In this document: positions 1 to 64,000 of the stretch, in pieces
Layout: every line of letters begins with the position of its first letter
Position numbering within the stretch: the first letter of the stretch is position 1
Source: Aquipluma nitroreducens
Lineage (GTDB): Bacteria; Bacteroidota; Bacteroidia; Bacteroidales; Prolixibacteraceae
Length of the DNA stretch: 64,000 nucleotides
Assembly: GCF_009689585.1 (NCBI RefSeq)
Contig: NZ_AP018694.1
Location: 3,897,501 to 3,961,500 of the forward strand
Direction: 5' to 3'
Translations under genes and position numbers: made by a program
Notes under the pieces: generated by a model
Database searches by the model: none
Told to the model about the DNA's origin: nothing
The model's input: the letters and a program-made list of their open reading frames with translations, nothing else

Positions 1-786
1 TTTCTGGTGGAATTTTAAAATCGTTTTAAAGTAAAGCCCTATAATTATCCATTGTGCAAAAAGTGCCAGCCGGTATAATGAATGAGTATCAACTTCGGCA
101 ATACTTAATGCAATCAGGAAAATGGTTAGAGCAGGAAGTATTATTAGCAGGTATTTCAGGGAACGGATTGATTTCAGATGTATTACCTGATCGATCGACT
201 CATTGTAATGATCTTTAGTCCCATCGGTTTCCATTCCTTTGGCCATGAAGTTTTGTCTCCAACTGAATTCTTCAGCAAGTTCCTGAATTCCCTCCTGCCT
301 GCTCCTGATTTCTTCAGACGAGCGTTGAGTCTTCTTCAAGAGTGTTGCCAGCCGGTTTTTGCCTTGCCGGGTAACTGTTCTGTTCAGAAATTGAAAAAGG
401 GAACCAATGCCAAATAAATCCAGATCGTAACTGTAGTCGTGGTGCGGATCGGTGAATTCGTTTCCCGGATCAAAGGAACTGATGTCGCGGTTTAGTGCGC
501 TAATCTCGTCGCGGTTGATCTTGCATAAGCACTGATAATAAAAAAGTTGTTTCTCTGTCTGAATGAATTTTTTGATCAGGAGAAAAAACGCGACCAGAAG
601 AACAAACGAAATTGTGACCGCCAGTATTTCATTGACTGGACTCAGATAGAACCACGCCGGAAAAATTCCGATGAAACTGATCAGGCGTGCAATGGCGATG
701 AGCCGAAGCTGATCTTTCTTTTTGTTCGCTAATGATTGATATTGATCGGCAAGTGCCTGATAATTTGCCAGAAGGTCTGCTTTCAT
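1..786 (-). CDS. Membrane-anchored MutS-like ATPase, N-terminal part (gene runs off the window)
   Basis: The frame is open from an ATG at 784-786 to the left edge, giving 262 residues with no stop. It begins MKADLLANYQALADQ. Two hydrophobic segments lie near residues 31-50 and 55-72, and two more near 205-225 and 237-255. Between them is a soluble stretch with DLDLFGIGSLFQFLNRT and GKNRLATLL, which resembles the MutS core (lever) domain. Bacteroidota carry a family of about 600-residue MutS-related proteins with this layout whose Walker ATPase lies in the C-terminal half, here outside the window. It is not a classical MutS, because no mismatch-recognition domain precedes the core. The biological role is unknown. 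Family assignment is moderately sure; the membrane segments are read directly from sequence. Confidence 0.7.
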   Translation of the reverse strand, partial: MKADLLANYQALADQYQSLANKKKDQLRLIAIARLISFIGIFPAWFYLSPVNEILAVTISFVLLVAFFLLIKKFIQTEKQLFYYQCLCKINRDEISALNRDISSFDPGNEFTDPHHDYSYDLDLFGIGSLFQFLNRTVTRQGKNRLATLLKKTQRSSEEIRSRQEGIQELAEEFSWRQNFMAKGMETDGTKDHYNESIDQVIHLKSIRSLKYLLIILPALTIFLIALSIAEVDTHSLYRLALFAQWIIIGLYFKTILKFHQK

Positions 787-795
787 TGATTAAGT

Positions 796-876
796 AAGTT
801 CGGAGTGACTAGAGCGCCTGGAGTTCGGAGTGGCTGGATTACTTTAGGCACTCCGAACTTTAGGCACTTCGCACTT
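796..876. repeat. Intergenic direct and inverted repeats
   Basis: AGTTCGGAGTG occurs at 797-807 and 822-832, and its reverse complement CACTCCGAACT at 849-859, so the second copy can form a hairpin with a 16-base loop. A weaker copy (GGCACTTCGCACTT) runs into the obgE stop codon at 875-877. It lies between two minus-strand genes and could end obgE transcription, but no clean T-run follows. Confidence 0.6.
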
Positions 877-1864
877 ATTTATTCAGAATTTGCCAGATTT
901 TATCTTTTAGTTGCATAATTCCCTGTCCGGTTATCGATGAAATGAACAAGTGTGGAATGTCTTTCAGTTGTTCGCTGATTTCCACTTTCAACTCATCGTC
1001 CAGAAAATCACTTTTACTAATTACCAGGAAACGATCTTTGTCTAACAACTCCGGATTATATTGCTGCAATTCATTCATCAGAATGCCAAATTCTTTGCGA
1101 TAGTCTTTTGCATCGGCAGGAACCATAAACAGAAGCATCGAATTTCTTTCGATGTGGCGCAAAAAGCGTAGCCCCAGGCCTTTGCCTTCGTGAGCTCCTT
1201 CGATAATTCCCGGGATATCGGCCATAACAAATGATTGATTGTCGCGATAGCTTACAATGCCAATATTTGGAACCAGAGTTGTGAATGGATAATCCGCAAT
1301 TTTAGGTTTTGCCGCCGATACAACCGAAAGTAAGGTCGATTTACCAGCACTTGGAAATCCGACCAAACCAACATCAGCCAAAATCTTTAATTCGAGCGTA
1401 AACCAACCCTCGACGAAAGGTTCGCCTGGTTGAGCGAAACGCGGTGTTTGTTGCGTAGCCGATTTGAAATGAACATTTCCAAGCCCGCCTCTACCGCCTT
1501 GTACCAGAATTTTTGATTCCCCATCAGTTGTGATTTCGAAGAGTGTTTCGCCTGTTTCGGCATCCTTGGCCACAGTGCCAAGTGGAACATCCAAATAAAC
1601 ATCTTCGCCGTCGGCTCCACTACTGCATTGTTTTCCGCCCGACTCGCCATGGCCTGCAAAGACATGCCTGCGGTATTTTAAATGTAGCAAAGTCCACATT
1701 TGAGTATTGCCAACCAGAATAATGTGTCCTCCACGACCGCCATCTCCACCATCCGGGCCGCCTTTGGGTTCCGATTTTTCTCTCCGGAAATGCGTTGAAC
1801 CGGGACCTCCGTTTCCTGACCGGGCATATATTTTAACGTAATCAACAAAATTAGTATCTGCCAT
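875..1864 (-). CDS. obgE: Obg family GTPase
   Basis: ObgE/CgtA is an essential GTPase that associates with the 50S ribosomal subunit and links ribosome maturation to growth state. The 329-residue product has the glycine-rich Obg fold over about residues 1-160 (repeated GGDGG and GGRGG stretches), a P-loop GFPSAGKST at 169-177, the switch [16 protein letters not shown], and SKSD in place of the usual NKxD. It ends soon after the G domain, so the optional C-terminal OCT domain or acidic tail is absent. It lies downstream of adk on the same strand but beyond a terminator-like hairpin, so it probably has its own promoter in the 219-base gap. Confidence 0.95.
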
Positions 1865-1870
1865 AAAAAA

Positions 1871-1898
1871 AGTTCAAAGTTCAAAGTTCAAAGTCCCA
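1871..1898. repeat. Tandem heptamer repeat
   Basis: AGTTCAA is repeated three times head to tail (1871-1891), followed by a degenerate AGTCCCA (1892-1898). It sits a few bases upstream of the obgE start codon, on the 5' side of the message. It may be a simple slippage product or part of the intergenic word repeats seen elsewhere in the window. Confidence 0.75.
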
Positions 1899-1983
1899 AG
1901 TATTAGTCATTGATTGTCATTTAACTGTCAATTATAGTAAAGACGGCAACGAATGACAATTTTATGATGCGAAGCAAATGACT

Positions 1984-2000
1984 ACTGCGACTGATCACTG
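1984..2000 (+). repeat. Dispersed 17-mer, copy 1
   Basis: ACTGCGACTGATCACTG. The same 17-mer is found at 36637-36653, and a copy with one difference lies on the minus strand at 11216-11232. All three are at or just beyond the 3' end of a gene. Confidence 0.7.
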
Positions 2001-2028
2001 ACCATTTTATTGGGGGCGCAAGTTAAGC

Positions 2029-2065
2029 AAAAAAAGACGAATGGTAAGTTAACCATCCGTCTTTT
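2029..2065 (-). terminator. Rho-independent terminator after adk
   Basis: Arms AAAAGACG (2032-2039) and CGTCTTTT (2058-2065), extended by ATGG/CCAT across one mismatch, close on an 8-base loop. Read on the minus strand, the hairpin is followed by seven T residues (2035-2029). It separates hpt-adk from obgE. Confidence 0.85.
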
Positions 2066-2083
2066 CTGTTTATTATGAGAATC

Positions 2084-2656
2084 TTAAAGAGTTGATACCG
2101 TTTGACTGAGTCGCTGAGCAATTTCTTCAATGGTTCCAGTACCGTCAATTTTATAGTACTTGTTTTGTTCGCGGTAGTAATCTCTCAAAGGAGCCGTTTT
2201 TTCGTGGTAGATTTTGATCCGGTTTTCAATGATCGAAACATCCTGATCATCTGGTCGGCCAGATGTTTTTCCACGGAAAAGCAATCGGTTGATCAGCTCT
2301 TCGTTTTCAACTAACAGGCAAAGCATGCCTGAAACCGGTGTATTGTATTCAGCAAGCAATTCATCGAGTGCCTTTGCTTGTGCTACTGTCCGGGGGAAAC
2401 CATCAAAAATATATCCGTTGGCACTTTTGTTCTCGTTGAGTTTCGATTTGATCATACCAATAACGATCGAATCAGGAACCAGAAATCCTTTATCCATATA
2501 GCTTTTCGCTTCCACTCCGAGAGTTGTTTCGGCAGCGATCTGGCTACGTAATAAATCACCTGTTGAAAGGTGAATAAGCCTAAACTTCTCAATTAAAAAG
2601 TCAGCCTGAGTGCCTTTTCCTGCACCAGGAGGGCCAAATAAAACTAGATTTAACAT
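2084..2656 (-). CDS. adk: Adenylate kinase
   Basis: Catalyses ATP + AMP = 2 ADP in the cytoplasm. The 190-residue protein starts MLNLVLFGPPGAGKGTQ, with the P-loop at residues 8-16. It also has the AMP-binding stretch STGDLLR, the signature IFDGFPRTVAQA, and a short lid (RGKTSGRPDDQDVSIIENRI) without zinc cysteines, so this is the short-lid form. It follows hpt by 11 bases on the same strand, a pairing common in Bacteroidota. A clear terminator lies just downstream. Confidence 0.97.
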   Translation of the reverse strand: MLNLVLFGPPGAGKGTQADFLIEKFRLIHLSTGDLLRSQIAAETTLGVEAKSYMDKGFLVPDSIVIGMIKSKLNENKSANGYIFDGFPRTVAQAKALDELLAEYNTPVSGMLCLLVENEELINRLLFRGKTSGRPDDQDVSIIENRIKIYHEKTAPLRDYYREQNKYYKIDGTGTIEEIAQRLSQTVSTL

Positions 2657-2667
2657 TTGAAAATAGA

Positions 2668-3213
2668 TTACTTTTTTTCGGTTACTTTATAAATGTCAAT
2701 CAAATTGCGACCTCTTCCATCGTAATCCAGGCCATAGCCAACAATAAAATCATTCGGAATTTCCAGTCCGATGTAATCGAGTTGAACTTTAACCTGAAGT
2801 GCGTCGGGTTTTAGAAGTAGGGTTGCAATTTTGATATCAGCAGGGTTCTTTGCTTTTATTTGTTCGATGGTATTAACAATGGTGATGCCTGAATCAACAA
2901 TGTCTTCAAGCACAATTACAGTGCGACCTGTCAAATCTTCGTTTAGTCCAATTAACTGCTTCACCGATCCGGTAGTATGTGTGCCGGAATATGAGGCCAG
3001 CTTGATAAATGATATCTCCGCATCGAGTAAAGAAATACGCTTGAAAATTTCAGCAGCAAACATAAACGAGCCGTTTAGAATACAGAGAAACAAAGGGTTT
3101 TTATCTTTGAAATCGTTATTCATTTTCTCTGACATTTCTTCAACGATTGACCGGATCTTCTCATATGTGATGAAAAGCTCAAACTCCTTGTCATGTATTT
3201 TTACGTTTTTCAT
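2668..3213 (-). CDS. hpt: Hypoxanthine phosphoribosyltransferase
   Basis: Salvages hypoxanthine (and usually guanine) to the nucleoside monophosphate using PRPP. The 181-residue protein carries the PRPP-binding motif VIVLEDIVDSGIT near residues 99-111 and the base-binding end region NDFIVGYGLDYDGRGRNL. It forms a purine-salvage unit with adk and is divergent from purE, a de novo purine gene, so the 118-base gap may carry shared purine control. I see no recognisable operator there. Confidence 0.95.
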   Translation of the reverse strand: MKNVKIHDKEFELFITYEKIRSIVEEMSEKMNNDFKDKNPLFLCILNGSFMFAAEIFKRISLLDAEISFIKLASYSGTHTTGSVKQLIGLNEDLTGRTVIVLEDIVDSGITIVNTIEQIKAKNPADIKIATLLLKPDALQVKVQLDYIGLEIPNDFIVGYGLDYDGRGRNLIDIYKVTEKK

Positions 3214-3260
3214 TTGCTGGTATTTTGAGATAGATTTGATTTTTTATGAGTTTTTTCGAC

Positions 3261-3300
3261 TAATTTTGTTTGAAAATAAAGCGACAAAGTAACAAAACTA
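3261..3300. promoter_or_regulatory. Divergent hpt / purE promoter elements
   Basis: Two matches to the Bacteroidota -7 consensus TAnnTTTG lie in this gap: TAATTTTG on the plus strand at 3261-3268 (facing purE) and TAGTTTTG on the minus strand at 3293-3300 (facing hpt). No clear -33 element was identified for either, so this is a motif match only. Confidence 0.4.
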
Positions 3301-3331
3301 ATTTATATTGGAAAAATTAAATTCTCAAAAG

Positions 3332-3838
3332 ATGGAACCAAGAGTCAGTATTATTATGGGAAGTACTTCCGATTTGGGAGTTATGGAAGCAGCAGCTAAA
3401 ATATTGGATGAGTTTGAGATCCCTTTCGAAATCAATGCTTTATCAGCACACCGGACACCCGAGTCAGTTGAAGCCTTTGCCAAAGGAGCGAAAGCCCGCG
3501 GGATACAGGTTATTATCGCTGCAGCAGGAATGGCAGCCCATTTGCCTGGGGTTATTGCTGCAATGACAACACTTCCAGTAATTGGAGTGCCAATTAATGC
3601 CTCGATAAGTGGTATCGATTCGTTGCTGGCTATTGTGCAAATGCCTCCCGGAATTCCAGTTGCTACGGTTGCCGTAAATGGTGCTCAAAATGCTGGTATT
3701 CTTGCAGTTCAGATGATGGCTTTGGGCGATGCCGGATTGGCTGTCAAATTGGAAAGTTTCAAAGAGACGCTGAAATTAAAGATTGAAAAGGCGAATAAAG
3801 ACCTGGCAGAGATAAAATTCAGGTACAAAACAAATTAG
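3332..3838 (+). CDS. purE: N5-carboxyaminoimidazole ribonucleotide mutase
   Basis: Class I PurE converts N5-CAIR to CAIR in de novo purine synthesis. The protein (168 residues from this start) shows the family landmarks: MGSTSDLGVM near residues 9-18, SAHRTPE, and AAAGMAAHLPGVIAA. The frame stays open to a TTG at 3308, but I chose the ATG at 3332 because MEPRVSIIMGS matches the usual PurE N-terminus. A perfect hairpin terminator follows. Confidence 0.95.
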   Translation: MEPRVSIIMGSTSDLGVMEAAAKILDEFEIPFEINALSAHRTPESVEAFAKGAKARGIQVIIAAAGMAAHLPGVIAAMTTLPVIGVPINASISGIDSLLAIVQMPPGIPVATVAVNGAQNAGILAVQMMALGDAGLAVKLESFKETLKLKIEKANKDLAEIKFRYKTN

Positions 3839-3883
3839 ACTTGACTTTTTAACAAAAAGTTTGTACCTTTTATGATGTAAATG

Positions 3884-3914
3884 AATTCCTGATGTTTTAT
3901 CAGGAATTTTTTTT
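3884..3914 (+). terminator. Rho-independent terminator after purE
   Basis: AATTCCTGAT (3884-3893) and ATCAGGAATT (3899-3908) form a perfect 10-bp stem with a 5-base loop, followed by an uninterrupted T-run to 3914. It ends 12 bases before the next start codon. Confidence 0.92.
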
Positions 3915-3925
3915 GCCTCAATGTT

Positions 3926-4747
3926 ATGAAATTGTTACCGACGTTTTTGTTGTTCGTATTGATCTTCTTTACATCAGGAGAATGCATGGCGCAGGATGTG
4001 TTTGTGTCAGGTTCACGTTATCAGGCTTTGTCTGATGCTTCGGTTGGATTGTCAGATTGCTGGTCTGTTTTCGGAAATCAGGCAGGACTTGCCGGAATTC
4101 AACGGCCAACAGTAGGCGGTTCTTTTCAGAATCGATTTTTGGTTAATGAACTGTCAACTCGATCTGGTTTGATTGTATATCCAATTCAGTCTTCAGTATT
4201 TGCTTTTTCACTTTCCCAGTTTGGTCAGATTCCTTTTCGCCAAGGAAAATATGGACTGGCCTTTGCACGGAAAGTCACTCCAAAACTTAATTTTGGCTTG
4301 CAGTTTAATGGTTATCGGCTGTTTCTTTCCGAAGAAAACCGGTCGGTTAGTTCTTTTGGTGCTGAACTGGGCGCCCAGTATTTATTTACCGATCGTTTTG
4401 TGGTCGGATTTCACGTGATGAACCCTTACCGTACCGGGGTGAAATTGAGCTCCGGAACATTTCGGTATCCTTCGCGCATCAATATTGGATCATTTTACCG
4501 TCTTTCTGATTTATTTAACCTGACGACAGAGCTGGAAAACGATTTTGAGGATCATTTTATAATGAAGACCGGAATCGAATATTGCATCCTCGAAAAGCTT
4601 TTTCTGCGTGCCGGGGTGGCTGGGAAACCTTACCAGCTTTCGGGCGGAATTGGTTTTCAGGTGAAACGTCTTACGCTTGATTTGGCGACTGTTTATAATC
4701 AGTATTTGGGCAACTCACCTTCAGTCTCATTTCAATATCAATTCTGA
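3926..4747 (+). CDS. PorV/PorQ-like outer-membrane beta-barrel protein
   Basis: The 273-residue product has a signal peptide (MKLLPTFLLFVLIFFTSG, cut near CMAQ) and then alternating amphipathic strands ending in the aromatic residue typical of barrels (SVSFQYQF). The start of the mature protein (YQALSDASVGLSDCWSVFGNQAGLAG) resembles the PorV/PorQ/FadL-type family of Bacteroidota, in which a conserved small-residue segment precedes NPAGL-like sequence. Its stop overlaps the next ATG (TGATG), so the two proteins are translationally coupled and likely work together. The specific substrate is unknown. The gene is not near type IX secretion genes in this window. Confidence 0.7.
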   Translation: MKLLPTFLLFVLIFFTSGECMAQDVFVSGSRYQALSDASVGLSDCWSVFGNQAGLAGIQRPTVGGSFQNRFLVNELSTRSGLIVYPIQSSVFAFSLSQFGQIPFRQGKYGLAFARKVTPKLNFGLQFNGYRLFLSEENRSVSSFGAELGAQYLFTDRFVVGFHVMNPYRTGVKLSSGTFRYPSRINIGSFYRLSDLFNLTTELENDFEDHFIMKTGIEYCILEKLFLRAGVAGKPYQLSGGIGFQVKRLTLDLATVYNQYLGNSPSVSFQYQF

Positions 4748-6723
4748 TGAAGCAAATATTTCTACTGATATTGATTTCAGGATTAGCTGTGTTTTCAAAT
4801 GCACAGAACCCCAAGGTGACCCAAATTACTGAAGATTTGCTTGAATCGGTAGGCGAAAATATGAGTGACGACTCCGATATTCAGGAAATTCTGGATGATT
4901 TGGAGGGTTTCAGTCAAAATCCGTTGAAAATCAATCTGGCTTCAAGAGATGATCTGCTCCGATTGCATTTGTTGTCAGAGGTTCAGATTAATAACCTGAT
5001 TGCTTACAGAGCGAAAACGGGTACTATTTACAGTTTGTATGAGTTGGCGGCTGTTGATGAGTTTACTCCGGATGTGATGCAAAAGTTGGAGTCATTTATT
5101 TCGTTTGATATTTTGGAGCCACAATCAGGAAAGAAACGATCGTCAACCGATCTCTTTGTGCGCTCGAACCGGACTTTTTCTTCGACGGGTCAGGCCGACC
5201 AGGCCAAATATGAAGGTTCTCCGGAACGATACTATGCGAGATTGAAACATGTCTCTCATGGAATGGAGTATGGCGTAGTTGCTGAAAAAGATCCCGGCGA
5301 AGCCTTTTTTCGGCGTTCGAATAAGCAAGGGTTCGATTATACCAATGCTTTTGCTAACTTCAGGTTGGGGCATAAAGATTCCCGGATTTATGTTGGAGGC
5401 TATCATGTGCGTTTCGGACAGGGATTAGTTGCCTGGCAAGGCTTTTCAATGGGTAAGTCTGCCGAAACGACTCAGGTTTCTCGTTCCGATCAGGGCATTA
5501 AATCTTATTCGTCGACCGACGAAAATCAGTTTTTCAGGGGAGTAGCGGGTCGGTTTAGTTATCGTAATTTTACATTCTATTCATTTCTTTCGCGGCACAG
5601 GTTGGATGCCAGTTTGGACACATTGGACGTGCAGCGCTATTTTGGCGCGTTTCAGACCAGCGGATATCATCGGACAGGTTCTGAAATTGCCGGCGAGAAT
5701 TCGTTGGAACAGTTTGTGGGTGGCGGACATGCGACTTATTCGCATAATCAATGGTCGTTCGGACTGACTTCAGTTTATACCCGTTTTGATGCTATTATGG
5801 ATCGAAGTGACGAGCCGTATAATCAATTTCTTCCGGCGGGAAAAGATAATTTGGTGGCTGGTTTTGACTGGAAAGGTTCAGTAAAGAAAATATTCTTTTT
5901 TGGTGAAGCCGCTATTGGTAAGAATTCGGGAAAAGCTCTGTTGGCTGGTGCTATGATGAAACCTGCTTCGAATGCTGAATTGTCTTTGGTTTACCGGAAT
6001 ATCAATAAAACATATTTCAGCTTTTTCTCTAATGCGTTTACCGAATCATCAAGGACTAACGATGAGCATGGTTTATACCTGGGGTTAAAAGTCTTTCCGG
6101 TTTCTCGTTGGATTCTCTGGGTCTATGCCGATTTCTTTCAACATCAATGGCTGAAATATACAACCTCAGCGCCATCGTCTGGCACTGAATTTCTGGCGCA
6201 GGTGTCGTACAGTCCATCTCTTCGAACTAGCTTTTATCTGAGGTTCTTTCAGGAAGAAAAAGAGCAGCGATTGATTACGGAAAGCCTAAGATACAACGAG
6301 CAACAGTTGATTAACCGTTTGCGATTAAATTACAACCACGATTTAACTCAGCAGGTCAGCCTGAAAAGTAGGATTGAGTTTTCTTTTTATTCAAAACAAA
6401 GTAATGAAAAGGGCATTCTCATTTACCAGGACGTTGCGTTTAAACCGCTCCAAAAGTCTTTTTCAATGAATGGACGTTTTGCGTTTTACTCAACAGATGG
6501 TTATAATTCAAGGCTTTATGCCTACGAGAATGATTTGTTGTATTCGTTTTCAGTTCCGGCGCTTTATGGAAAAGGAATTCGCGCCTATTTTAATCTTCAG
6601 CAAAAGTTCGGAAATCAGTTTACACTTTGGCTGAAATTTGCAACAACTCATCAATTTGCTTCAACGAGTGTTGATTCTTCGACCAAATCGGAAGTGAAAT
6701 TTCAGGTTCGTTATCAGTTTTGA
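4747..6723 (+). CDS. Helix-hairpin-helix plus beta-barrel outer-membrane protein
   Basis: The 658-residue product has a signal peptide (cut near SNA-Q, residue 19/20), an acidic linker, and a ComEA-like helix-hairpin-helix pair at about residues 61-118 (KINLASRDDLLRLHLLSEV through LYELAAVDEFTPDVMQKLESF). The remainder is long beta-strand-rich sequence (VGGYHVRFGQGLVAWQGFSMG, many aromatic strand ends) finishing SEVKFQVRYQF, as in an outer-membrane barrel. HhH pairs bind DNA non-specifically in ComEA. A fusion to a barrel suggests a surface or periplasmic DNA-handling role, but that is inference. It overlaps the PorV-like gene by one base. Confidence 0.75.
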   Translation: MKQIFLLILISGLAVFSNAQNPKVTQITEDLLESVGENMSDDSDIQEILDDLEGFSQNPLKINLASRDDLLRLHLLSEVQINNLIAYRAKTGTIYSLYELAAVDEFTPDVMQKLESFISFDILEPQSGKKRSSTDLFVRSNRTFSSTGQADQAKYEGSPERYYARLKHVSHGMEYGVVAEKDPGEAFFRRSNKQGFDYTNAFANFRLGHKDSRIYVGGYHVRFGQGLVAWQGFSMGKSAETTQVSRSDQGIKSYSSTDENQFFRGVAGRFSYRNFTFYSFLSRHRLDASLDTLDVQRYFGAFQTSGYHRTGSEIAGENSLEQFVGGGHATYSHNQWSFGLTSVYTRFDAIMDRSDEPYNQFLPAGKDNLVAGFDWKGSVKKIFFFGEAAIGKNSGKALLAGAMMKPASNAELSLVYRNINKTYFSFFSNAFTESSRTNDEHGLYLGLKVFPVSRWILWVYADFFQHQWLKYTTSAPSSGTEFLAQVSYSPSLRTSFYLRFFQEEKEQRLITESLRYNEQQLINRLRLNYNHDLTQQVSLKSRIEFSFYSKQSNEKGILIYQDVAFKPLQKSFSMNGRFAFYSTDGYNSRLYAYENDLLYSFSVPALYGKGIRAYFNLQQKFGNQFTLWLKFATTHQFASTSVDSSTKSEVKFQVRYQF

Positions 6724-6869
6724 TCCAATTCTACTTTTTGGAGAAAAGGAGTGGAGATAAAAGGATATAAATCATTGGAGAAGTTCTTTTTCTGTAGCTG
6801 CATATGTGTTGCAAATCAATGTTTTGTGCGTTTTGTAGGTTGCTATATGCATAGTTCGTTCTCAATTAC

Positions 6870-6877
6870 TATATTTG
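6870..6877 (+). promoter_or_regulatory. -7 promoter box for the acyltransferase operon
   Basis: TATATTTG matches TAnnTTTG exactly and lies 22 bases upstream of the ATG at 6900. No convincing -33 element at standard spacing was seen. Confidence 0.55.
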
Positions 6878-6899
6878 CACGTCAAAATAGAAAAAAGGG

Positions 6900-8045
6900 A
6901 TGGTTCATAAAATTAATTTCGACGATATTCGTCCATTTGATGATTCTGAGGTAAATCAAAGCCTGAGAATACTGCTTCAGGATGAAGGTTTTCAGCATAT
7001 TTTACAATTCATTTTCAAAGATCAGGAAAAGATTGATCAGATAAAGTTGCTTCTTTCCCATGTTCATACGATTAAAGATTTGCAACTAAAGTTTATGTAT
7101 CAAATGGTTGATGATTTGATCCTGAAAAAATCAACCGATGGATTGACTTCAAGTGGACTTGATTTGCTTGATAAAAATGCCAGCTATCTCTTTATTTCGA
7201 ACCATCGGGATATTATCCTCGATTCAGCCATTATGAACTTTCTGATTGTGCTGGAAGGAATGAATACTACGGAGATTGCAATTGGAAATAATTTGCTCAT
7301 TGAAAAATGGATTGAATATACAGTTAAACTTAACCGTGCTTTTGTTGTTCGTAGAAATTTGCCTGTGAGGGAGTTGCTGATGGCTTCCCAAAAGCTGTCA
7401 GAATATATACGACGAGATATTACCCGAAAAAATACCTCGGTTTGGATTGCTCAACGCGAAGGACGAACGAAAGATGGAAATGATAAAACCCAACAGTCCT
7501 TGCTTAAAATGTTGAATTTGAGCAATATTCATGAAGTGGGTGAAGGGTTTAAAGAATTGCGGATTGTTCCGCTTTCAATCTCCTATGAAATTGAGCCATG
7601 TGGTATTTCTAAAGTTGCCGAATTGTACAAAAAGCAAACTGAGGGTTTTGAAAAGACGCAGGAGGACGACCTCAGAAGCATGGGAGAGGGGCTGGTAAGA
7701 CCCAAAGGACGTGTGCATTTTGGATTTGGTGAACCAATTTCAAGTCAGATCGATTTAATTTGCAAAGAAGAAACCATTTCGAATCAGATCGAAAAGTTGG
7801 CTGAGATTATTGATGCCAATATATACAGCAACTTTAAGCTTTGGCCAAATAATTATATTGCTGAAGATATCCTGAATCAGACCAATACCAATCTCGACCA
7901 ATATACAAGCGAGCAATTCGATCGTTTTTCTACGATGCTTAATGAAGCAGTAGAAACAATTTCAGGAGACAAAGAGGTGATACGAACCATGTTCCTGCAG
8001 ATGTATGTAAATCCATTAATTAACAAACGTAAATCATTGATGTAA
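6900..8045 (+). CDS. Glycerol acyltransferase-like (PlsC superfamily) protein
   Basis: The 381-residue protein has the acyltransferase signature FISNHRDIILDSA around residues 98-110 and an acyl-binding-like block WIAQREGRTKDG, followed by IVPLSISYE. These are PlsC/PlsB-superfamily features for moving an acyl chain onto a glycerol-phosphate-type acceptor at the membrane. By my count the His-Asp spacing is HX5D, not the canonical HX4D, although the Asp after His-Arg could also serve. The N-terminal 90 residues are helical and unassigned. The HAD hydrolase starts one base after its stop, so they are cotranscribed. The true acceptor is unknown. Confidence 0.75.
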   Translation: MVHKINFDDIRPFDDSEVNQSLRILLQDEGFQHILQFIFKDQEKIDQIKLLLSHVHTIKDLQLKFMYQMVDDLILKKSTDGLTSSGLDLLDKNASYLFISNHRDIILDSAIMNFLIVLEGMNTTEIAIGNNLLIEKWIEYTVKLNRAFVVRRNLPVRELLMASQKLSEYIRRDITRKNTSVWIAQREGRTKDGNDKTQQSLLKMLNLSNIHEVGEGFKELRIVPLSISYEIEPCGISKVAELYKKQTEGFEKTQEDDLRSMGEGLVRPKGRVHFGFGEPISSQIDLICKEETISNQIEKLAEIIDANIYSNFKLWPNNYIAEDILNQTNTNLDQYTSEQFDRFSTMLNEAVETISGDKEVIRTMFLQMYVNPLINKRKSLM

Positions 8046-8046
8046 G

Positions 8047-8682
8047 ATGATTGGTAACATCAGTGGGATAATCTGGGATTGGAATGGTACCTTGCTCAAT
8101 GATGCCGATCTTGCTGTTCAAACCATGAATCAAATGCTTGAAAGACGCGGACTCCAAGTGCTTTCGGTTGATGATTACAAGTCAGTATTTACTTTCCCTG
8201 TTAAAGATTACTACAAAAAGATAGGTTTCGATTTTCAGAAAGAACCTTTTGAAGTTCCGGCACAGGAATTCATCGAGTGCTACAACAGCCGGGTAACTGA
8301 ATGCAAACTTCAGAAAGATACAGTACGAGTATTGGAATATTTCAGATCGATTGATGTAAAGCAATATATTCTTTCTGCAATGGAGCAGGAGGTTTTGGAT
8401 AATTGTCTGTGCAATTACCAAATCAGTGATTTTTTTGAATATGTTTTGGGGCTGGATAACATTTACGCAGCCTCAAAGATCGAAAACGGACATCGGCTGA
8501 TTGCTGACCTGCAGCTGGATGCCGGCGAATTGATTTTGATTGGCGATACGGTTCACGATTTTGAAGTAGCCACCGAACTGGGCTGCCAGTGCGTTTTAAT
8601 AGCCGACGGGCATCAGTCGAAAGAAGTACTTCAGGCTACTGGCGCTTTGGTTATCGATTCGATCTCGCAATTGCTGGGCTAA
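8047..8682 (+). CDS. HAD-superfamily phosphatase (phosphoglycolate phosphatase-like)
   Basis: The 211-residue protein begins with a HAD motif I, IIWDWNGTLLND. The nucleophile Asp11 is present, but the acid/base position two residues on is Asn13 instead of Asp, which may lower phosphatase turnover; related Bacteroidota proteins often read DWNGT as well. Motif II is weak (ILSAMEQ). Motif III/IV is seen as LILIGDTVHDFEVA. The helical cap in the middle is of the Gph/PGMB type. The substrate cannot be told from sequence. It is tightly packed behind the acyltransferase and followed 13 bases later by the COG0523 GTPase. Confidence 0.75.
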   Translation: MIGNISGIIWDWNGTLLNDADLAVQTMNQMLERRGLQVLSVDDYKSVFTFPVKDYYKKIGFDFQKEPFEVPAQEFIECYNSRVTECKLQKDTVRVLEYFRSIDVKQYILSAMEQEVLDNCLCNYQISDFFEYVLGLDNIYAASKIENGHRLIADLQLDAGELILIGDTVHDFEVATELGCQCVLIADGHQSKEVLQATGALVIDSISQLLG

Positions 8683-8695
8683 TACTAAAACTTCC

Positions 8696-9715
8696 ATGGA
8701 ACAGAAACGAATACCGGTGACCATTATTACCGGCTTTTTAGGCGCCGGAAAAACCAGTTTGCTGAATAAGCTGATTGGTAAACATCCGGAAAAGAAATTT
8801 GCCATCATTGAAAACGAATTTGGCGAAACCGGCATCGACGGCGGATTGATTGCTACAGCTACTGACGCGATTTTTGAATTGAATAATGGCTGTATTTGCT
8901 GTTCACTTGGCGAAGATTTTTTGCATACTCTCGAAACTTTGTTAGGCAGTTCATACGAATTCGACCATTTACTGATTGAAACTACTGGCATTGCCGACCC
9001 ATCAGGCATCGTCGATGCTTTTATCTCCGGAAATACAGTGCAGGAGCGGTTCCGAATTGATAGTGTGGTTTGCGTTGCTGATGCCGAAAATATGGAAGAT
9101 TTATTTGATGAGCAACCGGAAGTGCGCTTGCAGTTGGCTTTGGCCGATTTGGTCTTGCTGAATAAAACGGATTGTGTACATTCTGATTATTTGACGCACT
9201 TAACCCGACTGATTAAACAGGTTGCGCCGATGGCTAAAATCGTTAATACTACGTTCTGCAACGTTGATGGAACGGCGGTTTTGGATACCAATTCTTTTTC
9301 GGGCGAGGTTGTTGAGAAATCGACGTTGTCATTCTTCGGAATGGATCTTCAGGAGAAAAAACAAGCTGGACAGAAATCATTTATACACAATCCTCAATCT
9401 CACGAATCCAATCCTAAACATGATATTTCATCAGTAGGTTTTACGTTTGAAGGCAGCTTCGATGTCAATAAATTTGGTTTGTGGATGCAGAATTACCTGT
9501 ACTTCAATCGTGAAAATATTTTTAGGGTAAAGGGCATCATGAGTTTCGACCAAACCGAAGATCAGTTTGTTTTTCATGCCGTTCGCAGCTCGTTTATGTT
9601 TGAAGTGGGAAAGCCCTGGGGCAACGCAGCGCGTTTCAGCAAACTTGTTTTTATCGGCAAGAATATTTCAGGCCAGGAGCTTGAAGCTAATTTGCTGCAA
9701 TTGTTGGCGAAATAG
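8696..9715 (+). CDS. COG0523 (CobW/YjiA-like) metal-chaperone GTPase
   Basis: The 339-residue G3E GTPase has a P-loop GFLGAGKTS at 13-21, the ENEFGETGIDG switch, the metal-binding CxCC motif NNGCICCS at residues 66-69, IETTGIADP and the specificity motif LNKTD. The CobW C-terminal domain follows (GFTFEGSFDVNKFGLWMQ). Family members insert or allocate metals such as zinc or cobalt. No Zur-like site was recognised upstream and no zinc genes are adjacent, so the metal is not assigned. It is the third gene of a likely acyltransferase-HAD-GTPase operon. Confidence 0.88.
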   Translation: MEQKRIPVTIITGFLGAGKTSLLNKLIGKHPEKKFAIIENEFGETGIDGGLIATATDAIFELNNGCICCSLGEDFLHTLETLLGSSYEFDHLLIETTGIADPSGIVDAFISGNTVQERFRIDSVVCVADAENMEDLFDEQPEVRLQLALADLVLLNKTDCVHSDYLTHLTRLIKQVAPMAKIVNTTFCNVDGTAVLDTNSFSGEVVEKSTLSFFGMDLQEKKQAGQKSFIHNPQSHESNPKHDISSVGFTFEGSFDVNKFGLWMQNYLYFNRENIFRVKGIMSFDQTEDQFVFHAVRSSFMFEVGKPWGNAARFSKLVFIGKNISGQELEANLLQLLAK

Positions 9716-9902
9716 GAATTTGATTAGAAAGGAATCTTGTCAAAACCTTACTTCTAGTGAATACTGCATTGTAATTATCTGTTGAAAACTGACTAATATC
9801 TAATTGCTTCTCCTGAAGTTCATATTTCAAAACTATCACTATTTTCATCCGATTTTAACCAAATCCAATTATCACTTTATAAATAACCAAATCTAAAAAC
9901 TA

Positions 9903-9908
9903 AAGGAG
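9903..9908 (+). promoter_or_regulatory. Strong Shine-Dalgarno site of uraA
   Basis: AAGGAG sits 8 bases before the ATG at 9917. Most genes in the window have no such site, as usual in Bacteroidota, so this one stands out and fixes the start. Confidence 0.6.
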
Positions 9909-9916
9909 AACTACAA

Positions 9917-11206
9917 ATGGCGCGACGAATCATTGGTATTCATGAGAAACTACCTGTATTAGAGAGCTTACCGCTCAGTTTTCAGCACTTGACTGCCATG
10001 TTTGGTGCAACAATCCTGGTCCCCATTTTATTGGGAGTTGACCCTGCTATTGCATTGTTGATGAATGGTATTGGTACTTTAATTTACACATGGATTACCA
10101 AAGGTGGAATTCCGGCTTACCTCGGATCAAGTTTTGCGTTTATTGCACCGGCCATGCTGGTTATCAGTACTTATGGTGGTTTTGCTCATGCTCAGTCCGG
10201 TTTTATCTTTTTTGGTCTGTTCTTTATCCTAATATCGTTTGTAGTTAAGTTTTGGGGAATTAAATGGATCGATATTGTGATGCCTCCTGCCGTAATGGGT
10301 GCTGTTGTTGCGATCATCGGATTGGAACTTGCCCCTGTTGCTGCTCAGCAAGCAGGATTGGCCCCATGGCCTACTGCAGTCGGACAAGTCGTTCAGCCTT
10401 TTGTGATGTCGACCAACGTCGTGATTGTTTCCATGTTCACCTTGGTTGTAGGTATTGCAGGATCTGTACTTTTTAAAGGTTTTATGCAGGTTATCCCTAT
10501 CCTTTTTGCCGTAGTGGCCGGTTATTTACTGGCGTTGGGAATGGGTATGGTCGATACAGCTGCTATTGCAAATGCTTCATGGCTTGCTTTACCCAAATTT
10601 CAAACTCCGGTTTTCGATCTCAATGCAATTGTTATTATTGCACCGGCATGTATCGTAGTTTTGGCCGAACACATCAGCCACCTGATTGTAACCGGTAAAA
10701 TTACAGGAACTGATTTGATGGAAAATCCGGGGTTGCACAAATCGTTGCTTGGCGATGGTATTAGCAATGTTTTATCCGGATTTGTTGGTTCGCCTCCAAA
10801 CACCACTTATGGCGAAAATATTGGAGTAATGGCCATCACGCGCGTTTATTCTGTTTGGATTATTCGTGGTGCTGCTTTGTTGGCTATTGCATTCTCTTTA
10901 ATTGGAAAGGTTTCGGCTGCTATCTCAACTATTCCTAACGCAGTAATGGGTGGAATCACCATGCTGTTGTACGGTGTGATTGCAGTTCAAGGGTTCCGCA
11001 TGTTTGTGGAACAAAAAGTTGATTTCAGCAAAAACAGTAACATGGTTCTTGGCGCAGTTACCTTCGTTGTTGGAGTAAGTGGTGCAAGTATCAATATCGG
11101 ATCAGTTCAGCTCAAAGGAATGGCTTTTGCTGCTATTGTTGGAGTCGTATTGTCACTGATCTTCTGGTTGCTTGGGAAAGTTAATGTGATGAATAAAGAA
11201 GCATAG
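9917..11206 (+). CDS. uraA: Uracil/xanthine permease (NCS2 family)
   Basis: A 429-residue inner-membrane nucleobase:proton symporter with about 14 hydrophobic segments. Family landmarks are QHLTAMFGATILVP at the N-terminus, GGIPAYLGSSFAFIAP, a conserved VVLAEHISH with the substrate-binding Glu, and GFVGSPPNTTYGENIGVMAITRV in the second repeat. The sequence is closest in feel to UraA, so uracil is the likely substrate; xanthine is possible. It stands alone with a 201-base leader and an unusually good Shine-Dalgarno, and ends in a large inverted repeat shared with the convergent DUF1080 gene. Confidence 0.9.
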   Translation: MARRIIGIHEKLPVLESLPLSFQHLTAMFGATILVPILLGVDPAIALLMNGIGTLIYTWITKGGIPAYLGSSFAFIAPAMLVISTYGGFAHAQSGFIFFGLFFILISFVVKFWGIKWIDIVMPPAVMGAVVAIIGLELAPVAAQQAGLAPWPTAVGQVVQPFVMSTNVVIVSMFTLVVGIAGSVLFKGFMQVIPILFAVVAGYLLALGMGMVDTAAIANASWLALPKFQTPVFDLNAIVIIAPACIVVLAEHISHLIVTGKITGTDLMENPGLHKSLLGDGISNVLSGFVGSPPNTTYGENIGVMAITRVYSVWIIRGAALLAIAFSLIGKVSAAISTIPNAVMGGITMLLYGVIAVQGFRMFVEQKVDFSKNSNMVLGAVTFVVGVSGASINIGSVQLKGMAFAAIVGVVLSLIFWLLGKVNVMNKEA

Positions 11207-11215
11207 TGTAGTATT

Positions 11216-11269
11216 CAGTGTTCAGTCGCAGTAGGCAAGTTTATTCCTGCTCACTGAGACTGAACACTG
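11216..11269. terminator. Inverted repeat between convergent uraA and the DUF1080 gene
   Basis: CAGTGTTCAGTC (11216-11227) and GACTGAACACTG (11258-11269) are perfect 12-base arms around a 30-base loop, placed between convergent genes where a bidirectional terminator is expected. No long T-run follows. The left arm plus five bases is a one-mismatch copy of the dispersed 17-mer seen at 1984 and 36637. Confidence 0.6.
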
Positions 11270-11278
11270 AGACTGCAA

Positions 11279-12259
11279 TTATTTCGCCGGAGTGATAACG
11301 ATGTTTCGGTAGTCAGCAGGTCTGTGATCTCCCTGTAACATAATTGGTCCTGGTTCTCCTTCTTTACTATCTAATGCTCCACCTGTAATTCCGGGGATAA
11401 TCTGGTCAGTAATAATGGCCTTGCCATTGGCTACAATTGTAACGCGACGGCCAATCAATGTAATGTCGTAAGTTTGCCACTCGCCCGGAGATTTTGCAAC
11501 ATTTTCGTTCGGGGTCAGGAATCCATAAACTCCACCCAGGTAAATCGAGGCTGGTTCTTTTCCTTTGCTGTCTTCAACCTGAACTTCATAACGGCCTCTC
11601 AAATATACGCCGGTATTACCACCTTCCGGATACCTGAATTCAATGTGTAATTTGAAATCTTCAAATTTCTGATCGGTAATGATGTTGGTTCCCGGTTTTG
11701 GGCATTTTAAAATGCCGCCCTCTGCTACCCATTGGTTGTTTGGGTTCTGAGGATGCCATCCCTTCAAATCTTTCCCGTTGAAAAGGGTAATTGGTTTTCC
11801 CCATTCCGGAGAAGTGTTGTTTCGTTTAAGTAACGGTGCGCGTTCACCCGTGAAGTTGTGTTTAACGCCAGAACTGCTGGTGATCACTCCTTTGAGTTTG
11901 TCATTTTCAAGGGTTCCTTCAAAAACCATATCCTTGTCAGAGTTGTCCCATTGTGGTGGAATGCTAAACGAAATTTTTCCGTCGATCACATTTACTTTTG
12001 AAATTGGTCGGGCGCTTCCGCCATCGGCCACAAAATAGCCTACCAGTGTTTTTATTCCTGAAAGTTTAACTTCGAGCCAGGAAGGAACTGACTGATCTTC
12101 CATTTGAACCGTGAGATCCCAGCGGCCAATAATGGGCTGCTCTCCGGCGTTTGAATTGCTTCCAAAAGAAATCGAAGGCATCGCGATAAATAAAGTGATG
12201 GCAATCAATAAGCAGTGGAACTTGCCACTAAATATTGAGGAAAAACGAACATTTTTCAT
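11279..12259 (-). CDS. Secreted DUF1080 protein (3-keto-disaccharide hydrolase family)
   Basis: The 326-residue protein has a signal peptide (hydrophobic core LLIAITLFIAMP). A small beta-rich N-terminal domain (about residues 40-140, GRWDLTVQM to HNFTGERAP) precedes a DUF1080 jelly-roll domain at about 155-325. That domain shows LFNGKDLKGWHPQ, GNTGVYLRGRYEVQVED and GEWQTYDITLIGRRVTIVANG. Some DUF1080 proteins hydrolyse 3-keto-glycosides in the periplasm; the substrate here is unknown. It is likely monocistronic, with a good -7 box at 12288-12295. A shorter paralogue is at 35722-36606. Confidence 0.85.
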   Translation of the reverse strand: MKNVRFSSIFSGKFHCLLIAITLFIAMPSISFGSNSNAGEQPIIGRWDLTVQMEDQSVPSWLEVKLSGIKTLVGYFVADGGSARPISKVNVIDGKISFSIPPQWDNSDKDMVFEGTLENDKLKGVITSSSGVKHNFTGERAPLLKRNNTSPEWGKPITLFNGKDLKGWHPQNPNNQWVAEGGILKCPKPGTNIITDQKFEDFKLHIEFRYPEGGNTGVYLRGRYEVQVEDSKGKEPASIYLGGVYGFLTPNENVAKSPGEWQTYDITLIGRRVTIVANGKAIITDQIIPGITGGALDSKEGEPGPIMLQGDHRPADYRNIVITPAK

Positions 12260-12287
12260 GGTGTATTATTTGTTGGTTAAGAATAAA

Positions 12288-12295
12288 CAAAAGTA
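12288..12295 (-). promoter_or_regulatory. -7 promoter box of the DUF1080 gene
   Basis: TACTTTTG on the minus strand matches TAnnTTTG and lies 28 bases upstream of the start at 12259. Confidence 0.5.
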
Positions 12296-12437
12296 CTTTT
12301 TTTAGAGATGTCAGATCAGTCCGCGCCTTTGAAATGTTCGGAAATTACCATATTACCGTATTTTTTCTCACTTGATTAAGATGAAGAAAGTAATCGGCGG
12401 GGAGAAATGTTTAGTGCAGAATGGTTTGTAATGCCAG

Positions 12438-14159
12438 TTAGTAGGCTTTCGTCTTGATGTCGCGGATGTATAATTGCAGGCTCGTCTTTCCCCTGAACTC
12501 ATTTTCGGCAATCGAATAGCAAATGTCGAAGGGCAATCCTTGGTTAATCGAATCGAAATGATGAGCATGGTTGAATGCTATAGCTGAAAATTGAGATGAA
12601 TTACTGGTCGGTTCAATCAAATCCAGTTTCAAATGTTCCATGTTTTTCCCAACAGGCCGGCTGGTACCGCTGTCAAGAACATTTTCAGAAATAAAAACCG
12701 GGATCATGTTGTGAGGGCCAAATGGTGCAAACTGTTTTAGTATCCGGTAGAACTTTGGCGTAATCTCCGAAAGGTATATCTTGGCGTCAGCTTCAATCGA
12801 TTCGGTTTGCTGCTGATTGGTTATTTGTTTGGTTACAATTTCTTCGAAACGGCGCGAAAATTCGTAGATGTTTTCAATTTTCAAGGTCAAGCCAGCAGCA
12901 TACATGTGCCCACCATACGATTCGAGCAGGTCGCTGCAAGCGCCTATTGCTTCGTATAAATCGAAATCGCGAATTGAGCGTGCCGAACCTGTTGCCAGAC
13001 CATTTGATTCAGTCAAAACCACTGTTGGGCGGTAGAAATGTTCGGTCAGGCGGGAGGCAACGATACCTACAACTCCTTTATGCCAGTCACGATTATACAG
13101 AACAGTTGCATTTTTTCCTTCATGTTCAGGGTCGCGCCTGATCATTTCCAAAGCTTCCAGAGTGATATCGCGATCAAGCGTTTTCCTGATTTCATTGTAC
13201 GAATTGATCTCATCGCCAAGCAATAATGCTTCCTGTTCATTGGTTGCAGTCAGAATAGCAACCGATTTTTTGCCATGTTCAATTCTTCCGGATGCGTTCA
13301 GGCGTGGTCCGATTTTAAAAACAATATCGCTAACCGATTTTTCTTCGGTATTTAATCCTGAATAATTCATGATCGTTTTAAGCCCGATACTTGGCGATGA
13401 ATTGAGTTTTTTCAATCCGAAATGAGCTAAAACGCGGTTTTCACCCGATACTGGAACAATGTCGGAAGCAATGCTTACAACAACCAAATCAAGTAGTTCT
13501 GTCAGTTCCGTAAAAGGAATATTATTTTTTCTTGAGAATGCCTGAAGTAATTTAAATCCAACGCCACATCCTGAAAGCTCTTTGTATGGATAGGGGCAGT
13601 CTAGTCTTTTGGGATCGAGAACTGCATAAGCTTCAGGTATGGTTTCGTCAGGATTATGGTGATCACAAATGATGAAATCGATGCCCAAATCTTTAGCCAT
13701 CTTAATTTTTTCAATGGCTTTAATTCCGCAATCGAGTACAATAACCAAGGTGATCTTTTGTTCCGCAGCGTAAAGTATGCTGGTTTTCGAAATACCGTAT
13801 CCTTCTGAATATCGGTCGGGAATATAATAATCGAGATTTTTTAACCGGCTGCGGAGAAACTGGTACATCATGGCAACTGATGTTGTTCCATCAACATCGT
13901 AATCTCCATAAATCAATACCTTTTCCTGGTTGTCAATGGCTCTTTCGAGTCGTTCCACTGCTTTATCCATGTCTTTCATCAGAAAGGGATCGTGGAGATC
14001 TGATAATTTTGGTCTGAAAAAAGCCTGAGCCTCGGCATAGCTAGTAATGCCTCTTTGCGCTAAAAGGTTGGCAATTACCATGTTCACATTTAACGCGACC
14101 GATAAATGTTTTATGATGTTTATATCGCCCTCCTTTTTGATATTCCAGACTTTATCCAT
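12438..14159 (-). CDS. recJ: Single-stranded-DNA exonuclease RecJ
   Basis: A 573-residue 5'-3' single-strand exonuclease of the DHH superfamily, used in recombination and mismatch or base-excision repair. The metal-binding motifs are YGDYDVDGTTS (about 85-94), VLDCG (142-145) and ICDHHNPDE (165-172). The DHHA1-type motif is seen later as SGRIEHGKKS and YGGHMYAAGLTL, with an OB-fold at the C-terminus. Length matches the family. It is followed at a distance by the convergent-side gap at 12260-12437, with no cotranscribed partner. Confidence 0.96.
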   Translation of the reverse strand: MDKVWNIKKEGDINIIKHLSVALNVNMVIANLLAQRGITSYAEAQAFFRPKLSDLHDPFLMKDMDKAVERLERAIDNQEKVLIYGDYDVDGTTSVAMMYQFLRSRLKNLDYYIPDRYSEGYGISKTSILYAAEQKITLVIVLDCGIKAIEKIKMAKDLGIDFIICDHHNPDETIPEAYAVLDPKRLDCPYPYKELSGCGVGFKLLQAFSRKNNIPFTELTELLDLVVVSIASDIVPVSGENRVLAHFGLKKLNSSPSIGLKTIMNYSGLNTEEKSVSDIVFKIGPRLNASGRIEHGKKSVAILTATNEQEALLLGDEINSYNEIRKTLDRDITLEALEMIRRDPEHEGKNATVLYNRDWHKGVVGIVASRLTEHFYRPTVVLTESNGLATGSARSIRDFDLYEAIGACSDLLESYGGHMYAAGLTLKIENIYEFSRRFEEIVTKQITNQQQTESIEADAKIYLSEITPKFYRILKQFAPFGPHNMIPVFISENVLDSGTSRPVGKNMEHLKLDLIEPTSNSSQFSAIAFNHAHHFDSINQGLPFDICYSIAENEFRGKTSLQLYIRDIKTKAY

Positions 14160-14201
14160 TCTTTTTATTTCAGAACAATCTTAATTTTGACAAAAATTTC
14201 T

Positions 14202-14209
14202 CAAAGATA
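14202..14209 (-). promoter_or_regulatory. -7 promoter box of recJ
   Basis: TATCTTTG on the minus strand, an exact TAnnTTTG match, 42 bases upstream of the recJ ATG. Confidence 0.55.
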
Positions 14210-14538
14210 GAAAATGAACTTAGAACTGGAAACTAAATCAACCACATTAATTCACATTTTGTTAACAGGATTCAGGTCGTGATTTTGTAATGTTCATCTT
14301 CTCAAAACCTTAGCACTATGAAATGAATTTTAGGTTTTAGTTGCTTATTTTTCTGAATTTAATTTATTGCTGTTTCGAGTATAAACCAAAGTTGAATAGA
14401 CTAAAATAGAGTGTTGATCTGACGTTTAAACAGACATGGTAAAATACCTGTTGACTCGGCTCTTTTTTTTGTAAAAACTGCTTTTTTATAAAAACTGAAC
14501 TCAAATTTGGCGGTCACTTCTTGTATGCAATAGTTTGT

Positions 14539-14546
14539 TATCTTTG
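14539..14546 (+). promoter_or_regulatory. -7 promoter box of lysS
   Basis: TATCTTTG followed by CGG, an exact TAnnTTTG match, 36 bases upstream of the ATG at 14583. Its position argues against the upstream TTG at 14535 as a start, since that codon would lie within the promoter. Confidence 0.6.
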
Positions 14547-14582
14547 CGGAAATTTTTTTCTAAATTTCAAATAGTCCCAACA

Positions 14583-16307
14583 ATGAGCATATCTGAATTA
14601 AGCGAACAGGAAATTGTGAGGAGAAACTCCACGCAAAAAATGAAGGATATGGGAATTGATCCTTATCCCGCTGCTGAATTCCCGGTAAATGTAACCACCG
14701 CCGAAATAAAAGAAAACTATAATGCAGAAAAGGGTAATTATCTGGAAGTGGTCCTGGCTGGTCGTATTATGAGCCGCCGCATCATGGGAAAAGCCTCATT
14801 TGCCGAATTGCAGGATTCAACCGGAAGATTGCAACTGTATATTAACCGCGATGAAATATGCCCTGACGAAGATAAGAGCCTGTATAACGATGTTTTTAAA
14901 AAACTACTAGATATTGGCGACGTTGTTGGTGTAAAAGGTTTTGCATTTATCACTCAGGTTGGCGAACTTTCTGTTCATGTTAAAGAATTTGTTGTGCTGA
15001 GTAAATCGCTCAGGCCATTGCCCATCGTGAAAGAAAAGGACGGTCAATTGTTTGATGCGGTAACCGATCCTGAAATGCGCTATCGTCAGCGTTATGTCGA
15101 CCTGATTGTAAATCCTCAGGTGAAAGATACTTTCATCAAACGGTCGAAAATCATCAATACCATGCGCCAGTTTTTCAACGAACAGGGTTATCTGGAAGTT
15201 GAAACACCGATTTTACAATCAATACCTGGTGGGGCAACTGCACGGCCATTTATTACGCACCACAATGCCTTAAATATTCCTCTTTATTTGCGAATTGCCA
15301 ACGAACTTTACCTGAAACGCCTCATTGTTGGCGGTTTTGATGGAGTTTACGAGTTCGCCAAAGACTTCCGTAACGAAGGAATGGATCGCACGCATAATCC
15401 TGAATTTACCGTAATGGAAATTTATGTGGCCTATAAAGACTACATCTGGATGATGAATTTTACAGAAGAAATGATTGAGCGTGTTGCCTTGGCTTTGCAC
15501 GGAACTACCAAAGTTCAACTGGGCGAAAACGAAATTGATTTCAAACGTCCGTTTAAGCGCGTAACCATGTACGATGCCATTAAAGAATATACTGGTTTCG
15601 AAATTGCTGGTAAATCGGAAGATGAGCTTCGTGATATTTGTAAGCAGTTGGGTATCGAGACTGACAAAACCATGGGCAAGGGCAAAATGATCGATGAAAT
15701 CTTTGGTGAAAAATGCGAGCACCACTACATTCAGCCAACTTTCATTATTGATTATCCGGTTGAAATGTCGCCGCTTACCAAAAAACACCGTTCAGTTGAA
15801 GGTTTGACCGAACGTTTTGAACTGATGGTAAACGGAAAAGAATTAGCCAATGCTTATTCAGAATTGAATGACCCGATTGATCAGCGTGATCGGTTTGAAG
15901 ATCAAATGAAATTATCGGAAAAAGGCGATGATGAAGCCATGTTTATTGATCAGGATTTCTTACGCGCCTTGGAATATGGAATGCCGCCAACTTCAGGGAT
16001 GGGGATTGGTATCGATCGTTTGACCATGTTTATGACCAATAACCTGTCGATTCAGGATGTTCTTTTCTTCCCGCAAATGAAGCCAGAGAAAGCTGCTGAA
16101 ACCAACGATCCGGATGAAAAGTTTCTTGAAATGGGTATTCCCGCTGAATGGATTCCGGTGATCAGGCAAATAGGGTTAAAAAAAGTTAAAGATTTGAAAG
16201 AAATCAAAACGGGAAAGTTTTTTAACGACATTTGTGGCTACAACAAAAAAAACAAACTGGGCCTGGACAACCCGTCATTGGAAGAAGTAACCAAATGGTT
16301 GTCATAA
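14583..16307 (+). CDS. lysS: Lysyl-tRNA synthetase, class II
   Basis: Charges tRNA-Lys. The protein has 574 residues from ATG 14583 ([11 protein letters not shown]). It has an N-terminal OB-fold anticodon domain (about 60-170, [21 protein letters not shown]), then the class II catalytic core with motif 2 [20 protein letters not shown] and motif 3 [12 protein letters not shown]. About 70 residues follow motif 3, longer than E. coli LysS, and carry a short helical stretch ([14 protein letters not shown]). It heads the lysS-gpsA-pgi group, with gpsA 16 bases downstream. Confidence 0.96.
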
Positions 16308-16323
16308 CTCTGTAAACTATAAA

Positions 16324-17319
16324 ATGTTTTCAAACTCAAAAATAGCAATAATCGGAAGTGGAAGTTGGGCGACTGCATTGGCTAAAATTCTATTGCACAA
16401 TGTCGAAAGCATCAATTGGTATTTCCGAAATTCTGATAATATTGAGCAATTCAAAAGGTTTAAGCACAATCCAAGCTATTTGAGAGGGGTTGAGTTTGAT
16501 GTGAACCGAATTAACTTTTATACTGATATAAGTGCTGCGATTGAAGATGTTGATATTGTTGTATTGGCAATTCCGTCAGCCTTCCTGAAAGAGTCGATGG
16601 CGGATGTTCCCGTTGACTTATCCAAAAAATTTGTGGTTTCGGCTATCAAAGGTATTGTCCCCGGCGATAACCTGATTGTAGGGCAATATCTTCACCAGTA
16701 TTTTAACATTCCATACGAACGGATTGGGGTTATTGCAGGTCCGTGTCATGCCGAAGAAGTGGCGCTGGAGCGTTTGTCGTACCTCACCATTGCTTGTCCT
16801 GATGTGAAAAAGGCCCGGGCATTTGCTTTCCGACTCGAATGTCCGTATATCCGGACTCATGTTTCCGACGATATTTACGGAACTGAATATGCTTCTGTTT
16901 TGAAGAATGTTGTAGCTATTGCCTCCGGAATTGTTCATGGATTGCGCTATGGTGATAATTTTCAGGCCGTTCTGATTTCGAATGCCATTCAGGAAATTAA
17001 ACGATTTGTCGATAAAGTTCACCCGATTACCCGCGATATTAAGAGTTCTGCATATTTAGGCGATTTACTGGTTACTGCCTATTCTCAATTTTCCCGAAAT
17101 CGTACCTTTGGAACCATGATCGGGAAAGGTTATTCCGTGCGCTCTGCTCAGCTCGAAATGCATATGGTTGCTGAAGGTTATTACGCTGCCAAATCCATCA
17201 AGGAAATCAACGAAGAATTCCGGGTGAACATGCCAATTGCTGAGGCTGTTTATAATATTTTGTACGAAAACATCTCCCCGGCTATCGAAATCCGATTGTT
17301 AACCGAACACCTTAGATAA
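16324..17319 (+). CDS. gpsA: NAD(P)-dependent glycerol-3-phosphate dehydrogenase
   Basis: Makes sn-glycerol 3-phosphate from dihydroxyacetone phosphate for phospholipid synthesis. The 331-residue protein has the Rossmann motif [12 protein letters not shown] at the N-terminus, [23 protein letters not shown], and the catalytic lysine region [14 protein letters not shown]. The block [16 protein letters not shown] is also typical. Length is normal. It is flanked closely by lysS and pgi (7 bases), so probably cotranscribed. Confidence 0.95.
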
Positions 17320-17326
17320 AAGTAAA

Positions 17327-18670
17327 ATGGAAAGAATTTCTTTAAATTTTGATAAGACTTTTGATTTTATTTCAAAAGACTCGATTTTCTCATACAAAGA
17401 AGCTATTGAGAATCACAACCGCGCACTTTTCAATAAAACCGGAAAAGGCAACGATTTTTTAGGTTGGACCAACTTGCCAACATCAATTTCTGAAGCTGAA
17501 TTGGCTGACTACGAAGCTACCGCTGCAAAATTGGTGTCGAAAGATATTGATATTTTTGTAGTTATCGGTATCGGAGGTTCGTACCTCGGATCAAAAGCTG
17601 TGGTCGATGCACTTTCTGATAGTTTTGCTCACCTGAAAACCCGTAAAAACCCGTTCATTTTATTCGCCGGACAAAATATCAGCGAAGATTACCTGTTCGA
17701 ACTTCGCGAGTTGCTGAAAACGAAAGAATATGCGATGGCTGTGATTTCCAAATCAGGAACAACTACTGAGCCTGCATTGGCTTTCCGTCTGTTGAAACAG
17801 GATATTGAAGATAAATACGGCAAGGCTGAAGCCAACGAACGTATTGTGGCTATTACTGATGCCAGTAAAGGCGCCTTACGCTCATTAGCTACCATCGAAG
17901 GATACAAGACATTTGTTATTCCTGATGATGTTGGCGGCCGTTATTCAGTGCTGACTCCAGTTGGTTTGCTTGCTATAGCTGTTGCCGGATTTGATATTCG
18001 TGCATTGGTTCAGGGCGCTGTTGATATGGAAAAGGCAACCGGAGTTGATGTTCCTTTCGAAGAAAACCTTTCAGCTCAATATGCTGCTGTTCGTAACGAA
18101 CTCTACAAAAGCGGGAAAAAGGTTGAGATTCTGGTGAATTACAATCCGAAACTTCATTTTTTTGCTGAATGGTGGAAACAGCTTTACGGTGAAAGTGAAG
18201 GAAAAGAAAGCAAAGGTATTTTCCCTGCTGCGGTTGACTTTTCATCTGATTTGCATTCAATGGGTCAGTATATTCAGGAAGGTGAACGCACCTTGTTTGA
18301 AACTGTACTTTCAGTTGCAAGCCCCGATCGCGAAGTTCGTATTCCGACAGACACTGCCGATTTGGATGGTTTGAATTTCCTTGCCGGTAAACGTGTTGAC
18401 GAAGTGAATAAAATGGCTGAATTGGGAACCATGTTGGCTCATGTCGACGGTGGAGTTCCAAACATCCAGATTGTTCTTCCTAAGCTGAACGAATATTTCC
18501 TTGGTCAGTTGATTCAGTTCTTTGAAGTGGCTTGTGGCTTGAGCGGATATACTTTGGGTGTTAATCCATTCGATCAACCAGGAGTTGAAGCTTACAAAAA
18601 GAACATGTTCGCCCTACTCGAAAAACCAGGTTACGAAGAAGCAACAAAAGCGATCAAAAAGCGATTGTAA
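17327..18670 (+). CDS. pgi: Glucose-6-phosphate isomerase
   Basis: Interconverts glucose 6-phosphate and fructose 6-phosphate. At 447 residues it is the shorter form also found in Firmicutes and Bacteroides. Landmarks are [12 protein letters not shown] (about 82-93), [25 protein letters not shown], and the C-terminal helix [16 protein letters not shown]. Its last ~125 bases are duplicated, in diverged form, at 19392-19508 beyond the toxin-antitoxin pair. The gene itself is intact. A terminator follows 20 bases after the stop. Confidence 0.96.
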
Positions 18671-18690
18671 TTCAGAAAATATAAAAATGC

Positions 18691-18728
18691 AAAAAGCGAA
18701 ATCTCGGAAAAGAGGTTTCGCTTTTTTT
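18691..18728 (+). terminator. Terminator after pgi
   Basis: AAAAAGCGAAATCTC (18691-18705) pairs with GAGGTTTCGCTTTTT (18712-18726) with one wobble, followed by T residues. A closely similar hairpin occurs at 19531-19568 after the second copy of the pgi 3' end. Confidence 0.9.
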
Positions 18729-18758
18729 ATACATTTTAATCTAATTGATGTCTAAAAA

Positions 18759-19073
18759 TCAATAACCAAGTGGTTCTCTGCTTGTATGTCGGATTCTCAA
18801 AATTCGAATTGATTTTGTTGCTGCTTTTACCTGATAAGTTATTCGGAGGTTATAAATAACGAATGCCCGAAATTCTTCATTTGGATATTCTTTTAGTTTA
18901 TCAATCTCAAAAATAAGTGGATTCTTTTCGATATCACCTAATCGAGAGATTACACCTTTCCTCACTATCTGGGACGCCTGAGAGCTTTGTTTTGATAAAT
19001 AGTTCAGAATACCTTTGAAATCATCAAGTGCATTTCTATCCCAAATAATCGTGTATAATTCTTGCTTGATCAT
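18759..19073 (-). CDS. RelE/ParE-family toxin
   Basis: The 104-residue basic protein has the ParE/RelE fold pattern: an N-terminal strand-helix (YTIIWDRNALDDFKGILNYLSKQS), a central region (EEFRAFVIYNLRITYQV) and a C-terminal strand RILRIRHTSREPLGY with the Arg/His set seen in ParE toxins. Members either poison gyrase or cut ribosome-bound mRNA; which applies is not known. It overlaps the upstream 75-residue partner by 4 bases, the usual antitoxin-first arrangement. The pair runs against the direction of pgi and lies inside a duplicated-end island. Confidence 0.85.
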   Translation of the reverse strand: MIKQELYTIIWDRNALDDFKGILNYLSKQSSQASQIVRKGVISRLGDIEKNPLIFEIDKLKEYPNEEFRAFVIYNLRITYQVKAATKSIRILRIRHTSREPLGY

Positions 19074-19297
19074 TTAGACAATTCCTTCATTGCATCTTCA
19101 TGTGTGACAAAGTTTCCGTCTTCAACTCGGTTAACAGCTTCATCTATTTCCTGATTATATTGTTTACGGGTAATATGTTTAACGTCAGTGTCAATATTTA
19201 AAAAACCTTTTACCATCTCTAAAACTAAGGTCTGTTGTTTGGTAGTTAATAATGGCAAATACCCGTCAAATTGTTTTTTTATTGATGTAGAATTCAT
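19070..19297 (-). CDS. Antitoxin partner of the ParE-like toxin
   Basis: The 75-residue acidic protein starts MNSTSIKKQFDGYLPLLTTKQQ and ends VNRVEDGNFVTHEDAMKELSK. The C-terminal part (EAVNRVEDGNFVTHEDAMK) looks like the toxin-binding tail of addiction-module antitoxins found next to RelE/ParE toxins. Assignment rests on size, the 4-base overlap with the toxin and this tail. The N-terminal half is mostly helical and may bind DNA, but no standard fold is evident. A TATATTTG promoter box lies 24 bases upstream. Confidence 0.75.
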   Translation of the reverse strand: MNSTSIKKQFDGYLPLLTTKQQTLVLEMVKGFLNIDTDVKHITRKQYNQEIDEAVNRVEDGNFVTHEDAMKELSK

Positions 19298-19321
19298 TGT
19301 GTTTTGTATTAAAGCTTTCTA

Positions 19322-19329
19322 CAAATATA
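19322..19329 (-). promoter_or_regulatory. -7 promoter box of the toxin-antitoxin pair
   Basis: TATATTTG on the minus strand, an exact TAnnTTTG match, upstream of the antitoxin start at 19297. Confidence 0.55.
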
Positions 19330-19391
19330 AAAAATTAGAAAGTAATAAGTAGTACAAGGTAGAATTTCAGTCCGTGCAATATTGACGGATT

Positions 19392-19508
19392 CGGTATACT
19401 ATTCCATTCGATCAACCCGGAGTTGAAGCGTATAAAAAGAATATGTTTGCTTTGCTCGAAAAACCAGGTTAAGAAGAAGCAATAAAAGCGATCAAAAAGC
19501 GCCTGTAA
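19392..19508 (+). pseudogene. Detached, diverged copy of the pgi 3' end
   Basis: Hand alignment pairs 19403-19508 with 18565-18670 of pgi without gaps, with 12 mismatches in 106 bases; the homology continues upstream across an 11-base deletion to about 19392. Nearly all differences fall at codon third positions or are synonymous leucine or arginine changes. Exceptions are a TAC to TAA stop and one Thr to Ile. The fragment ends at the equivalent of the pgi stop and is followed by a similar terminator. This pattern fits a once-functional pgi tail that was displaced, not a recent local copy. Confidence 0.9.
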
Positions 19509-19530
19509 TACAAAAAATACGATAACTTTC

Positions 19531-19568
19531 GAAAGAGAAATCTCCACGATGAGGTTTCTCTTTTTTTT
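19531..19568 (+). terminator. Terminator following the pgi fragment
   Basis: GAAAGAGAAATCTC (19531-19544) pairs with GAGGTTTCTCTTTT (19551-19564) and runs into eight T residues. It shares the AAATCTC/GAGGTTT core with the pgi terminator at 18691, so the duplication includes the terminator. Confidence 0.88.
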
Positions 19569-19577
19569 ATTTTCAAA

Positions 19578-20498
19578 ATGGCAGTATTTAAGACGGAAGA
19601 ATGGAAAGGGTATGTATTTGCATTGGCTGGTACCATTGCCTTTTCGAGCCTGTATGTATTTAGTAAGGCTGGGTTAAATCAGGTTGAACTGGCTCAATTC
19701 GGGTTCTACTATTTTGGTTTGGGTTTTCTCCTGAACCTGATCTTTGTTCTGGCTTCAGGAAAATTCAGGCAGTTTCCCGGAATTTCAAAGAATGTAATCG
19801 GGTTGCTGGTGGTTTTAGGTGTAATTGATATTCTCTCAAACATTACCTTTTTCATGGCCATTCGTGCCATTCCTGATCCATCAATCACCTCATTTCTTGG
19901 GAATTTATTTCCGGTTTTCATGACACTTTTAGCGATTTCGTTTCTAAAGGAACGCTTCTCAATGATTGAAGCCGTTGGTGCGCTCATGGCTATTGGCGGA
20001 GCTTTTATTATTAGTTATTCAGGGGAACTTGACTGGCGGAAATTCTTTATCCCGGGGACTGGTTTTGTGGTGATGAATACTTTTCTTGCTGCTCTAGTTT
20101 CGATCATTGTGAAAAAGAACGTTCAAAAAGCAAGTCCTGAAGTTTTTAACCTGAACTCGAATGGCTGGATTTTTCTCTTCTTTTTGGGCTATTTTATTTG
20201 GAGCGGTCAATCTGTTGTTATTCCGGCTAAAGCCTTTCAAAACATTGCACTCGGGGCTTTCTTCGGTTCGTTTGTTGCATTGCTGTCGTTTTTCTATTCT
20301 TACAGGTATATCACTGCGTCCCGATCTTCCATTATCCAAAGTTTAAAAGGGATTTTTGTGCTGGCTATTGCGTATTTCTATTTAGATAAATTTCCGTTGG
20401 CCGTTCAGCTGTGGGGCGGGGGAATTACAATTGCCGGAGTATTGGTTATGACTATGGCTCAGGCTGGGTTTATCAATGTGGGAAAGAAGAGAAAATAG
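19578..20498 (+). CDS. DMT-superfamily (EamA) transporter
   Basis: A 306-residue inner-membrane protein with ten hydrophobic segments arranged as two EamA repeats of about 140 residues. The first repeat ends around GALMAIGGAFIISY; the second ends WGGGITIAGVLVMTMA. The conserved repeat-end pattern (FLKERFSMIEAVGALMAIGG and YFYLDKFPLAVQLWGGGITIAG) is the EamA signature. Members export amino acids, nucleobases or other metabolites; the substrate here is unknown. It starts 10 bases after the pgi-fragment terminator, so before the island arose it would have lain directly behind pgi. Confidence 0.88.
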   Translation: MAVFKTEEWKGYVFALAGTIAFSSLYVFSKAGLNQVELAQFGFYYFGLGFLLNLIFVLASGKFRQFPGISKNVIGLLVVLGVIDILSNITFFMAIRAIPDPSITSFLGNLFPVFMTLLAISFLKERFSMIEAVGALMAIGGAFIISYSGELDWRKFFIPGTGFVVMNTFLAALVSIIVKKNVQKASPEVFNLNSNGWIFLFFLGYFIWSGQSVVIPAKAFQNIALGAFFGSFVALLSFFYSYRYITASRSSIIQSLKGIFVLAIAYFYLDKFPLAVQLWGGGITIAGVLVMTMAQAGFINVGKKRK

Positions 20499-20567
20499 GA
20501 ATTGGTTAAATGATTTTAATGAATGTCCTTATCCTTACCTAATCAGATTTTTGCTCTGGGAAATACC

Positions 20568-20598
20568 GTCATTCAATTGTCATTTATTGGTCGTCATT
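20568..20598. repeat. GTCATT word repeat downstream of the DMT gene
   Basis: GTCATT occurs at 20568-20573, 20579-20584 and 20593-20598, with inverted-like words (AATGAACC, AATGATG) further on. It belongs with the GTCATTAG repeats near 28322, 38593, 52096 and 52685. Confidence 0.45.
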
Positions 20599-20713
20599 TG
20601 AGCGACAATTAATGGCTACTAATGAACCATTTAATGATGCCATTTTGAATTTAGTCATGATGTCGGATACTCATTATGATTTTAGACCATTGAACAATTT
20701 AACCATTAAGTAT

Positions 20714-21640
20714 TTACTGATGAAACCTTACTGAATTCCTGTTGTGGGGAATTACCATAAAGTCGAGAATTTCTTCTTTACTAATAGGCGAAGTTGCTCC
20801 GGTTGTTGTGGCTACCATTGCACCAGCAGCATTTCCAAAACTTAGGGCTTCTTCTATAGGACGGTCATTCATGTAATAATGAACAAATCCGGCAGAGAAA
20901 GCATCACCTGATCCAACAGTGTCACCCAAACTAATTTGGTATCCTGAATCGTAATAGAATACGTCATCATTGGTCAGGCAGAATGCACCATTCGATCCAA
21001 GTGTGCATAGAATAATCTCAAGGTTGTATTTTTCAATGGTTTCCTGCGCCAGTTCTTTCAGATTTTCATGCTTTAAATTCAACAAATTCTTAGTGATCAG
21101 TAGTTCTTCGTCATTCGTTTTCAGAATGTTTGCCATTTTCAGGCTTTCTTCGATGCTGGCCGCTGTGTAACAGTTATTTCGCAGGTTTATATCCAGGAAT
21201 TTGACTACATCCGGAGACTCGTGTATCAATTCGCGCAAGGTGTTTTTTGAAATTCCATAACGTTGAACCAAAGTGCCAAAACAAACGCAGGAGGCTTGGC
21301 TAAAGGCATCTATCATTTCAGCATTAATCTCAATATGGTCGTATGCTACATCAGTAATAATGTTGTAGTCGGCATTTCCAAAGTTGTCGATCTTCACTTT
21401 TACTGAGCCAGTTGGAAATTCGTAATCAGTTTGTATGTTTTCATCTGAGACCCCTAGTCTTTTGAGTGCTTCACGGGCTTCTCTTCCGGCTTTATCGTTT
21501 CCTACTTTGCTGAGCAAAGTGCCATTGTCGCCGAAAGAATTAATCCGGTAAATAAAGTTAGCAGGCGCTCCACCCAAGACCTTTCTGTTAGGAAGAAGGT
21601 CCCAAAGTAACTCACCAAATGCTGCAATTTTCTTCGGCAT
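20714..21640 (-). CDS. PfkB-family carbohydrate kinase (fructokinase-like)
   Basis: The 308-residue ribokinase-fold protein starts MPKKIAAFGELLWDLLP, with the substrate-site block LGGAPANFIYRINSFG. The C-terminal catalytic motif is SLGDTVGSGDAFSAGFVHY near residues 240-258, where the Asp is the base. The order GELLWD...GGAPANF resembles fructokinases, so D-fructose to fructose 6-phosphate is the best guess; other sugars are possible. It stands alone, divergent from the AcpH-like gene across 279 bases, with no sugar transporter or regulator nearby. Confidence 0.85.
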   Translation of the reverse strand: MPKKIAAFGELLWDLLPNRKVLGGAPANFIYRINSFGDNGTLLSKVGNDKAGREAREALKRLGVSDENIQTDYEFPTGSVKVKIDNFGNADYNIITDVAYDHIEINAEMIDAFSQASCVCFGTLVQRYGISKNTLRELIHESPDVVKFLDINLRNNCYTAASIEESLKMANILKTNDEELLITKNLLNLKHENLKELAQETIEKYNLEIILCTLGSNGAFCLTNDDVFYYDSGYQISLGDTVGSGDAFSAGFVHYYMNDRPIEEALSFGNAAGAMVATTTGATSPISKEEILDFMVIPHNRNSVRFHQ

Positions 21641-21919
21641 ATTTTCATTTTTAAAACGCCGGCAAGTTAAAAAAAAATCAAAAAACGAAGTAGACTTAAT
21701 CAGTTTACTTTTAAACTAACAATTTACATCTTTGTCTGTTGTTATTCTTGACAAAGCGAAAAAGAATGGAGCATTCAGAAATTTTAAATTGAACATTTTT
21801 ATCTGACAAATGACCTTTACGTCATACTCAAAGTTTTATATTTTGTTTGTTATTTGCTGAAGTTTTGATTGTGATTGATGTAGGTAGGTTAAAGTCTTTA
21901 TGAATACTTCGGGAAAACT

Positions 21920-22552
21920 ATGAATTATTTGGCTCATATTTATTTATCAGGAGATTCCGACGAGATTTTGCTTGGGAATTTTATAGCTGATTATGTGAAA
22001 GGGAATAAATATCTTGAGTATCCGGAACAGGTGTCGTATGGAATTCGTCTTCATCGGAGCATCGACTTGTTTACCGACCAACATCCGCTTGTAAAAGAAT
22101 GTATGAATATGCTGAAGCCTGGTTATGGTCGCTATGCCGGAATTGTGACAGATGTTTTTTTTGATCATTTTTTGGCTGCTAACTGGAATCAGTATTCAGA
22201 ATGTACTTTACGGCAATTTTCGAAACATGCGCATGCCGTTTTTTTATCCAATTTTTTACTTCTTCCATTTCGGGTCAAGCAGTTTCTGCCTTTCCTGATT
22301 CAGCACAAACGGCTCGAATCGTATGCTCATCGGGATTCGATGTTTCAGGTTCTGGAAATCATGTCGCGTCGGACTTCTTTGCCGGCTAACAGCGAATGGG
22401 CGATGCAGGTTTTACATCAGGAATATGATCAGTTTGATGCTTTATTCCGCAGTTTCTTTGCTGAAATGATTGACTATGTCGAGACTGATTTTGGAATCAT
22501 TATTTTGCGACCCGAAATCAAAAGACCAATAATAGAACTTCGGAGAACCTAA
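21920..22552 (+). CDS. Acyl-carrier-protein phosphodiesterase (AcpH-like)
   Basis: The 210-residue protein begins MNYLAHIYLSGDSDEILLGNF, the hallmark of AcpH/DUF479. It also has IRLHRSIDLFTDQHP, and GRYAGIVTDVFFDHFLAANW with the metal-binding His/Asp residues of this HD-like fold. Length matches E. coli AcpH. AcpH removes 4'-phosphopantetheine from holo-ACP. The family is broad, so the exact activity in this organism is inferred. It converges on rodA with only 45 bases between the stops. Confidence 0.85.
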   Translation: MNYLAHIYLSGDSDEILLGNFIADYVKGNKYLEYPEQVSYGIRLHRSIDLFTDQHPLVKECMNMLKPGYGRYAGIVTDVFFDHFLAANWNQYSECTLRQFSKHAHAVFLSNFLLLPFRVKQFLPFLIQHKRLESYAHRDSMFQVLEIMSRRTSLPANSEWAMQVLHQEYDQFDALFRSFFAEMIDYVETDFGIIILRPEIKRPIIELRRT

Positions 22553-22597
22553 AATTCAGATTATTCGGTGAATCAGTCGCTCAATAATTCAGTTCCT

Positions 22598-24025
22598 CTA
22601 GAAACTCAATTGCTCAAATCTGCTGGCATCGAGTCTGATGAATACAAATAAAAGTAAGGTGAACGACCAAAGAGAAGAACCTCCGTAACTAAAAAAGGGG
22701 AGAGGTATCCCAACAACCGGGGCGAGGCCAATGGTCATCCCGATGTTTATTGCAAAGTGAAAGAAAAGAATTGAGGCCACACAATATCCATAAACCCGGC
22801 TGAATTTGGAACGGTTACGTTCGGCAAGATAAATGAGCCTCATCAGTAAACCAAGAAATAGTCCAATAACAGTTACTGAACCTAAAAATCCCCATTCTTC
22901 GCCAACGGTACAAAAGATAAAATCGGTACTTTGTTCAGGCACAAAATCGAATTTGGTTTGAGTTCCCTGAAGAAAACCTTTCCCAAAAAATCCACCCGAG
23001 CCGATCGCAATTTTTGATTGGTTTACATGGTATCCTGTACCATGAATGTCGGTCTGAATTCCCAGTAATTCGTTAATCCTGTTTCGTTGGTGTTCTTCCA
23101 TGATGTTGTGGAATACATAGTCGACCGATACCGAGAAGAGAACACTCCCAAGGTAGATGCCAATTAGAATAGCCAAGCTACGCTTGTGCAAAAGAATAGC
23201 CCAGGTGAAAAATAACCCGGAAGTAATTATGGCTGCTACCAGGATGAAAAAGACAGAACTGACAGAACCGCCTAAAATTGAATTGAGAAGCCACAGAGAA
23301 CCGAAAATGCCTGTAAATACTGCAATCCCAATCAAGGTGCGCTGCAATTTCTTTTTCAGCAAATAATTAATTAAGAAAGCTGCAACGGTTAAAATGATGA
23401 TCGTAGGAAGTGGATCTAACACCATGGTTAAAATGAAGACCAGGGCAATCAGGAAGGTAAAAAACAAAACGATTCCGTTAAGACCTTCACGGTAAAGTAC
23501 CAAAAGAAATACTCCAAACACGATTGCAGAACCGGTGTCGTTCTGCAAAAATATGAGGCCAACAGGTACGAAAAGAATACCCGCCATTGTCAGTAAAGAT
23601 TTCCAACTGTGCATTTTGAAGTTGTACGAACTGATATATCGGGCAAGGGCAAGCGATGTTGCCATTTTCATAAATTCGGATGGCTGGAGTAAAAATCCTC
23701 CAATCTGTATCCACGATTTCGCACCATTTATGGTCGTGCCAATAAATGGTACCAATATCAATAAAAAAATGATGGCGATATAAATTGGGAAGGCAAAAGC
23801 TACAAAGAACTTCGAGTCAGTGTTAATCATCAGTACCGCAATGAAAATCGCAGCACCAATCCACATCAACTGTTTGCCATATTGCTGGGTCGAATCGAAA
23901 ATGCTTTTGTGCTCTTCATTATAAACAGCGGCATAAATATTTATCCAGCCAATAAGCATCATGGCCAGATATATGCCTATGGTTATCCAGTCGACATTTT
24001 CCCAAACGTTGTTTTTCTTTTCCAC
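22598..24025 (-). CDS. rodA: Rod-shape SEDS glycosyltransferase RodA
   Basis: A 475-residue polytopic inner-membrane protein of the SEDS family, which polymerises lipid II glycan strands during cell elongation with PBP2. Visible landmarks are LLQPSEFMKMATSLALARY, FLQNDTGSAIVFGVF, the GFFGKGFLQGTQTKFDFVPEQSTDFIF loop block, and VVGIPLPFFSYGGSSLW near the C-terminus. It is longer than E. coli RodA (370) owing to extra hydrophobic sequence around residues 190-290, as in other Bacteroidota. It is last in the mreBCD-mrdA-rodA run, one base after mrdA. Confidence 0.95.
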   Translation of the reverse strand: MEKKNNVWENVDWITIGIYLAMMLIGWINIYAAVYNEEHKSIFDSTQQYGKQLMWIGAAIFIAVLMINTDSKFFVAFAFPIYIAIIFLLILVPFIGTTINGAKSWIQIGGFLLQPSEFMKMATSLALARYISSYNFKMHSWKSLLTMAGILFVPVGLIFLQNDTGSAIVFGVFLLVLYREGLNGIVLFFTFLIALVFILTMVLDPLPTIIILTVAAFLINYLLKKKLQRTLIGIAVFTGIFGSLWLLNSILGGSVSSVFFILVAAIITSGLFFTWAILLHKRSLAILIGIYLGSVLFSVSVDYVFHNIMEEHQRNRINELLGIQTDIHGTGYHVNQSKIAIGSGGFFGKGFLQGTQTKFDFVPEQSTDFIFCTVGEEWGFLGSVTVIGLFLGLLMRLIYLAERNRSKFSRVYGYCVASILFFHFAINIGMTIGLAPVVGIPLPFFSYGGSSLWSFTLLLFVFIRLDASRFEQLSF

Positions 24026-24026
24026 C

Positions 24027-25862
24027 TTAAAGTTTCTTTTTTACTTCAACAACATTTAACAAGTCGGTTTCAATCAGTTTTTGCTCCAATTCTTTATGTT
24101 TTGGGGCTATTGAGTCATTCAGGTATTTTTCCATAAGTAACCCGGCGATAGGAGCAGCATAAGTTGCCCCAAAACCTGCATTTTCAATGAAAACGACTAT
24201 GGCTATCTTGGGATTATCCTTAGGTGCAAATCCGACAAAGGCCGAATGGTCCGCTCCATGCGGGTTTTGTACGGTACCTGTTTTTCCGCAAACGATGAAA
24301 TTATCCTGCTTTACGGTGTATTGCAATTTGGTTTCTGCGATTACAGCCTGCATCCCTTCAATTACAGTATTGAAATGTTCAGGACTGATATTAACCACTT
24401 TTTTTTCGTATTCGAGTTTGTGAACTTCTCTATTGGCATCCTGAACAGCTCTTACCACGTGTGGAGCAATGTAATACCCCCGGTTGGCGATCATTGCACA
24501 CAAGTTGACCATTTGCAGCGGTGTCGCTTCTATTTCGCCCTGTCCAATAGCCAGCGATCTGATGGTCATTGCATTCCAGTGTCCCGGAGTGTACCATTTG
24601 TCGTATAGGCTCACTTCAGGTATACTTCCTCTGTTTTCGGAAGACAATTCAGGATTGAGCTTCGTGCCAAAGCCAAAGCTGGTTATGTAGTCGCGCCATA
24701 CCTGGTAACTTTCTGCTGAATTCGATTTGTGGCTCATGATTTCCCTAAAGGCATTCCAGAAAAATGAATTACATGATTCGCGAATACCTTCACGAATGGC
24801 TAACGGACTTACGTGGCTGTGTGTGCATGAAATGGGTTTCGATCCTTTGCCGGAACATGAGAACCGGTCGAATGGCGTAATGGCATGCTCCTCAAGAGCA
24901 ATCAGCGCGTTGGCAAGTTTAAATGTTGATCCGGGAGGGTAAAGTGCATTTACGGCTCTGTTCCACATTGGTTTAGTGATTGAGTCGCGATCCATAATAC
25001 TGTAATTGGCACTTCGCTGGCGGCCAACCAAAAGATTGGGATCGTACGAAGGAGCACTGGCCATGAGTATTATTTCACCGGTTGATGGTTCAATCGCAAC
25101 AATGGCTCCACGCTTGTTGGTCATCAGTAATTCAGCGTAGGCCTGCAGGCTGGCATCCATTCCAGTCATCAGGTTCTGCCCCAGAATAGCAGTGGAGTCT
25201 TCCTTGCCGTCGTTGTATTTCCCTTTAACGCGGTTGTGTACGTCAACCATCGATTTGGTTATTCCTTTAATCCCGCGCAGCTCTTTTTCATAGGCTTTTT
25301 CCAGACCACTTACACCAACGTAGTCTCCCGATAAGTAATAAGGATCATTATCGATGATTCTCTGGTTGACTTCGCCAACATAACCTAATACCTGGGCCGC
25401 ACTTTTACTTGGGTACTCACGTAAGGTTCGCGACTGTACAAAGAAGCCAGGGTATTTGTATAATTTTTCCTGAAGTGGGGCATAAATATCAGGCGAAATC
25501 TGGCCAACAACAATTGAGGGTTTATAGCGTGAATATTGTTTTGCCTTTTTGATCGCGTCCCTTAATTCAACCCGGTCGAGTTGAACGATGTTACACAATT
25601 CGGTTGTATCAAAAGTCTTTACTTCACGTGGAATCATCATCAGGTCGTAGGCAGCTTTATTGTAGACCATCAGTTCGCCTTTACGGTCGTAAATAAGTCC
25701 TCGTGCTGGGTAGATTGTTATAAACCGAAGTACATTGCGGGTTGCAAATTGCTTGTAGGTTTTGTTGGTAATTTGAATGGAGAATAGTCTGAGAATGAAA
25801 ATCACACCAACCCCAAGCATGATACCTGCAACAATAAGCTTCCGTTTAGAAAATGTATCCAC
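24027..25862 (-). CDS. mrdA: Penicillin-binding protein 2
   Basis: A 611-residue class B transpeptidase that crosslinks new peptidoglycan for elongation. It has one N-terminal membrane anchor (LIVAGIMLGVGVIFILRLFSI). A pedestal/dimerisation region includes REYPSKSAAQVLGYVGEV. In the transpeptidase domain, SxxK is YPPGSTFKLANA (about residue 310), SxN is RESCNSFFW, and KTGT is VCGKTGTVQNPHGADHSAF. It is spaced 6 bases from mreD and 1 base from rodA, so the set is clearly one operon. Confidence 0.95.
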   Translation of the reverse strand: MDTFSKRKLIVAGIMLGVGVIFILRLFSIQITNKTYKQFATRNVLRFITIYPARGLIYDRKGELMVYNKAAYDLMMIPREVKTFDTTELCNIVQLDRVELRDAIKKAKQYSRYKPSIVVGQISPDIYAPLQEKLYKYPGFFVQSRTLREYPSKSAAQVLGYVGEVNQRIIDNDPYYLSGDYVGVSGLEKAYEKELRGIKGITKSMVDVHNRVKGKYNDGKEDSTAILGQNLMTGMDASLQAYAELLMTNKRGAIVAIEPSTGEIILMASAPSYDPNLLVGRQRSANYSIMDRDSITKPMWNRAVNALYPPGSTFKLANALIALEEHAITPFDRFSCSGKGSKPISCTHSHVSPLAIREGIRESCNSFFWNAFREIMSHKSNSAESYQVWRDYITSFGFGTKLNPELSSENRGSIPEVSLYDKWYTPGHWNAMTIRSLAIGQGEIEATPLQMVNLCAMIANRGYYIAPHVVRAVQDANREVHKLEYEKKVVNISPEHFNTVIEGMQAVIAETKLQYTVKQDNFIVCGKTGTVQNPHGADHSAFVGFAPKDNPKIAIVVFIENAGFGATYAAPIAGLLMEKYLNDSIAPKHKELEQKLIETDLLNVVEVKKKL

Positions 25863-25868
25863 CGCAAT

Positions 25869-26375
25869 TTAGTTTTTAAAGACAATGAATTGACTGCCTA
25901 ATATAATGATGATCGAAAATATACTGCTGAGAATCCAGCGAAGTAAAGTTTCGAAAAAGTCGCTAAACGAAAATGCCTCAGCAAAAAAGAGAAATAAGTG
26001 GTGGATTAAAACGGAGATGACGGTGTATTTAATAAAACTGGCAAACCCAAGTTGGGCCATGCTGGGCATGGTTCCTTTTTCGATGAGTTCGCGCGATGAA
26101 ACTAACTGAGCAATTCCAGGGCGCAAAAATCCTAATAAAACAGTTGCACCGGCATGGATTCCCGGCGTATTTCCGAAAATGTCAATCGAAATGCCAAGGA
26201 TAAACGAAATTCCAAGCAGAAAATACCCCGGAATAGTAAATGGTAGCAACAGAATGAACAGAATATATATATATGGATTAACCAGTCCGCTGAATTGGAT
26301 GTTGTTCAAAATCAGCACTTGTACCAGAACAAGTACGAAAAACATAATAACGTATTTCCCCAGATCTTTTATCAT
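25869..26375 (-). CDS. mreD: Rod-shape-determining protein MreD
   Basis: A 168-residue, highly hydrophobic protein with about five membrane segments. Sequence conservation of MreD is weak; the call relies on size, hydrophobic layout (LGKYVIMFFVLVLVQVLILN at the start) and position between mreC (4-base overlap) and mrdA. It contains GISIDIFGNTPGIHAGATVLLG, a pattern seen in Bacteroidota MreD. It acts in the inner membrane with MreC and MreB. Confidence 0.85.
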   Translation of the reverse strand: MIKDLGKYVIMFFVLVLVQVLILNNIQFSGLVNPYIYILFILLLPFTIPGYFLLGISFILGISIDIFGNTPGIHAGATVLLGFLRPGIAQLVSSRELIEKGTMPSMAQLGFASFIKYTVISVLIHHLFLFFAEAFSFSDFFETLLRWILSSIFSIIIILGSQFIVFKN

Positions 26376-27202
26376 TCACCTACGTTGTTAGATTCAAGTC
26401 TTTTCAATTCGTCCTGCTTGGTATTCTTAACAACTTCCACATATTTCAGGGTCCTGAAATTGGTCGAAAGTTCAACTTTAATGTTGTAGAAATTCGTTCC
26501 GCTTTCTACATCGAAATTTTTAATGGTTCCGATCATAATTCCTTCAGGAAAAATGCTTGAATAACCACTGGTTACCACAGTATCTCCAACATTTACAATG
26601 ATATGAAACGGAATTTCTTTCAGGTCGGCCGTATTCGCATGTTCGCCATCCCATACCAAGGCTCCGAAATAATTATTTTTGTTGATTTTGGCCGGAATAC
26701 TCAAGCGCTTATTCAGCAACGATAATCCGGTTGAATAGTTTGGCGAAACATTTGTAATTACGCCAACGACGCCGTCGGCGCTAATAACTCCCATGTCGGG
26801 CTTTATACCTTGCCTTGAGCCTTTATTCAGAGAAATGTAGTTGAATTGCTTGTTTACCGAGTTGCTTATTACTTTTGCTGATGTAAAATAGTAGGCAGGT
26901 GCATCCACCGTATCAGGTCGGTTAATCGGATATTTTTCCTGATTCCTGATCCTAAACTCAAGTTGTTTGTGCAAGGAGGCATTTTCTGCAGCCAATCGGG
27001 CATTGGTCCGGCTCAGGCTGAAATAGTCGTCAAAATGACTGAACCGCTCATAAAGAGTTCCAACAATATCGTTACTGGAATTAACAAATGCTACCCGTTG
27101 GTAATTGTTGAGACTGACTATTAAGGAAAACGAAATTGCCTCAAGAACCAGAAACATCATTACAAAATAATTTCGTAGTAAGAAACGAAATAAACTTCTC
27201 AT
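26372..27202 (-). CDS. mreC: Rod-shape-determining protein MreC
   Basis: The 276-residue protein has a single N-terminal membrane anchor (residues about 11-31, YFVMMFLVLEAISFSLIV), a coiled coil (about 65-95) and a beta-rich periplasmic domain. That domain has NYISLNKGSRQGIKPDMGVIS and VGVITNVSPNYSTGLSLLN, typical of MreC. It links cytoplasmic MreB filaments to PBP2. It overlaps mreD and starts 35 bases after mreB. Confidence 0.92.
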   Translation of the reverse strand: MRSLFRFLLRNYFVMMFLVLEAISFSLIVSLNNYQRVAFVNSSNDIVGTLYERFSHFDDYFSLSRTNARLAAENASLHKQLEFRIRNQEKYPINRPDTVDAPAYYFTSAKVISNSVNKQFNYISLNKGSRQGIKPDMGVISADGVVGVITNVSPNYSTGLSLLNKRLSIPAKINKNNYFGALVWDGEHANTADLKEIPFHIIVNVGDTVVTSGYSSIFPEGIMIGTIKNFDVESGTNFYNIKVELSTNFRTLKYVEVVKNTKQDELKRLESNNVGE

Positions 27203-27237
27203 TTTAATTTGGAAGGTTTACCCCTTCCTTTTCAGTT

Positions 27238-28260
27238 TTATCTGATCAGGAAAGAGAATTTATTTACATTCTTAAGTGCGATACCGGTACCACGAGCAAC
27301 TGCACGCAACGGATCTTCGGCAACATGAAACTGGATGTTGATTTTATCGGTAAATCGTTTGGCCAATCCACGCAATAAAGCTCCACCACCTGCCAGCCAA
27401 ATTCCACGGGCAACAATGTCGGAATAAAGTTCCGGAGGCGTTTGTTCGAGCGCGCTCAAAATGGCTGTCTCAATTTTATTGATCGATTTTTCAAGACAGT
27501 GAGAAATTTCCTGGTATGAAACAGGCACTTCAATTGGAAGGGCTGTCATTTGGTTTGGACCTTGAATTACATAGTCAGCTGGTGGATTGTCGAGTTGCGA
27601 CAAAGCCGATCCAACATTGATCTTAATTTCTTCTGCAGTGCGCTCACCGATTTTGATGTTGTGTTGATGACGCATGTATTCCATGATGTCAGCAGTCAAA
27701 TCGTCGCCAGCAATACGGATTGATTTATTCGTAACCAAACCACCCAGTGAAATTACAGCAATTTCGGTAGTACCACCACCGATGTCAACGACCATGTTTC
27801 CTTCAGGAGCTTCAACATCTAGCCCGATACCGATAGCGGCAGCCATTGGTTCATAAATCATATAAACATCGCGTCCCCCGGCATGTTCCGAAGAGTCACG
27901 AACAGCACGGATCTCAACTTCGGTTGATCCGGAAGGGATGCAAACCACCATCCGAAGCGAAGGTGCAAAAAAGCGTGACTTCGGATTCATCATCTTGATC
28001 ATTCCCCTGATCATTTGCTCTGCAGCGTTAAAGTCGGCAATTACTCCGTCACGCAGCGGACGTATTGTTTTCAGGTTCGCATGCGTTTTTCCCTGCATTT
28101 GCCGGGCTTTTTCACCTATTGCAACAAGCTTTTCAGTTTTTAGGTCAATGGTAACGATCGATGGCTCGTCAACAACAATTTTATCGTTGTGGATAATAAT
28201 GGTGTTGGCTGTTCCAAGGTCGATTGCAATTTCCTGCGTTAAAAATGAAAACAATCCCAT
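27238..28260 (-). CDS. mreB: Actin-like protein MreB
   Basis: The 340-residue bacterial actin directs lateral wall growth. The phosphate-1 motif is IDLGTANTIIIHNDKIVVDEPS, phosphate-2 is VDIGGGTTEIAVISLGG, and the adenosine motif is GIWLAGGGALLRGL. Length and motifs are standard. It heads the mreBCD-mrdA-rodA run behind purH. A perfect 15-base inverted repeat lies in the 146-base gap between them, so mreB is probably transcribed separately from purH. Confidence 0.97.
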   Translation of the reverse strand: MGLFSFLTQEIAIDLGTANTIIIHNDKIVVDEPSIVTIDLKTEKLVAIGEKARQMQGKTHANLKTIRPLRDGVIADFNAAEQMIRGMIKMMNPKSRFFAPSLRMVVCIPSGSTEVEIRAVRDSSEHAGGRDVYMIYEPMAAAIGIGLDVEAPEGNMVVDIGGGTTEIAVISLGGLVTNKSIRIAGDDLTADIMEYMRHQHNIKIGERTAEEIKINVGSALSQLDNPPADYVIQGPNQMTALPIEVPVSYQEISHCLEKSINKIETAILSALEQTPPELYSDIVARGIWLAGGGALLRGLAKRFTDKINIQFHVAEDPLRAVARGTGIALKNVNKFSFLIR

Positions 28261-28321
28261 TTGTATGTCTATTTTTCTTTGTTTAAAATTTTAATTAACA
28301 GTCGTTTGACATGTTAAAGCA

Positions 28322-28387
28322 GTCAATAGTCATTAGTAAAATGTCAATGGTTGAAGTCTCTGGAAATATTTCCTAATGACTATTGAC
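28322..28387. repeat. Inverted repeat of the GTCATTAG family (purH-mreB gap)
   Basis: GTCAATAGTCATTAG (28322-28336) and CTAATGACTATTGAC (28373-28387) are perfect 15-base complements around a 36-base loop. It lies downstream of the purH stop and may act as an attenuating or processing structure. Confidence 0.8.
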
Positions 28388-28406
28388 CAATGGCTAATTT
28401 CTGATT

Positions 28407-29999
28407 TTAGTGTTTGAAATGTCTCACTCCTGTGAATACCATTGCAATGCCAAATTCGTCACAGGCCGCGATTACTTCTTCGTCGCGAATACTGCCACCA
28501 GGTTCTACAATGTATTTTATCCCGAATTCGTTGGCAGCTTCAACGCTGTCTCTGAAAGGGAAAAATGCATCTGAGATCAATACTGAATCTTCAATACGAA
28601 TGCCTTCTTTTAGATTGAATCTCGGAATGGTTAATTGGCGCAAACTATCTAGTCGGTTGGGTTGTCCCATTCCAGCTCCGGTGAGCCAGAAAGATCCGTC
28701 TGGATTTTGTGTTACCAGGGCAATCGCATTACTTTTTAAATGTTTGCAGGCGGTAATGCCAAATTTCGACAGATTCATTTTTGAATTGTCAAATTGTATT
28801 TTTGTTACATTTTTGAATTCAGTTTCCAGACCTTCGTCTTCATCCTGAATGAGTAAACCTCCACTGATCGAACGGTAGAGTTTCTCTCCGGCAATTTCAG
28901 GTTTTACAGGGGTTTCCAAAACGCGAAGGTTTTTCTTTTTGCCCAGCACTTCCAGAGCTTCAGGAGTGTAGCCAGTCGCAATAATTATTTCAACAAATCG
29001 TTTATTGAACCATTCGGCTATTGTTTGGTCAATCTCTCCGGTAAAACAAACGATACCTCCGTAGGCGCTAACCGGATCGCCAGCCCAAGCCAGTTCGAGC
29101 GATTTCAGAATATCATCAGTAACAGCAAGTCCGCATGGATTTAAATGTTTGACTACCGAAACGGCAATTTTATTTGCTAAATGAGTTACTGAATGGAAGG
29201 CGTCACTCGCTGATTTCCATGCAGCATCGGCATCGAGCATGTTGTTGTACGAAAGGGCTTTCCCTTGCAATACTTTTGCATTCGAGAGTGTAATGTCTGA
29301 ATTTGTGTTGTTGAATTTGAAGAAAGTAGCCGACTGGTGAGGGTTTTCGCCATAGCGTAAAACCTGTCCGTCGTTAACACTAATGCGGGCTTCTTCTGAT
29401 TTTTCGCCGTTAAAATAATTGAAGATGGCGCTATCGTAATGCGATGAAGTCGCAAAAGCTAAACGTGCAAATTCTTTACGGTCGGCAAGTGAAGTTGCTC
29501 CTTCTTTTTCGATGAGCAAATCGAGTAGTGTCTGGTATTGGTTACGAGATGATACAATAACCACATCGTTGAAGTTTTTGGCAGCAGCGCGAATCAGCGA
29601 AATACCGCCAATGTCAATTTTTTCAATGATGTCTTCGTCTGATGCTCCTGAAGCAACGGTTTCTTCAAATGGATAAAGGTCAACAATAACTAAATCGATT
29701 TCAGGAATTTCGTATTTGGCAATTTGTTGCTGGTCCCCTGTATTGTCTCTGCGGTTCAAAATTCCGCCAAATACTTTTGGATGAAGGGTTTTTACACGTC
29801 CTCCCAGAATTGAAGGGTAACTTGTAAGTTCTTCTACCGCAATAACGGGAGTTCCAAGTTCTTCAATAAACGATTGTGTTCCACCAGTTGAATAGATTGT
29901 AACGCCTGATTCGTCAAGTCTTTTAACAATCTGATCTAACTTATCTTTGTGATATACTGAAATTAACGCCGATTTAATTGTTTTTAAGTCCTTCATCAA
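28407..29999 (-). CDS. purH: Bifunctional AICAR formyltransferase / IMP cyclohydrolase
   Basis: Carries out the last two steps of IMP synthesis. The 530-residue protein has the N-terminal cyclohydrolase domain (about 1-200), with IYSTGGTQSFIEELG and GGRVKTLHPKVFGGIL. The C-terminal transformylase domain has the VKHLNPCGLAV motif (about 280) and ends GGSIRDEEVIAACDEFGIAMVFTGVRHFKH. The MMKDLKTIK start has a neighbouring second ATG that could equally be used. A -7 box lies 22 bases upstream. Its place upstream of mreB is conserved in Bacteroidota. Confidence 0.97.
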   Translation of the reverse strand: MMKDLKTIKSALISVYHKDKLDQIVKRLDESGVTIYSTGGTQSFIEELGTPVIAVEELTSYPSILGGRVKTLHPKVFGGILNRRDNTGDQQQIAKYEIPEIDLVIVDLYPFEETVASGASDEDIIEKIDIGGISLIRAAAKNFNDVVIVSSRNQYQTLLDLLIEKEGATSLADRKEFARLAFATSSHYDSAIFNYFNGEKSEEARISVNDGQVLRYGENPHQSATFFKFNNTNSDITLSNAKVLQGKALSYNNMLDADAAWKSASDAFHSVTHLANKIAVSVVKHLNPCGLAVTDDILKSLELAWAGDPVSAYGGIVCFTGEIDQTIAEWFNKRFVEIIIATGYTPEALEVLGKKKNLRVLETPVKPEIAGEKLYRSISGGLLIQDEDEGLETEFKNVTKIQFDNSKMNLSKFGITACKHLKSNAIALVTQNPDGSFWLTGAGMGQPNRLDSLRQLTIPRFNLKEGIRIEDSVLISDAFFPFRDSVEAANEFGIKYIVEPGGSIRDEEVIAACDEFGIAMVFTGVRHFKH

Positions 30000-30021
30000 T
30001 AATCCTTTTGTATTTTGGGCT

Positions 30022-30029
30022 CAAAGATA
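30022..30029 (-). promoter_or_regulatory. -7 promoter box of purH
   Basis: TATCTTTG on the minus strand, exact TAnnTTTG, 22 bases upstream of the first purH ATG. Confidence 0.55.
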
Positions 30030-30414
30030 ATAAAACACCTTGATTTTTTCCTCTACCTATCTTACTAATTAAGCTTAATCTAACATTTATAATTAGATTC
30101 TAATTTCGATGATGCATCTTTGACGCACGGGTATAAATATCTTAACGGACGGATCGCTTCTTTGTTATAGAAAAGTAAAAACAAATATAAAGCTGACAGT
30201 GAGATTTATTCAGATAACGGGTTTGCAGCACTGTAGATATTTATGGTCTGGTTTTATTCTGAACATTTCTCTTTTGTATTCATTTTGAGTGGGTTGAGGT
30301 TGGTTGGCAGATTATCCGATTTTATTTCCTGCAATTTTTCAAATTATCTGTAATCATTTCAGAAATCAGTAACTAATTTTTCAGATTCCGGAAATTCCGG
30401 TTTCGTTTTTGACT

Positions 30415-30422
30415 TACTTTTG
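30415..30422 (+). promoter_or_regulatory. -7 promoter box of the ABC permease gene
   Basis: TACTTTTG matches TAnnTTTG, 68 bases upstream of the ATG at 30491. Confidence 0.45.
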
Positions 30423-30490
30423 GTTTTTAGAAAGCAATTGCTGTTTCTGTTTCAGGATTGTTTTATATTTACTTTTCAATTCGGGGAAAT

Positions 30491-31744
30491 ATGCTTTTAA
30501 CCAGATTAATAATAGAGAGTTTTTCATTTGCCTTTGGATCGCTCAGAGGAAATAAGTTACGCACATTTCTTTCGCTATTGGGAATTACCATCGGAATTTT
30601 TGCCATTATTTCTGTTTTTACGGTGATCGATTCATTGGAAGGATACATTCGGAATAGCCTGAATTCGTTGGGCAGCAACATGGTTTACATTCAGAAATGG
30701 CCATGGGCTCCGCCTGAAGGTGAATCGGAGTATCCCTGGTGGAAATACATGAACCGGCCCGTGCCTACCATGGAGGAAGCCGACGAATTGGCTCGTCGTT
30801 CGAAGAACATCGAGGATGCCGTGTATTTTTTTGGTTTTAACCGTACTGTACAGTTCGAAAACAGCAAGGCTGAAAATACCGAGATTTTGGCAACCACTCA
30901 CGACTTAATTAATACATGGAGTCTCGACATTGAAAAAGGGCGATATTTTACCGAGTCAGAGTCGAACTCCGGAGCCAGTCTGGCTATTTTGGGCAGCGAA
31001 CTTGCTCTTAAACTTTTCGACAAAGAGGACCCCATCGGTAAAATGATTAAAATTCAAGGTCACAGGTTACAGGTTATTGGTGTTTATTTGAAGAAGGGGA
31101 CTGATATGTTCAATACCAGCATGGATAAGCGGGTTCACATTCCGGTTGTTTATGCCATGAGCATGGTTGATGTGCGCGATCGCGACCAGGGTCAGGCCAT
31201 TAATATAAAGGCCAAGCCTGACGCCGATCATGATGAATTTGTTTCTGAAATTGAAGGAACGATGCGTTCGCTTCGGCGATTGCGACCTTTGGAAGAAAAC
31301 GATTTTGCAATTAATGAAGTGAGTGTGATTTCGAACCGTTTCGATGCATTTTTTAAGGTCTTCAATTTTGCCGGATGGATCATTGGCGGTTTCAGTATTC
31401 TGGTAGGTGGTTTCGGAATTGCCAATATCATGTTTGTATCAGTTAAAGAACGAACAAAAATTATAGGAATTCAAAAGGCCCTTGGAGCCAAGAAATATTT
31501 CATTCTGCTTCAGTTTATTTTTGAAGCAGTGGTGCTTTCTTTGGTTGGAGGTGTTATTGGACTTATCCTTATATTTATAGGCACACTCATCTTTAGCTAT
31601 GTTGCTGATATGACGATTGCCTTGTCCATGGCCAATATCATTTTGGGCTTAACCATTTCGGGTGTCATTGGCATTCTGGCCGGGTTCATTCCTGCCCTTT
31701 CGGCTTCGCGGCTCGATCCGGTTGAGGCGATGAACAGCATTTAA
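30491..31744 (+). CDS. MacB-type ABC transporter permease
   Basis: The 417-residue protein has one N-terminal membrane helix (GNKLRTFLSLLGITIGIFAI) followed by a large periplasmic MacB_PCD-like domain (about 45-265). Three C-terminal helices make the FtsX domain, with GGFGIANIMFVSVKERTKIIGIQKALGAKK as the signature and ASRLDPVEAMNSI at the end. I start at ATG 30491 because translation from the in-frame TTG at 30458 would add 11 unsupported residues. No ATP-binding subunit is adjacent, so its partner is encoded elsewhere. Export of macrolides, peptides or lipoproteins are all possible roles. Confidence 0.88.
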   Translation: MLLTRLIIESFSFAFGSLRGNKLRTFLSLLGITIGIFAIISVFTVIDSLEGYIRNSLNSLGSNMVYIQKWPWAPPEGESEYPWWKYMNRPVPTMEEADELARRSKNIEDAVYFFGFNRTVQFENSKAENTEILATTHDLINTWSLDIEKGRYFTESESNSGASLAILGSELALKLFDKEDPIGKMIKIQGHRLQVIGVYLKKGTDMFNTSMDKRVHIPVVYAMSMVDVRDRDQGQAINIKAKPDADHDEFVSEIEGTMRSLRRLRPLEENDFAINEVSVISNRFDAFFKVFNFAGWIIGGFSILVGGFGIANIMFVSVKERTKIIGIQKALGAKKYFILLQFIFEAVVLSLVGGVIGLILIFIGTLIFSYVADMTIALSMANIILGLTISGVIGILAGFIPALSASRLDPVEAMNSI

Positions 31745-31805
31745 TAGTTCGTTAAGCTTATCCATTATGCTTCGACTCCTTTGGCGGGTTCAGAAGCCAG
31801 ATATT

Positions 31806-31858
31806 CAAAAAACAAGTCAGGGTTTCACTCCAGAAGTGAAACCCTGACTTGTTTTTTG
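31806..31858. terminator. Perfect 24-bp inverted repeat, bidirectional terminator
   Basis: Arms 31806-31829 and 31835-31858 are fully complementary around a 5-base loop (CCAGA). The outer part of each arm is a run of six A or six T, so either strand ends its hairpin in a T-run. It sits between the convergent permease and membrane-protein genes. Confidence 0.93.
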
Positions 31859-31901
31859 AGGGGATAGTTAGTATAGGATAGTGATTAGCGGTAAGCAAAT
31901 T

Positions 31902-32363
31902 TCAATTGGACGAATGCGAATGGTTATACATGTAATATCTGAATAGAATGTTGTAGATAATCAGATAAAAAATCATAACTCCCGACGAAACAATGAAAAT
32001 TGCCAGACCATAAATCAGGAATATACAGCAAATCCACAATAACAGGGTAATAAATAAGGAATTATACAATGCTTTTATCCTGAACAAATTTAATAGTTCT
32101 GATTCATTCATTTCTTTTGAAAAAGAAATGATAGTTATTCCTGCAATTAAAAGTACAGTTGACAATTCGTCCAGAATATTGGTTTGCGCCCAAACAAAGT
32201 ATCTTGTTTCCATGTAGGCACTCACCATTGCAAAGATTCTGATGTTGAAGAGATCAGGTTTCCCTCCTCGGAAATACAACCAGGCACAAGCCAGTGAGAC
32301 CAGAATTGAAATCAGTCCGTAAAATCTTGAGCGGTGCGAAAACAGAAGCAATTTGGGTTCCAT
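31902..32363 (-). CDS. Uncharacterised membrane protein
   Basis: A 153-residue protein with about four hydrophobic segments: near 12-30 (FYGLISILVSLACAWLYF), 65-80 (LSTVLLIAGITIISF), 96-120 and 122-142. The C-terminus is His/Ser/Asn rich. I do not recognise a family. It starts 11 bases after the lipoprotein gene on the same strand and is probably cotranscribed with it, opposite the membrane AraC regulator. Confidence 0.65.
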   Translation of the reverse strand: MEPKLLLFSHRSRFYGLISILVSLACAWLYFRGGKPDLFNIRIFAMVSAYMETRYFVWAQTNILDELSTVLLIAGITIISFSKEMNESELLNLFRIKALYNSLFITLLLWICCIFLIYGLAIFIVSSGVMIFYLIIYNILFRYYMYNHSHSSN

Positions 32364-32374
32364 TGATCCTGTTA

Positions 32375-33016
32375 TCAGTTTTGATTGGCGCTTGAAACTC
32401 CAATTGTTTTCGAAGTGCCGTCTTCAAACAGTAATTTTACTCCAACGATGCCAAATTTATGATTATAAATAAACTCTGTCCCTGCATATCCAGGAACATT
32501 TCGCCCAGTTTCTTTTACTTTTATTGTTTTGATGTACATTCCGCCCCAATAATAGGTGTCTTCGTTTGATACTTCTGTGACTTCTCTTTTAATCGTGCTG
32601 CCTCCGTGATTAAGTGACCAGGTATCTCCAACTTTTGCATCGTTTTTTACAAGCGTTAATGTACCTTCATCAAATACAGTCTCCATACCCTCTGATGTGA
32701 TTTTGCAATTACAGTTACAGGACACTGTATTGCCCGAAACAGTTACATCTTTAGATGTTTTAAGTAGATTAAGATAAGTCTGATTGGTCACAGTTCCTGT
32801 ATATGTTACTTTTGAAATCCCATTGGAGAGATCTGTTACTTTGGCAGAAACTCCGGAAATGCCAGATGGAATTCCAGATAACTGAAATGTGTTGTTCACA
32901 CTTCCGATGGCTGATTGGGTGCCGCCAAGCGAACCTGCATCGTCATCTTTTTGGCAGGAAGTAAACGTTGCAATAACGCTAAGCACGATAACTAGCGATA
33001 AAATTTTTGGTTTCAT
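32375..33016 (-). CDS. Uncharacterised lipoprotein
   Basis: The 213-residue product has a lipoprotein signal (VIATFTSC, lipid-modified Cys at residue 21) followed by an acidic QKDDD. In Bacteroidota, acidic residues just after the cysteine can favour surface exposure. An odd cysteine cluster, CNCNC, lies at residues 100-104. The remainder is beta-rich with tryptophans and glycines (KVGDTWSLNHGGS, EDTYYWGGMYIKTIKV). No family is recognised. It is paired with the membrane protein downstream and divergent from the AraC-type regulator. Confidence 0.7.
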   Translation of the reverse strand: MKPKILSLVIVLSVIATFTSCQKDDDAGSLGGTQSAIGSVNNTFQLSGIPSGISGVSAKVTDLSNGISKVTYTGTVTNQTYLNLLKTSKDVTVSGNTVSCNCNCKITSEGMETVFDEGTLTLVKNDAKVGDTWSLNHGGSTIKREVTEVSNEDTYYWGGMYIKTIKVKETGRNVPGYAGTEFIYNHKFGIVGVKLLFEDGTSKTIGVSSANQN

Positions 33017-33169
33017 AGTAATTGAATTTTGGTTGTTGATTTTTTTGTATTGTATAGTATGGTTACATTTGAGATAAAATTAGTTGAAGTTGGAATGAGG
33101 AGTGGTTCAAATGAACAAAATGAGAGGTTCAAATCGTAAAAATCAACTAACTGGTATTGACTTTGACTT

Positions 33170-34276
33170 ATGGATCATTTAAAACTAACCTTATTAGTTT
33201 CGTCGTTTATAATTCCTCTGATACTGGCAATTACGTTGTTCGTTTCTTCGAAGAATAATTTGTCGAAAAAGATTATGGGTTTTGGGTTGTTAAACGCCTT
33301 TTTTGTATTTCTGGCCAATTATATTTATTTCTATAAGTTATTCGAAACCTATTCTTATGTTCACAGCTTGCACATTGCCACTGTTCTTTGGATTTTCCCT
33401 TCGATATATCTTTACATTAAATCGATTGTTGAAAGTGAAAAACAGTTGAAAAAAGAGTTCTGGCATTTCCTCCCGGGGTTTGTTTTTGGAATTACTTCAG
33501 CAATTCTTTTCGGGCTGCTATTGAGCCACGACGAAAAAATCTATTATTTGTCGAATTACAGGAGCGGAGTTCAATTTGAGAGTCAAAACATCAAAATGGT
33601 TTCTGTTTTTCGTTCCACCGACGTTTTACTAATTGTTGGGCAAGTCATTTATTATTCAGTAAAATTTATCCAGATACCGAATAAGTACCAGCTTGAATTA
33701 AATGAAGAATATTCCAATATCGAGAATTTCTCTATCAACTGGCTAAAATGGTTTAATGTGTCGTTTGTTTCCATTGGACTATTATGTGTATCTTTTTATA
33801 TGTTTAATCCATTTCACGAAAAAAATGACTTTTTTCTGATTCTGTTTCTGTTTTCCATTTCAGCTTTTATTTGGGTGCTTGGAATTTGGTCGTTCAAGCA
33901 AAAGAAACCGGAAGTTGTTTTGGATTCAATTCAGGAGCTTTCTGCCGAGAACAGCGATTCTCTGAAAATAAAGGAAGAAGAGTTGGCTAAAAGTCTGATG
34001 GCTTATTTCGAAAAGGAGAAGCCTTATTTACAACCCGACCTTACGTTGACGACCGTAAGTAAGGTCATTGGAACAAACAGAACCTATCTTTCAGCGGTTA
34101 TTAACAGTAATTTTGGGGTGAATTTCAATGTTTTTGTGAATCAGTTTCGAGTGCGTTATATCGAAGATTATCTAAAACAATACCCGAAAACAACAAAAGA
34201 AGAATTAGTCGACATCGGAGGTTTTGGCTCTATTAGTTCGCTAAAACGGGCTATGAAAAAAGTGGATAACAACTAA
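33170..34276 (+). CDS. Membrane-bound AraC-family transcription regulator
   Basis: The 368-residue protein has seven hydrophobic segments over about residues 5-245 (LTLLVSSFIIPLILAITLF to FLILFLFSISAFIWVLGIW). An acidic linker follows, then an AraC-type DNA-binding domain at about 280-365. The first helix-turn-helix is LTLTTVSKVIGTNRTYLSAVI; the second is TTKEELVDIGGFGSISSLKRAMKK. The protein ends right after the second helix, slightly earlier than usual. The layout is common in Bacteroidota and suggests a sensor that binds a signal in the membrane. A TACATTTG box lies at 33064-33071. The divergent lipoprotein pair is a candidate target. Confidence 0.85.
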   Translation: MDHLKLTLLVSSFIIPLILAITLFVSSKNNLSKKIMGFGLLNAFFVFLANYIYFYKLFETYSYVHSLHIATVLWIFPSIYLYIKSIVESEKQLKKEFWHFLPGFVFGITSAILFGLLLSHDEKIYYLSNYRSGVQFESQNIKMVSVFRSTDVLLIVGQVIYYSVKFIQIPNKYQLELNEEYSNIENFSINWLKWFNVSFVSIGLLCVSFYMFNPFHEKNDFFLILFLFSISAFIWVLGIWSFKQKKPEVVLDSIQELSAENSDSLKIKEEELAKSLMAYFEKEKPYLQPDLTLTTVSKVIGTNRTYLSAVINSNFGVNFNVFVNQFRVRYIEDYLKQYPKTTKEELVDIGGFGSISSLKRAMKKVDNN

Positions 34277-34390
34277 TTCGGATCGTGAATCCCTGATTGT
34301 CTTTGTTCGCAATATTAACAAATTCACGTTTAAAGGAAGGTTGGCACTTATTTCACTTTGGAAAATAAGTACATTATGTATTTTAGTGCT

Positions 34391-34416
34391 GCGTTCGAAG
34401 AACAACCTTCGGACGC
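34391..34416. other. Hairpin upstream of the DUF3667 gene
   Basis: GCGTTCGAAG (34391-34400) and CTTCGGACGC (34407-34416) pair with one wobble around AACAAC, ending 12 bases before the ATG at 34429. It is not followed by a T-run, so it is more likely a leader structure or a repeat than a terminator. Confidence 0.45.
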
Positions 34417-34428
34417 TGAATCTTGTTT

Positions 34429-35649
34429 ATGTCAGTAAATAAAATAAAAACCGAAATCTGCCTGAATTGTGAAACGCATTTGCGTCCTGAAGATAATTAT
34501 TGTCCGAATTGTGGACAAAAGAACACCACGCACATCATTCCACTAAAACACATTTTACTGGAAACTTTTGAAGACTTTTTCCATTTCGACACAAAGCTGT
34601 GGAATACGATTAAAACTACGTTTGCCCATCCGGGGAAAATTACACGCGATTACCTGGAGGGCAAGCGGGCACGCTATGTGCCACCAGTGAAATTTTACAT
34701 TTTCATTAGTTTTATTTTCTTTTTACTGTTGGGCAAACTTAGCGATCATGCCATTGATGAACGCAAAAATCCACAAGATTGGAATCTAACCATTTCGAAA
34801 TCCATGAGTATTTCACTCAACGAGTTGCTTGGAGAGAAGAAATTGTATTACAGTAAAGATTCGAACGATGTGCGCCTGATTGAGTTTGACTTTACCTCGA
34901 AGGATAGCCTTCAGAGGTATTTGGTACAACTCAAATCGGCTCCCGACTCGGTCATTAACAAACTGCTGGTTGAGGACGATATGGATACAACCGCCAATGT
35001 AAGGAAGAACTTTCGCAATTTGCTTGCGCTTATTCCAGAACATAGTTCAGCTTTGGATTCGATGAAACAGAACTATTTTGTTGATGGCAAATTTGAATTC
35101 GAAACAGCAGAAGAATATAATCAGTTTAAAGAAAAAATTCGTGATTATTCTGATGCGCAGATTGATTCGGTATTGATCTCGAAGGGGGAAAATGCCAATT
35201 GGGTCAACCGGCAATTGTTAAGGAAATTTCGAAAGTTTGACTGGAAAGACAAAGATGATATGAAGGTGCTTATTCATGCCGTTTTGAAAAGTATCTCTTT
35301 AACCATGTTTGTAATGATGCCAGTCACAGCGTTATTACTTTTGCTCATATTTTACCGGAAGAAATACTATTATGAACATTTAATATTTTCGATTCATATA
35401 CATACCATCTTTTTTCTCATCCTGAGTTTAGTTCTTGGTATTCAGATTTTCATTAGTGATAGTTTGGGCAATATGTTATGGAGTTGGACATTTCTTATTT
35501 GTTTGATTTATCTCGTTTTGTCGCTTAAGTACAATTACAAGCAACCCTGGGGCAAAACAATCGCCAAATTTTTACTAATGTCGATGCCATACTTAATTAT
35601 TAGTCTGACACTTGCTGTAGTTGCGATTGTTTACGGGTTTTTAGCTTAA
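34429..35649 (+). CDS. DUF3667 zinc-ribbon membrane protein
   Basis: The 406-residue protein has an N-terminal zinc ribbon (CLNC near residues 12-15, CPNCGQ near 25-30). The DUF3667 signature follows: FEDFFHFDTKLWNTIKTTF, HPGKITRDYLEGKRARYVPPVKFYIFIS. The middle is a soluble, charged helical domain; the C-terminal third has about four hydrophobic segments. The function of DUF3667 is unknown. I start at ATG 34429, six bases inside the open frame that begins with TTG at 34423. Confidence 0.85.
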   Translation: MSVNKIKTEICLNCETHLRPEDNYCPNCGQKNTTHIIPLKHILLETFEDFFHFDTKLWNTIKTTFAHPGKITRDYLEGKRARYVPPVKFYIFISFIFFLLLGKLSDHAIDERKNPQDWNLTISKSMSISLNELLGEKKLYYSKDSNDVRLIEFDFTSKDSLQRYLVQLKSAPDSVINKLLVEDDMDTTANVRKNFRNLLALIPEHSSALDSMKQNYFVDGKFEFETAEEYNQFKEKIRDYSDAQIDSVLISKGENANWVNRQLLRKFRKFDWKDKDDMKVLIHAVLKSISLTMFVMMPVTALLLLLIFYRKKYYYEHLIFSIHIHTIFFLILSLVLGIQIFISDSLGNMLWSWTFLICLIYLVLSLKYNYKQPWGKTIAKFLLMSMPYLIISLTLAVVAIVYGFLA

Positions 35650-35721
35650 GATGGTGGAGAAAGAATATCTATTTTCGATTTACAAATAGCTCTGTTGATT
35701 TTGCCCTTTTAGCAATACTCA

Positions 35722-36606
35722 TTAATTGAAATACCTGGAATATTCTTCCGGTAATTCTTTGATCGATTTGATTCGAATGTCTTTGAAATAGACTTCGGCG
35801 GCTTCGCTTTGAAGTTGAATTTTACCTTTGGTCAATGGAATTGATTTTCCATCTTTCATGTATCGTGAGTTTTGGAGAACCATAACGACATGCCCGTTCA
35901 CGATACGAACGCTTTTGTCGCCAAAACAAATCAATTCAAGGGTTGTCCATTCGCCAACCGGACTTTCGTAATCCGCGCTGCGCAAACAAAAGCCATCGAG
36001 CCCTGTTCCCGGACCAATTGGCAGGAAGGGTTGTTTTTGGCTCGCAACGGTGTTCATGTTGCCTTCCGGAATAAATGCCCGAACATCGATAGCCGAACTC
36101 GCAATTCCCCAATGATCGCCCATGTGTCCTTCCATAATCTGAAATTCCTGCGAAAGCATCCAGGAGCGCCAGTAATCGACGCCACATTCGCCAATTGAAT
36201 GATACAATAAGCCTGAATCTTTCAACTTCTCTATGCGAGGCTCCCATTTTTTATCGCCCCATTTTACTTTCAAAGTCAAATGGTAATTCTCAAATTCCTG
36301 TTTGGTGAATACACACCCGTATATTTCACCTGTGATGTGCAATACCGGTTCGCCATTTACTTCTTCAACCGTAAAAACGTTACTCTTGTTTTTATTGTAA
36401 CCAACAGGTTCAATCAAATTGCCACTTTCATCTTTCGGTTGTTCACCTTTAAAACTGTTTGTGAAGCTGAAACTCTGGTAAACTTCCCATTGAGAAAGAT
36501 TTTTGTCGAGTAAGTTGACCCATTTTTCGTTTGAAGGAGTGAATGAACTAAAACTAAACAGTAGCACAAATGCGATAGTTGATTTGATTAAATAATTCAG
36601 ATTCAT
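35722..36606 (-). CDS. Secreted DUF1080 protein
   Basis: A 294-residue protein from ATG 36606 with a signal peptide (LIKSTIAFVLLFSFSSF). A single DUF1080 jelly-roll follows: WVNLLDKNLSQWEVYQ, YHLTLKVKWGDKKW, DSGLLYHSIGECGVDYWRSW, GEWTTLELICFGDKSVRIVNG and a C-terminal KGKIQLQSEAAEVYFKDIRI. It is a divergent paralogue of the protein at 11279-12259. An open frame extends 22 codons upstream into rsmA, but those codons lack a signal-peptide character, so the internal ATG is preferred. Confidence 0.85.
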   Translation of the reverse strand: MNLNYLIKSTIAFVLLFSFSSFTPSNEKWVNLLDKNLSQWEVYQSFSFTNSFKGEQPKDESGNLIEPVGYNKNKSNVFTVEEVNGEPVLHITGEIYGCVFTKQEFENYHLTLKVKWGDKKWEPRIEKLKDSGLLYHSIGECGVDYWRSWMLSQEFQIMEGHMGDHWGIASSAIDVRAFIPEGNMNTVASQKQPFLPIGPGTGLDGFCLRSADYESPVGEWTTLELICFGDKSVRIVNGHVVMVLQNSRYMKDGKSIPLTKGKIQLQSEAAEVYFKDIRIKSIKELPEEYSRYFN

Positions 36607-36634
36607 AGTTCTAGTCTTGTGGTTTATTTGCTGT

Positions 36635-37432
36635 TTACTGCGACTGATCACTGTTTTTTGACTGTTGCCCAATCAACCTCACGATCTTTTCAAACTCAGT
36701 CACACCCAATTGCTCCGGACGTTTGTCGAATATCGGGTTGGCCTTTAATTCGTCAGTTGTAATCATCGTTTTTAATGAATTGCGCATGGTTTTTCGCCGC
36801 TGGTTGAACGCCATTTTTACGATGCCTTTAAAAAGCTTTTCATCGCAATTCAGCTTTTCGGTTTTATTCCGAGTCAGGCGGATGACTCCTGATTTTACTT
36901 TTGGCGGCGGCGTAAATACATCTTCATGTACGGTAAACAAATATTCAATGTCGTAATAGGCTTGAAGAAATACGCTCAGTATTCCATAGGTTTTCGATCC
37001 GGGACCGGCAGCCAGCCTTTCGGCAACCTCTTTCTGAAGCATTCCAACAACTTCAGGAATTTGGTTGTGGTATTCGAGAACCTTAAAGAATATCTGTGAC
37101 GAGATGTTGTACGGGAAATTACCAATAATAGCAAAAGGTTCAGCAAAATGGTTGTGCAGGTTTAATCTCAGAAAGTCTGCCGAAATAATTCGTTCTTTGA
37201 TTTCAGTGAAATGCGAATTCAGGTAATCAACCGATTCGCGGTCGATTTCAACCACCGAAGTTTCATACGCTTTGTTTTCCAGCAGAAATTGAGTCAGAAC
37301 TCCCATTCCAGGTCCAATTTCCAATACTTTTTTCACATTGGTTGCCCGAAGACTCTCAACGATTTCTTTCGCAATATTCTTATCGTTTAAAAAATGCTGC
37401 CCCAAATTCTTTTTTGCCCTTACGTTTGCCAT
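36635..37432 (-). CDS. rsmA: 16S rRNA (adenine-1518/1519) dimethyltransferase
   Basis: RsmA/KsgA dimethylates two adjacent adenines near the 3' end of 16S rRNA. The 265-residue protein has KKNLGQHFLNDKNIAKEIV at the N-terminus, the SAM motif VLEIGPGMGVLTQFLL (about 37-52), the catalytic NFPYNISSQIFFKVL (about 105-118), and a C-terminal helical domain (FNQRRKTMRNSL). Its last residues, QQSKNSDQSQ, and the stop lie in the dispersed ACTGCGACTGATCACTG repeat, so the C-terminal tail is probably repeat-derived. Confidence 0.95.
   Translation of the reverse strand: MANVRAKKNLGQHFLNDKNIAKEIVESLRATNVKKVLEIGPGMGVLTQFLLENKAYETSVVEIDRESVDYLNSHFTEIKERIISADFLRLNLHNHFAEPFAIIGNFPYNISSQIFFKVLEYHNQIPEVVGMLQKEVAERLAAGPGSKTYGILSVFLQAYYDIEYLFTVHEDVFTPPPKVKSGVIRLTRNKTEKLNCDEKLFKGIVKMAFNQRRKTMRNSLKTMITTDELKANPIFDKRPEQLGVTEFEKIVRLIGQQSKNSDQSQ
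36637..36653 (+). repeat. Dispersed 17-mer, copy overlapping the rsmA stop
   Basis: ACTGCGACTGATCACTG, identical to 1984-2000. Read on the minus strand it supplies the last codons of rsmA (NSDQSQ) and abuts its TAA. Confidence 0.7.
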
Positions 37433-37502
37433 AATTCTTTAGGTGTTGCCTGACCTCGTTTTTAATTATTGATAAAAAACTGCCCGATTTAAAACAAATC
37501 TG

Positions 37503-37544
37503 TATTTTTGCCACGATGGCAGGTTTTGTGCCGCGACAAAAGTA
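37503..37544. promoter_or_regulatory. Divergent rsmA / flippase-like promoter elements
   Basis: TATTTTTG on the plus strand (37503-37510) and TACTTTTG on the minus strand (37537-37544) both match TAnnTTTG, each roughly 85-105 bases from its gene. Confidence 0.4.
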
Positions 37545-37596
37545 CGTTAATTTCGGATGTTATTACAAACGCATTCATCTCAATAAATAAAAGAGC

Positions 37597-38601
37597 TTGA
37601 AACAAAATATACTTAAAACCCTCAAATTTGTCTCCTTCTTTGCGCTCGGGATATTCATATTCTGGATGGTTTATAAAGATCAGGATTTTAATCGTATAAA
37701 AAGCATTTTAACCAACGATGTTAATTATTTCTGGATTGTGGTTTCGCTCTTGCTCGGCTTGTTAAGCCACGTTAGCCGAACGATACGCTGGAATTTGCTG
37801 ATTGAACCACTGGGAAGGAAACCACGGCTGATGAATACATTTTTAGCGGTAATGGTTGGTTATCTCATGAATTTGGCTTTACCTCGGATGGGCGAAATAT
37901 CGAGATGTGGAGTTATTGCACGATACGAAAAAATATCGTTTACCAAGTTGGTAGGTACAGTGGTTACTGAGCGTCTGATTGATGTTTTGATGTTGCTTAT
38001 CCTTTTGGTAATAGTTGTTCTGACTCAATTTGGACAGGTGCTTGAATTTCTGAACAATAACCCTGAAGTTAATGAAAAGCTGCAAAAAGTAATTTACTCG
38101 CCAGTGCTGATTGGTGGATTATTGTTATTTTTTGCCGTTTTATGGCTTAGTCGTCACAAGATTCGCGAAAGTTCATTAATGAAAAGGGTGATGGGTTTTG
38201 TAGGCCAGTTCGTTGAAGGTTTTCGCAGCATCGGTAAAATGAAGAGGAAAGGTTCATTTATTTTTCACTCGGTATTCATCTGGGTTTTGTATTACCTGAT
38301 GATGTATCTGATATTCTTTTCCTTTGGATTTACTTCGAATTTAGGTCCATTGGCCGGATTAACCGTATTTGTTTTGGGAAGTTTTGGCATGGTGGCTCCG
38401 GTGCAGGGTGGTATTGGCGCCTGGCACTTTATGGTCATTGAGGGACTTGCTCTTTATGGCGTTGACAGGGTTGATGGGAAAGTGTTCGCTTTACTTGCAC
38501 ATGGCACCTCAACCGTAATGCTGATCGTGCTTGGCCTTATTGGAGTATTGGTTCTGCCATTTGTAAACGAACGCGAAGAAGTATTGGAAAATAGTCATTA
38601 G
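37597..38601 (+). CDS. UPF0104/LPG-synthase-like membrane protein
   Basis: The 334-residue protein has about eight membrane segments and belongs to the lysylphosphatidylglycerol synthetase transmembrane / UPF0104 family. Signature segments are LSHVSRTIRWNLLIEPLGRKP, GYLMNLALPRMGEISRCGVIARYE and GAWHFMVIEGLALYGV. Members act as lipid flippases or transporters; there is no synthetase domain here. The start appears to be TTG: the next ATG lies inside the first membrane helix. Its C-terminal residues ENSH and the TAG stop come from the intergenic repeat word AGTCATTAGTCATT. Confidence 0.85.
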   Translation: MKQNILKTLKFVSFFALGIFIFWMVYKDQDFNRIKSILTNDVNYFWIVVSLLLGLLSHVSRTIRWNLLIEPLGRKPRLMNTFLAVMVGYLMNLALPRMGEISRCGVIARYEKISFTKLVGTVVTERLIDVLMLLILLVIVVLTQFGQVLEFLNNNPEVNEKLQKVIYSPVLIGGLLLFFAVLWLSRHKIRESSLMKRVMGFVGQFVEGFRSIGKMKRKGSFIFHSVFIWVLYYLMMYLIFFSFGFTSNLGPLAGLTVFVLGSFGMVAPVQGGIGAWHFMVIEGLALYGVDRVDGKVFALLAHGTSTVMLIVLGLIGVLVLPFVNEREEVLENSH

Positions 38602-38632
38602 TCATTTAAATTTCCCAATGATGAATGACTTT
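38593..38632. repeat. GTCATTAG-family repeat overlapping a stop codon
   Basis: AGTCATTAGTCATT (38593-38606) is followed by the near-complement AATGATGAATGACT (38617-38630). The first word holds the TAG stop of the upstream gene. Confidence 0.6.
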
Positions 38633-38681
38633 CCCAAGAAAGTAAATTAAGTAGTAATATATAGTATTGTATTAGTCTTTT

Positions 38682-38770
38682 AGCTACCCCTAAATCCCCT
38701 AGAGGGGACTTAGCTCGCTGCTAGTCGGTTGCGTTATTCGCAACCAAAGCCCCTTCATGGGTTTGGGGTA
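38682..38770. repeat. Composite palindromic intergenic element
   Basis: Outer arms TACCCC (38685-38690) and GGGGTA (38765-38770) enclose a palindromic TCCCC/GGGGA pair (38695-38708) and a perfect GGTTGCG/CGCAACC hairpin (38727-38745). The element sits in the 221-base gap before the LolC/E-like gene and looks like a REP-type repeat that could form a branched structure. Confidence 0.6.
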
Positions 38771-38822
38771 AAAAAAATGAAAATAAATAGGTTACAGTAA
38801 TTAGTCAAAAGTCAATAGAAAA

Positions 38823-40076
38823 TTGAATATAAACCTTTACATAGCCAGACGGATTTTTTCCTCGAAAGAAAATCGGGAAAATCTTTCACACCGGATCGTA
38901 AACATTGCCCTTTTCGGTATAGTTCTCGGTTTGGTAGTGCTGATTTTGTCAGTGGCTATTGTTACCGGTTATAAATCGGAAGTTGGGCGCAAGGTTATCG
39001 GCTTCGGTTCTCACTTGCAGATTGTTAATCTCGATTCCAATCAATCGTTCGAAACCAGTCCAATTAGTCAGAATCAGCCATTTCTTCCTGAACTCAAAAG
39101 TATTGAAGGTATCCGTCATGTTCAGATCTTTGCAACCAAACCTGGCATTATTCGCACCGATGACGAAATTCAGGGCGTTGTGCTGAAGGGAATCGGACCT
39201 GATTTCGACTGGTCATTTTTTCAGGAAAATAAAGTGGCAGGCGAAACTTTTCAGGTTCAGGACACTGTTCGAAGCAACAAAATCTGGATTTCGAAACAAA
39301 TGGCCGACTTGCTTAAACTGAAGCTGGGCGATGATCTCAATATGTTTTTTATCAATGGATCGGAGTTTGTGCCACGTCAGCGTAAATTTCAACTGGCCGG
39401 AATTTACAAAACCAGTCTCGAAGAGTTCGACCGGATGTTTGTTTTGGTTGACATCAACCACATTCGTCGGTTAAATAACTGGAAGGAAGATCAGATCAGT
39501 GGTTTCGAGATTCTGGTCAACGATTTTAAGGAACTCGAGCCAGTTGAAAAAGACGTAAATGATTTGCTCCTGAGAAATACAACCCCCGACAGCCCGGTTT
39601 TACAGGTTGTTAGTATCAAGGAAAAATACAGGCATATTTTCGATTGGCTGGGCTTGCTTGATATGAATGTGTGGGTGATTTTAACACTAATGGTTCTGGT
39701 GGCCGGATTTAATATGGTTTCGAGCCTGCTGGTTATTATTCTCGAACGTACCCAAATGATTGGAATCCTAAAAGCCATGGGAGCGCGCAATTGGAGCATC
39801 CGAAAAGTGTTTCTCTATTTTTCGGTTATGCTGATTCTGAAAGCGCTGGTATGGGGAAATATTCTGGGTATTGGCATTTGTCTTATTCAGCAGTACACGC
39901 ATGTTTTCAAGCTCGATCCAAGTTCGTATTACCTCGAATATGTTCCAATACATCTGACTGTTTTGCACCTGGTTTTGCTGAATGTCGGAACCGTTTTGAT
40001 AACAGTACTGATGCTGCTGTTGCCTTCCTATTTTATTACTAAAGTTTCTCCTGAAAAAACGATTCGCTTCGAATAA
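38823..40076 (+). CDS. LolC/LolE-like ABC transporter permease
   Basis: The 417-residue protein has an N-terminal membrane helix (IVNIALFGIVLGLVVLILSVAIVTGYK), a periplasmic domain of about 220 residues, and three C-terminal helices. The FtsX signature there is LVAGFNMVSSLLVIILERTQMIGILKAMGA. The opening YIARRIFSSKENRENLSHRIVNIA is typical of lipoprotein-releasing permeases. It probably helps move lipoproteins from the inner membrane toward the outer membrane; no LolD ATPase is adjacent. The start seems to be TTG at 38823, since no ATG lies between it and conserved sequence. Confidence 0.85.
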   Translation: MNINLYIARRIFSSKENRENLSHRIVNIALFGIVLGLVVLILSVAIVTGYKSEVGRKVIGFGSHLQIVNLDSNQSFETSPISQNQPFLPELKSIEGIRHVQIFATKPGIIRTDDEIQGVVLKGIGPDFDWSFFQENKVAGETFQVQDTVRSNKIWISKQMADLLKLKLGDDLNMFFINGSEFVPRQRKFQLAGIYKTSLEEFDRMFVLVDINHIRRLNNWKEDQISGFEILVNDFKELEPVEKDVNDLLLRNTTPDSPVLQVVSIKEKYRHIFDWLGLLDMNVWVILTLMVLVAGFNMVSSLLVIILERTQMIGILKAMGARNWSIRKVFLYFSVMLILKALVWGNILGIGICLIQQYTHVFKLDPSSYYLEYVPIHLTVLHLVLLNVGTVLITVLMLLLPSYFITKVSPEKTIRFE

Positions 40077-40240
40077 AAAAAGGACTGATTGCTTTTGTTA
40101 AAAATCATCATTTGAAAGGTCGGTTTTTCCCATTTCGATTGCCCGTTAGGTTGAATTAAGCCAACATTAAATCATTTTTTTATCCGAAAAATAATTGAAG
40201 CTTTGCCTGCGTTAAGCTCCTAATTCGTTAATTTTAGACA

Positions 40241-40873
40241 ATGTATTCTGCGGTTAAAACATATCTGAAAGAATATTTGCAGGGCGAATTGCCAGGCATC
40301 AATGCGCATTCAAAAATGCTTCCTCCCGGCAGGCGTTTAAAGACGAATGCCAATGAACTTTCGTCGGTAAAAATGAGCAGTGTTTTATTGCTCCTTTTTC
40401 CTGAAGGTGAACAACTATACATTTGTTTAACTAAACGCCCGCATACCATGAAGCACCATCCGGGGCAGATTAGTTTTCCCGGAGGAAAGGTTGAGAAAGA
40501 CGATACTTCCGCAGAGATGACTGCTTTGCGCGAAGCGAAGGAAGAAGTAGGTATTGATCACCATCAAATTGAAATTTTGGGGAAATTATCTGACCTGTAT
40601 GTTGAGGTTAGTCAATTTTCCATTCAGCCATTTTTGGCCTGGGCCGATCATAAACCTGAGTTCTTAGTCGATTTTGGTGAAGTTGAAAAACTGATCCTGT
40701 TTCCTGTCAGCGATTTTATTGCCAATGAAATTATTTCGGAAATCGAACTTGAGACAGTAACTGGGACACTTCGGGTGAAATACTATCCTTACGATGGGGA
40801 GTTTATCTGGGGCGCTACTGCAATGATTTTATCTGAATTAATTGAGATACTGAAAAAACAAGTTGCTGTATGA
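40241..40873 (+). CDS. NUDIX hydrolase, CoA-pyrophosphatase type
   Basis: The 210-residue protein carries the Nudix box GGKVEKDDTSAEMTALREAK continuing EEVGI (about residues 86-110, GX5EX7REUXEEXGU). Immediately before it is LTKRPHTMKHHPGQISFPGG, the UPF0035 signature that marks CoA-type pyrophosphatases (NudL-like). The likely reaction is hydrolysis of CoA or acyl-CoA to phosphopantetheine and 3',5'-ADP. Start at ATG 40241 gives a normal length. It is monocistronic. Confidence 0.88.
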   Translation: MYSAVKTYLKEYLQGELPGINAHSKMLPPGRRLKTNANELSSVKMSSVLLLLFPEGEQLYICLTKRPHTMKHHPGQISFPGGKVEKDDTSAEMTALREAKEEVGIDHHQIEILGKLSDLYVEVSQFSIQPFLAWADHKPEFLVDFGEVEKLILFPVSDFIANEIISEIELETVTGTLRVKYYPYDGEFIWGATAMILSELIEILKKQVAV

Positions 40874-40930
40874 TTGGTCGATTAGATGGACAAAATATCT
40901 AGTGTTGTGTTAACGATCTTTTGACGTAGC

Positions 40931-40993
40931 GTCATGCCGAACTTGTTTCGGCATCTCTTTTATGATGAGATCCCGAAATAAATTCGGGATGAC
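40931..40993. repeat. Double-hairpin palindromic repeat
   Basis: ATGCCGAA/TTCGGCAT (40934-40941, 40947-40954) and ATCCCGAA/TTCGGGAT (40970-40977, 40983-40990) form two hairpins, and GTCAT/ATGAC enclose the pair. This kind of ATGCxGAAC...GATCCxGAA element is frequent between genes in many bacterial genomes. Confidence 0.75.
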
Positions 40994-41085
40994 CAGATTA
41001 CGAAAGAATCAAGTTAATACACCATTAGTTTTTGTTAAGTTGATTACTATTTCCTTAATTTTACGCGATATAAAAATTTTTATAC

Positions 41086-42564
41086 ATGCATTCAAAATAT
41101 CTGGTTTCGCTTTTCTTGTGCTTGTTCTTTATTCGTGCCAATTCTCAGGATCAGGAAAAAGCCATTCTCACCACATTTCATTCCATTTCGAGTCACGATT
41201 TGTTGAATTATGCCGCTGAATTGAGTTCTGAAAAATACAAAGGCCGACTTTCCGGCTCTCCGGGATACGCGGCAGCTGCTAGTTGGGTGGCTAGTCAGCT
41301 TAAGCAGGCAGGAGTAAAACCATGTTTGGCTGATGGTAGCTTTTTTCAGTGGTTCCCGAATGCCTATTGCGATGTACTTACTCCCGGAAGTCTGACTTTG
41401 CTTGCTGGTAAAGACAATCCAGAAAAAGAATACAAATTCCCTGATGATTATTATCCCGGATCGAACTCGGCCTCAGGAACGGTTTCGGGCGATGTGGTGT
41501 ATGTAGGGTTCGGCATTTCGGCGCCCGAACTGAATTACGATGATTACAGCAACATCAATGTCAAAGGTAAAATCGTATTGATGGAAACCGGCGTGCCATA
41601 CAAAAGCAACGACAGCGCCCTTCAGAAATGGGAACCTTATAGTTATCACCGGTATAAATTTCAACGGGCTCGCGAATTGGGTGCTGCCGGATTACTTTAC
41701 GTCAGCAAAATTGCCAATCCAAACACCTCGTACCTCGAAGGATTTGTTTACGCGCACATTGGCGAACCAGTTGCCGAAGAGCTTTTTGCCGGAACCGGCC
41801 AAAAATATGCCGAAACACGTGCCGCAATTGCGAAAAATATCAAGCCAAATTCGTTCTTGCTGAATAAAAAAGTAAAGATTTCGGCATCGACCAACTATTT
41901 CCCGGATAGCCGTTCATGCAATGTAATCGGGATGATTGAAGGCTCTGACCCCATCTTGAAGAATGAGGCCATAATTATTGGTGGGCACCTTGATGCTGTT
42001 GGAAGTCCCGGATGTTTGTTTCCCGGTGCGCTCGACAATGCTTCAGGATCGGCTGATATTCTGGCTGCGGCAAAGGCGCTGGCTTCTTCGGAAGTAAAAC
42101 CTGCCCGAACCATTGTTTTTGTTTTCTTCGGAGGGGAGGAGTGTGGCCTTTACGGAAGTGAAAAATATGTGAAGTCGCCCATCTGGCCTAAAGAAAAAGT
42201 GATTTGTATGATTAACCTCGACATGGTAGGGAACGGAACAGGCTTCCATCTTGGAAATGGGAAAACATTCCCTGAAGTTTTAAATCATTTTTCAGAAGCC
42301 AATGACAAATACCTTCACCGCGATTTGAAAGCTTCTGAAGTTCATGTGAATTATGGAAGACCACGTACCGATGGCGCAATTTTTGAAAAAGGAGGGTACA
42401 AAGTGCTGGAATTGTCTACCTCAGGAACCGTAAAACCCGTTTATTACCACGCGCCGCTTGATAATGCCGATGCACTGACTCCTGAAATTATGGAAGACGC
42501 CGCCAAGTTGCTTTATTTGAGCATACTCGATTTGGCCAACGATCAGGGGATTGGGGTAAAATAA
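41086..42564 (+). CDS. Secreted M28-family zinc aminopeptidase
   Basis: The 492-residue product has a signal peptide (YLVSLFLCLFFIRANSQ). A PA (protease-associated) insert lies at about 130-260 (SGDVVYVGFGISAPELNYDDY, GKIVLMETG). The M28 catalytic domain has the zinc ligands in IIGGHLDAVGS, PGALDNASGSADILAAAKAL, FFGGEECGLYGSEKYV and MINLDMVGN, and a late YYHAPLDNADALT. All metal and catalytic residues appear present. It acts in the periplasm or outside the cell. A bidirectional terminator separates it from the convergent E1 gene. Confidence 0.9.
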   Translation: MHSKYLVSLFLCLFFIRANSQDQEKAILTTFHSISSHDLLNYAAELSSEKYKGRLSGSPGYAAAASWVASQLKQAGVKPCLADGSFFQWFPNAYCDVLTPGSLTLLAGKDNPEKEYKFPDDYYPGSNSASGTVSGDVVYVGFGISAPELNYDDYSNINVKGKIVLMETGVPYKSNDSALQKWEPYSYHRYKFQRARELGAAGLLYVSKIANPNTSYLEGFVYAHIGEPVAEELFAGTGQKYAETRAAIAKNIKPNSFLLNKKVKISASTNYFPDSRSCNVIGMIEGSDPILKNEAIIIGGHLDAVGSPGCLFPGALDNASGSADILAAAKALASSEVKPARTIVFVFFGGEECGLYGSEKYVKSPIWPKEKVICMINLDMVGNGTGFHLGNGKTFPEVLNHFSEANDKYLHRDLKASEVHVNYGRPRTDGAIFEKGGYKVLELSTSGTVKPVYYHAPLDNADALTPEIMEDAAKLLYLSILDLANDQGIGVK

Positions 42565-42643
42565 AGGCAAATATTTCAGTATACCCGCTGTTCGTGTAGC
42601 GTTGCGTGTCGAAGGTAGTTCTTTTCGAGCAAAGCGAAACAAA

Positions 42644-42687
42644 AAACAATGCCCCCGCCATCCATTCCGGACGACGAGGGCTTGTTT
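42644..42687. terminator. Bidirectional terminator between M28 and E1 genes
   Basis: AAACAA-T-GCCC (42644-42654) pairs with GGGC-TTGTTT (42678-42687), with one bulge and a long inner loop. The A-run and T-run flanks suit termination on either strand between convergent genes. Confidence 0.6.
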
Positions 42688-42757
42688 CATTTATACATTT
42701 ATTTTTTGTGCTGATTCCATGACCCGAAGTCATCGGATCAGTTGCACTTATTACGAA

Positions 42758-45235
42758 TTAAACTCCAAGTTTACTTCTGCGGATCTGCTCTGCATTAGTG
42801 AAGTTGTATTTTGCGATGTGCCCTTTCAGCGGAATAAGCTTTTCGTTGATGATATCGATGAAACTTTCTGCCTGTGGGAAGAATGCATATTCAAGTTCGT
42901 ATGCAGGTGTAATCCAGTCGCGAGAACCTAGCACTGCCGGAGGTGCATCCAAATCGTCGAATGCAAGGTCGGTAACGTTGCGGGCCAAATCGTTCAGGAA
43001 TGAACCACGTGCAGTTGCATCGCTCGAAATCACAATGCGTCCGGTCTTTTTAACTGACGCAAGTACTTTTTCGTAGTTGAATGGAACCAGTGAACGGGCA
43101 TCGATCACTTCGGCACTCATGCCATATTTTTCTTCCAGAATTTTAGCTGCATCCAATGCACGGTAGAGCGTTGCACCGATGGTAAGGATGGTTACATCTT
43201 TCCCTTCGCGTTTGATATCCGGCTCGCCAAACGGAATTTCGTAGTATCCTTCAGGAACTCCACCTTTGTGGAACTGCTCGCCAATTTCGTAAATACGTTG
43301 ACTTTCAAAGAACACAACCGGGTCGGTGCCTTGCAGCGCGCTGTTCATTAATCCTTTTGCATCGTATGGAGTTACCGGGAAACAAACTTTCAAGCCCGGA
43401 ATATGAGCCGTTAATGAAGTCCAGTCCTGCGAGTGTTGAGCACCATATTTCGAACCTACCGAAACACGCACAACAACCGGCATTTTCAGGATATTTCCAC
43501 TCATAGCCTGCCACTTGGGCAACTGGTTGAAAATTTCGTCGCCGCAACATCCGAGGAAGTCGCAATACATGATTTCAGGAATCACACGACCGCCACACAT
43601 GGCATATCCGATAGAAGTGCCAATGATAGCTGCTTCGGCAATAGGCGAGTTAAACAAACGGTGATATGGAAGCGCTTCGGTTAATCCGCGATAGACTGCA
43701 AAAGCGCCACCCCAGTCGCGGTTTTCTTCACCATAAGCAATCAACGACGCATCTTTATAGAACCGGTCAACAATAGCTTCAAAAATACCATCGCGAAGCT
43801 GGAATTGTTTCATTTTTGAAACGGGGTTCCCATCTTTATCAACTGTTGATCGCTCTTTTTTAGCAATTTGCTGAACGCGTGGGTTCTCGTTCATCGGATG
43901 ATTCACGTCTGGTTTTGCGTCCGACATGGAGTCAATCGACTGATTGGAAAACATCATGGTCTCCAATAAATCGGGATTTTTGTGTAAATCCATAATGGGC
44001 GAAAGCTCGTCGTTGATCGCCAACTTGAAGGTGTCGAGCATTATTTCTTTAACCTCGTTCCATGTTGAATCCAGATCAGCCTGAGTAGCGACTCCGGCTT
44101 CGATGAGTTGTTTTCCATAAGAAATAATGCAATCCTGTTCTTCCCAGGCCTTAATTTCTTCGGAAGTACGGTACGATGATGAATCGGAAGGCGAGTGGCC
44201 GCTAAAGCGATAGGTAAGAATATCAACCAGGATAGGTCCTTCTTTCTTTTCAATCAATTCTTTTTTCCGGCGATACGTTTCGATTACTGCCAATGGATTG
44301 TAGCCATCAACACGTTCGGCGTGCATCTGTTCTGGGTTAACACCGGCGCCGATACGGGCGGCTACATCAAAGCCCATGGTTTCGCCAGCGGTTTGTCCAC
44401 CCATTCCGTACTGATTGTCCATGATATTGATAATCACCGGAAGGCCGCCCTTCATATCATCAGCCCAAAGTTGTTTAAACTGATCCATTGCAGCGAAGGT
44501 AATTCCTTCCCAAACCGGTCCGCGAGCCATTGAAGCGTCGCCAATGTTGGCAACAACTAGACCTGGTTTGCGGTTAACTTTTTTGTAAAGAGCTGCACCA
44601 ACGGCAATGGTTCCGCTACCACCAACAATGGCATTGTTCGGATAAATACCGAATGGAGTAAAGAACGTGTGCATACTTCCACCCAAACCTTTGTTGAATC
44701 CGGTTGTGCGGGCAAAAATTTCAGCCAATGCACCATACAACAGGAAGCGTATTCCTAACTCTTTGGTATCGTTACTTTTGTATGCTTTTTTAGCCACATT
44801 AAGTGTAGCACCGTCCCAGAATTCGTTCATGATTTTTTCGAGTTCTTTCGGATCGAGCGTTTCAATGGCACGTAATCCTTTGGCAAGAATCTCGCCGTGA
44901 CTGCGGTGCGATCCAAAAATGAAATCGTCAACAGTGAGCGTATAAGCCATACCAACCGCAGCGGCTTCCTGACCTGCAGAAAGGTGAGCTGGTCCAGGGT
45001 TGTTGTATTCAACTCCACTGTATCCACCGGTAGTTTTTACCAGGTGAAGCATGGTTTCGAACTCGCGGATAACCACCATGTCGTGATAAATCTTTTTCAG
45101 CTCTTCCGTTGTGAAGTTTTTACTTTTTAGTTCTTCACGAATTGTTTTATTGTACTGATTAACAGGAATCGGCTGAAATGTAACTTCACCAGCTTTCCGG
45201 ACATCCGATGGATTAATAAATTGACTTTTAGGCAT
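42758..45235 (-). CDS. 2-oxoacid dehydrogenase E1, fused alpha-beta
   Basis: The 825-residue protein joins an E1-alpha half (about 40-460) and an E1-beta half (about 480-820). The alpha half has the thiamine-diphosphate motif VANIGDASMARGPVWEGITF through NIMDNQYGMGGQ, and DFIFGSHRSHGEILAKGL. The beta half has RVIPEIMYCDFLGCCGDEIFNQ and a transketolase C-terminal segment. Together with E2 and lpdA it makes a branched-chain 2-oxoacid or pyruvate-type dehydrogenase complex. Sequence alone does not decide the substrate; branched-chain 2-oxoacids are a common annotation for this fused form. It is the last gene of the operon. Confidence 0.88.
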   Translation of the reverse strand: MPKSQFINPSDVRKAGEVTFQPIPVNQYNKTIREELKSKNFTTEELKKIYHDMVVIREFETMLHLVKTTGGYSGVEYNNPGPAHLSAGQEAAAVGMAYTLTVDDFIFGSHRSHGEILAKGLRAIETLDPKELEKIMNEFWDGATLNVAKKAYKSNDTKELGIRFLLYGALAEIFARTTGFNKGLGGSMHTFFTPFGIYPNNAIVGGSGTIAVGAALYKKVNRKPGLVVANIGDASMARGPVWEGITFAAMDQFKQLWADDMKGGLPVIINIMDNQYGMGGQTAGETMGFDVAARIGAGVNPEQMHAERVDGYNPLAVIETYRRKKELIEKKEGPILVDILTYRFSGHSPSDSSSYRTSEEIKAWEEQDCIISYGKQLIEAGVATQADLDSTWNEVKEIMLDTFKLAINDELSPIMDLHKNPDLLETMMFSNQSIDSMSDAKPDVNHPMNENPRVQQIAKKERSTVDKDGNPVSKMKQFQLRDGIFEAIVDRFYKDASLIAYGEENRDWGGAFAVYRGLTEALPYHRLFNSPIAEAAIIGTSIGYAMCGGRVIPEIMYCDFLGCCGDEIFNQLPKWQAMSGNILKMPVVVRVSVGSKYGAQHSQDWTSLTAHIPGLKVCFPVTPYDAKGLMNSALQGTDPVVFFESQRIYEIGEQFHKGGVPEGYYEIPFGEPDIKREGKDVTILTIGATLYRALDAAKILEEKYGMSAEVIDARSLVPFNYEKVLASVKKTGRIVISSDATARGSFLNDLARNVTDLAFDDLDAPPAVLGSRDWITPAYELEYAFFPQAESFIDIINEKLIPLKGHIAKYNFTNAEQIRRSKLGV

Positions 45236-45274
45236 TGTATTAGTTTTTAAATGTTTTGCTATTGAATTCTTTCT

Positions 45275-45341
45275 TGCGGGTTGCGAGATTCGGGTTGCGA
45301 GTTAAAACACGTAACTCGAAACACGTAACCCACAACGATTA
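45275..45341. repeat. GGGTTGCGAG / CGTAACCC repeat abutting the lpdA stop
   Basis: GGGTTGCGAG occurs at 45277-45286 (within TGCGGGTTGCGAG) and 45291-45300, followed by loosely complementary words (GTAACTCGAAACACGTAACCC). The end, GTAACCCACAACGATTA, runs into the lpdA stop codon. A near copy, GTAACCCGCAACGATTA, runs into the E2 stop at 46967-46969. Confidence 0.6.
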
Positions 45342-46697
45342 AAACTGAAAGATCGTTTCCTTGATAATCTCGCTCACCGTCGGGTGAGGAAATACAATTT
45401 CTTCCACGTCCTGAACACGCAGTTGCGCTTCGATGATGGCACAGGCTCCCCAGATCATTTCGGAACATGCTCCGCCAACCATGTGAATTCCCAAAATTTC
45501 GCGGTATTTTTTGCCAACAATCACTTTGCAAAAACCGTCTTTGCCTTCGTTTTCGGCAACAAAGCGTCCGGCATAAGCCATTGGCAATTGTTTTACTTCC
45601 ACTTCAATGCCTTTTTCTTTGGCAGCACTTTCGGTAAGACCAACTCCGGCAATCTCCGGATGGGTGTATACAACTCCCGGAATAGCATCGTAGCGCATCA
45701 TATCTTTGCGACCCAACATGTGGTTCACGGCCACTTCACCTTCGCGACTGGCAGTGTGAGCCAGCAATGAGAATCCGGTGATGTCGCCTGCTGCATAAAC
45801 ATTAGGCACGTTGGTGCGGCAATTCTGATCGATTTTTACCCCTTTTGGCGTAAATTCAACACCGATATTTTCCAGACCAATTCCGGCCACATTGATTTTT
45901 CGTCCAACCGAAAGCAGTACCTGATCACCCGTGATTTTCATTTCCTGACCATCTTTCTCGAAAACGACTTCCTTGCCATTCAGTTTGGTCACACGGGCTT
46001 TCAGGTGGAATTCGATTCCTTTTTTGACAAATTCTTTGCGAACAAAAGCAGCAATTTCTTCATCCACCCCAGTTAAAATCTCCGGAAGCATTTCGATGAC
46101 AGTAACTTTTGTTCCCATCGCATTGAAAAAGTCGGCAAATTCAGTTCCTATCACACCTCCGCCGATAATGACAAGGCTTTCAGGTTTTTCTTTTAGTTGA
46201 AGGATTTCGCGGTTCGTCAAAATTTGCGAAGCATCCAGTCCCGGAATAGGTGGAACGGCAGCTTCCGAGCCAGCACAAACCAGCAAGCGGTTGGCCTGAT
46301 AGTCCTGACCATCAGCTTCAATGGTAATTACTTCGCCGCGTTTTTCCTTGATGGTTGCTTTGGCCATCACCACATCGGCTTTGGCGTGTTTCATTTTGGC
46401 GCCAATTCCGGCCACCAGTTTGCGTACCACTTTGTCTTTGCGGAGCATGATTTTCTTGAAATCGATAGAAATGTTTTCCACATGAATTCCGTATTTGCCT
46501 GCTTCTTCGGCATATTCGAGCACTTTGGCCGAATTCAGAAGCGTTTTGGTCGGAATGCAACCTTCATTCAGGCAAACACCGCCCAGCGAACGCATGTCAA
46601 AAATGACCACGCTGAGGCCTTTTGCGCCGGCACGTTCGGCTGCGACATAACCCGCAGGGCCTCCGCCTATAATTGCTAAATCGTATATTTTATCCAT
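45339..46697 (-). CDS. lpdA: Dihydrolipoamide dehydrogenase (E3)
   Basis: The 452-residue flavoprotein reoxidises dihydrolipoyl E2 with NAD+. It has the FAD motif LAIIGGGPAGYVAAERA, the redox-active GGVCLNEGCIPTK, the NAD motif VIIGGGVIGTEFADFF, the second FAD motif VPNVYAAGDITG, and the C-terminal active-site His-Glu in IVFPHPTVSE. I start at ATG 46697 (MDKIYDLAIIGGG). The open frame reaches a GTG at 46721, but that codon lies inside a hairpin repeat. It sits between E2 and E1 in the operon. Confidence 0.96.
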   Translation of the reverse strand: MDKIYDLAIIGGGPAGYVAAERAGAKGLSVVIFDMRSLGGVCLNEGCIPTKTLLNSAKVLEYAEEAGKYGIHVENISIDFKKIMLRKDKVVRKLVAGIGAKMKHAKADVVMAKATIKEKRGEVITIEADGQDYQANRLLVCAGSEAAVPPIPGLDASQILTNREILQLKEKPESLVIIGGGVIGTEFADFFNAMGTKVTVIEMLPEILTGVDEEIAAFVRKEFVKKGIEFHLKARVTKLNGKEVVFEKDGQEMKITGDQVLLSVGRKINVAGIGLENIGVEFTPKGVKIDQNCRTNVPNVYAAGDITGFSLLAHTASREGEVAVNHMLGRKDMMRYDAIPGVVYTHPEIAGVGLTESAAKEKGIEVEVKQLPMAYAGRFVAENEGKDGFCKVIVGKKYREILGIHMVGGACSEMIWGACAIIEAQLRVQDVEEIVFPHPTVSEIIKETIFQF

Positions 46698-46711
46698 TTT
46701 GTTGAATTTGG

Positions 46712-46882
46712 GTAGAGACACGATTAATCACGTCTCTACATCGTTTTTTCATATCGTTTTTTCCATTTCGTCCGAAAATAGAATATCTCTTTTTTCAACA
46801 TTCTCCCTCGGACGATCTCTGCCTTTTCGCATTATCCCCCGGGCTGAAACCCGGGGCTACAATAATTTCACCGCTACGCGGT
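46712..46882. repeat. Cluster of three intergenic hairpin repeats
   Basis: In the 269-base E2-lpdA gap there are three separate hairpins. GTAGAGAC/GTCTCTAC is at 46712-46739, CCCCGGG/CCCGGGG at 46837-46856, and ACCGC-TAC-GCGGT at 46870-46882. The last two are joined by GGGGCTACAATAATTTC, a combination I associate with widespread intergenic repeats of Bacteroidota. A gap this long inside an operon is unusual. Confidence 0.7.
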
Positions 46883-46950
46883 TTTGATTTTCACTAGGTG
46901 TTAATTTCAATGCAAAAATCGTCGCATTTCAACATCTCGAAACGCACAAC

Positions 46951-46969
46951 TCGTAACCCGCAACGATTA
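46951..46969. repeat. Stop-adjacent repeat at the end of the E2 gene
   Basis: TCGTAACCCGCAACGATTA ends in the TAA stop of the E2 gene read on the minus strand. It matches the sequence at the lpdA stop (45325-45341) except for one base. Confidence 0.6.
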
Positions 46970-48285
46970 CACTTCCAGGTTTTCAATTTGCTCTTTAATT
47001 TCTCTCAGGAACAAGGTTGCTTCGCCACCGTCCAAAGCCTGATGATCGTAAGTCAGCGACAAACCAATCATTGGAACAAATCCATAAACGCCATCGCCCA
47101 AATCTTTCGGACGTGGAACAATGGTACAAACTCCCAAAATAGCAGTCTGCGGAATGTTGATGACCGGAGTGAACATTTCGACACCGTAGTTTCCAAGGTT
47201 GGAAATGGTGAAAGTTGCAGCTTCAGGTGCCAATAACTCCGGACTCACATTGCCTTTACGACATTGTCCGGCGATGGCCTGCATCTGTCCTGAAAGACCT
47301 TCAAGCGAAAGATCGTCTGCATTTTAATAGTAGGAACCATCAACCCACGATCTGTGTCAACGGCCAACCCGAGGTGTACTTTTTTGAACCAGCGCATGCT
47401 GTCGCCAATAAAGTGGGTATTTACCTGAGGGAATTTCTTCAGGGCTTTAATTACCGCAAAACAAACCAAATCGTTGATGGTAATGTTCTGCGTGATTTGT
47501 CCAGCATCGAGCGCTTTTTTATATTTTTTGCGCAAAGCCATGATGGTGCGGGCATCGGCGCTCATGTGGTGAGTTAACTGAGCCGAATTTTGCAGCGAAG
47601 TGTGCATCGCTTTGGCAATCAGCTTGCGCATGTTGGTAAGTTTCTTCACCTCGAAATCGTCGCTGTAAATCGGATTGTACGAAATCAGGTCTTTTGCAAC
47701 TGCTTTTCCACCTAATCCAGTGGTTGTGTCGCCAACTTTCAGGCCTTCAGCTTTGGCTTTTTCCTGAGCCAGTGGAGTTAGTTTTGGCAATACCTGAGCG
47801 GCAGCTTCAATGTCGCGTTCAATAATACGACCTTGAGGTCCGGAACCTGCCAATTGCAAGTAAGCGACGCCTGACTTTTCGGCCAGATTTTTAGCACGTG
47901 GCGAAATTTTTACTTTTCCTGATGGTTCAGAAACCGTTTTTACTTCCGGAACAGTAGCATTTTCAGTAACTACCTCAGTGGGAGCAACAGTTTCAGCAAC
48001 AGGAGCGGCAGCTTGTCCACCCGGGCGGAATTCGTCAACAGATTCACCGGCAGCGCCGATGACCGCAACGTTTACCAATACCGGAACTTCGTCGCCTTCA
48101 GCAAAAAATACGTCGAGCAAAATACCGTCAGCTTTAGCCTCTTCCTCGAACGAAGCCTTGTCTGTTTCATACGAGAAAAGGATGTCGCCTATCTTTACTG
48201 CGTCACCCTTCTCCTTTACCCATTCACCTAAAATACAGGTCTCAACCGATTGCCCCTGACGAGGCATTAATACAGGAATTGCCAT
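46967..48285 (-). pseudogene. 2-oxoacid dehydrogenase E2 (lipoyl acyltransferase), single-base frameshift
   Basis: Reading from ATG 48285 gives an N-terminal lipoyl domain (YETDKASFEEEA, the Lys carries lipoate), then a Pro/Ala/Val linker. A peripheral-subunit-binding domain (KISPRAKNLAEKSG...GRIIERDIEAA) and the start of the catalytic domain (LAVDTDRGLMVPTIK) follow. The frame then goes wrong at a T4 run (47322-47325, plus strand). The next frame continues as ADDLSLEGLSGQMQAIAGQC and includes the catalytic TYDHQALDGGEA. One extra A in the run of four would restore a 439-residue E2, a normal length. The frame from 48285 would stop soon after the shift, without the active site. It is either a true mutation or a homopolymer error. 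Confidence 0.88.
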
Positions 48286-48313
48286 ATTTGATTTGTTTTA
48301 ACAACTTTAGTTT

Positions 48314-48329
48314 ACTTGTAAACACAACT
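48314..48329. promoter_or_regulatory. Putative GntR operator 1 (E2 leader)
   Basis: ACTTGTAAACACAACT matches the palindromic site 2 (48413-48428) at 12 of 16 positions, including both conserved ends TTGTA and ACAA. It lies 29 bases upstream of the E2 start, downstream of the proposed promoter box, so a bound regulator could block elongation. Confidence 0.5.
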
Positions 48330-48395
48330 GCATGGATTTATTTAGCTTAATTAGCTAATAAGTCAGCAATTACAATACTATCACATATCATGCGT

Positions 48396-48403
48396 CAAAA
48401 CTA
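48396..48403 (-). promoter_or_regulatory. -7 promoter box of the E2-lpdA-E1 operon
   Basis: TAGTTTTG on the minus strand matches TAnnTTTG, about 110 bases upstream of the E2 ATG. The palindromic operator at 48413-48428 covers the region where its -33 element would lie. Confidence 0.45.
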
Positions 48404-48412
48404 TATTATTCT

Positions 48413-48428
48413 ACTTGTATTTACAAGT
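48413..48428. promoter_or_regulatory. Putative GntR operator 2 (palindrome between divergent promoters)
   Basis: ACTTGTATTTACAAGT is a perfect 7-2-7 palindrome. It lies between the TAnnTTTG boxes of the operon (48396-48403) and of the regulator (48456-48463), where one bound dimer could affect both. The core GTATTTAC is in keeping with GT-TA-AC-type sites of GntR/HutC regulators. Confidence 0.6.
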
Positions 48429-48455
48429 TAATTTTTAATTTTTAATTTTTTTTAT

Positions 48456-48463
48456 TACTTTTG
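48456..48463 (+). promoter_or_regulatory. -7 promoter box of the GntR regulator
   Basis: TACTTTTG matches TAnnTTTG and ends 18 bases before the ATG at 48482. The in-frame TTG at 48461 overlaps this box, so it is an unlikely start. Confidence 0.55.
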
Positions 48464-48481
48464 GCTCAAATTCATTCGATT

Positions 48482-49198
48482 ATGGCCGAAGAGAATAAAA
48501 TACCACAGCACAAAAAAATCTACGAAATCCTCCGGAAACACATTTTAACAGGCGTTTACGAAGAAGGAAGCCTTTTGCCCTCCGAAAATGAATTGTGTGC
48601 GGTTCATAACATCACACGACCTACCGTTCGTCAGGCGCTTGAAGCCTTGGTGAATGATGGCTTCATTTCGAAAAAACAGGGAAAGGGTAGTATTGTACGA
48701 AAGCCACCTCAGGATATTGGAATTCTTAGTATTTCGGGAACAGCATCGGCCATCGGAAATCAATATTTACAAACACAGATTTTGCAAAAGCCACAGATTA
48801 AACCCTGGCCCGAACGATTCCCATTTGATTTGTCCGAGATCGAACGAGAATCGGGATGTATTTACATGGAAAGGCTTCGATTGGTTGATGCGCAACCAGT
48901 TTTTTACGACATCAACCGAATCCCAAATATAAATCTGCCCCGCTTTTCGAGTCGTTCGTTCGAAAACAAATCGCTGTTCGAAACTCTTCGCACACAATAC
49001 CAGATTGAAATTCGTGGAGGAGAACAAAAACTAAAAGCCATTAAAGCCGATCATTTGATTGGACAATTGCTAAACATTCCAGTTGGAGAGCCGGTTTTGA
49101 GCATGGAGCGTAAACTGAATACAAACCGGGAAGGATTTCACATTTACTCGACTATCTTTTTTAATTCGGCCAAGCATTCGATATTCGGAACGTTCTAA
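48482..49198 (+). CDS. GntR/HutC-family transcription regulator
   Basis: The 238-residue protein has an N-terminal winged helix (about 8-75): KKIYEILRKHILTGVYEEGSLLPSE, RPTVRQALEALVNDGFISKKQGKGSIVRK. A UTRA-type ligand-binding domain follows (about 90-235): CIYMERLRLVDAQPVFYDINRI and a late PVLSMERKLNTNREGFHIYSTIFF. It is divergent from the 2-oxoacid dehydrogenase operon and shares its promoter region, which carries two similar palindromic sites, so it probably controls that operon and itself. The ligand may be a 2-oxoacid, a derivative or a lipoyl-related metabolite; this is not known. Confidence 0.88.
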   Translation: MAEENKIPQHKKIYEILRKHILTGVYEEGSLLPSENELCAVHNITRPTVRQALEALVNDGFISKKQGKGSIVRKPPQDIGILSISGTASAIGNQYLQTQILQKPQIKPWPERFPFDLSEIERESGCIYMERLRLVDAQPVFYDINRIPNINLPRFSSRSFENKSLFETLRTQYQIEIRGGEQKLKAIKADHLIGQLLNIPVGEPVLSMERKLNTNREGFHIYSTIFFNSAKHSIFGTF

Positions 49199-49313
49199 AA
49201 AGGACACTTGATATAATTTTTCCTGCAACTTTCGAAATGTAAGCATTTAGGCTGAATTTAATGTCGAAAAAGACGAATTCTTAAATAATATCCAATAATT
49301 ACTTCCAGATCGT

Positions 49314-49331
49314 AAATCAAGCGCTTGATTT
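49314..49331. promoter_or_regulatory. Perfect 18-base palindrome upstream of lysC
   Basis: AAATCAAGCGCTTGATTT is exactly self-complementary and lies 69 bases before the lysC ATG, just upstream of a near-consensus CATCTTTG box. It has the look of an operator for a dimeric regulator. No T-run follows, so it is not a terminator. Confidence 0.5.
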
Positions 49332-49400
49332 CAAAAATAATTCTCATCTTTGTCTCACATATAAATATTTACTTAACTCCTTTTAAATAAGAGGTTTATT

Positions 49401-50717
49401 ATGAAAGTATTAAAATTTGGAGGAACCTCCGTAGGATCGGTAGAAAACATGCGCGCTGTAATGCAGTTAATTGCCGATGGAAATCAAAAATTAGTCGTTT
49501 TGTCGGCCATGTCGGGCACGACGAACTCGCTTGTTGAAATTGCCAACTACCTTCAGAAGAAGAACAAGGATGCAGCCAGGCAAGTGATCAGCCAATTGGA
49601 ACAGAAGTACTACAAGGTAGTCAACGATTTATATGCTTCAGAAGAGAAGAAGGAAAAGGGTAAAACTATCGTTTCCGGAATCTTTCAAACGATAAAATCA
49701 TTAACCGCGGGCGATTTTAATGAAGTGGGCGAAAATACCATTGTTGCACAAGGCGAATTGCTGTCAACTGCACTTTTTGCTGAACTGATGCTTGAAAACG
49801 GATACAAAACGGTTTACCTTTCTGCGTTGGATTTCATGAAAATTGACAGCGATAAAGCCGCTGATTCTCATTTTATTCAGGAAAACATCAGCAAAATACT
49901 GGAACAATCAGAGGTTGCCGATTACTATATCACTCAGGGTTTTATCTGCCGTAATGCCGACGGAAATATTGACAACCTTCAGCGTGGTGGAAGTGATTAT
50001 ACCGCCACACTGATTGGCGCCGCCATCGATTCAGAAGAAGTTGAAATTTGGACTGATATTGATGGATTCCATAACAACGATCCGCGCTTTGTGGAGAACA
50101 CCAAAAAGATTGATCAGTTATCGTTTGACGAAGCCGCTGAGTTGGCTTATTTTGGAGCAAAAATCCTGCATCCACAAACGGTACTTCCGGCCAAATTGCA
50201 GAATATTCCGGTTCGCCTGAAAAATACAATGCACCCAAGCGATTCCGGGACTTTGATTACATCAAAATCAAGCTCACACGGGATTAAAGCTGTTGCGGCA
50301 AAAGATGGGATTACCGCTATTAAAATCCGTTCGTACCGAATGCTGAATGCTTATGGTTTCCTGAAAAATGTTTTCGAAATTTTCGAATTCTTTAAGACTC
50401 CAATCGATATGATTTCAACTTCAGAGGTTGCAGTATCCTTAACCATAGACAATACAAAACATCTGAAAGAAATTGTTTCGGAGTTGAAAGAATACGGCGA
50501 AGTGGAGGTGGATACTGATCTGACTATTGCCTGTATTGTCGGCGATATGATTGCTGAAGAAGTTGGATTTGCGGCTAATGTATTTTCGGCGCTTAAAGAG
50601 ATTCCAATTCGAATGATTTCGTACGGAGGCAGTCGTCATAACATTTCGGTGCTTGTAAAAACAGAACTCAAAAAGCAAACGCTCCAGACATTAAGCAATA
50701 ATTTGCTGAATAACTAA
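49401..50717 (+). CDS. lysC: Aspartate kinase
   Basis: The 438-residue monofunctional kinase phosphorylates aspartate, the first step to lysine, threonine, methionine and diaminopimelate. It has MKVLKFGGTSVGSVENM at the start, the catalytic GGSDYTATLIGAAI, and DIDGFHNNDPRFVENTKKID. Two ACT domains lie in the C-terminal third (about 300-438: TSEVAVSLTID, ACIVGDMI), which usually bind the feedback inhibitor. A weak GAGG lies 6 bases before the ATG. The gene stands alone between a palindrome and a terminator. Confidence 0.93.
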   Translation: MKVLKFGGTSVGSVENMRAVMQLIADGNQKLVVLSAMSGTTNSLVEIANYLQKKNKDAARQVISQLEQKYYKVVNDLYASEEKKEKGKTIVSGIFQTIKSLTAGDFNEVGENTIVAQGELLSTALFAELMLENGYKTVYLSALDFMKIDSDKAADSHFIQENISKILEQSEVADYYITQGFICRNADGNIDNLQRGGSDYTATLIGAAIDSEEVEIWTDIDGFHNNDPRFVENTKKIDQLSFDEAAELAYFGAKILHPQTVLPAKLQNIPVRLKNTMHPSDSGTLITSKSSSHGIKAVAAKDGITAIKIRSYRMLNAYGFLKNVFEIFEFFKTPIDMISTSEVAVSLTIDNTKHLKEIVSELKEYGEVEVDTDLTIACIVGDMIAEEVGFAANVFSALKEIPIRMISYGGSRHNISVLVKTELKKQTLQTLSNNLLNN

Positions 50718-50740
50718 ACCTGAGAGCGACACAAAACAGA

Positions 50741-50780
50741 GAGCTGCCCTGCTGATTTTCAGTTGTTGGCGGCTCTTTTT
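50741..50780 (+). terminator. Terminator after lysC
   Basis: GAGCTGCC (50741-50748) and GGCGGCTC (50768-50775) pair with one wobble around a 19-base loop, followed directly by TTTTT. Confidence 0.85.
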
Positions 50781-50935
50781 ATTTTCCATCCTCTCCGAAG
50801 TGCAAAAATCTGCATCACATATCGGTAAAAAACTGATTCAATAGTTTCTCCGCAATCAACGAACGATGTACTCATTTATTTTACTCAAAATCAGCATTTT
50901 TTTAATGCTAAAATTAGTTTGCATTGAAAATTGCC

Positions 50936-50943
50936 TATATTTG
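50936..50943 (+). promoter_or_regulatory. -7 promoter box of the cold-shock gene
   Basis: TATATTTG, exact TAnnTTTG, 31 bases upstream of the ATG at 50975. TTTG lies at 50918-50921, but its 14-base spacing is short for a -33 element. The leader is U-rich. Confidence 0.6.
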
Positions 50944-50974
50944 CAACAATATTTCAATTTTTTTATTAATTATT

Positions 50975-51166
50975 ATGAAAACAGGTAAAGTTAAATTTTT
51001 CAACGAATCTAAAGGGTTCGGTTTTATTAAAGACAGTGAATCTGATAAAGAATACTTCGTTCACGTTTCAGGTTTGGTTGACCAAATCAGAGAAGACGAT
51101 GAAGTAACTTACGAACTTCAAGAAGGAAGAAAAGGATTAAACGCGGTAAATGTTAAACTAGCATAA
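50975..51166 (+). CDS. Cold-shock domain protein
   Basis: A 63-residue single-domain cold-shock protein that binds single-stranded RNA and DNA. It has the RNP1 motif SKGFGFIKD (about 10-18) and the RNP2 equivalent YFVHVSG (about 26-32). It ends KGLNAVNVKLA. I start at ATG 50975 because the family begins with a GKVKFFN block right after Met-Lys-Thr; the longer frame from 50924 would run across the promoter box. A strong terminator follows. Confidence 0.95.
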   Translation: MKTGKVKFFNESKGFGFIKDSESDKEYFVHVSGLVDQIREDDEVTYELQEGRKGLNAVNVKLA

Positions 51167-51197
51167 GTAGTCTAATATTTTTAAGATTTAAAGTTCG

Positions 51198-51230
51198 AAG
51201 CCTTGCAATTCATTGCAGGGCTTTTCTTTT
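51198..51230 (+). terminator. Terminator after the cold-shock gene
   Basis: AAGCCTTGCAAT (51198-51209) and ATTGCAGGGCTT (51212-51223) pair with one wobble across a 2-base centre and run into TTCTTTT. Confidence 0.88.
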
Positions 51231-51265
51231 GCTCTTTACTTTGGATTATTCTGATGCTACAGGAA

Positions 51266-52027
51266 TTAGCGTAACCGGCACAATTCGCTATGAGTGTTCC
51301 TCGAAGTAAGTTTTACGTTGAAGCGGTCGGTCAAACTTTCGAACCTCGCCTCAGCTAGTTCAGGCCGGTTATTCTCTCCTGAAAGATGACTCAGAAATAC
51401 ATGAACCAACTCTGGTCCGGCATGATCGCGAATCAACTCAAAAGCCTGATCGTTTGACAAATGTCCAACTGCTGAAGCCACTCTTCGTTTCAGAATATAC
51501 GGATAAGAACCTTCCCAGAGCATTTTTTCGTCGTAATTTGTTTCCAGAAATAAGGCGTGACATTTACGTAAATGCTGTTTCAGTTGATCGCAAGCTTCGC
51601 CAATATCGGTAAAAACTCCAATATGCCAGTCGTCGTACTCAATCCGAAATGAACATGGTTCGGCTGCATCGTGGTTTTTAAGGAATGAATGAATACTTAG
51701 TGTTCCGGCTTTCGCTGTTTTCCCGGGAATGAAAATGTTGAAAAGCTCAGGTTGCTCTGTTTCTCGTAATGCATTGTAAGTTCCCTGACTAAACCATGCC
51801 GGGATACCCAGCTTTTTACTTAAAACACGAACTCCGCTTACATGGTCGGTATGTTCGTGACTCACAAAAATTCCCCTGATTTTAGATGCATCCAATCCTG
51901 CATCGTGGATTCGCGTCAATATCTTCTTGGCAGAAACTCCCGCATCGACCAGGATTGCATCCGTTTCGTTACCAACATAGTAACAATTTCCATTACTCCC
52001 CGATGCCAATGCACAAAGCTCTATCAC
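51266..52027 (-). CDS. WalJ/YycJ-like MBL-fold hydrolase
   Basis: The 253-residue metallo-beta-lactamase-fold protein starts LCALASGSNGNCYYVG, the mark of the YycJ/WalJ group. It has the metal motif VSHEHTDHVSGV (HxHxDH), further ligands in HLSND and LSHLSGENN, and VFTDIGEA. WalJ proteins are proposed nucleases linked to DNA repair or wall regulation. It lies downstream of aroK, separated by 115 bases containing the CTAATGAC repeat. Confidence 0.85.
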   Translation of the reverse strand: MIELCALASGSNGNCYYVGNETDAILVDAGVSAKKILTRIHDAGLDASKIRGIFVSHEHTDHVSGVRVLSKKLGIPAWFSQGTYNALRETEQPELFNIFIPGKTAKAGTLSIHSFLKNHDAAEPCSFRIEYDDWHIGVFTDIGEACDQLKQHLRKCHALFLETNYDEKMLWEGSYPYILKRRVASAVGHLSNDQAFELIRDHAGPELVHVFLSHLSGENNRPELAEARFESLTDRFNVKLTSRNTHSELCRLR

Positions 52028-52095
52028 TTTATTGATTGATTATTTGTTATTGATTTTTAGTTATTAGTTATTGAGAAAAAGTGAAAAGCAATTTC

Positions 52096-52110
52096 CTAAT
52101 GACTAATGAC
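52096..52110. repeat. CTAATGAC tandem word
   Basis: CTAATGACTAATGAC followed by TTTTT, in the aroK-walJ gap. It is the complement of the GTCATTAG words seen elsewhere. Upstream are AT-rich TTATTGATTTTTAGTTATTAG words. Confidence 0.6.
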
Positions 52111-52142
52111 TTTTTCCAGTTTGTCCAGAGTTTTAGGTAAGT

Positions 52143-52643
52143 CTATTTATCCAACAATTCTAAAACTTGGACTGGTGTGATTTCACTTCCTTTCAGAATA
52201 TACTTTGCCTTTTCGTAAAAAGGACGTCGTTTGGCAAGTAATCCTTCAATAAATTTGTGAAGTTCTTCCGGAGATTTTCCTTTAATTAAAGGTCGTTCAA
52301 TTTTTGCATGAATCAACCTGCTCACCAATGAACGAATATCCACATCAAGGAAAACACAAAACCCTGATTCATTCATCAGTTCCATGTTATCGAAAAAACA
52401 AGGAGCGCCGCCACCAGTTGCTAAAATAACATCGTCGAAGCCACAAACCTCTTCCAAAACGTTTCGTTCTTTTCTGCGGAAACTTTCTTCTCCTTCCTCA
52501 GCGAAAATCTGTGGTATCGTTTTAAAATATTTTTCTTCCAGGAATGAGTCCAAATCAATAAAGGTCAAATTTAATTCTGAAGCAAGCGAACGACCAAGAG
52601 TAGATTTGCCGCAACCCATAAAGCCAATCAGGAATATTCTCAT
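52143..52643 (-). CDS. aroK: Shikimate kinase
   Basis: Phosphorylates shikimate at the 3-OH in aromatic amino-acid synthesis. The 166-residue protein has the P-loop FMGCGKSTLGRSLA (about 8-21), the shikimate-binding DLDSFLEEK, ATGGGAPCF, and the lid RPLIKGKSPEEL. Length is standard. It lies between parC and walJ on the minus strand, flanked on both sides by GTCATTAG-type repeats. Confidence 0.95.
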   Translation of the reverse strand: MRIFLIGFMGCGKSTLGRSLASELNLTFIDLDSFLEEKYFKTIPQIFAEEGEESFRRKERNVLEEVCGFDDVILATGGGAPCFFDNMELMNESGFCVFLDVDIRSLVSRLIHAKIERPLIKGKSPEELHKFIEGLLAKRRPFYEKAKYILKGSEITPVQVLELLDK

Positions 52644-52646
52644 AAA

Positions 52647-52731
52647 ATCAGTAAAAAGTCATTAGAAAAAGTAATCAGTAAAAAGTCATTAGTCATTTGG
52701 AACAGTTTTCTCTTTTCTAATGACGAATGAC
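52647..52731. repeat. 27-base-period direct repeat plus inverted GTCATT words
   Basis: ATCAGTAAAAAGTCATTAG occurs exactly at 52647-52665 and 52674-52692. GTCATTAGTCATT (52685-52697) faces AATGACGAATGAC (52719-52731) as a near-perfect inverted repeat. It fills the parC-aroK gap. Confidence 0.75.
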
Positions 52732-52744
52732 CTTTCCCTCTATG

Positions 52745-55399
52745 CTAGAATTCAAGTGTCATTTGGTTTGGTGGATCTTCGTTTTCGCCTGGTTTATCTG
52801 GTCCAAACAATAAGTCTTCAATATCCGGAATCACAATTTCATTCGATTTGGGTTCTTCTTCCGGCTCCTCAACTTCTTCGTCGACAACCGTTGGCTCAAG
52901 TTCATTGATCTGGCTGATTTCATAGATAGAAAGTCGTTTCCCTTTGGCTTTGTATGATTTAATTCCAATAAATTCATCAACATCAATCACTTCCGGTTCC
53001 CGACCTTCATTTTTACCACCAAATACGAGTTCCAAACGCGGATGACTAACCCATGTGAAACTCACCAACCGATTCCCAGGGAACTCGCCAATAAAGCCGG
53101 TTTCCTTTTGCGATTCGTCAATCTCAAATCGTTTCACGTAATAAAAGCTTTGCTCAGCATCAAAATATACTGCAGTAAGTATTTTCCCGGGGTCGAATTT
53201 TTCGATGAGTAATATGCCATCGTTGAAATGGTTCGATAAGTCAAAATTACAGATCAGGTATTCACCATTTTTATAGATTACAAAAATCATATCATCGCCG
53301 GTGAATTCGCCAAGATATCGGCCACGGTTATCGGAATTAAGTCGCCGCACATCTTCGTCGAACCAAATTTTTCGGCCGCCCAAAGTTGAGACCCCTTTTT
53401 CCTTGAGCGCTATTTTATGAATTTCAAATTTAGTCAGGATATTGCCCATTGAAGCTCTGCCTTTGATGGCTAACTCGCTGAAATCAACTTCGAATATCAG
53501 CTTCTTGATACGCGGTTTTGGCTTCAGGGTAACACGCAAGACTTCAGCTTCGCCATTCGGATTTTCGCTGAAATACATGATTCGTGATCCTGGAGTTCCT
53601 TGCGTCAAATCGTATTCTTTGTCGCGGGTGACGCCGGTTACGGCCATGCGCTTCATGTAAACAAAACCATTTTTTCCATCACGATACACCACATTGTAAA
53701 TGGTTCGGTTATCGTTTTTCTTGAAAATGGCGACGTGCAGAACGTTTTTTCCAATGAATGCCTTTTCGGATACTTTAGAAACGATGTATGTGCCATCTTT
53801 CCTGAATACAATTACATCATCGATGTCGGAACAATCGCAAATGTATTCAGCCTTTTTGAGGCTGGTTCCCATAAAGCCTTCAATCCGGTCGACATATAGC
53901 TTTTCGTTGGCAATTACCACCTTTGAAGCCACAATGTTTTCAAAATTCCGGATTTCAGTTCTGCGTTCGCGACCTTTGCCGTATTTAGTCCGAAGGCGCT
54001 CAAACCATTCTATCGTGAACGGAATGATATTGGCAATCTTGTTATTTATCTCTTCAATTTCGGCTTCGATGGCCAATAAATGATCGTTGGCTTTATCGGT
54101 ATTGAATTTCAGGATTCGAGCCATGCGGATTTCCATCAGCTTCAGGATGTCCTCACGGGTTACTTCGCGCTTCAATTTGGGTTTCCATGGAGTAAGTCGC
54201 ATGTCAATATGGTCGACCGCTTCATCCATATTGGCTGAATCTTCAAACTGCTTATCTTTATAGATACGCTCTTCGATAAATATTTTTTCGAGCGACGAAA
54301 AATGCCAGGCTTCTTCCAGTTCGCCTCTTCGGATTTCGAGTTCAAGCTTCAGTAATGCAACTGTCTGATCGGAATTGATCTTCAGGATTTCGCTGACACC
54401 AATAAATTTTGGTTTGTCGTGCTCGATGATGCAGCTGTTGGGCGAAATAGAAACCTCACAATCGGTGAAAGCAAACAAGGCATCAATCGTTTTGTCGGAC
54501 GACATTCCTGGAACCAGGTGAATCAGGATCTCAACCTTATCGGATGTGTTGTCGTCAATTTTCCGGATTTTGATTTTGCCTTTGTCATTGGCTTTAAGGA
54601 TCGATTCGATTAGCGAAGCTGTTGTTCGTCCAAAAGGTACTTCTGTAATAACCAGTGTTTTGCTATCTTTTTTCTCAATTTTAGCCCTGACTTTAATCGA
54701 TGATCCTCGAATACCATCATTGTAGCGGGTAAAATCACCCGATCCACCAGTCGGGAAATCCGGATATAACATGAAGTCTTCACCACGCAGATAAGCGATA
54801 GAAGCATCGATCAACTCGATAAAGTTATGCGGTAGAATTTTGCAAGCTAAACCCACAGCAATCCCTTCGACTCCCTGAGCCAATAGAAGCGGAAATTTTA
54901 CCGGAAGCGCCAGTGGTTCACGGTTACGCCCATCGTACGACAATTTCCAATTGGTTGTTTTTGGATTGAACACCACATCGAGTGCAAATTTCGAAAGGCG
55001 CGCCTCAATGTAACGTGGAGCTGCAGCTCCATCGCCGGTAAGTAAATTTCCCCAGTTTCCCTGGCAATCAATCAATAGTTCTTTTTGTCCGAGCTGAACC
55101 AATGCATCGCCAATGGAAGCGTCCCCGTGCGGGTGATACTGCATGGTTTGCCCAATGATATTGGCTACCTTGTTGAAACGACCATCGTCCATAATGCTCA
55201 TGGCATGCAAAATCCTTCGCTGAACGGGCTTAAAGCCATCTTCGACATAAGGTACTGCGCGTTCGAGAATAACATAGGAGGCATAATCTAAAAACCATTG
55301 CTGGTACATTCCTGACAAATAGACTATTCCGTCCTTTTTTTCTTCTTTTGGAAACTCTTCTTTATTGATGTTTTCTTCAGTCATTTTTGCTTTTTGCAA
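52745..55399 (-). CDS. parC: DNA topoisomerase IV subunit A
   Basis: The 884-residue breakage-reunion subunit separates linked daughter chromosomes. The active-site Tyr is in AAPRYIEARLSKF, and the gate region reads MQYHPHGDASIGDALVQLGQ. In that region the residue aligned to GyrA Ser83 is Ala, natural in Bacteroidota topoisomerase IV as far as I recall. A beta-pinwheel C-terminal domain covers about 500-790, and the last 70 residues are acidic. The GyrA-box QRRGxxG is not evident, supporting ParC over GyrA, as does pairing with parE 75 bases upstream. Confidence 0.92.
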   Translation of the reverse strand: MQKAKMTEENINKEEFPKEEKKDGIVYLSGMYQQWFLDYASYVILERAVPYVEDGFKPVQRRILHAMSIMDDGRFNKVANIIGQTMQYHPHGDASIGDALVQLGQKELLIDCQGNWGNLLTGDGAAAPRYIEARLSKFALDVVFNPKTTNWKLSYDGRNREPLALPVKFPLLLAQGVEGIAVGLACKILPHNFIELIDASIAYLRGEDFMLYPDFPTGGSGDFTRYNDGIRGSSIKVRAKIEKKDSKTLVITEVPFGRTTASLIESILKANDKGKIKIRKIDDNTSDKVEILIHLVPGMSSDKTIDALFAFTDCEVSISPNSCIIEHDKPKFIGVSEILKINSDQTVALLKLELEIRRGELEEAWHFSSLEKIFIEERIYKDKQFEDSANMDEAVDHIDMRLTPWKPKLKREVTREDILKLMEIRMARILKFNTDKANDHLLAIEAEIEEINNKIANIIPFTIEWFERLRTKYGKGRERRTEIRNFENIVASKVVIANEKLYVDRIEGFMGTSLKKAEYICDCSDIDDVIVFRKDGTYIVSKVSEKAFIGKNVLHVAIFKKNDNRTIYNVVYRDGKNGFVYMKRMAVTGVTRDKEYDLTQGTPGSRIMYFSENPNGEAEVLRVTLKPKPRIKKLIFEVDFSELAIKGRASMGNILTKFEIHKIALKEKGVSTLGGRKIWFDEDVRRLNSDNRGRYLGEFTGDDMIFVIYKNGEYLICNFDLSNHFNDGILLIEKFDPGKILTAVYFDAEQSFYYVKRFEIDESQKETGFIGEFPGNRLVSFTWVSHPRLELVFGGKNEGREPEVIDVDEFIGIKSYKAKGKRLSIYEISQINELEPTVVDEEVEEPEEEPKSNEIVIPDIEDLLFGPDKPGENEDPPNQMTLEF

Positions 55400-55431
55400 T
55401 CACTTATTTCATTTGCATTTTATGCAGTATT

Positions 55432-55464
55432 ACTCATCGGGTGACTTAAAGTCACCCGATGAGT
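55432..55464. repeat. Perfect 16-bp palindrome between parE and parC
   Basis: Two 16-base arms (55432-55447 and 55449-55464, core GGGTGACTT/AAGTCACCC) meet at a single A. It begins 10 bases beyond the parE stop and could shape the parE/parC transcript ratio. No T-run follows, so full termination is doubtful. Confidence 0.8.
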
Positions 55465-55474
55465 CTCGCTTTTC

Positions 55475-57307
55475 TTAAAAGTCGTCTTTCTCGACATACA
55501 GATTTTCAATGATAAACTCCTGTCGTTCGGGTGTATTTTTCCCCATGTAATATTCAAGCATATTGGCTACCGATTCGTGCTTTTTCATCAGAATTGGGTC
55601 GAGTCGGATGTCTGGTCCGATGAAATTTTTAAACTCATCAGGCGATATTTCTCCCAGACCTTTGAATCGAGTAATTTCAGCGGTTTTTCCAAGTTTCTGA
55701 ATGGCCGCAACCCGTTCGTCTTCGTTGTAACAATAGTAAGTTACTTTTTTGTTGCGGACGCGAAAAAGCGGGGTCTGAAAAATAAAGAGGTGTCCCTGAC
55801 GAACCACTTCGGGGAAAAACTGCAAAAAGAAAGTAATGAGCAACAACCGGATGTGCATTCCGTCGACATCAGCATCGGTAGCGATGATCACTTTGTTGTA
55901 GCGCAAATCGTCGATACTTTCTTCGATGTTTAAAGCAGCCTGAAGAAGGTTAAACTCTTCATTTTCATATACAATCTTCTTTGTTAATCCGAACGTATTG
56001 AGTGGCTTGCCCCGCAAACTAAATACAGCCTGCGTATTTACATCGCGCGACTTGGTAATCGATCCACTCGCCGAATCTCCTTCAGTAATAAAAATTGACG
56101 AATTTTCGCGCAATTCATGATTGCTGTCCAGATGCACACGGCAGTCGCGTAATTTTTTGTTATGTAAGTTGGCCTTTTTCGAGCGCTGCTTGGCCAGTTT
56201 CTTAATTCCTGAAATGGCCTTGCGTTCGCGTTCCGATTCCTGAATCCGGCGTAACAAAACCTCTGAAACGTCTGGATTTTTATGCAGGTAATTATCCAGT
56301 TCCTTCAGCACAAAATTGGTCACAAAAGTTCTTACGGAAGGTCCTTCCGGTCCAATGTCTTTGGAGCCCAGTTTGGTTTTGGTTTGCGACTCAAATACAG
56401 GTTCTTCAACTTTAATACTGATGGCAGCAACAATTGAAGCACGTATGTCGGAAGGATCAAAATCTTTCTTGTAAAAATCGCGGATAGCTTTTACGAGAGC
56501 TTCACGAAAAGCAACGAGGTGGGTTCCTCCCTGAGTGGTATGTTGTCCGTTTACAAACGAATAATAATCTTCTCCATATTGATTTCCATGGGTTAGTGCA
56601 ATCTCAATGTCGGTACTTTTCAGGTGAATGACCGGATAAATGGATTCCCCTTCCATGTTTTCTTCAAGCAAATCGCGTAAGCCGTTTTTGGAATGAAACT
56701 TTTCTCCATTGAACTCAAGCGTAAGCCCGGCATTGAGGAAAGAATAGTTTTTCATCATATTGACTACGTAGTCGTCAATGTAATGATAGGCTTTAAAAAC
56801 ATTAACATCAGGTGTGAAAGCAACATAAGTACCATTGGGTTGATCGCTTGGAACAACTTCTTGCTCTTCTTTAACAACACCTTCGCTAAAGCTTATTTCC
56901 TTAACTTCACCTTCGCGGAATGATTTGATTAAAAAATGACTTGATAAGGCGTTCACTGCCTTAATACCCACACCATTCAGCCCTACTGATTTTTTAAATA
57001 CTTCAGAGTCGTATTTTGCTCCGGTATTCATTTTTGAAGCAACATCGAGCAGTTTTCCCAATGGAATGCCACGACCATAATCGCGGACTGAAACCAGTTC
57101 ATTGCTGACTCGGACTTCAATCTTTCGCCCATTCCCCATCATGAACTCGTCTATGGAGTTATCCATCACTTCCTTTAGCAAAACATATATACCATCGTCG
57201 CTCGCCGAGCCGTCGCCCAACTTGCCAATATACATTCCGGGTCTTTTCCGGATATGCTCCTGCCAATCGAGCGTTTTTATAGAACCTTCATCATAATTCG
57301 GCATCAT
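55475..57307 (-). CDS. parE: DNA topoisomerase IV subunit B
   Basis: The 610-residue ATPase subunit has a GHKL domain ([24 protein letters not shown]), a transducer domain ([13 protein letters not shown]), and a Toprim domain with [14 protein letters not shown] and [17 protein letters not shown]. The C-terminus (RFKGLGEI) is standard. The open frame reaches a TTG at 57319, but two adjacent ATGs at 57307 and 57304 are better starts; I take the first. A TATATTTG box lies 20 bases upstream. Confidence 0.95.
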
Positions 57308-57326
57308 ATTCCCTTCCAATTTGCAA

Positions 57327-57334
57327 CAAATATA
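57327..57334 (-). promoter_or_regulatory. -7 promoter box of parE
   Basis: TATATTTG on the minus strand, exact TAnnTTTG, 19 bases from the ATG at 57307, implying a short leader. Confidence 0.55.
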
Positions 57335-57650
57335 AAGAAAACAAAAGTCGATTGGAAATTCAGGAGTCCGACATTAACTAACAATTGGCGGTTGAAAACT
57401 TATTCGGATTTCTCTGGGCTGGCTCAAAAATAAGTTGAGAATAAGTGTATTTATCCGATTGGTTTACAGGTGCGTATTCCGATTTTAGATCGATTTTTTA
57501 AATCTCAATATTATTCTCAGTTTTCATCCGTTTTAATGAGATGTGGAATGACTGGATTGAACTTCATTCTTAAATTTCAGGAGCCGGATCCTGTTTAAAA
57601 AAATCAGATTTGAACTTCTTTTCAGAATATTGATGAGGTTTTATTTTAAT

Positions 57651-57658
57651 TATCTTTG
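57651..57658 (+). promoter_or_regulatory. -7 promoter box of the porin gene, nearly at the start codon
   Basis: TATCTTTG, exact TAnnTTTG, ends 7 bases before the ATG at 57666. Transcription would begin at or within a few bases of that ATG, so the mRNA may be leaderless. Confidence 0.5.
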
Positions 57659-57665
57659 CGCCGAC

Positions 57666-59717
57666 ATGTTTAAAAAGTATATCTATATAGTTATTGCTGC
57701 GGTTCTGATTGTATTCCAATCGAATGCGCAAATCAGACCGGGAGTTTCGAATTCAAATAGACAAAATGGTTCGGAGGAGAAATCGGAATCGTCTTCAAGG
57801 AAGAACAAGGCACCCGAAAAGCCTAAGATTCCTTCTCGTATAAGAACATGGCAGGTTAGCCGACAAGGCACGCGGATTGAAAAAACTGAACTGGATACGA
57901 CCATGACCTTTTATCATGTTTATCTACCAATTTTTCAAAAAAGTATAAGTAATACCTTTGTCGGAAATAATGGTGGAGCATATATTTCCAATGACTTTTT
58001 TCAGCGAAAACCGAATTCTGATTTCTATTTTGCCCGATCGTTTGATGCCTACTGGCTTACTCCATCGCAAATCAATTATTTCAATACGACAACTCCCTTT
58101 TCGTTGCTCGATTACAGCCAAAGTGATAGTAAAAACACAAAAAACGAAACGAGATTTAATGTTTTTCTTTCGCAAAATGTGAATAAGAAGCTCAACTTTG
58201 AATTTATTTATAACCAGACAAAGTCTCAGGGACAGTATTTGTATCAGTCGAATAAATTTCACAGTATAGCTCTGGTTTCTTCTTATAATTCCGATAAATT
58301 CCTGTCTCATACAAACATTATTTTTAACCGCCTGGAAGGGCAGGAAGATGGGGGAATTGAAGCGAACCAACCACTCGACTTAACAGATAAAACTGAAAAT
58401 TTCAGTGTCCGGATGGATGATGCAGTTAATAAACTTCAGAACAATACGCTTTTTACAGTCAACGAATATCGGGTGGGTAAAATGGTTGAGGCCGACTCTG
58501 CTGAAAATGTGATCAAACGATTTATTCCGCGAGTAGGATTTATACACGAATTTGAGCTTTCAGGAAACAAAAGAAGATTCACGAAAAAGGATAAGTCTGA
58601 AGATTTTTTTACAAACAATTACGTCAATACCGGACTTACAAACGACAGCGTAAGGTTTACCCGTTTGACAAACATATTTCAAATCAAATTTTATGAAGCT
58701 CCGGATCGGAAATACACTTTTGGGAAGCGGGTGTATATTGGGCACGATGAAATAACGTACCATACAGCTACTCAGCTTGGTGATTTGGGAGCACATCCAT
58801 TTCCTTTAATTGGTTCAATTTTTTATCAGATTTCAAGTCCGTTAACTAATTTTTCTGATAATGGTAAGCTATTCTTTTCCAAACAGGCAAATACATATAT
58901 TGGGGGAGGAATATTCAGGGAAGAAGGTAAATTCTGGCAATGGGAGGCCGATGGACGAATTTATCTGACGGGATACCGCTCCGGGCAAACAGAACTTAAT
59001 GGATATGTTAATAAGCCACTGAAAATCGGAAGAGATACCACTAGTCTCCGGATTGAAGGAAGTTTAAAAACACTGGTGCCTGAATATTATGATTCGTATT
59101 TCTTCTCTAATAATTTTGTATGGAAGAATGACTTCAATAATATCAATGAGATGACGATCAAATCGAGCATCCGTTCGCAGCAATATAAAACTACGATTGG
59201 AGTCAATTATTCATTGATTGGAAACTACATCTATAACAATAGTCAAGCTTTACCAGCACAGTCGAAAAGCGAATTGCTGATCCTTTCGGCATACCTCAAT
59301 AAGGATTTTGAAAGCGACCACTGGGTTCTTCGTACTCAGGCGCTAGTGCAAAAAGTAAATAATGAAAATGTCATACATCTGCCTGCATTTGCCGGATTCA
59401 TCAGCTTGAACTACAGAACAATCATTTCAAAAGTGATGCATTTTCAGATTGGCGCCGACACGCGATATAATTCAGCTTTTTATGCTGATGCGTACGATCC
59501 GGCAACTGCCCGATTTTATCTCCAGAATACACAACTAATCGGGAAATACCCCTATATTGATTTACATGCGAACTTGAAGTTAAAACGCACCCGATTCTTT
59601 TTTATCCTGATGAATGCAGGTTCCGGATTTGTTGGCAATAACTATTTTATGGCACCTGATTATCCATATTATAGACGAACTTTCCGATTTGGAATTTCAT
59701 GGTCGTTTTACGACTAA
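57666..59717 (+). CDS. Putative outer-membrane porin (Bacteroidota family)
   Basis: A 683-residue protein with signal peptide MFKKYIYIVIAAVLIVFQSNAQ, a charged low-complexity linker (EEKSESSSRKNKAPEKPK), and a large beta-strand domain ending in an aromatic pattern (YYRRTFRFGISWSFYD). The opening of the mature domain (TTMTFYHVYLPIFQKSISNTFVGNNGGAYISN) matches the putative-porin family of Bacteroidota in style. I prefer ATG 57666 over an upstream frame opening at 57630 because it gives a clean signal peptide. Substrate unknown. Confidence 0.78.
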   Translation: MFKKYIYIVIAAVLIVFQSNAQIRPGVSNSNRQNGSEEKSESSSRKNKAPEKPKIPSRIRTWQVSRQGTRIEKTELDTTMTFYHVYLPIFQKSISNTFVGNNGGAYISNDFFQRKPNSDFYFARSFDAYWLTPSQINYFNTTTPFSLLDYSQSDSKNTKNETRFNVFLSQNVNKKLNFEFIYNQTKSQGQYLYQSNKFHSIALVSSYNSDKFLSHTNIIFNRLEGQEDGGIEANQPLDLTDKTENFSVRMDDAVNKLQNNTLFTVNEYRVGKMVEADSAENVIKRFIPRVGFIHEFELSGNKRRFTKKDKSEDFFTNNYVNTGLTNDSVRFTRLTNIFQIKFYEAPDRKYTFGKRVYIGHDEITYHTATQLGDLGAHPFPLIGSIFYQISSPLTNFSDNGKLFFSKQANTYIGGGIFREEGKFWQWEADGRIYLTGYRSGQTELNGYVNKPLKIGRDTTSLRIEGSLKTLVPEYYDSYFFSNNFVWKNDFNNINEMTIKSSIRSQQYKTTIGVNYSLIGNYIYNNSQALPAQSKSELLILSAYLNKDFESDHWVLRTQALVQKVNNENVIHLPAFAGFISLNYRTIISKVMHFQIGADTRYNSAFYADAYDPATARFYLQNTQLIGKYPYIDLHANLKLKRTRFFFILMNAGSGFVGNNYFMAPDYPYYRRTFRFGISWSFYD

Positions 59718-60077
59718 TAAATGGACTTCAAAACAAACAGACTGATTTACCATATAGCTTTAAGTTCGGTATGTATCTGTCTTGTATTGCTTTGTTAAAA
59801 AGTAATGGATCGTTGTTGATAAATAAGTGTCGTTGTGATCATTCAGGAATTACAAATTCCTAGTTTTATGGCTTCTTAGATTGTTCTTGATTTTAGAATG
59901 ATGCAATAGGTTTTGGTGTTAAAATTCAGAAGAAAATTAAATGCCTGTTCAGAAAAAATGTTCATGCTGGATTGATGTTTTAATAGGTGATTGAGTGGAG
60001 TATATAATTCTTTTGAAACAAAGTGCATTACAGTTCAGGAAGAGACTCGGAATTTATCGTTTAATAATTTGTTGAAG
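59718..60077. other. Intergenic region after the porin
   Basis: 360 bases with no supported gene. A small hairpin AGGAATT-ACA-AATTCCT lies at 59845-59861. An open frame begins at GTG-type codons near 59991 but runs into the secreted-protein gene and lacks coding character before its ATG at 60078. Confidence 0.5.
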
Positions 60078-60452
60078 ATGAAAATTCGTATTGTTTTGAT
60101 ATTTGCTGTTTTTTGTTTTTCATTTCGGCCGTCTGTCCAAAAGGCTGCTGCGGTATCTTCATCCAGTAATGGATTTTACATTACTGTTGATGACTTCACT
60201 GATCGTACAAAGCACAGTTATATCGTACAATCGAGAGATTCTGTTGATGTTATTTTTAAGCTCTTTTTTGAATCGGAACTTGAACTTGGTGATGTAAATC
60301 GCCCAATTGCTATTTTCAACGGAGAACATGATTTTTATGTAGCCCGGGTGAATGTCTTCCAAAAACCAAATGGTAAACTGAGTTTTCACCATCTGAAATA
60401 TCCCAAGATAAAGGTAACCAAACGTGCAAAACTAGCTCCAGTTACTTTATAA
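60078..60452 (+). CDS. Small secreted protein of unknown function
   Basis: A 124-residue product with a signal peptide (KIRIVLIFAVFCFSFRPSV) and a compact, probably beta-rich domain (GFYITVDDFTDRTKHSYIVQ, VDVIFKLFFESELELGDVNRPIAIFN, HDFYVARVNVFQ). The C-terminus is basic (KIKVTKRAKLA). No family recognised. Start at ATG 60078 chosen because it opens with the signal peptide. Confidence 0.6.
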   Translation: MKIRIVLIFAVFCFSFRPSVQKAAAVSSSSNGFYITVDDFTDRTKHSYIVQSRDSVDVIFKLFFESELELGDVNRPIAIFNGEHDFYVARVNVFQKPNGKLSFHHLKYPKIKVTKRAKLAPVTL

Positions 60453-60798
60453 TCCCTATTTTAGAAATTAGAATAGTATCTGAATAATCTTCGGTTTACA
60501 CAAAAGTATGTCGGGTTTTGCGTCTTACTGCGTTCGTCGCGTCCACAATTTGTCAAGGAGGGTATAGAACCCTGGTAACTTAAGAAGGGAGATGAAATGT
60601 AACTTTTTGACTAAATCTGTTCGGGATTTTTACAATTGCTAAACTTTCTTCTGAAAAGTGTGTTTATAAATTCTGAAAATCAAAACGATTTGTAAAAAAG
60701 AAGACAAATTAATCTTTTTATTAGTAATCCGAATAAAAAAGTCCGTTTTGTTTTCATTTTAAAAAATTAGTTCCATATTTGCATCAAATTATTCAGAA
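60453..60798. other. Region between the small secreted gene and the leu leader
   Basis: 346 bases with no gene. A short hairpin AGGGT-ATAGA-ACCCT lies near 60559-60573. The end carries the leu promoter elements (60747-60781). Confidence 0.5.
60747..60781 (+). promoter_or_regulatory. Promoter of the leu operon leader
   Basis: TTTG (60747-60750) lies 23 bases upstream of CATATTTG (60774-60781), a one-mismatch form of TAnnTTTG. The leader peptide ATG follows 17 bases later. Confidence 0.55.
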
Positions 60799-60870
60799 AT
60801 GACACGTTTTGCTAACATTTCCCTTCTAGGTCTCATTCTCGGTATTCTCCTAATTTGGATGCGCGATTGA
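60799..60870 (+). CDS. leuL: Leucine-rich leader peptide of the leu operon
   Basis: A 23-residue reading frame, MTRFANISLLGLILGILLIW then MRD and TGA. It has six leucines (codons 9, 10, 12, 14, 17, 18) and four isoleucines. All six Leu codons are CTN (CTT, CTA, CTC, CTC, CTC, CTA), while the proteins of this window mostly use TTG and CTG, so ribosomes should be sensitive to charged tRNA-Leu that reads CTN. The peptide has no other expected role. Its position just before a terminator and leuA makes it a classical attenuation peptide. It is too short for routine gene calling. Confidence 0.88.
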   Translation: MTRFANISLLGLILGILLIWMRD

Positions 60871-60938
60871 GAATGGTATGGGTAAAACTATAAAGAGCTT
60901 TCTAAAGGCCATTCTCAAAACAGGGGATGGCCTTTTTT
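60834..60938 (+). promoter_or_regulatory. Transcription attenuator of the leu operon
   Basis: Four segments can pair in mutually exclusive ways. Segment 1 CATTCTC (60834-60840, in the Leu codons) pairs with segment 2 GAGAATG (60869-60875, at the leader stop). Segment 2 GAGAATGG (60869-60876) pairs with segment 3 CCATTCTC (60909-60916). Segment 3, as AAAGGCCAT (60904-60912), pairs with segment 4 ATGGCCTTT (60927-60935), followed by T residues, which is the terminator. Stalling at Leu codons would free segment 2 for the 2:3 antiterminator. Finishing at the stop would cover segment 2 and let the terminator form. Confidence 0.88.
60904..60938 (+). terminator. Attenuator terminator hairpin
   Basis: Perfect 9-bp stem AAAGGCCAT/ATGGCCTTT with a 14-base loop and a T-run to 60938, upstream of leuA. 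Confidence 0.92.
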
Positions 60939-61010
60939 ATTACAGTTCAATAATATTAAGTGATCATGAATATACAAGGAAATAGATATTTAAACGCAAT
61001 TAATTTGACT

Positions 61011-61039
61011 CAAGCCCCCTCTCTATCGCTGGAGAGGGG
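61011..61039. repeat. CCCCTCTC/GAGAGGGG hairpin before leuA
   Basis: CCCCTCTC (61016-61023) and GAGAGGGG (61032-61039), preceded by CAAGC. A sister element, preceded by CAAGT, lies at 62721-62746 after leuA. Confidence 0.75.
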
Positions 61040-61113
61040 AAGCCTCCGGGCTGTTAGATGTCAGGAGAGTGTAGAAATAAATAGTATTGAAAAACGCATT
61101 AAAAGAAATAGTT

Positions 61114-62634
61114 ATGAGTGATAGATTGTACATTTTTGACACCACCTTACGCGACGGAGAGCAAGTTCCCGGGTGTCAGTTGAACACCGTTGAGAAAATT
61201 GAGGTTGCACGAGCTTTAGAGGAATTGGGCGTTGATGTGATAGAAGCCGGTTTCCCGATTTCGAGTCCTGGCGATTTTAATTCAGTAGTAGAAATATCAA
61301 AAGCGGTGACATGGCCAACTATTTGTGCGCTCACCCGCGCAGTCGAAAAAGACATTGATGTTGCTGCTGAAGCACTCAAATTTGCCAAGAAAGGTCGTAT
61401 TCACACCGGTATCGGAACTTCATTTTATCACATACATCACAAACTGAATTCCAATCAGGACGAAATTATTGAACGTGCCATTGCTGCTGTAAAATATGCC
61501 AAGCGCTACGTTGAAGATGTTGAATTTTATGCTGAAGATGCCGGTCGTACTGAGAACGAATACCTGGCTCGGGTGGTAGAAGCTGTTATTAAAGCGGGAG
61601 CAACGGTAGTGAATATTCCGGATACAACCGGATACACCATGCCGCACGAGTTTGGTGCTAAAATTAAATACCTGATCGATAATGTACCAAACGTTCACAA
61701 AGCAATTTTGTCGACACACTGCCACAACGATTTAGGAATGGCCACTGCCAATACAATCGCCGGAATCATGAACGGTGCCCGTCAGGCAGAGGTAACCATT
61801 AACGGAATTGGCGAACGTGCCGGAAATACTTCGTTGGAAGAAGTGGTCATGATTTTGAAAAGTCGCTATGCTATTTTGAACATCGATACCAACATCAATA
61901 CTAAAAATATTTACAAGACCAGCCGCATGGTTTCTAATATGATGAATATGCCTGTTCAACCCAATAAGGCAATTGTTGGTCGCAATGCTTTTGCACATTC
62001 CTCCGGAATTCATCAGGATGGTGTGTTGAAGAATCGCGAAAACTATGAAATTATGGATCCTGCCGATGTGGGTATCAATGAATCGAGCATTGTCTTAACT
62101 GCCCGCAGTGGTCGTGCTGCTTTAAGGCATCGTTTGGAAATCATGGGTTTTGAATTGGATAAAGAGAAATTGGATGAAGTTTATGAGCAATTTTTGAAAT
62201 TGGCTGATAAGAAAAAAGACGTGAAGGATGATGATGTGGCTGCTTTGTTGGGGGATGCAACTCAGAAAGAACGTCGCATTAAGCTTGATTTCTTACAGGT
62301 GGTTACAGGGAAAGGTCTGGTGCCAATAGCCAATGTGCGATTAGATATTTCCGGTGAAATACTTGATGCAACAGCTTCAGGAAACGGTCCGGTTGATGCA
62401 GCCTTGAAAGCTGTAAAGAAAATAATTCACCGAAAGGTTGTTTTGGAAGAATTCCTGATTCAGGCCATAACACATGGAAGCGACGATTTAGGTAAAGTGC
62501 ATATGCAGGTAAATCACGAAGGTGGAAATTACCATGGGTTTGGCGCCAACACAGATATCATTACGGCATCTGTTGAAGCTTTTCTGGATGCCATCAATAA
62601 AATTCCGGGCGGAGTAAGGGCTAAAAAAGAGTAA
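61114..62634 (+). CDS. leuA: 2-isopropylmalate synthase
   Basis: Condenses acetyl-CoA with 2-oxoisovalerate, the committed step to leucine. The 506-residue protein has the HMGL-like core with [26 protein letters not shown], the metal-binding [14 protein letters not shown], and [14 protein letters not shown]. The C-terminal regulatory domain (about 390-506), ending [11 protein letters not shown], usually binds leucine for feedback control. Start ATG 61114 (MSDRLYIFD) is chosen over an in-frame TTG at 61087. Transcription is likely gated by the upstream attenuator; leuC follows 136 bases later. Confidence 0.95.
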
Positions 62635-62720
62635 AACCTCCACCGATCCCTTATCCTTTGCCGTCTGCTTTAGCTGACGGACATGATTTGAATAGAAATA
62701 CAAATAACAATTTGCTGCGC

Positions 62721-62746
62721 CAAGTCCCCTCTCTTTTGGAGAGGGG
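62721..62746. repeat. CCCCTCTC/GAGAGGGG hairpin after leuA
   Basis: CAAGTCCCCTCTC (62721-62733) and GAGAGGGG (62739-62746) with a 5-base loop, followed by TGGGGTGAGGC. It lies inside the leuA-leuC gap and may tune relative expression. Confidence 0.75.
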
Positions 62747-62770
62747 TGGGGTGAGGCTAAAAAATAAATA

Positions 62771-64000
62771 ATGGAAGCAAAAACTTTATTCGACAAAATT
62801 TGGGACTCGCATGTAGTGAAAGAGGTTGAAGGCGGCCCAAGTGTTTTATACATCGACCAGCATCTGATTCACGAAGTGACCAGCCCGGTTGCATTCCTTG
62901 GTCTGGAGAAACGTGGATTGAAAGTGCTTCGTCCGGAGAAAACCGTTGCGACTCCCGACCACAACGTGCCAACGATTAATCAGCACCTGAGCATTAAAGA
63001 CGAATTGTCGCGCAATCAGGTTGAAATGCTGAAGAAAAATTGTGCCACTCATGGCATTGTTTATCATGGACTTGGAAGTGAAGGGCACGGCGTGGTTCAC
63101 ATCATTGGTCCTGAAATGGGACTTACCCAACCGGGAATGACCATTGTTTGCGGCGACAGTCACACATCAACTCACGGCGCTTTTGGGACGATTGCTTTCG
63201 GAATTGGTACCAGCGAAGTGGAAATGGTGTTTGCCAGTCAGTGCATCATGCAACCGAAGCCGAAGAAAATGTTGATCTCGGTAAACGGCAAGCTGAACAA
63301 AGGCGTAACAGCAAAAGACATTGCTTTATATGTAATCTCACAGATTTCAACTTCAGGTGGAACAGGCCACTTTGTTGAATTTGCTGGTTCGGCTATCGAA
63401 AGTTTATCGATGGAAGGTCGTATGACACTTTGTAACATGAGCATCGAATGTGGTGCGCGTGGTGGTATGATTGCTCCTGACCAAACGACTTTCGACTATG
63501 TAAAAAGTCGCCAGTTTGCTCCAAAAGGCGAAGCCTGGGATAAAGCGCTGGCTTACTGGAAAACATTGAAATCGGATGCCGATGCAGTATTCGATTCGGT
63601 TTACGAATTTGACGCAGCCAACATTGAACCGATGATCACCTTCGGAACCAATCCGGGAATGGGAATCGGTATTTCGAAGAATGTTCCAACCAGCGATGGG
63701 TTAGTTGGGAATGATAAGCTGACTTACGAAAAGTCGTTGAAATATATGGGTTACAACCAAGGTGACAAAATGGTCGGCAAGCAAATCGACTATGTTTTTG
63801 TAGGGAGTTGTACCAATGGACGAATTGAAGATTTCAGGGCGTTTGCGAATGCTGTTAAGGGCAAGAAAAAGGCGGATAACGTAACTGCTTGGATTGTACC
63901 CGGATCGCATGCTGTCGAAAAGCAAATCATTGCAGAAGGATTGGTCGAAATTCTGGAAGCTGCCGGATTCGAACTTCGTCAGCCCGGCTGCTCTGCATGT
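62771..64000 (+). CDS. leuC: 3-isopropylmalate dehydratase large subunit (partial at window end)
   Basis: Frame open from ATG 62771 ([16 protein letters not shown]) to the window edge, 410 residues. Landmarks are VPTINQ near residue 60, [37 protein letters not shown], and the iron-sulfur ligands Cys347 in GSCTNGR and Cys407/Cys410 in PGCSAC, at the same residue numbers I recall for E. coli LeuC. The window ends exactly at Cys410; about 55 more residues are expected. With LeuD it isomerises 2- to 3-isopropylmalate. It follows leuA. Confidence 0.96.

Follow-up and report, generated by a model that had tools for sequence, protein, structure and literature searches.

The leu operon of Aquipluma nitroreducens

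The window analysed here, a 64,000-nucleotide stretch of the A. nitroreducens genome (5.7 Mb, single contig), carries at its end the first genes of a leucine operon on the forward strand. The first of them, leuA, encodes 2-isopropylmalate synthase and spans 61114-62634 (NF002086, 754.6 bits; TIGR00973, 701.7 bits; both over cut-off); leuC follows at 62771 and runs past the window end at 64000 (TIGR00170, 655.9 bits, over cut-off). The operon order is leuA-leuC-leuD-(citramalate-synthase-like)-methyltransferase-like-leuB. The best NCBIfam model for the citramalate-synthase-like gene is Leptospira CimA, whose 663 bits lie under the model's cut-off of 950, so that citramalate synthase is a lead and no firm call. 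Among named relatives the nearest, a Prolixibacteraceae MAG, has a LeuA that is 95% identical.

Upstream of leuA, after an open reading frame that ends at 60452, both the sequence and the list of open reading frames hold a leader frame at 60799-60870 (plus strand) of 23 codons, MTRFANISLLGLILGILLIWMRD, closed by the stop codon at 60868-60870. Just as the initial annotation had stated, six of its codons are CTN leucine codons, in the order CTT, CTA, CTC, CTC, CTC and CTA (60823, 60826, 60832, 60838, 60847 and 60850). Another four of the 23 encode isoleucine, every one ATT; three of these (60835, 60844 and 60853) fall with the leucine codons into a cluster at 60823-60855, regarded on sequence and codon bias as the control region, and the further one lies at 60817. 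Before the frame, at 60774-60781 on the same strand, stands the octamer CATATTTG, one mismatch away from TAnnTTTG, which we take to be the promoter -7 consensus.

Two mutually exclusive helices

A search for inverted repeats across 60780-61120, made without a seed, gave three pairs, and two of them are the helices of interest, both on the plus strand. The first, the putative antiterminator, joins 60867-60876 (TTGAGAATGG, segment 2, the 5' arm) to 60909-60918 (CCATTCTCAA, segment 3) with 10 of 10 base pairs perfect; its 5' arm overlaps the leader stop codon through GAGAATGG (60869-60876). The second is an intrinsic terminator at 60904-60938, before the first gene of the operon, with arms 60904-60916 and 60923-60935 and a T-run at 60933-60938; its core (60904-60912 with 60927-60935) pairs at 9 of 9 positions, and 13 pairs are formed counting wobbles. 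Both helices use 60909-60916 (CCATTCTC) and are therefore mutually exclusive. The computed energies are -19.6 kcal/mol for the terminator, -16.1 for the region of segments 2 and 3, and -14.2 for the region of segment 2 and segment 1 (CATTCTC, 60834-60840), which may pair with each other. The segment words of the initial annotation, the overlap of segment 2 with the stop and the T-run reaching 60938 could all be located in the sequence. A perfect 8-bp hairpin, CCCCTCTC/GAGAGGGG, present once in the window, lies at 61016-61039 between the terminator and leuA; the gap it occupies is similarly long in several close relatives and short in others, which suggests an inserted element.

A detector asking for a hairpin, a T-run and a frame rich in branched-chain codons recognised 109 of 185 real leuA upstream regions and 2 of 555 dinucleotide shuffles; on cysK upstream regions, taken as a natural control, it fired in 2 of 30.

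Conservation in the family and across the phylum

The family sample comprised 100 genomes; leuA was recovered at the chosen threshold in 94 of them, and 90 had at least 250 nt upstream of it; three loci with shorter upstream sequence (L093, L150, L174) and one with leuA at a contig end (G097) were left out. The detector placed a leader directly before leuA in 60 of the 90 loci, which under a 330-nt limit and with duplicates removed gave a family set of 55 leaders. A covariance model, R1, was built from 90 aligned leaders and run on the 30 detector-negative loci (31 handles, including the already positive G016). Of these 30, three carry the element directly at leuA, and 24 carry it 4.2-5.8 kb upstream (distances computed by hand from two tables) on leuA's own contig and strand, and there ilvD is the next gene. 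The element is thus found in 87 of the 90 leuA loci, 63 times directly before leuA and 24 times before an upstream ilvD; the genes between such an ilvD leader and leuA presumably form one operon. Two further loci (G040, G064), where the leuA contig is short, have the leader before ilvD on another contig, and G020 is the one family locus left without an assigned leader position.

A leader at leuA was accepted for 36 of 80 named relatives, and the labels of the passing records include Bacteroides, Phocaeicola, Prevotella, Barnesiella, Draconibacterium, Ancylomarina and Labilibaculum; in some of the non-passing relatives leuA follows what by eye is an apparent ilvC. R1 matched 91 of 247 genomes of the order at E <= 0.01 and 29 of 296 of the phylum at E <= 0.001, both counts being made under stricter filters that lose weak matches. 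Three implausible leaders (L027, L045, L071) were removed from the leuA leader counts and from the pairing tests, L027 being kept in the rule-based set for codons and shuffles.

Covariation and pairing tests

Aligning the leuA upstream regions of relatives, the check proposed with the initial annotation, bore it out in its main part: the leader, its leucine codons and segments 2, 3 and 4 are conserved, with covariation. The MAFFT alignment, A1, holds 90 of 92 distinct leaders; the long leaders L056 and L128 were omitted and L012 was begun at an inner ATG. In A1 the antiterminator is paired in 83.6% of cells against 35-46% in slid controls, and the terminator in 92.1% against 38-66%, comparisons in which the test structure is favoured over its slid versions because it was derived from the window and its relatives. 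Cells with double changes number 58 in the antiterminator (25.1 when shuffled), with 8 pairs showing such a change (4.8), and 55 in the terminator (13.2), with 10 changed pairs (4.1), all of these double-change counts being inflated by kinship among the sequences. Column 163, which belongs to both helices, changes with both of its partners, double changes being counted in 13 cells with column 94 and in 28 with column 192. Further pair types in the antiterminator are unremarkable (24 vs 22.4, and as high in 127 of 500 shuffles), and of its outer pairs, 81-171 fails to form in 44 sequences and 82-170 in 28; the latter pair is otherwise GC in 24, CG in 13, UA in 11, AU in 5, UG in 4 and GU in 2.

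In an alignment-free test against duplex shuffles, the 2:3 pairing reached p <= 0.05 for 54 of the 56 family leaders and for 24 of 36 others; this second set, of which 12 were missed, includes six records that carry the label Prolixibacteraceae or lie close to that family (L004-L008, L016). The same threshold was reached by the 1:2 pairing in 18 of 56 and 3 of 36. Segment 1 here consists mostly of two adjacent codons, ATT CTC for Ile-Leu; under permutation of synonymous codons 0/54 and 0/54 leaders reached p <= 0.05, and under codon draws from pooled usage 5/54 and 6/54, with p values of 0.20 and 0.065 for the window. Of the three alternative pairings that the initial annotation had proposed, 2:3 and 3:4 are conserved and covary, whereas the 1:2 protector hairpin is formable in the window and unconserved among leaders; as a conserved third competitor, segment 1 found little support in the duplex shuffles and the two synonymous-codon nulls, being weak in the family and unsupported outside it.

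A short motif, GTATG (60876-60880, plus strand), follows segment 2 and is mostly unpaired; T60877 and T60879 are at least 90% conserved in A1, and the motif is conserved beyond what pairing requires. Its generalised form GGT[AG]T[GA] occurs in 70 of 105 leuA, 12 of 40 ilvD and 12 of 30 cysK regions, against about 11, 4 and 3 expected. It is possible, as a guess, that GTATG is a pause site for RNA polymerase.

A probable ribosome-mediated attenuator

The arrangement at the leu locus is very probably a ribosome-mediated transcription attenuator of the leuA-to-leuB operon, a reading made from sequence and based on the frame, its codon content and bias, the two exclusive covarying helices, the conserved position and the codons matched to the downstream gene. 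The initial annotation, attenuation of a known type, is supported in its main point; translation of the leader, stalling, termination and the starvation response are what we infer from it. A ribosome would begin the leader frame close behind RNA polymerase. With leucyl- and isoleucyl-tRNA charged, it would reach the stop at 60868 and its footprint would hide segment 2, whereupon segments 3 and 4 would pair, the terminator would form and transcription would stop near 60938. Were charged tRNA for CTN leucine codons, and probably also for ATT isoleucine codons, scarce, the ribosome would stall at 60823-60855, leaving segment 2 free to pair with segment 3 while segment 4 is still to be transcribed; no terminator would then form and the operon would be transcribed.

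A ribosome covers about 13 nt past its A-site codon. On this footprint, one waiting at 60850 would cover the transcript to about 60863, leaving segment 2 free, and one at the stop would cover it to about 60881, hiding segment 2. In 42 of the 55 family leaders, 12-18 nt separate the last Leu or Ile codon from the stop. The other 13 have 6-9 nt there, a spacing at which a ribosome stalled on that codon would overlap part of segment 2 and which counts against the mechanism.

As for where transcription starts, [TC]AnnTTTG occurs in the 70 nt preceding the leader ATG in 96 of 139 leuA and ilvD leaders, against 6% of shuffles, and the stricter TAnnTTTG in 61 of the 139, against 4%. Such boxes mostly lie 25-36 nt before the ATG, so that the transcript probably begins about 10 bases before it. 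The hairpin could instead merely end an upstream transcript, the promoter of leuA being located after 60938, and the 148 nt from the T-run to the first leuA TTG start would leave room for one. Yet the T-run is just 20-65 nt from leuA in many relatives, the antiterminator is conserved, and a conserved -7-like box stands at the same distance before the leader in most box-bearing cases, all of which makes a separate leuA promoter very improbable.

Codon choice and the downstream gene

The family leaders are enriched in leucine and isoleucine codons, with valine added in a target-specific manner. Their leucine codons are mostly CTA, CTC and CTT in place of the common TTG and TTA: CTA, CTC, CTT and TTG make up fractions of 0.318, 0.294, 0.301 and 0.007 of the leucine codons in the family leaders, and of 0.044, 0.095, 0.200 and 0.272 in 41 open reading frames of the window. 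For CTA the enrichment has a Fisher p of 8e-39, with counts back-computed from the rounded fractions. This is the same preference as predicted for leu attenuation in Escherichia coli, where, in the accessible text of the modelling work, CUA is the best control codon and UUG and UUA are poor ones (PMC1183508).

Leaders before leuA (105 distinct peptides) hold on average 5.1 Leu, 5.0 Ile and 0.53 Val, and those before ilvD (38 distinct peptides) 4.4 Leu, 4.2 Ile and 3.21 Val. Two or more valines occur in 12 of the 105 and in 35 of the 38; the Mann-Whitney p for this difference in valine content, 8e-19, is optimistic, the sequences being related. The ilvD set was itself collected with the RNA model, which is why its 42/43 is no presence rate. 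The host genome has an ilvD leader of its own, MKNISIISLVIISVVVLLRAE, before an ilvD that scores over cut-off.

The citramalate route feeds isoleucine, which would explain the isoleucine codons in the leu leader. With leucine and isoleucine codons in the leader and a citramalate-synthase-like gene in the operon, both amino acids are probably sensed; the earlier description as a leucine attenuator holds for the leucine codons, which are conserved in relatives, and not for leucine as the sole signal.

The strong hydrophobicity of the peptide and its recurring Leu/Ile core would also suit a small hydrophobic membrane protein (LLGLILGILLIW) with the hairpin as its ordinary terminator. Such a protein would not call for a second, mutually exclusive helix that covaries, nor for the valines that come with a downstream ilvD, the cysteines before cysK, the tryptophans before trpE and the histidine run before the host genome's hisG; an enrichment in CTA is likewise unexpected in a well-expressed protein, and this explanation is very improbable. 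No more probable is that a metabolite riboswitch, a T-box or a protein-bound leader decides in place of the ribosome: the conservation of GTATG beyond pairing could mark a binding site and the gltB leaders (see below) retain the RNA without a codon run, but Rfam gave no match at gathering score over the 64-kb window and only three unrelated ones at E <= 10 over 60700-61130, the conserved structure is confined to the alternative hairpins, and codon identity tracks the pathway.

Related leaders before other genes

The leu leader, read as an attenuator, has counterparts elsewhere. Outside the host genome, the R1 search of the phylum returned 28 loci, which lie before leuA (L287, L288), ilvD (L292, L295, L299, L304, L307, L312), the branched-chain transaminase gene ilvE (L289, L294, L296, L298, L300, L301), the threonine ammonia-lyase gene ilvA (L305, L306, L310), an aspartokinase gene, probably bifunctional thrA (L290, L293), and trpE (L302, L303, L313). 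By eye, two loci with Ile-rich tandem leaders precede an ACT-like gene (L291, L297) and one with the cysteine codons SCTCCS precedes a carbonic-anhydrase-like gene (L311); at three (L308, L309, L314) neither the leader nor the gene fits, and these were taken as false. NCBIfam was run on one locus per kind except leuA, the other assignments being made by tblastn or by eye; L294, L295, L302 and L305 scored over a cut-off, L290 over an aspartokinase subfamily cut-off, and L291 and L311 had no match at 1e-20. Tandem branched-chain leaders, each with its own terminator, were also observed before ilvD (L199, L209, L211, L212), an acetolactate synthase gene (L208) and ilvE (L210).

In the host genome, a WWW leader (L315) precedes trpE and an HHH leader (L321), located from hisG itself, precedes hisG. 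An R1 match upstream of murI (L179) resembles a plain intergenic terminator and was not counted. The detector found no leader at the four aspartokinase genes of the host (L322-L325), one of which (L325) has, by eye, a Met-rich short frame without a clear terminator.

R1 also matched a host locus (L181/L257, 4646641-4646789, minus strand) before cysK, a gene that scores over its family cut-off. Here and among further cysK upstream regions (L258-L286), a leader with a cysteine run, e.g. MKANFSYMYMCCCYKRSGEGMFSTNI, is accompanied by an intrinsic terminator; under a strict rule (a CC run, at least three Cys and a terminator) 24 of 30 family cysK upstream regions qualify against 1 of 185 at leuA. 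Taken one by one, the cysK leaders show weak 2:3 pairing: 4 of 26 reach p <= 0.05 and the median p is 0.13, which a short helix may explain. The case for these leaders as candidate cysteine attenuators in Bacteroidota is made by codons and terminator more than by the 2:3 test. As far as the accessible texts go, cys leaders of Actinobacteria come without obvious terminators (PMC1262725) and those of mycobacteria are described as translation attenuation (PMC13236596). Another host leader matched by R1 (L180, 20995-21121, minus strand) has Met-Cys repeats, MCMCMCMCF, and stands before a DUF2061-like gene (by eye), a gene with a CysG N-terminal domain and a CysJ-like gene.

For gltB, the glutamate synthase gene, 52 upstream regions were collected, from 50 of 60 genomes with gltB plus two others. 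By raw count 13 of the 52 have a segment-2-like word, and 12 of the 13 also a leader frame and a terminator (L316-L320, L332, L336, L351, L358, L362, L364, L370); in one family the combination occurs in 5 of 5. The gltB leader peptides are conserved within clades (KHLYK-like; GLTEYL) and lack a run of any single amino acid.

Taken together, and read tentatively as one set, these loci may represent a single attenuator RNA module (a leader frame, a TGAGAAnGGTATG-like segment 2, a C-rich shared arm and a T-run) copied before many amino-acid operons of Bacteroidota and retargeted by codon exchange, to Leu/Ile at leuA, Val/Ile/Leu at ilvD and ilvE, Ile at ilvA, Thr/Ile at aspartokinase, Trp at trpE and runs of Cys at cysK. 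Within the same reading, the module before gltB may sense something else, for instance via an arrest peptide.

Relation to known attenuators

In enteric leuL, a leader frame with leucine codons lies before the leu genes, together with a terminator and an antiterminator that share one arm. The Aquipluma element resembles it in its CUN leucine codons, CUA among them as in the accessible text on E. coli (PMC1183508), in its arm-sharing helices and in the leu genes downstream. It differs in having isoleucine codons too, in its unconserved 1:2 pairing, in an operon with a citramalate-synthase-like gene and in a leader that shifts to ilvD in longer operons. Nor does it match Rfam: the Leu_leader (presumably RF00512), Bacteroid-trp (RF01692) and T-box models gave no match to the leu element, and its membership in these families was rejected.

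Within the phylum, Vitreschak et al. in 2004 reportedly predicted attenuators of branched-chain amino acid genes in Bacteroidetes/Chlorobi, which would be the same phylum and pathway. Partial texts give, for Flavobacterium psychrophilum, clues to leader-peptide attenuation ahead of amino-acid operons (PMC9723704) and describe short frames in long 5' UTRs in Bacteroides thetaiotaomicron (PMC7366714); both are cases from the same phylum of 5' short frames likened to attenuation leaders, and in the portions available neither account names a leu element or sequence. The Bacteroid-trp RNA is, in the available text, a curated Bacteroidetes RNA that is probably cis-regulatory (PMC2864571); its sole match in the host genome (30.7 bits, E 0.4, under the gathering score of 49) led to the WWW leader before trpE. 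In another phylum, a leucine-rich attenuator peptide is mentioned for the ilv-leu genes of Staphylococcus aureus (PMC5794164, in part), a likeness by description alone in a leucine-rich leader of branched-chain genes. A 2010 survey, in its accessible part, knew leader-peptide systems only from Proteobacteria and Actinobacteria (PMC2965389). The accessible open-licence literature on attenuation and leader peptides yielded general hints, and neither the leu element nor a Bacteroidota cysK or gltB attenuator was found in it; the shared retargeted module, the cysteine leaders and the gltB leaders could be new.

To sum up, the leu leader offers a concrete, testable attenuator in Bacteroidota. The enteric codon preference, repeated in a distant phylum, provides an independent case for the selective-charging theory, and the RNA model of the leu leader leads on to leaders before genes for cysteine, threonine, tryptophan and glutamate. 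Since records of Bacteroides, Phocaeicola and Prevotella (L060, L025, L017, L073, L050) have leaders too, these would bear on how gut bacteria control the synthesis of branched-chain amino acids.
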